Origin: a bacterium
GTDB taxonomy: Bacteria > JAJRZV01
Assembly: GCA_024275095.1 (NCBI GenBank)
Contig: JAJRZV010000014.1
Coordinates: 1 to 19,511, forward strand
Direction of reading: 5' to 3'
Length of the DNA stretch: 19,511 nt
Below, in pieces: positions 1 to 19,511 of this stretch. The translations under genes were made by a program, and so were the position numbers. Below the pieces are notes generated by a model, which was given only the letters and a program-made list of their open reading frames with translations, ran no database searches and had not been told where the DNA came from. Position 1 is the stretch's first letter. Each line of letters opens with the position of its first letter.

Positions 1-20
1 AAAGCTGATAACCCTTCCCT

Positions 21-50
21 TTGAACCTTCGACGACTCTTTTGTTATATA
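21..50 (+). promoter_or_regulatory. Candidate sigma-70-like promoter for the enoyl-CoA hydratase operon
   Basis: TTGAAC at 21-26 (4 of 6 matches to the -35 consensus) and TATATA at 45-50 (4 of 6 to the -10 consensus) are separated by 18 nt. This would start transcription near 57, leaving a short leader that contains the GGGAGG ribosome site at 69-74 and the ATG at 81. The placement is sensible, but both hexamers are imperfect and the call is by eye only. Confidence 0.4.
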
Positions 51-80
51 AAGAACAAAACTTTCAGCGGGAGGCGTAAA

Positions 81-869
81 ATGCCAGAATACAAATTCAT
101 CACCGTTGAGAAAAAGGGTGAAGGCGTAGCTCAGGTAACAATCAACAGACCGGACGTGCTTAATGCGTTGAACGTTGACGTTCTCAAAGAACTGGAGTGT
201 GCTTTTTACGAACTCGAGCAGGGTGGGGATGTAAAGGTGGTCGTACTCACAGGGGCGGGCGAAAAAGCGTTTGTAGCGGGGGCAGACATTGCCTACATGA
301 AAGACCTCGGTCCTACCGGAGCAGAGAATTTTGCAGAACTGGGACAAAAACTCACGCGCTTCATGGAACGCTCGCCACTGATATTTATCGCGGCCGTAAA
401 CGGATACGCCCTGGGTGGTGGGATGGAGCTGGCCATGGCGTGTGACATCATCATCGCGGACGAAAAAGCACAGCTGGGACAGCCAGAAATTAATCTTGGA
501 ATCATCCCCGGTTTCGGTGGAACCCAACGGCTTGCCCGTCTTGCAGGAACCAAGGCGGCCCTGGAACTCGTGCTCTCAGGGCGACGAATAAAAGCAGAAG
601 AAGCCCGTGAATTGGGCATAGTAAACCGGGTCACCGAAACAGGAAAATGTTTAGAAGAGGCCTTGAATCTTGCGCGCGAAATTGCGTCCAAACCAGCACC
701 GGCACTCAAGCGGGCCAAAGCAAGTATTCTTGAAGGTACGGACAGCACGCTCGAAGCAGGTCTCGCCTCGGAACGACGCAACTTCGCACTCTTGTTCGAT
801 ACTCACGACGCCAAAGAAGGACTCACTGCTTTTGTTGAAAAACGCAAGCCACAATTCAGGAACATGTAA
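81..869 (+). CDS. Enoyl-CoA hydratase/isomerase (crotonase family)
   Basis: The 262-residue product has the normal length for a crotonase that hydrates 2-enoyl-CoA to 3-hydroxyacyl-CoA in the cytoplasm. The family signature is clear: the oxyanion-hole segment AGADI (66-70), NGYALGGGMELAMACD (107-122) with the first catalytic Glu at 116, and GQPEINLGIIPGFGGTQR (133-150) with the second Glu at 136. Both acidic residues needed for hydration are therefore present. I chose ATG 81 because GGGAGG sits 6 nt upstream; the frame is open from 21, but that TTG lies in the putative -35 box and has no ribosome site. It is the first gene of a three-gene plus-strand unit with a YjbQ protein and a MaoC hydratase. 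The substrate (crotonyl-CoA versus longer or branched enoyl-CoA) cannot be read from sequence. Confidence 0.93.
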   Translation: MPEYKFITVEKKGEGVAQVTINRPDVLNALNVDVLKELECAFYELEQGGDVKVVVLTGAGEKAFVAGADIAYMKDLGPTGAENFAELGQKLTRFMERSPLIFIAAVNGYALGGGMELAMACDIIIADEKAQLGQPEINLGIIPGFGGTQRLARLAGTKAALELVLSGRRIKAEEARELGIVNRVTETGKCLEEALNLAREIASKPAPALKRAKASILEGTDSTLEAGLASERRNFALLFDTHDAKEGLTAFVEKRKPQFRNM

Positions 870-879
870 GGAGATAAAA

Positions 880-1293
880 ATGAAAGCCTGCACGGAATAC
901 CTTACATTCAATACACGCAAAAGAGTCGAAATTGTCAACATTACCTCCCGGGTAGAAGAAATTGTGAAAAAAAGCGGTATTCAGGAAGGATTCGTACTGG
1001 TCTCTGCAATGCACATTACAGCAAGCGTATTTATCAACGATGACGAAGAAGGTTTCAGAGAAGATCTACTGCGAATGCTTTCAAGTATTGCTCCTCAGGA
1101 TGGTTCCTACAGGCACAATCTTACGGGAGAGGATAACGGTTATGCCCACATGTGGAACATCCTTGTTCACCATGAGGTAATCGTACCTGTGACCGGGGGG
1201 CAACTGGACCTGGGCCCATGGCAGAGAATTTTTTACGGCGAATGGGATGGAAGACGGCCCAAACGCCTGGTTATAAAAGTTATGGGGGTGTAA
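880..1293 (+). CDS. yjbQ: YjbQ/UPF0047 family protein (secondary thiamine-phosphate synthase family)
   Basis: The 137-residue product matches the small, single-domain YjbQ/UPF0047 family in length and motifs: SAMHITASVFIND near 42-54, the conserved acidic/histidine stretch EDNGYAH (84-90), and the C-terminal GPWQRIFYGEWDGRR (112-126). Members are cytosolic, probably metal-binding trimers. A weak thiamine-phosphate synthase activity has been described for the family, but the physiological role is unsettled. The ATG at 880 is preceded by AAGGAG (868-873) that overlaps the stop of the upstream gene; a longer in-frame reading from 670 would overlap that gene extensively and is rejected. The next gene starts 5 nt downstream. 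Being sandwiched between two enoyl-CoA hydratases suggests co-transcription, but no functional link is shown. Confidence 0.88.
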   Translation: MKACTEYLTFNTRKRVEIVNITSRVEEIVKKSGIQEGFVLVSAMHITASVFINDDEEGFREDLLRMLSSIAPQDGSYRHNLTGEDNGYAHMWNILVHHEVIVPVTGGQLDLGPWQRIFYGEWDGRRPKRLVIKVMGV

Positions 1294-1298
1294 CAGCC

Positions 1299-1760
1299 AT
1301 GAGTCAGGACATATTCAGAAAGTTATATTTCGAAGAAGTCAATGAAGGTGACTCCTGGGAAACCCCGGGACGCACCGTCACCGAAGCGATGATCGACCTG
1401 TTCGCCGGGCTCTCGGGAGATTTTAACCCCTTGCACACGGATGAAGCCTTTGCAAAACAGACACCTTTTGGTAAACGCATTGCCCACGGTATCCTCGGAA
1501 TTGCCGTTGCAACAGGGCTTGTGCAAAATTATCCGCCCATGAGAACCCTTGCATTTTTAGGGATAAAAGAATGGAATTTCAGGGCCCCTATCTTCCCGGG
1601 TGATACAGTGCGCGTAAGAAGTACGGTATTGAACAAACGTCTTTCCTCCAAGAGTGACAAAGGCATCATTACCTGGAAAAGAGAACTCATTAACGAGAGA
1701 GGTGAAGTGGTCCAGGAGGGAATCACCGTTACAATGGTTGAAGTTAAGGAAAAAAAGTAA
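1299..1760 (+). CDS. MaoC-like (R)-specific enoyl-CoA hydratase
   Basis: This 153-residue hot-dog-fold protein carries the hydratase-2 signature: FAGLSGDFNPLHTDEAFA at 35-52, with the catalytic Asp at 41 and His at 46, followed by FGKRIAHGIL at 57-66. The family adds water to trans-2-enoyl-CoA to give (R)-3-hydroxyacyl-CoA, opposite in stereochemistry to the crotonase at the start of this operon. The ATG at 1299 follows the GGGGGTG at 1284-1290, which overlaps the end of the YjbQ gene; earlier in-frame codons lie inside that gene. The stop abuts the stop of the convergent gene at 1762 with a single nucleotide between them, so there is no room for a separate terminator. The true substrate could be a short acyl-CoA or a related thioester. 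Confidence 0.9.
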   Translation: MSQDIFRKLYFEEVNEGDSWETPGRTVTEAMIDLFAGLSGDFNPLHTDEAFAKQTPFGKRIAHGILGIAVATGLVQNYPPMRTLAFLGIKEWNFRAPIFPGDTVRVRSTVLNKRLSSKSDKGIITWKRELINERGEVVQEGITVTMVEVKEKK

Positions 1761-1761
1761 A

Positions 1762-2406
1762 TCACCGACTTAAAGCCAGTGAAACATTTTTCTCACCGGT
1801 AGGAGTTTCACCTCCCTCATGGGATCCAGTTTTGCCTAAGTGCGTTGCTTCACCACACGCCTGTGATGCTGTTGCAGGGCCAACGATAACGCTGCTTTTC
1901 CGGTACCTGACAATGAACTGGAATTGTTCCCCTGCTATCGCGTAAAAACTGTAAAGCGGCGTTTCAAGCATATCTACAACTTCTTTCAGTTGACCCCGGG
2001 AATTAAGTACTACAAGCTCAATGTTCCCGCATGTGCTGGAAGGACTTACACTCCATAAAATTTCCATATTCCCCGACTTTTCCACATCCACATAAAACCG
2101 CCACGAAATTTCCTTCGAAGATGCCCGAATATCACGCCAGTAATAATCAGATGCTTTGTTCCAGGCCCGGTGAAAAAAATACGCTTTAAATGGCTCTCCC
2201 CCCCAGAAAAAAGCAAATGTTTCATATCGCCTGTCAAACGCATCTGTTGCATCCGGCGCAACACCTAAAACCAAGCGCTGATATACCGGCCCCTGCTTTA
2301 CACGAACCTCCACCTGCCAATTGTTGCCTGCTGCAAAGGACAAAACAGGAAGCAGGAGTGGCGCCAACACTCCTATGATCAGTTCACGTTTCTGTATTAT
2401 CTTCAT
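1762..2406 (-). CDS. Secreted protein of unknown function
   Basis: The 214-residue product starts with a convincing signal peptide (MKIIQKRELIIG, then a hydrophobic core ending in VLSFAAG, residues 1-27), so it is probably exported. The mature part is rich in aromatic residues and alternating beta-type segments, e.g. LVLGVAPDATDAFD near 45-58 and SWRFYVDVEK near 100-109, suggesting a beta-sandwich. I recognise no named domain with certainty; the GVAPDATDAFD stretch resembles motifs seen in uncharacterised secreted proteins of thermophiles, which is only an impression. Two Cys residues are present in the mature part (about 125 and 183). The C-terminal 30 residues are Gly/Thr/Glu-rich and probably disordered. 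ATG 2406 has a strong GAGGAGG ribosome site. It is the last gene of the long minus-strand run, 128 nt after the outer-membrane peptidase. Confidence 0.75.
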   Translation of the reverse strand: MKIIQKRELIIGVLAPLLLPVLSFAAGNNWQVEVRVKQGPVYQRLVLGVAPDATDAFDRRYETFAFFWGGEPFKAYFFHRAWNKASDYYWRDIRASSKEISWRFYVDVEKSGNMEILWSVSPSSTCGNIELVVLNSRGQLKEVVDMLETPLYSFYAIAGEQFQFIVRYRKSSVIVGPATASQACGEATHLGKTGSHEGGETPTGEKNVSLALSR

Positions 2407-2534
2407 TGTGCCCTCCTCAAGGTACTTTTTCTGGTACTCAAGACCCTTTCAAAAGGCATACCATGTGCGTCATGGCACAAACATCAGCTTTTTTAACGGG
2501 TTAAGGCAGTATTTTTATGAAAGTATGTGGGTGG

Positions 2535-5384
2535 TCAATAACCCTGGTGTGGTAGCAATACCCCTCTTTCTGAAAAACGCGTCCATAAAGTGAGCGGGGA
2601 TGAAAAACCAATGCTCAGGTAAAACTTCACACCTTCAACATCTTTGAGAGGCTTCGCCACATGAAAAGAGAAAGTGAAAGGGAAATGATACGCCAGATAA
2701 AGGTCTACATTTATACCCCCACCCACCGAATGTATGAATTGAGGCTGAGGAAGAAAAGAAACGGCAGATTCGTAAAATGCGTCCAGGTAAAAAACACGGA
2801 AAAACAGAGGGAAGGTAGAAGCAATACCAGTGTCAGGAAAGTAAAAGGGATACAGTATAGAAAAAGCAGCAGAGGCCATGCGTGACCCGTTAATCCCTTC
2901 CGAATAGCTGTAGCCCCGCACAGTAAAGGTATCAGGGAAAAGCTCATCGGAACCTCCTGTATCAGACGTCTCAAAAGCCCTATCCCTATCCGGTCCCCAC
3001 GCCGCCCCGGCAAGCAGACGACCCTGGAGAAAAACATTGATTCCAGGAAGCTTAATCGCAGGTGCAAGCTCCCATGCTGTTGCAGAATAGGAAACATCGC
3101 TTCCCGTGTACCTGCCGAGAGTTTTGAAAAACAGTGATACCTTCATTCCTGACTGGGGGGCAATGGAGGTACGGAAAAATTTTCGACTGTCAAAAGTAAA
3201 GTTCACTCCAACAGAATTTCTCCATCCTCTTTGAATCATACCAGCGAGCTCCTCAGGAAAAGGAGAAAGGCTGCGGTGTTTCTTGAACAGATAGTAAAAA
3301 CGCCCCCCGGCAAACCACCTCTCGCGCAAATAGGGCACGCCGACAAGTACCCCTCCTTCCAGCCAGGACTGCCAGTATCTTCGAGCTTCACCATCAACTG
3401 TATAATCTACGCGCTCCGGTGGAACATGAGATAAAAACAACGCCACGGTCGGATAGAACCGATTGATACCAAAAAGCAACGAGAAAGGAAAAGTATTCCC
3501 ATCACGAGAATGCTGGTAGCCCACACTTATGTAGTAGAAATACCTGAGAAGTACATCCCAGTTGAATGTGCGTGCAGACACATAAGTTCCTGTTTTGGAA
3601 CTATACGCGTAGTATGGATACCAGAAAAGCGGACGCAGCGACTTGAAAGAACTGTATGCCTTGCCGGATATTCCGGGAGTAGAAAGGAAGGGGATAATCA
3701 CCTCACCCTTGGGAAATTCAATTTCCTTTTCTTCTTTCAGGTCCTGCCTGCAAATTTCGTAACCACGGGAGGTATAACAGGTATAAAAAACTTCGTTTTC
3801 AGCTGGGTCTATATCGAATTCATATATACCTGAATCGTCTCCACCCACAAGGTAATATTTTCCTTCTTCGGGTACGTACAGATAAAGGTAAAAACTTCCA
3901 TTTCTTGAAGAAGTAAAGTAAATCCCTTTTTGCGTCCATACCGGAAAACGGTTCATCCATCTGTCTCTTGTTACAAAAGATACAAGTTGTGTTCTTACGT
4001 CCAGCACACATATATCCTGTGGTTCATTTGGGATTTTGCATGTATAAGCAACAAGCTGGCCGTCCGGGGCAACCGACGGGTCAGTGAGTTCAACTCCTTC
4101 CACAGTGAAACTTGACTCCTTCTTTAACGAATCCCCATTTTTTGAAAAAAGGAAAATCTCCGTCCCGCGTGACGTTCTGCGAGTACCGACCATTATGTGG
4201 GAGGGGGGCAACCACACTGCTGTCTCTACCCCACTGCCCTTGGTCAGTCGTGTAACCCTGCTGGAGTCAAGGTTTAACTCGTAGATGTCATATCTGGTAT
4301 AAAACGTTTTCTTTCTCTCAATGGCAGTAAAAATAACAGAATTACTCCTATCACCAGCAGAAAGGCTCTGAACTTCGTAAGCATCCCACTTGGAGAGCAA
4401 CTTTCCCGTGTTGGCATCTATAAGATACAGCCCGGGATACTCCGAACCATTGTTGCCGTAAAAAAGAACCGCTCCATAAGATGCAAGTACTTTTACTTTC
4501 CCTTTGTAAAAGCCACTGCGCGTAATAACCGTACGCCACAAATGCGTTTCCGGGGGAGCGTTTTCTAATTCGTGGAACTGAAAGTCACGCCAGAGGTCGT
4601 CCAGGGTGTATCCCCAGATGTTGTAACCGATTATGTTCGCAAAAAAAGGTACGGTTCTGCTGTAGCGTTCAAAAAATTCGGAGACGGTCTTTTCTCCGTA
4701 TTTACTGCTCAAATAGTCAATAAACCGTGACCCGCTGAGATACTGGAAAAGACCGTCAGGCCATAAAGAAAGCTGGCCTGCACTTTTTGCGAGTGAAAAT
4801 CTTTCGCGTGCAAGCGTTCTTGTAAAGATAAGACTGAAGGGATGTTTAACGCGGCCGAAGCCGGTAAACTCGCTTTCATAATAAGTGGCGATACCCTCTA
4901 TAAGCAAATCCGGCATAAGGAAATTTGGAAAGTACAAACGGCCCAGAATGTACCTGGGCACCAAGGAAATACCGCGTACCTGGTCAAGGGTGAGAATATG
5001 AACGAGCTCGTGCACAAATACAGTTTCAAGCCAGGTGGAATAATAACCGATTGAATCGGAAGGAAATGGTGGACGGGTGTCTATGTAGATCACAGGTCGC
5101 GGGAAGACCGTCGCAATCCCGTTTGTGTCATCGTAATTTTCCAGGAGCACCACATGAATTTTCAGGGACGGTTCCCAGTTCAAACGCGACGATAACCTGG
5201 AAAGGATTTTCTCCGCATTTCCAACAAGCCAGGTGGCATCAGATTGGGTCTTATCATAGTAATGAATGTAAAAATGTTGAGTTTCAACAGTACGCCATTT
5301 CAATCCAGGAGGCAAAAAAGTCGCACTTAAAGAAAACAAACACACCAGTGCCGCGACAGCGGCGGTGGAAAAACCGTTCCTCAA
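2535..5384 (-). CDS. Secreted metallopeptidase / beta-propeller / outer-membrane beta-barrel protein
   Basis: The 949-residue product has three parts. After a signal peptide (residues 1 to about 24) comes a gluzincin-type peptidase domain with HELVH at 125-129 and a downstream LLIEGIATYYE (160-170), giving the zinc ligands H125, H129 and probably E163; this resembles the peptidase MA-like family. Residues about 300-560 form TolB/WD40-like (PD40) propeller blades, e.g. PSVAPDGQLVAY (436-447). From about 575 onward, amphipathic aromatic-rich strands look like a surface-antigen-type beta-barrel. The protein is therefore likely anchored in the outer membrane with the peptidase in the periplasm or at the surface. 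The frame opens with TTG (5382-5384) preceded by GAGAAG; no ATG precedes the signal peptide. The slipin gene ends 16 nt upstream. About 20 residues follow the last obvious strand, unusual for a barrel. A paralogue lies at 13409-16369. Confidence 0.85.
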   Translation of the reverse strand: MRNGFSTAAVAALVCLFSLSATFLPPGLKWRTVETQHFYIHYYDKTQSDATWLVGNAEKILSRLSSRLNWEPSLKIHVVLLENYDDTNGIATVFPRPVIYIDTRPPFPSDSIGYYSTWLETVFVHELVHILTLDQVRGISLVPRYILGRLYFPNFLMPDLLIEGIATYYESEFTGFGRVKHPFSLIFTRTLARERFSLAKSAGQLSLWPDGLFQYLSGSRFIDYLSSKYGEKTVSEFFERYSRTVPFFANIIGYNIWGYTLDDLWRDFQFHELENAPPETHLWRTVITRSGFYKGKVKVLASYGAVLFYGNNGSEYPGLYLIDANTGKLLSKWDAYEVQSLSAGDRSNSVIFTAIERKKTFYTRYDIYELNLDSSRVTRLTKGSGVETAVWLPPSHIMVGTRRTSRGTEIFLFSKNGDSLKKESSFTVEGVELTDPSVAPDGQLVAYTCKIPNEPQDICVLDVRTQLVSFVTRDRWMNRFPVWTQKGIYFTSSRNGSFYLYLYVPEEGKYYLVGGDDSGIYEFDIDPAENEVFYTCYTSRGYEICRQDLKEEKEIEFPKGEVIIPFLSTPGISGKAYSSFKSLRPLFWYPYYAYSSKTGTYVSARTFNWDVLLRYFYYISVGYQHSRDGNTFPFSLLFGINRFYPTVALFLSHVPPERVDYTVDGEARRYWQSWLEGGVLVGVPYLRERWFAGGRFYYLFKKHRSLSPFPEELAGMIQRGWRNSVGVNFTFDSRKFFRTSIAPQSGMKVSLFFKTLGRYTGSDVSYSATAWELAPAIKLPGINVFLQGRLLAGAAWGPDRDRAFETSDTGGSDELFPDTFTVRGYSYSEGINGSRMASAAFSILYPFYFPDTGIASTFPLFFRVFYLDAFYESAVSFLPQPQFIHSVGGGINVDLYLAYHFPFTFSFHVAKPLKDVEGVKFYLSIGFSSPLTLWTRFSERGVLLPHQGY

Positions 5385-5400
5385 GCTCTTCTCAAAATTC

Positions 5401-6147
5401 CTACGGGCGTTTTTCAGTGAATGCTTTGAGCAATTCCAGGGGCACAGGAAGGATGGTCACAGAATTTTTCTCAGAAGCGATTTCAGCAACGGTTTGAAGG
5501 AACCTGAGCTGGATTGCAATAGGATTGCGTGAGATGATTTCCGATGCCTGTGCCAGTTTTTCCGATGCCTGGAATTCACCTTCGGCAGCAATAATTTTTG
5601 CCCTTCTCTCACGTTCTGCTTCTGCCTGCTTGGCCATTGCACGCTGCATTTCCTGTGGAAGGTCTATGTGCTTGACCTCCACGGCCGAGACCTTAATTCC
5701 CCAGGGGTCGGTGTGCTTATCCAGGATTGTCTGTATTGTGGCGTTAATTTTCTCCCGATGGGCAAGGAGCTCATCAAGCTCTGCTTCACCGCACACACTG
5801 CGCAGGGTTGTTTGTGCAAGTTGGGAAGTTGCAAACATAAAGTTTTCTACCTCAATAACACTTTTTACGGGGTCAACCACGCGAAAATACACAACAGCGT
5901 TGACCTTGATGGATACATTATCCTTTGTAATTACATCCTGCGGGGGCACATCCATTACGATCGTTCGCAGGGAAATTTTAACCATCTTATCAATGACAGG
6001 GATTACGTAAATAATTCCCGGTCCTTTCGCATCGATGACCCGTCCCAGCCGAAATATTACACCTCTTTCATATTCGTTAAGCACCCTGATACCTGAAAGA
6101 AGAAAAATCATAAAAAGAACAATAAAGCCAAGGGCGAATGTAGACAT
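5401..6147 (-). CDS. Slipin (stomatin/SPFH/band 7 family membrane protein)
   Basis: The 248-residue product has one N-terminal membrane helix (about residues 3-20) followed by a canonical SPFH/band 7 domain: [13 protein letters not shown] (24-36), GPGIIYVIP (42-50) and the [13 protein letters not shown] segment (66-78). A charged coiled-coil stretch rich in Ala/Glu/Arg follows (about 165-200, [19 protein letters not shown]). Slipins oligomerise on the inner membrane and are thought to scaffold or present substrates to the NfeD protease. The gene begins one nucleotide after the nfeD stop, and its ribosome site (GGGAGGTG) lies within the end of nfeD, so the two are translationally coupled. This nfeD-slipin pair is a well-known conserved operon. 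The ATG is well supported. Confidence 0.93.
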
Positions 6148-6148
6148 T

Positions 6149-7444
6149 TCACACCTCCCTTACTTTTTTTATCAGGAGTTTCATTCCTTTCCTTCCTGTA
6201 ACCACAATTCTATCACCTTTCGTGAGAGGTTCATCGGAAATTGCATCCCAGTACTCCCCGTGTACAAAAATTTTCACGTTCCTGTGATTGTGAACCAGAA
6301 CGACCTCGCCTTCTTCACCTTCGATGCCCTCAAATCCCAGAGCCGGTTTCTTCAGCTGTGCCTTTACTGCCAGTGCCACCGCCAACACAATAAATCCCAA
6401 AGTCACAAAAAACGTGGGCAGAAGCACCCGATAAGATATGCGATAATACGGGGCCCCTCCCTCAAACAACATTATACTTCCAATAAACATGCTGATAGCA
6501 CCGGCGATGCCCAAGAGACCGTACGATGTGATTTTGATTTCCGCGATAAAGAATATAATTCCAAGAATAATAAGAAATATGCCGGCATAGTTAACAGGGA
6601 GAGTTTGAAAGGCGACAAAAGCCAGAATCAGTGAAATAGCACCGATAACACCAGGAAATATGGCTCCTGGGTTGGATAGTTCGAAAAATATTCCCCAGAA
6701 ACCAATCATCATAAGAACGTAAGCAAGATTGGGGTTGCTCAGAGCTTTAAGAAAACGGAGACGAAATGACATTTCATATCTATCCAGCGTTACTCTTGAA
6801 GGGTCCACAACCAGTTTCTTTTCCACACCCTGAATGCTCACAATTCGACCGTTGAGTTCCTTGAGAAGGTCGTTAATGTCTGAAGCCACAATTTCCACAA
6901 CGCCTATCTCTCGAGCCTTTTCCGCATCCGTGGAAATGCTCTTTCTGACAGCTTTCTCGGCCCATTCAACATTTCGTTTGTGCTTTTTGGCAAGTGATAT
7001 GGCATAAGCGGCGGCATCATTTTCTACCTTTTTCAGCATTTCTTCGCTGATCTTCTCTCCGCCCATGTTCACAGGGTGCGCCGCACCTATGTTTGTACCT
7101 GGTGCCATGGCAGCAATGTGAGAAGCAAGCGTAATAAATGCTCCTGCTGACGCGGCTCTCGCCCCAGGAGGAGCAACATATACCACTACAGGCACCGGGC
7201 TGTTCTCGATGTATTTGATGGTCTCCCGCATGGCTGTATCCAGTCCACCCGGGGTGTCCAGCTGAAGAATGACCATCTGAGCCCCGCCCTCCACTGCATA
7301 ATTAATGGCCTTGCCCACATACTCAGCAGTCACCGGACCTACAGGCCCCTGAAACGTGGCCAGAACGACCTTTTCCACGTTGAGCGTAACAGGAGAGGGT
7401 GAAGTGATACCAATACACATTGCGAGAAGAAGCCATACACTCAT
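6149..7444 (-). CDS. nfeD: NfeD-type membrane-bound ClpP-class serine protease
   Basis: The 431-residue product is a long-form NfeD. A signal/anchor segment (1 to about 20) precedes a ClpP-like domain with DTPGG (63-67) and the nucleophile motif GARAASAGA (94-102, Ser99). A Lys at 138 or 139, in LKKVEND, is the likely Ser-Lys dyad partner by analogy with the archaeal 1510-N protease. Four to five membrane helices follow (about 285-395), then a C-terminal OB-fold NfeD domain (about 380-431) with EGEVVLV and [12 protein letters not shown]. The family cleaves hydrophobic segments of membrane proteins, including its slipin partner. I chose ATG 7444, which overlaps the upstream methyltransferase stop as ATGA and directly precedes a hydrophobic segment; the frame stays open to 7606, but that extension lies inside the upstream gene and lacks family character. 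Confidence 0.92.
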
Positions 7445-8580
7445 GACTCTATTCCTGCGAGTAAGCCTTTCAAATAATGGGTAGCAGGTACTGATGCAAC
7501 ATAAGGATGGTCTTCGGGTTGAGTAAAAGAGCGATACACTATCCACCGTTTTGAAGAAGGAGGCAAGCTCTTCACCAGATCTTCCAGTGTCACATGATAC
7601 GAGCACGAAAAAGAAAAGAGAAGGCCACCATCATTAAGAAGCTGTAATGCAAGATGATGAAGGCGCCTGTATGCCTGAACAGCCGGAATTTTCGAACTTC
7701 TATCGGGTGCAAATGCAGGTGGATCCATGATCACAATATCGAACTTCGCCTTTTCATTGTTCAAGTGGTTAAGTACATCAAATACATTTCCATGAATTAC
7801 CCGGATGTGTGAAAAACCGTTCAATCCAGCATTTTTTCTAATCATGTTACACAGTTCAGCTGAAGACTCCACACAAACGGCCGAACATGCCCCACCTGCA
7901 ACGGCGTGAAGTGCAAAGGCTCCATTGTACGAAAAGCAATCGAGAACGCTTTTCCCTTCGGCGATGCTGGTAAGGTAACGCCGTGCATGCCTCTGGTCAA
8001 GATAAAATCCTGTTTTATGACCTTCAGCAAAATCCACGGTGTACTGAATTCCATCAACTGCAAGGGTAATCGGCGAGTGAAAACCGGGTGACCTTTTCAC
8101 AACCCGGGAACCCTTTCGAAAGACAAAGTGTCTCAAATGCAAGAGAGAAGAAAGAGTGTCCTGAATAATATCAGCAAATGTGGCGGCTGCTTCAGAGTGA
8201 AACAAACACACAAAAAAATCTTCGTACACATCCACAACCACACCCGGAAACATATCACCTTCTGCATTAATAAGTCTAAATGACCCCCATTCTGTAACGC
8301 CCAGCCGGCGACGTCTGGTGAGTGCATTCATAATTTTTTTGCGAACCACACCTTCCAAATCCCCGTCTACATTAACATCAAATACTCTGAGCGGTACCGT
8401 GCCCTCCTTTTCCCATAATCCGAGCACCCCATCGGGCAGATTTTTACCGGACACCCGGACAAGAGCTACATCCTGTGTCACATTCACACGTTTAATATCC
8501 TTCTGTGTAAACCACATCCCTCCAGCGAGCAAGCGCCTCTCTGCCCTTGGGTGAAGAGTTACGGATCCTGCAATTCTCAT
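7441..8580 (-). CDS. rlmI: RlmI-like class I SAM-dependent rRNA (cytosine-5) methyltransferase
   Basis: The 379-residue product has the RlmI/RlmK-type layout: an N-terminal PUA-like RNA-binding domain (1 to about 75), a linker domain, and a Rossmann methyltransferase domain. Visible motifs are EGHKTGFYLDQR (186-197), the SAM-binding VLDCFSYNGAF (212-222), DPPAF (286-290) and FSFSCSYHV (322-330) with Cys326. In E. coli, RlmI makes m5C1962 in 23S rRNA; the exact target here is assumed, not shown, and the symbol is a family-level assignment. Start and stop both overlap the neighbouring genes by 4 nt (ATGA), with uracil-DNA glycosylase upstream and nfeD downstream, indicating tight translational coupling. 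Confidence 0.87.
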   Translation of the reverse strand: MRIAGSVTLHPRAERRLLAGGMWFTQKDIKRVNVTQDVALVRVSGKNLPDGVLGLWEKEGTVPLRVFDVNVDGDLEGVVRKKIMNALTRRRRLGVTEWGSFRLINAEGDMFPGVVVDVYEDFFVCLFHSEAAATFADIIQDTLSSLLHLRHFVFRKGSRVVKRSPGFHSPITLAVDGIQYTVDFAEGHKTGFYLDQRHARRYLTSIAEGKSVLDCFSYNGAFALHAVAGGACSAVCVESSAELCNMIRKNAGLNGFSHIRVIHGNVFDVLNHLNNEKAKFDIVIMDPPAFAPDRSSKIPAVQAYRRLHHLALQLLNDGGLLFSFSCSYHVTLEDLVKSLPPSSKRWIVYRSFTQPEDHPYVASVPATHYLKGLLAGIES

Positions 8581-9266
8581 TTCAACCCCAATTCCTTCAT
8601 TACTTTCTTTAAATCATCCCATGCAGCGCGTTTCATGGAAGGATATCTCAGCAAAAAAGCCGGGTGAAATGTTGGAAGAATACGCATCCCCATATTATTG
8701 TACCATCGCCCGTGGACTGTTGTGACCCCTGCACGTTCACCTGTAAGCACTTTGAGGGCATGCTTGCCCAGCGTTACCACAACCCGGGGCCTGATAATTT
8801 CCAGTTGTCGTTTGAGAAAAGGAAAGCACGTGGAAACTTCATCTGGTAGTGGATCACGGTTATCAGGCGGGCGGCATTTCAAAACATTGCATATGTAGAC
8901 CTTATCGCGCTTCAGCGTCATGGCTTCAATCATGCGCGTAAGCAACTGTCCGGCACGTCCTACAAAAGGCCTTCCCGTTCGATCTTCTTCTTCTCCAGGG
9001 GCTTCTCCTACAAACACAACTGCAGCATCTGGATTTCCTTCCCCAAATACAACATTCGTTCTGGTTTCGTGAAGCCTGCAACGACGGCATTCACCAAGCT
9101 CGCGTCTCAAATCCTCAAGCTGACCTTTTTTAAGGTCTTCCGTACCAGTTTCTACTGATCTCATGAACTTTCTCTGATTCTTTACCGATGGTAACGGAAT
9201 GAAATCTACTCCCTGAGACCGCAGATATTCTACGTAGGAAAGAATGTCGAAACCTTTATCCTTCAT
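8577..9266 (-). CDS. udg: Family 4 uracil-DNA glycosylase (4Fe-4S)
   Basis: The 229-residue product excises uracil (from deaminated cytosine) from DNA and starts base-excision repair. Family 4 hallmarks are present: GEAPGEEEDRTGRPFVGRAG (88-106), KCRPPDNRDP (130-139) and the C-terminal HPAFLLR (201-207). Four Cys residues in family-typical spacing (C60, C63, C131, C147) should bind the 4Fe-4S cluster. An N-terminal extension of about 50 residues precedes the CxxC; part of it (FDILSYVEYLRSQGVDFIPL) looks like the helical prefix common in longer bacterial members. The ATG overlaps the thiolase stop by one base (TAATG) and the stop overlaps the methyltransferase start by 4 nt. This enzyme class is widespread in thermophiles but not confined to them. 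Confidence 0.94.
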   Translation of the reverse strand: MKDKGFDILSYVEYLRSQGVDFIPLPSVKNQRKFMRSVETGTEDLKKGQLEDLRRELGECRRCRLHETRTNVVFGEGNPDAAVVFVGEAPGEEEDRTGRPFVGRAGQLLTRMIEAMTLKRDKVYICNVLKCRPPDNRDPLPDEVSTCFPFLKRQLEIIRPRVVVTLGKHALKVLTGERAGVTTVHGRWYNNMGMRILPTFHPAFLLRYPSMKRAAWDDLKKVMKELGLK

Positions 9267-10447
9267 TAATCCGTACGTTCCCAGAGCGTCGCGATGGCTT
9301 CACCTCCGCCAATACATATAGCTGCACAAGCGACTTTCCCGTTAACCACCTCAAGCGCACTTAACATGGTTACCACAATACGTGTGCCACTGGCTCCTAT
9401 GGGATGTCCAAGGGACACGGCTCCACCCAGAATGTTCACTTTTTCGTGGGGCAGTTGCAACTCTTTTATTGCGACCATAGGCACCACGGAAAAGGCTTCG
9501 TTGATTTCAAACACGTCGACCTTCTCCAGAGATATTCCGGTACGCTCAGACAACTTTTTCATGGCCTCAACAGGCGCAGTCGTAAACCACTTTGGTTCCT
9601 GGGCGTGAAATGTGTAACCCAGAAGTTTTGCCAGAGGTTTGAGGTTATATTTCTTTACAGCGCCTTCTGAGGCAAGGACAACTGCCGCAGCTCCATCATT
9701 GATGGATGAGGCATTTGCGGCAGTGATGGTTCCATCCTTTTTAAATGCAGGACGAAGTGAAGGAATTTTTTCGAATTTAACCCTGAAAGGTTCCTCATCC
9801 CTGTCCACCTTAACCTCTCCCTTTTTCCTGTCCTGGTAGGTAACAGGTACAATTTCCTGCGAAAATATTCCATCCTCGGTGGCCTTAATGGCGCGTTTGT
9901 ATGACTCTATCGCGTATTCATCCTGAGCTTCTCGCGTGAGGTTATACTCTTCGGCACATAGTTCACCACATTGACCCATATGCACATTGTCGTAAGGATC
10001 CCAGAGTCCATCGTGTATCATTAAATCTATAACGTCGGCGTCTCCCATTCTGGCTCCTTCACGCGCCCATTTGAGTGCATACGGGGCCTGAGACATGTTT
10101 TCCATGCCTCCTGCAACAACAATATCCGCATCTCCTGCTCGAATAGCCCATGTCCCCATGATCACTGTCATAAGCCCCGAACCACACACCTTATTCACCG
10201 TCACAGCCGGGGTGGAATCGGGAATTCCAGCATATCGCATGGCCTGGCGTGCTGGTGCCTGACCTGCCCCCCCCTGGAGCACGTGACCCATAAACACCTG
10301 GTCCACGGCGTCTGCGGAAATACCTGCATGTTCAAGAGCCGCTGTAATGGCGCTGGCTCCCAAACGTGCCACATGTACATCCTTCAAAACTCCCTGAAAT
10401 GAGCCGATAGGGGTGCGCTTGGCACCTACAATATACACACCACTCAT
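9266..10447 (-). CDS. Acetyl-CoA C-acyltransferase (thiolase)
   Basis: The 393-residue product is full length and has all thiolase catalytic residues at positions matching the classic biosynthetic enzyme: Cys88 in NKVCGSGL, His348 in GHPIGASGTR, and Cys378 in CIGGGEA. It condenses two acyl-CoA units (typically acetyl-CoA to acetoacetyl-CoA) or runs in reverse as the last step of beta-oxidation. The NEAF motif (substrate pocket) is also present. The ATG overlaps the DUF2889 stop as ATGA, and the stop overlaps the glycosylase start. The two hydratases at the left end of the window could supply or consume its products, but no hydroxyacyl-CoA dehydrogenase is seen here. Chain-length preference cannot be told. 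Confidence 0.95.
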   Translation of the reverse strand: MSGVYIVGAKRTPIGSFQGVLKDVHVARLGASAITAALEHAGISADAVDQVFMGHVLQGGAGQAPARQAMRYAGIPDSTPAVTVNKVCGSGLMTVIMGTWAIRAGDADIVVAGGMENMSQAPYALKWAREGARMGDADVIDLMIHDGLWDPYDNVHMGQCGELCAEEYNLTREAQDEYAIESYKRAIKATEDGIFSQEIVPVTYQDRKKGEVKVDRDEEPFRVKFEKIPSLRPAFKKDGTITAANASSINDGAAAVVLASEGAVKKYNLKPLAKLLGYTFHAQEPKWFTTAPVEAMKKLSERTGISLEKVDVFEINEAFSVVPMVAIKELQLPHEKVNILGGAVSLGHPIGASGTRIVVTMLSALEVVNGKVACAAICIGGGEAIATLWERTD

Positions 10448-10959
10448 TTTCCGCCCTCCTCCATAACGCGTTTTTCATTAAATGCTATACATGTGTTTTT
10501 GAGCACGTCAAAACTTTTAGCTATGCGTTCTTCGTCCGTAAGTTTTTTAATCATTTCCTCGTCCATTTTTAAACGCAAGCCAATAAGATTCGCTGACGTA
10601 AACCTCAGTGCAGACTGCAAAATCTCCACAAAATGAGTGCATCCTTCGGGGCCTCCCACACGAGCTGCAATTTCCCTGTTCACACCCTTCTGAATTCTGA
10701 GACCCTCAATTGAACGAATTTTTCCCTCTGAAAGCCGACACGCGCGGAAAGGTACCCGCATCATGCGTCCATGCGCTTCAATTATAGAAGCGGTTGAAGA
10801 GTTCACTTTGAGGAAAACGTGTAATGAGTGTTCCAGATCCAGCAGCGAAGCGTGTACATGGATGACATCCCTGTGTTCAGGGTCAAGTGAAAACTTGATG
10901 TTAATACTTCTCTCAAACACCAGCTCTCTTGATGAACTGCACGTGGAAACTTTGTCCAT
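10444..10959 (-). CDS. DUF2889 domain protein
   Basis: The 171-residue product fits DUF2889 in length and pattern: an N-terminal beta-rich half with RDVIHVHASLLDLEHSL (30-46), a middle segment with LRIQKGVNREI (87-97), and the family's best hallmark GGPEGCTHFVEIL (102-114). The biochemical role of this family is unknown; members are often found beside acyl-CoA or aromatic-acid metabolism genes, and here the partner is a thiolase whose ATG overlaps this stop by 4 nt. There is no signal peptide or membrane segment, so it should be cytosolic. The ATG has a strong AAGGAGG ribosome site at about 10968-10974. It is the promoter-proximal gene of the long minus-strand run. Confidence 0.75.
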   Translation of the reverse strand: MDKVSTCSSSRELVFERSINIKFSLDPEHRDVIHVHASLLDLEHSLHVFLKVNSSTASIIEAHGRMMRVPFRACRLSEGKIRSIEGLRIQKGVNREIAARVGGPEGCTHFVEILQSALRFTSANLIGLRLKMDEEMIKKLTDEERIAKSFDVLKNTCIAFNEKRVMEEGGK

Positions 10960-11210
10960 GAAAAAAACCTCCTTATCTTTAAGTAAGATAAAAATAAAAA
11001 AAACAAGAAATCTGTAAACCTGAAAATTCTATCTATCAATTGTGAGTCTGGACGATTATAATATCAGTGCAAGCACGGGCAGACAACTTTATTCGGGTTC
11101 ATTCAGGCCAGGAGAATCACAGGATCTAAATCTGTACACCAATCATTGTCACAATGCACACATTTCGTTTAACCTTCTAAACCACAACAGACCCGTCGCG
11201 GAGGTGTGCT
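10960..11210. promoter_or_regulatory. Divergent intergenic region with candidate regulatory sites
   Basis: This 251-nt gap separates the long minus-strand run from the plus-strand cluster, so promoters in both directions are expected. Near the minus-strand gene it is very AT-rich (10975-11040). A perfect TATAAT at 11057-11062 faces the plus strand, but no good -35 lies 16-18 nt upstream (TTGTGA at 11040-11045 is only 11 nt away). CATTGTCACAATG at 11144-11156 is a 6-bp dyad around one central base, 55 nt before the EamA gene, and could be an operator. On the minus strand TTGATA (11040-11035) with weak downstream matches is possible. An out-of-frame open reading from 11042 shows no protein-like character. 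Confidence 0.4.
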
Positions 11211-11642
11211 GTGGGAGAAGGGATTGCACTGGCGCTTATAACTGCGGTACTGTGGGGTATTGTTCCCATCATGGAAAAGGTGGGGCTCGAGGTCAAAGCA
11301 TCACCTTTTAATCTCGCAATTCTCAGAAGTATTACAGTGGGAATGTTCGCTCTGGTTCTTTCCTTCTTCAGTGGATTTTATTCAGAAATTCAAACAGTCC
11401 CTGTGAAAAAGGGGATTCTCATTGCATCCAGCGGTATTATTGCAGGATTCATTGCAATGACAGTGTACTATTCAGCTCTTAAACGAATCGGTGCTTCCGT
11501 GGTTGTACCACTTGCGTCAACGTACCCTCTATTCGCTTTGATATTTTCTATTATCCTCCTGCACGAGAAAGTTACTTTCACGCGCGCTGCAGGAGCAGCG
11601 CTTGTAGTCACCGGAGTTATTCTCATCAGTAGTGGAAAATGA
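11211..11642 (+). CDS. Small EamA-domain (DMT superfamily) membrane protein
   Basis: The 143-residue product holds a single EamA repeat with about five membrane helices (roughly 5-20, 36-55, 68-88, 98-117 and 124-141). The ending is typical of the fold: PLASTYPLFALIFSIILLHE (100-119) and then an Ala/Gly-rich last helix (AAGAALVVTGVIL). Full drug/metabolite transporters have two such repeats, so this belongs to the half-size group (about 140 residues), which probably dimerises; the substrate is unknown. I chose GTG 11211 because GGAGGTG (11200-11206) is correctly spaced, and the product starts directly with the first helix. It is the first gene of the right-hand plus-strand cluster, 50 nt before the lipoprotein gene. 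Confidence 0.85.
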   Translation: MGEGIALALITAVLWGIVPIMEKVGLEVKASPFNLAILRSITVGMFALVLSFFSGFYSEIQTVPVKKGILIASSGIIAGFIAMTVYYSALKRIGASVVVPLASTYPLFALIFSIILLHEKVTFTRAAGAALVVTGVILISSGK

Positions 11643-11692
11643 CAAACTCTCTTGCCCTCTACTTATCAGTGGTGATACTCTTTTAGCGCGCC

Positions 11693-12364
11693 ATGAGGTT
11701 CCCTGTAAAATCATTGCTGGCCATTGTGTTAATCGCCTGTACTTCCGCATGCCTTACAATCGAAGAAGAAATATGGCTAAAACCTGATGGTAGCGGTCTG
11801 GCAAAAGTAAAATTCATCATGCCGGTGAGTTTATTTGAGAACGAAAAGGTGAGGAGAGCCCTCTCGTATCAGATTCCCCTCACCCCGGAAAGACTCCGGC
11901 AAAAATTCAGTAAAATGCCAGGAATTTCAGTAAAGAACGTGGATGAATACATAACCCCTCAAAAAATGCGGGTGATGGAGGCAGACCTTGCGTTTGATCA
12001 CATCGGCCGTTTGAGTGACAAGGCCGTGATGTACCAGCTCACGGAATACCAGGATACCGTCACCCTTACCGTAACAATTACGCGGCAGCATAGGAAAGGT
12101 GCGGCAAGTCGACGCAAGAGGAAAATAAACATCGAAGAAATACTGGAGAAAAATTTTCAGAAATACCAGATTAAATTTCTCGTTCACTTTCCAACGCGTA
12201 TCATCCAAATTGAAAATTTCGAAAAAGCGGGGAAGCGGGATGCAAAATGGCATGTTTCTTTCAGCACGATCTTTAAAGACGGACCACCCATTAAAGGCAA
12301 AGTAACATATTACAAGGAGCCGAATTTATGGGAAAAATTAATAAATTACTTCCGCTTTCCATAA
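11693..12364 (+). CDS. Predicted lipoprotein of unknown function
   Basis: The 223-residue product begins with a lipoprotein-type signal: a basic start, hydrophobic core, and LIAC ending at Cys16, which fits the lipobox better than the TSAC ending at Cys20. The mature start (CLTIEEEIWLKPDGSGLAKVKF) has a conserved-looking charged-strand/DGSG pattern found in small envelope lipoproteins such as LppM-like domains; the relationship is suggestive only. The rest is mixed alpha/beta with a basic stretch near 140-150 (RKGAASRRKRKINIEE). ATG 11693 is the first possible start after an in-frame TAG at 11684, although no clear ribosome site precedes it. The end overlaps the following barrel gene by 37 nt, so the two are probably made together and both sit in the envelope. 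Confidence 0.75.
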   Translation: MRFPVKSLLAIVLIACTSACLTIEEEIWLKPDGSGLAKVKFIMPVSLFENEKVRRALSYQIPLTPERLRQKFSKMPGISVKNVDEYITPQKMRVMEADLAFDHIGRLSDKAVMYQLTEYQDTVTLTVTITRQHRKGAASRRKRKINIEEILEKNFQKYQIKFLVHFPTRIIQIENFEKAGKRDAKWHVSFSTIFKDGPPIKGKVTYYKEPNLWEKLINYFRFP

Positions 12365-13419
12365 TCCTTGGAATCTCCTTGGGAATCCACACTCAAAGTT
12401 GTGCATGGATGGACAAACCTCAGAAGGGACGGGTAAAGATCCAGATGACTCTTTCCCATATCAATACAAACCGTTACTACGATGGAAACGGCGATCTTCA
12501 CCACTCCCCTTACATAAATTTTGCAGAAACCCGAATCACTCTGGGTGTTGAATGCAACATTACCGCATTCTTTTCCCTGTTTGCCAAAGTGCCTTTTGTG
12601 CAGAGGACTGGTAGCACGTACATACCGGTATACTTTGTCACGGACACAGGGGCAATCACCATGGACGAAATTAATCTCTCGGTGAGGGGGTCTGGACTTG
12701 GAGATGTAGAAGCAGGTGTCCACATTTACCTCGACAAATCAATCGCTGAATACCTGAAAGAAGGTCTCTTTATTCGTCCACATTTTTCTATCATCTACCC
12801 TACAGGCGACAGCACAGGAGAATACCCGCGTTCTCTCAATCCATTTCAGGATTCTGTAAAACTTCCCACAGGCACAGGACAGGCAGATTACAGGCTGGGA
12901 ATACTCGTGGGCTTCAAGTGGAAAATATTAAGGCTTGTTTTCGATTACACTTACACCATCCGTACAGCCACGAAGGACCTTACAAACTGGATTGCATACC
13001 TCCTCCCGGATAGCATCGACCCCGGCGACCGCATGGACTTCTTGCTCAAAGCTGACATATTCCTCCCGGAAGGCTTTATCGTGAATACAGGCATTCGACA
13101 TTCATTGCTTCAGGGATTTAATGTCAAAGGTACAGACCTTATCACCGGCCAATACCTGGACTACAACACAACTCATGCGGTGCTCACGTATGGATCCGCT
13201 GGCATCCGATACTCCCATAATTCGAAAATTTCATTTGGAATTACGTTTCACTTTCCAATTACTGGCAAAAATTATCCCGAGGCTTCAGCCTACGCAACTT
13301 CCAAAGACCCTTACAGGGTTAACGAAGGGGTACGGGACTTTGACGGGTTGTACCTCACGATGAGAGATCCTGTGCTTCCGGGGTTCTACACGGTAGCAGA
13401 TATTACGTATGAATATTAA
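12328..13419 (+). CDS. Outer-membrane beta-barrel protein, substrate unknown
   Basis: The 363-residue product has a signal peptide (about 1-26) and then long alternating hydrophobic/polar strands, with Gly and aromatic residues at strand ends, e.g. FAETRITLGVECNITAFFSL and DYRLGILVGFKWKILRLVFDY. It ends in ITYEY, an aromatic C-terminus typical of proteins handled by the Bam machinery. These features indicate an outer-membrane barrel of perhaps 10-14 strands, similar in general to transporter-type barrels, but I cannot assign a family. AAGGAG at 12314-12319 is well spaced from the ATG at 12328. The gene starts inside the lipoprotein gene (37-nt overlap) and its stop overlaps the next start by 11 nt, so lipoprotein, barrel and peptidase genes are likely translated as a unit. 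Confidence 0.82.
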   Translation: MGKINKLLPLSIILGISLGIHTQSCAWMDKPQKGRVKIQMTLSHINTNRYYDGNGDLHHSPYINFAETRITLGVECNITAFFSLFAKVPFVQRTGSTYIPVYFVTDTGAITMDEINLSVRGSGLGDVEAGVHIYLDKSIAEYLKEGLFIRPHFSIIYPTGDSTGEYPRSLNPFQDSVKLPTGTGQADYRLGILVGFKWKILRLVFDYTYTIRTATKDLTNWIAYLLPDSIDPGDRMDFLLKADIFLPEGFIVNTGIRHSLLQGFNVKGTDLITGQYLDYNTTHAVLTYGSAGIRYSHNSKISFGITFHFPITGKNYPEASAYATSKDPYRVNEGVRDFDGLYLTMRDPVLPGFYTVADITYEY

Positions 13420-14638
13420 CCGCCTCATAGGTGTTTCGATAGTCGCTCTTGTCTGCCCTTTTGTTGCAAGGGCGTTCAACGACACCGGCATACGATGGAT
13501 GTACACCGAAACAACCCACTTCAACATCGTGTATCATTCCGAATCAGCACACACAGCCTCTGAAGTCGCTTCCAAATGCGAAACATTTTATGCAAACATC
13601 GCCAGTTTCTTCGGCATAAAGCCGCCACCCTGGAAAATCACCATTGTGGTAAAAGGCAAAGACGACATTGCCAATGGGTTCGCACTCTATAATTACGACC
13701 TTATCCAGTTGTGGACGGTCAATCTGCATTATCCCATTCGTGACAAACATCGCTGGATAGACAACGTTCTTTATCACGAACTCACACACATCTTTCAGGA
13801 AAAGCTTTCCAGTGCCACAGATCCATCCTTTCCTGCCATTATCGTAAATGCCGGGCTGGCAATAACACGCACTCGTGCACTCAAAGATTTTTCTCTAATA
13901 GACCCGGTGTTTCAGGCTGGTGGAGTCATCATCTATCCCACAGCACAGGCTCCTTCATGGTTTGTTGAGGGTGTTGCCCAGTACGTAGCATCCCGTTTCG
14001 GAAATGAATCTTATGACTCCATTCGAGAAATGATTATGCGAACACTTGTGCTGGAAGAGAAATTTCCTCTGCCCGGGGAACTTCTCAACTTCAGGGGCAA
14101 ACGCGGAATTAAATCCGAAATTGTCTATAACGCGGGATTCAGTCTTTCACGCTACATCGCTGACAACTTTGGGAACGATGCTCTTGCTTCTATTGCTGTG
14201 AAAGCATCCGCATTTCCAGGTGCTTTCGAACAGGCTGTTAAGAAAACTTTGGGAATTTCATACCGCGAGCTTTACTCACGCTGGCGCTCCCATGTGGAAG
14301 AATATGTATACAGGGTCACAGCAAGTATTAAAAACCCGGATGTAGAAAAACCGTTCATCTCCAAAGACCGCGGGATTCAAATGCTACCGCGTATAACACA
14401 CAGCGGCCTGTATTACCTCAGTTACTCTCCTTCCCGCGGCAAATCGCGTATTATGCTACTCACTCGGGACGCAAAAACTCCTCGTGTGATCGTTTCAAAT
14501 GTAGGTGGCGGCTTTGACGTGGATGCATACGCCAACTTCATTGTGTACGTAAAAAGAAAACTGAACATGAAAAATCATATTGTAAAAAGTATTTATGTAA
14601 TGGATTTAACAACAGGTAAAACACATCCCCTGGTGTAA
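13409..14638 (+). CDS. N-terminal part of a secreted metallopeptidase/propeller/barrel protein, ended by an in-frame TAA
   Basis: The 409-residue product has a signal peptide (1-22) and a gluzincin peptidase domain with HELTH at 123-127 and SWFVEGVAQY at 183-192 (zinc ligands H123, H127, probably E187), then the first propeller blades. It aligns along its length with the protein at 2535-5384: both begin the mature chain with a Lys/Arg-Trp then an ETxHF motif and share spacing to HExxH and to EGxAxY. The TAA at 14636-14638 falls in a loop between propeller blades. Directly downstream, in the same frame, the propeller and barrel continue to 16369; joined, the protein would be 986 residues, close to the 949 of its paralogue. 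This half alone keeps the peptidase but lacks the membrane anchor. The ATG overlaps the barrel gene stop by 11 nt; its ribosome site is weak. Confidence 0.8.
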   Translation: MNINRLIGVSIVALVCPFVARAFNDTGIRWMYTETTHFNIVYHSESAHTASEVASKCETFYANIASFFGIKPPPWKITIVVKGKDDIANGFALYNYDLIQLWTVNLHYPIRDKHRWIDNVLYHELTHIFQEKLSSATDPSFPAIIVNAGLAITRTRALKDFSLIDPVFQAGGVIIYPTAQAPSWFVEGVAQYVASRFGNESYDSIREMIMRTLVLEEKFPLPGELLNFRGKRGIKSEIVYNAGFSLSRYIADNFGNDALASIAVKASAFPGAFEQAVKKTLGISYRELYSRWRSHVEEYVYRVTASIKNPDVEKPFISKDRGIQMLPRITHSGLYYLSYSPSRGKSRIMLLTRDAKTPRVIVSNVGGGFDVDAYANFIVYVKRKLNMKNHIVKSIYVMDLTTGKTHPLV

Positions 14639-14647
14639 AAAGAAGGA

Positions 14648-16369
14648 TTGGGAGAACCTGCTGTTTCTCCTGACGGAAAATACGTTGCAGCCGTAGCATG
14701 GGGTGACTCTTCAACCTGGTTGGAACTATACACCATGGATGGTGAATTCATCCGTCAGATCACCACATCTTATGGAATAGAAATCCACAACCCGACATTT
14801 TCTCCGGACGGAAAATTTATTGCTTTCGAAATATTCGATGGAGAGCAACTGGATATTGGATGGACCAGCATATCCGGCGGGCCCATCTCAGTGTTAAAAC
14901 TGACCCACAGTAACGAGCGCTTCCCTTCATTCATCAGTAACGACGCAATCTTCTTCTCATCAAACCAGAACAACATTTACAACATTTTCGCCGTTCAGAT
15001 AACCACACAAACTGTCTCTCAGCTAACCAACACGCTGAAAGGCAACATGACGGTCGACTATGATCCTGTTACGCATACTTTATATTACGGGTGTTTTACC
15101 TCCTCAGGCTTCAAACTGTGTCGGAGGAAATACCCAGTACTTACATTCCAGAACTCGGTGACAGATGTACGTATAACCGCTGCAAAGCTTTCCAAGTCCC
15201 AGATTCCCTTCTCACTCATCAGTAACGGTTTGCCCTACAAATTTATTCCATCAAGAGCAAACGTGTATCCGGTACTGAGTGCTATGGATTACCAGTTCGT
15301 GGCAGGAGCACAGTTCACCTTTTCCGATCAGCTTTTTAAACATAATTTTTCATTTGCGGGTTTTTTAGGAACACGCGGATTTCAGTGGTTAAGCTTTCTT
15401 TACGTAAACCGCCAGCTTCCTGTCAACATTTTCGCAACAGCAGACCGCCTTAAATATCTTTTGGAAGAGAGTTTTTCGGTCAGTGGACTGACTTTTTCAA
15501 ATATGCTCATAAGCGATAGAGTGGGAGTCGGTGTTACAGCAAATGCAGGTGAACATGTGGCAGGTTCAATATCTTACTTTTATAATCATGCGAAGCTCAT
15601 CTCACCACTTATGGAATTTTCCCTGATAAAAGCTTATTCCGCCACACCTTCGGGTGAAATATACGAGCTTCACTCGATCCCCTTGAACTTGACTTTCCGC
15701 TGGCGTCATCCGGTGAATCTCAAAATCTATTTTCGGGTATCCGGTCACTTCAACCGCAGCCTTTCTTACATGGACTATTATTACAACACAGGAGATTATT
15801 CATTTGTGAAAACGCGGCTTATAATTACAGGAACACACAAATTATACAAAGGGCTCAAACTCGGGTGGACACTGGCGGGTGGGCTAATCTCACGCAATGT
15901 AGATCCATTACACGAATTTTTCCTCGGGGGTTTTTATTATCCTCTCTTCTTCGGCTTCTACGGAGATGTATACATGCCCGGTTATCCTTATCTCTCAATA
16001 CATGGCGAATATCTGTACTTCAACAGGATTCTTATGCCATACACCAAAGGAGTACGAACGCGGGCGATACTGGGCAATCATCTCACATTTCACGGACTGT
16101 CCGTATACGGCTTTGTAGACGTTGGTAATGCATTCTCTCGAAAAAAGTGGTTCACGGAAGATGAATACACGCGGTGGAACGAGATTTGCACCGATGCAGG
16201 AGTCGGCATGAGATTAAAACTGAACATTTTCTACAACGTCCCTTTTGACCTTTTCGTCATGGTTGCATATCCTTTCAATAACATACCGGTAAAGAACGAA
16301 AATGGAGAAGTATACAAGACCAGAGGAAAGGTAAAAACGTACTTTCTTCTGGGCTGGTCGTCGTTGTAA
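14648..16369 (+). CDS. C-terminal propeller and surface-antigen-like barrel of the interrupted peptidase protein
   Basis: This 573-residue stretch continues the frame of the gene at 13409 after a TAA. It opens inside a PD40 blade (GEPAVSPDGKYVAAV, then NPTFSPDGKFIAFE), matches the paralogue at the propeller end (CFTSSGFKLCR here, CYTSRGYEICR there), and then forms an outer-membrane barrel with late strands such as GLSVYGFVDVGNAF and a YFLLGWSSL end. It has no signal peptide, so even if translation restarted (a TTG at 14648 has AGAAGGA directly adjacent, too close for a good ribosome site) the product could not reach the outer membrane by itself. I regard 13409-16369 as one gene with a single nonsense codon: a pseudogene, a sequencing error, or less likely a read-through gene. 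The following gene begins 26 nt later. Confidence 0.75.
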   Translation: MGEPAVSPDGKYVAAVAWGDSSTWLELYTMDGEFIRQITTSYGIEIHNPTFSPDGKFIAFEIFDGEQLDIGWTSISGGPISVLKLTHSNERFPSFISNDAIFFSSNQNNIYNIFAVQITTQTVSQLTNTLKGNMTVDYDPVTHTLYYGCFTSSGFKLCRRKYPVLTFQNSVTDVRITAAKLSKSQIPFSLISNGLPYKFIPSRANVYPVLSAMDYQFVAGAQFTFSDQLFKHNFSFAGFLGTRGFQWLSFLYVNRQLPVNIFATADRLKYLLEESFSVSGLTFSNMLISDRVGVGVTANAGEHVAGSISYFYNHAKLISPLMEFSLIKAYSATPSGEIYELHSIPLNLTFRWRHPVNLKIYFRVSGHFNRSLSYMDYYYNTGDYSFVKTRLIITGTHKLYKGLKLGWTLAGGLISRNVDPLHEFFLGGFYYPLFFGFYGDVYMPGYPYLSIHGEYLYFNRILMPYTKGVRTRAILGNHLTFHGLSVYGFVDVGNAFSRKKWFTEDEYTRWNEICTDAGVGMRLKLNIFYNVPFDLFVMVAYPFNNIPVKNENGEVYKTRGKVKTYFLLGWSSL

Positions 16370-16395
16370 ACACCGGCGGGGAGGTCTGAAAAGGG

Positions 16396-17649
16396 ATGTT
16401 TGAGCAGAAAACCATTGAAAATACGGTGATAGAAAATGAAGTAATTGAGGGACTTTCGCTCGAAAATAAAGTGTTTGAACGCGTAACATTCCGGAGTACT
16501 GTTTTTCGAAACGTGAAAATCCATAACACCCGCTTCGTCAGGTGTAACTTCATCAATGTACAATTCCTTACAGTGGAAGGGACGTACATGGACATGGCAA
16601 ATAGTTCCTTTCAATCTTCCAGTGTCGAAAATTCAACGTTTAAAAACTTCCGGGCAACAGGACTCCACGTCGAAAACTTCACCATCAAAGAAAGCACTTT
16701 CTATCATTTTTCCGTATCCGGCTCATTCGTGCGATTAAAACTGACCAAATCACATGCAGAAAGCATCCAGATCGAGCCACTTAAAATCTCCGGGGCCGAT
16801 GTTCTCTCCTGTAGTATTGTTGGTGCCTTTATACGGGACATAGAAATGCAAAACTTCTCAATGCAGGATACCGACCTTTCGGATATAGACTTCGCAAATG
16901 TGAAAATAGAATCATCAGGATTTAAAAATGTCAGATTTTCAGGCATATCCGTAGAAAAAGCCATACTCAATGAAATTAATCTCAGCGAAAGTTCCTTATC
17001 TGGAATATCAATTTACGATTTTGTTATGGCGGCAGCACTTATTAAAAACACCACTGTTAAAGAGTGCGAAGGTACCAGGTGGTCAATTAACAACTCAAAT
17101 ATGACGGGATTATCTGTATTTAACAGTAGCATATCGCTCCTGTCCCTTCGTAAAACCACAACGAGCAAGTGCCGAATGGAAAATCTCTCTTTTAATTCGG
17201 CACAGGTAGAAAACTGTATCTTCAGAGACTGTTCTCTCATTTCCGTAGAATGGACTTACTCGCATTTAAAAAACACGTCGTTCCCGGGTTCTGTATTCGA
17301 AAGAGTCAATTTATCAACTTCAATCCTTGAAAACAGCGACATCTCCAAAATTTCATCACGTGAGTCCATATTTCCCCCCATCACCTCAGGGCAAAGTCAA
17401 TGTCCAGCATGTGGAAGTTCCTTGAATACAGAAACAGGAACGTGCGAAAAATGCGGTAAACAATGGGCCCAAAAAAAACTTCGCATTTATTCAGGAACAG
17501 CGTCTATATTCTCTTTCACTCTCGCACTGCTTTCAGGTCCTTTTATGTTCGCGCTGGCGTTTGTTCTTAAACGTGCTGGAATGGAAACCATCTGGCCATT
17601 ATTAATTATGTCTTCGGTGCCCCTTACAGTGCTTTCACTTTTTGGTTAA
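16396..17649 (+). CDS. Pentapeptide-repeat-like protein with zinc ribbon and C-terminal membrane helices
   Basis: The 417-residue product has a long N-terminal region (about 5-325) with a five-residue period in which every fifth position is Phe/Leu/Ile, e.g. F27, F32, F37, I42, F47, F52 and F57. This indicates a right-handed quadrilateral beta-helix of the pentapeptide type, though the repeats are divergent and Asn/Ser-rich. A CPACG...CEKCG zinc ribbon follows (C336, C339, C350, C353), then a membrane helix (about 369-391) and the start of a second (about 400-417) cut by TAA 17647-17649. The same frame continues to 17787 with the rest of that helix and a third one, so the gene is probably truncated. 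No signal peptide is present; the helix would therefore be cytosolic. GGGGAG about 12 nt upstream supports ATG 16396. The adenylate cyclase follows. Confidence 0.8.
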   Translation: MFEQKTIENTVIENEVIEGLSLENKVFERVTFRSTVFRNVKIHNTRFVRCNFINVQFLTVEGTYMDMANSSFQSSSVENSTFKNFRATGLHVENFTIKESTFYHFSVSGSFVRLKLTKSHAESIQIEPLKISGADVLSCSIVGAFIRDIEMQNFSMQDTDLSDIDFANVKIESSGFKNVRFSGISVEKAILNEINLSESSLSGISIYDFVMAAALIKNTTVKECEGTRWSINNSNMTGLSVFNSSISLLSLRKTTTSKCRMENLSFNSAQVENCIFRDCSLISVEWTYSHLKNTSFPGSVFERVNLSTSILENSDISKISSRESIFPPITSGQSQCPACGSSLNTETGTCEKCGKQWAQKKLRIYSGTASIFSFTLALLSGPFMFALAFVLKRAGMETIWPLLIMSSVPLTVLSLFG

Positions 17650-17661
17650 CTTTATGCCATA

Positions 17662-17787
17662 GTGAGAAGCGTTTTATCTCGTGCTTCAGTGCGGGGGGTT
17701 TATGCGTATCTCGGCTTTGTCATCAGTGTTGCCAACCTCGCCTGCCTTTTTCTCTTGCTCCAGGCAGTGATGAGGCGATGGCTTTAA
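17662..17787 (+). CDS. Short membrane ORF, probably the severed C-terminus of the pentapeptide/zinc-ribbon gene
   Basis: In the same frame as the preceding gene, the sequence after TAA 17647-17649 stays open as LYAI and then 41 residues from a GTG at 17662 to the TAA at 17785-17787. It contains a clear hydrophobic helix (GVYAYLGFVISVANLACLF and onward) ending in RRWL. No ribosome site precedes the GTG, so independent initiation is doubtful. The residues just before and after the TAA together look like one continuous membrane helix (VPLTVLSLFG, stop, LYAIV). Its end overlaps the cyclase ATG by 10 nt, as expected for the real end of an operon gene. It could instead be a genuine small membrane protein with poor initiation signals. 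Confidence 0.45.
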   Translation: MRSVLSRASVRGVYAYLGFVISVANLACLFLLLQAVMRRWL

Positions 17788-19205
17788 CAGCGAAAATCAT
17801 TGGTCCATCTGGCGAACGTGAAGTAAAGATAACCTCGTTTCCGTGTACATTCGGGCGTTCAAGTACATGCGATGTAATTCTCCGTGACCCGGCGGTATCA
17901 AAAAAGCACTTCAGAATCTACCGAGAAGGTGGTCGTTTCTTTGTCGAGGATCTCGGGAGTTCCAACGGTACTCTAATTCACGGCAAACGAATTACACAAG
18001 TACCTTTACAGGATGGCACTCGTATTCGTGCTGGCAAAACTGAAATCATTGTTTCATATCGCAAAACAACCACCACTCACCGTGACGGAGAAATCACAAG
18101 GTTGTTCTCCTCATTTTTTCAGGTTGCCAAGCTACTGCTGGTAAATATAGAAGAGAAGTATGTGTTTAAAGCGGTTCTCGAAGACATGCTAACGCTATTC
18201 AATATAGACCGCATTGCACTCTATCTGGACCAGGAAGGAATTTTCCAGAAGGTGGCGGAACAAAGCATAGATGCAACCCTTGTCCACGGCTGCGAACCGC
18301 CTGTCGAGCTTATCAAAGAAGAAGCTTCACGAGGCGAGGGAATACAATGGTTAGATTCGGAGCAACTGCCTTTTGATGTGGTTTCAGCATGCGTGGTTCC
18401 TGTAAGCGAATCGCTGGATGTACTTGGTGCCTTTTATATGGACACATTCTCTGCGCCCTTGCGACTGGATGAACGTGAAGGCTTTCTACTCACAGGGATT
18501 GCCGGATTGCTTGGTGTGCACTTGAAAGCTCGCCATCTTGAAAACAAGCTGGAAGAAGAACGTATGTTTCGCGACAGTCTTTCGCGCTTTGTTCCCCCCG
18601 ATGCCCTGGAAACCATCATCGGTGACAGGGAAAAGTTGATGCAATTAACAAATCGTCTGGAGCGCCAAAACGTCACATCCATGTTCGTGGATATCGTGTC
18701 CTTCTCAAGCATGTCTGAACGCCTCTCCAGCGAAGAGACAGCATTTGTAGTCAACGAGTTTATGAGCCGTGTCACATCGTGTGTGTTTAACCATGGAGGA
18801 TCAGTAAACAAATACATCGGTGATGCTGTGTTTGCATTGTTCGGTACCCCCATCCCGAGAGGAGACGAGGAAAAAAGAGCCATTGCGTGTGCTCAGGAAA
18901 TTATCCATCAAATGGACCTCATTCGTGTCCCAGGACTCCAGGAAACACTTCAGGTGCGCATCGGCATCAATACCGGCCCGTGTGTAGTTGGATTCATCGG
19001 GCCTGCCCAGCGACTCGAATATACAGCCATAGGCGATGCTGTCAACGTAGCAGCACGACTGCAAACTCTCGCCAAACCCAACCAGATTCTCGTGGGAGAG
19101 GCTACCTACCGCATGGCCGGTGAGGCCTTCAAATTCAAACTTGTGGGACAGCTCAAGCTCAAGGGAAAAACCGAACCTGTCGGAGTATACGCTGTAATCG
19201 GTTAA
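17778..19205 (+). CDS. FHA-GAF class III adenylate cyclase
   Basis: The 475-residue cytosolic protein has three modules. An FHA domain (about 4-93) carries GRSS (26-29), SKKH (41-44) and SSNGT (61-65), the phosphothreonine-binding loops. A GAF-like sensor domain (about 115-250) follows. A class III cyclase domain (about 298-475) has the metal-binding Asp305 (FVDIVSFS) and Asp349 (KYIGDAVFALFG), Lys345 and Thr416 as adenine-selecting residues, and the transition-state pair Asn423 and Arg427. All catalytic positions are present, so it should make cAMP in response to a phosphoprotein and/or a small ligand. The ATG at 17778 lies inside the end of the upstream frame with a GAGG only 2 nt away, consistent with translational coupling. 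No kinase or cAMP receptor is visible in the window. Confidence 0.92.
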   Translation: MALTAKIIGPSGEREVKITSFPCTFGRSSTCDVILRDPAVSKKHFRIYREGGRFFVEDLGSSNGTLIHGKRITQVPLQDGTRIRAGKTEIIVSYRKTTTTHRDGEITRLFSSFFQVAKLLLVNIEEKYVFKAVLEDMLTLFNIDRIALYLDQEGIFQKVAEQSIDATLVHGCEPPVELIKEEASRGEGIQWLDSEQLPFDVVSACVVPVSESLDVLGAFYMDTFSAPLRLDEREGFLLTGIAGLLGVHLKARHLENKLEEERMFRDSLSRFVPPDALETIIGDREKLMQLTNRLERQNVTSMFVDIVSFSSMSERLSSEETAFVVNEFMSRVTSCVFNHGGSVNKYIGDAVFALFGTPIPRGDEEKRAIACAQEIIHQMDLIRVPGLQETLQVRIGINTGPCVVGFIGPAQRLEYTAIGDAVNVAARLQTLAKPNQILVGEATYRMAGEAFKFKLVGQLKLKGKTEPVGVYAVIG

Positions 19206-19246
19206 TCAAATATCCATAGTGTTTCTCCAATTGTGTCTCAAAATAT

Positions 19247-19511
19247 TTAATCATCATACAACCTCCCGGGCAAGAGAATGAAAAGTATCAGAAAATACAA
19301 ATTCAAAGCCCGGAAGTTTCCTCTTTGAGATTTTCTCACCCCATCCAGGAATATGAGGAAGAGGATTTTATCAGCATTTTCTTCATCAGGGAGGATTTCC
19401 ATCACCTTAAGCCTGCGTTTTACTTCTTCGAACAGTCTTTGGGGCTCATTAGTGGTGTAGATGAATCTCCTTATCTCAAGGGGAAATTCAAAAAATCTCA
19501 AAAGATCATCA
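19247..19511 (-). CDS. Mutator/IS256-type transposase, C-terminal part (runs off the window)
   Basis: The reverse-strand frame is open from the right edge to a TAA at 19247. It begins DDLLRFFEFPLEIRRFIYTT and has the strongly conserved C-terminal transposase block (FP.EIRR.IYTTN, then a Leu/Phe-rich helix with EVKRRLKV, then P-DEENADKILF). This matches Mutator/IS256-family enzymes, in which the last of the three catalytic acidic residues lies upstream of this region or at its start; the catalytic core is outside the window. The end (FRALNLYFLILFILLPGRLYDD) looks less family-like and may be degenerate. The element's end should lie between the stop and the cyclase gene (19206-19246), but its partner inverted repeat is not visible. 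Confidence 0.72.
   Translation of the reverse strand, partial: DDLLRFFEFPLEIRRFIYTTNEPQRLFEEVKRRLKVMEILPDEENADKILFLIFLDGVRKSQRGNFRALNLYFLILFILLPGRLYDD

Follow-up and report, generated by a model that had tools for sequence, protein, structure and literature searches.

An in-frame TAA interrupting a peptidase–propeller–barrel gene in a draft bacterial genome is probably a base-level error or unfixed variant

The window analyzed here, a stretch of 19,511 nucleotides that constitutes a whole contig (C99) of a 2.45-Mb genome assembled in 136 contigs, carries a gene that appears complete apart from one codon. Its 987-codon frame (positions 13409–16369, terminal stop TAA 16367–16369) contains a single internal stop, TAA 14636–14638, at codon 410, which raises the question of whether the stop is a property of the living cell or of the draft. 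A sequence-only reading had described the same frame with its sole TAA, which we confirmed on the sequence, and had left decay, a base error, and read-through as possible explanations. The 1.7 kb 3′ of the TAA contain no further stop or shift, and the 2 halves are the only long coding halves split by a stop within the window; same-frame pairs at positions 5495 and 6008 were considered and dismissed, being antisense to genes and not comparable split coding halves.

The 2 halves, both on the forward strand, together specify a 3-part protein, which was modeled with AlphaFold2 by entering the TAA as a placeholder residue. The N-terminal half (13409–14635; 409-residue open frame) begins with a hydrophobic, signal-like segment, followed by a predicted zinc peptidase domain (residues 30–305), for which the Peptidase_MA_2 and BSP matches are weak and under the Pfam cut-offs, and by the first part of a propeller. 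The domain carries an HExxH motif and a downstream glutamate: H123, E124, and H127 of the HELTH motif (residues 123–127; 13775–13789) are shared by each of the 41 other rows of our alignment (A3), as is Glu187 of WFVEG (13967–13969), the probable third zinc ligand by analogy with the gluzincin pattern. The TolB-like beta-propeller (residues 323–574; 14375–15130), supported by a PD40 match, the model, and TolB profile and fold matches, is the element interrupted by the stop, which falls in a loop between propeller strands 405–407 and 414–419; in the model, truncation after codon 409 would leave the propeller unclosed. The C-terminal half (14639–16369) comprises the remaining propeller and an Omp85/TamA-like outer-membrane barrel (residues 617–980; 15257–16348), recognized from modeled strands and from TamA matches at profile positions 836–947 (E about 2e-4 to 1e-3), which cover its final portion. 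That the protein is a peptidase and lies at the cell surface is thus suggested by profile and fold matches. Within the barrel, the motif M-[RK]-G-Y (15974–15985) reads MPGY, with proline at residue 857, a position occupied by R or K in each of the 41 other A3 rows.

Homologs of approximately 1,000 residues were found at 561 places in our species collection, the best 80 of which, mostly from FCB-group lineages, are all encoded by one uninterrupted frame, a property that the window gene lacks because of the TAA at codon 410. Independent homologs align across the stop (26% identity over 983 columns, E 1e-70), and many match the read-through protein end to end at about 25% identity. They do so without a gap at the stop column, in agreement with the earlier claim that no indel is needed, and because homologs have varied residues in this column, nothing special appears to be lost there. 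A distant intact paralog of the same architecture on the reverse strand of the window (2535–5384), which the sequence-only reading had aligned across the stop, indeed matches the window gene at 14531–15127, although the alignment is weak (20% identity, E 3e-10). No homolog with a stop at the codon-410 position was found, and among the full-length family matches listed in a search of 386 genomes, only the window gene has an internal stop. A first contig scan with the read-through protein returned no relative.

Could the halves be separate genes with their own starts? The first possible start of the C-terminal half, TTG 14648, adjoins an SD-like sequence, AAGAAGGA, as this reading would require, but the 2 elements touch, with zero spacing between them, and the next in-frame ATG (14735) lacks an SD-like sequence. 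No export signal was found on the C-terminal half, and a pattern search for a similar SD–TTG arrangement gave no match. The earlier statement that the downstream half has neither a signal peptide nor a good ribosome site therefore holds for both starts. Moreover, such a cut would be expected to open the modeled propeller, and none of the best 80 loci is split. Partial homologs in 3 genomes (G295, G198, and G188) were rejected as split genes, because all of them are truncated by contig ends. Taken together, 2 independent genes are scarcely credible.

The gene shows no sign of long decay, because conservation is similar in its 2 halves, as is codon usage. Divergence of the C-terminal half does not exceed that of the N-terminal half at 3 of 4 conservation thresholds, its ratio lies at the low end at the strictest threshold (61 columns), and codon usage is uniform along both halves. 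From the conservation of the C-terminal half and the uniform codon usage, the frame appears to have been under constraint until very recently or to be so still. Accordingly, neither the relaxed constraint nor the downstream lesions of an ordinary pseudogene were found, although a very recent loss would escape this test. Such a loss, through a real nonsense mutation or a strain polymorphism, would mean that the N-terminal half is made as a peptidase that lacks its anchor and has a disrupted propeller, whereas the C-terminal half would not be made. This scenario is compatible with a gene that is not obviously essential and has a paralog, with the lesion-free 1.7 kb downstream of the stop, as expected for a recent event, and with the proline at residue 857. 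Furthermore, natural in-frame stops are common but short-lived in bacteria, according to a 2021 study that required the same stop in at least 2 species, thereby limiting artifacts (PMC7918605).

What weighs against a recent loss is the company in which this stop is found. Screening 1.01 Mb of the same genome (41% of the total) revealed 13 other conserved genes with one in-frame stop each, so that, including the window, there are at least 14 such stops, namely, nine TAA, three TGA, and two TAG. We checked 20 read-through pieces from this screen with Pfam. In 10 genes, a single Pfam domain spans the stop: prfB, dnaE, sufB, and genes for a malic enzyme, a T2SSE (type II/IV secretion) ATPase, a methyltransferase, a Mutator transposase, a RhuM-like protein, an M50 peptidase, and the small subunit of a NiFe-hydrogenase. 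In accC, an enolase-superfamily gene, and rplC, the stop falls between 2 parts of one protein, the rplC assignment resting on Pfam for the downstream part and on inspection by eye for the upstream part. The single-copy rplC, encoding ribosomal protein L3, is cut by a TAA at L139 position 754 (contig C11), leaving an open frame of 121 residues compared with 186–345 in 57 other genomes; in addition, L3 reads GTT where 14 of the 15 other L3 sequences found have GM[TS]. In prfB, encoding RF2, the TAA lies inside the PCRF domain (L183:1723–1725; contig C21), downstream of a canonical +1 frameshift site, AGGGGGTATCTTTGAC (L183:1477–1495).

Cells cannot live without L3, RF2, and DnaE, and accC and sufB are likewise not losable, whereas all 5 of these genes carry the same lesion as the window gene. 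Hence, decay cannot explain this class of stops, and most of the stops in the draft are not real losses. Real pseudogenes usually carry frameshift-type lesions, which were hardly seen in the screen, and a recent loss of the window gene, although the leading alternative, is consequently unlikely. Two control genomes (659 kb, same screen) yielded at most one convincing interruption, in a HEAT-repeat gene. The automatic count of start-less splits was 1.58 per 100 kb in this genome (G000) versus 0.50 and 1.16 in the controls, a filter that separates them weakly, so that the contrast rests on the reading of candidates by eye combined with Pfam. Two further genes were observed in passing. A GAF-domain gene on the reverse strand of L208 (contig C32) apparently has 2 in-frame TAA codons, at 18806 and 18569, upstream of the GAF domain, and a carbamoyltransferase-like gene, NodU-type as judged by eye, at about position 15707 of L212 (contig C36) apparently lacks approximately 20 residues and changes frame, the only clear indel-type lesion that we noticed.

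Stops in essential genes, together with halves that both look constrained, would also be expected if ribosomes sometimes read through a genuine stop, making a soluble form of the peptidase alongside a full-length, anchored one. However, no suppressor or cognate stop-reading tRNA was found in the genome, with none of its 43 tRNAs having a stop-reading anticodon, and both release factors are present. TAA serves as the terminator of 259 of the 653 long frames, and tandem stops show no clear excess. All 3 stop codons are involved, in differing contexts; a context shared by the prfB and window stops, NTG TAA AAA, failed once more cases had been found. None of the homologs examined has a stop at the same place, and the predicted codon-409 product, with its open propeller, would make a doubtful soluble form. 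Read-through of this gene is thus very unlikely. A broader version, in which termination is generally leaky in this deep bacterial lineage, so that genuine in-frame stops are tolerated in many of its genes, rplC and prfB among them, is likewise very improbable. If it were true, the in-frame UAA in prfB would give the UAA-reading factor a second feedback loop, and the lineage, were its stops real, would stand out among bacteria for tolerating them.

The assembly itself offers a more ordinary source. Exact fixed-length end overlaps are the mark of short-read de Bruijn assembly, and exact 141-base overlaps are common to about 20 pairs of contig ends, from which we conclude that the draft is a short-read de Bruijn assembly. 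Four longer contig-end overlaps contain 11 substitutions and zero indels; a 401-base overlap (L197:1–401 versus L244:9803–10203) has 4 differences, one of them at the Thr of the HflX motif GGIGTRGPGE. Although these disagreements may represent real strain variation, the contig-end substitutions and the GTT of L3 suggest either faults of the substitution type or a mixture of strains. A uniform substitution model translates the approximately 14 nonsense changes into roughly 400 substitutions in the screened stretch, or 4.5e-4 per coding base. The same model predicts 39% TAA, whereas transitions alone predict 14%; with TAA accounting for 9 of the 14 stops observed, we discarded an origin through deamination-like changes alone. 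The right end of the window (19206–19511) is about 90% identical to other contig ends (L130, L198, and L245), and its L130 copy adjoins a Mutator-type transposase; a repeat probably ended the contig there.

Since many conserved and essential genes of this genome carry single in-frame stops and the control genomes hardly any, a base error is the best-supported explanation, and TAA 14636–14638 probably reflects either a wrong base in the draft or a variant that is not fixed; that this particular base is wrong is what we infer from the class to which it belongs. The error, confined to one base, or else the rare variant would have entered the consensus of the short-read metagenome assembly, whereas in the living cell the gene would be unbroken and would encode a surface protein, putatively an exported zinc peptidase mounted on a TolB-like propeller and anchored by an outer-membrane barrel. 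Among the 3 explanations initially offered for the stop, base error has thus gained from the stops in essential genes, and read-through has lost for want of a tRNA or a context to sustain it. More generally, this draft of a phylum with no other representative probably contains faults at the level of substitutions, and genes that look split, missing, or recoded in it should therefore not be taken for biology without reads.

Local assembly errors in uncurated draft metagenome genomes are known to yield incorrect protein-coding sequences (Chen et al. 2020, PMC7111523), and the window stop would resemble them in its corrupted coding sequence. The natural stops described in 2021 are similar in that each is a single in-frame stop in an otherwise conserved frame; unlike those, which recur in at least 2 species, the stops reported here come from one genome and hit essential genes (PMC7918605). 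TolB, for the propeller, and TamA, for the barrel, resemble the corresponding parts of the window protein by profile and structure, but neither has a peptidase domain or the 3-part architecture. The closest parallels are found in the family itself: homologs from KSB1, Calditrichota, Ignavibacteria, Latescibacterota, LCP-89, and Zixibacteria combine a peptidase, a PD40 propeller, and an Omp85-like barrel in a single frame, share the domain order and length of the window gene, and keep HExxH and the Glu. The window gene differs from these relatives by its one TAA and its P857, whereas the best 80 homologs are uninterrupted and all other A3 rows retain R or K at that position.
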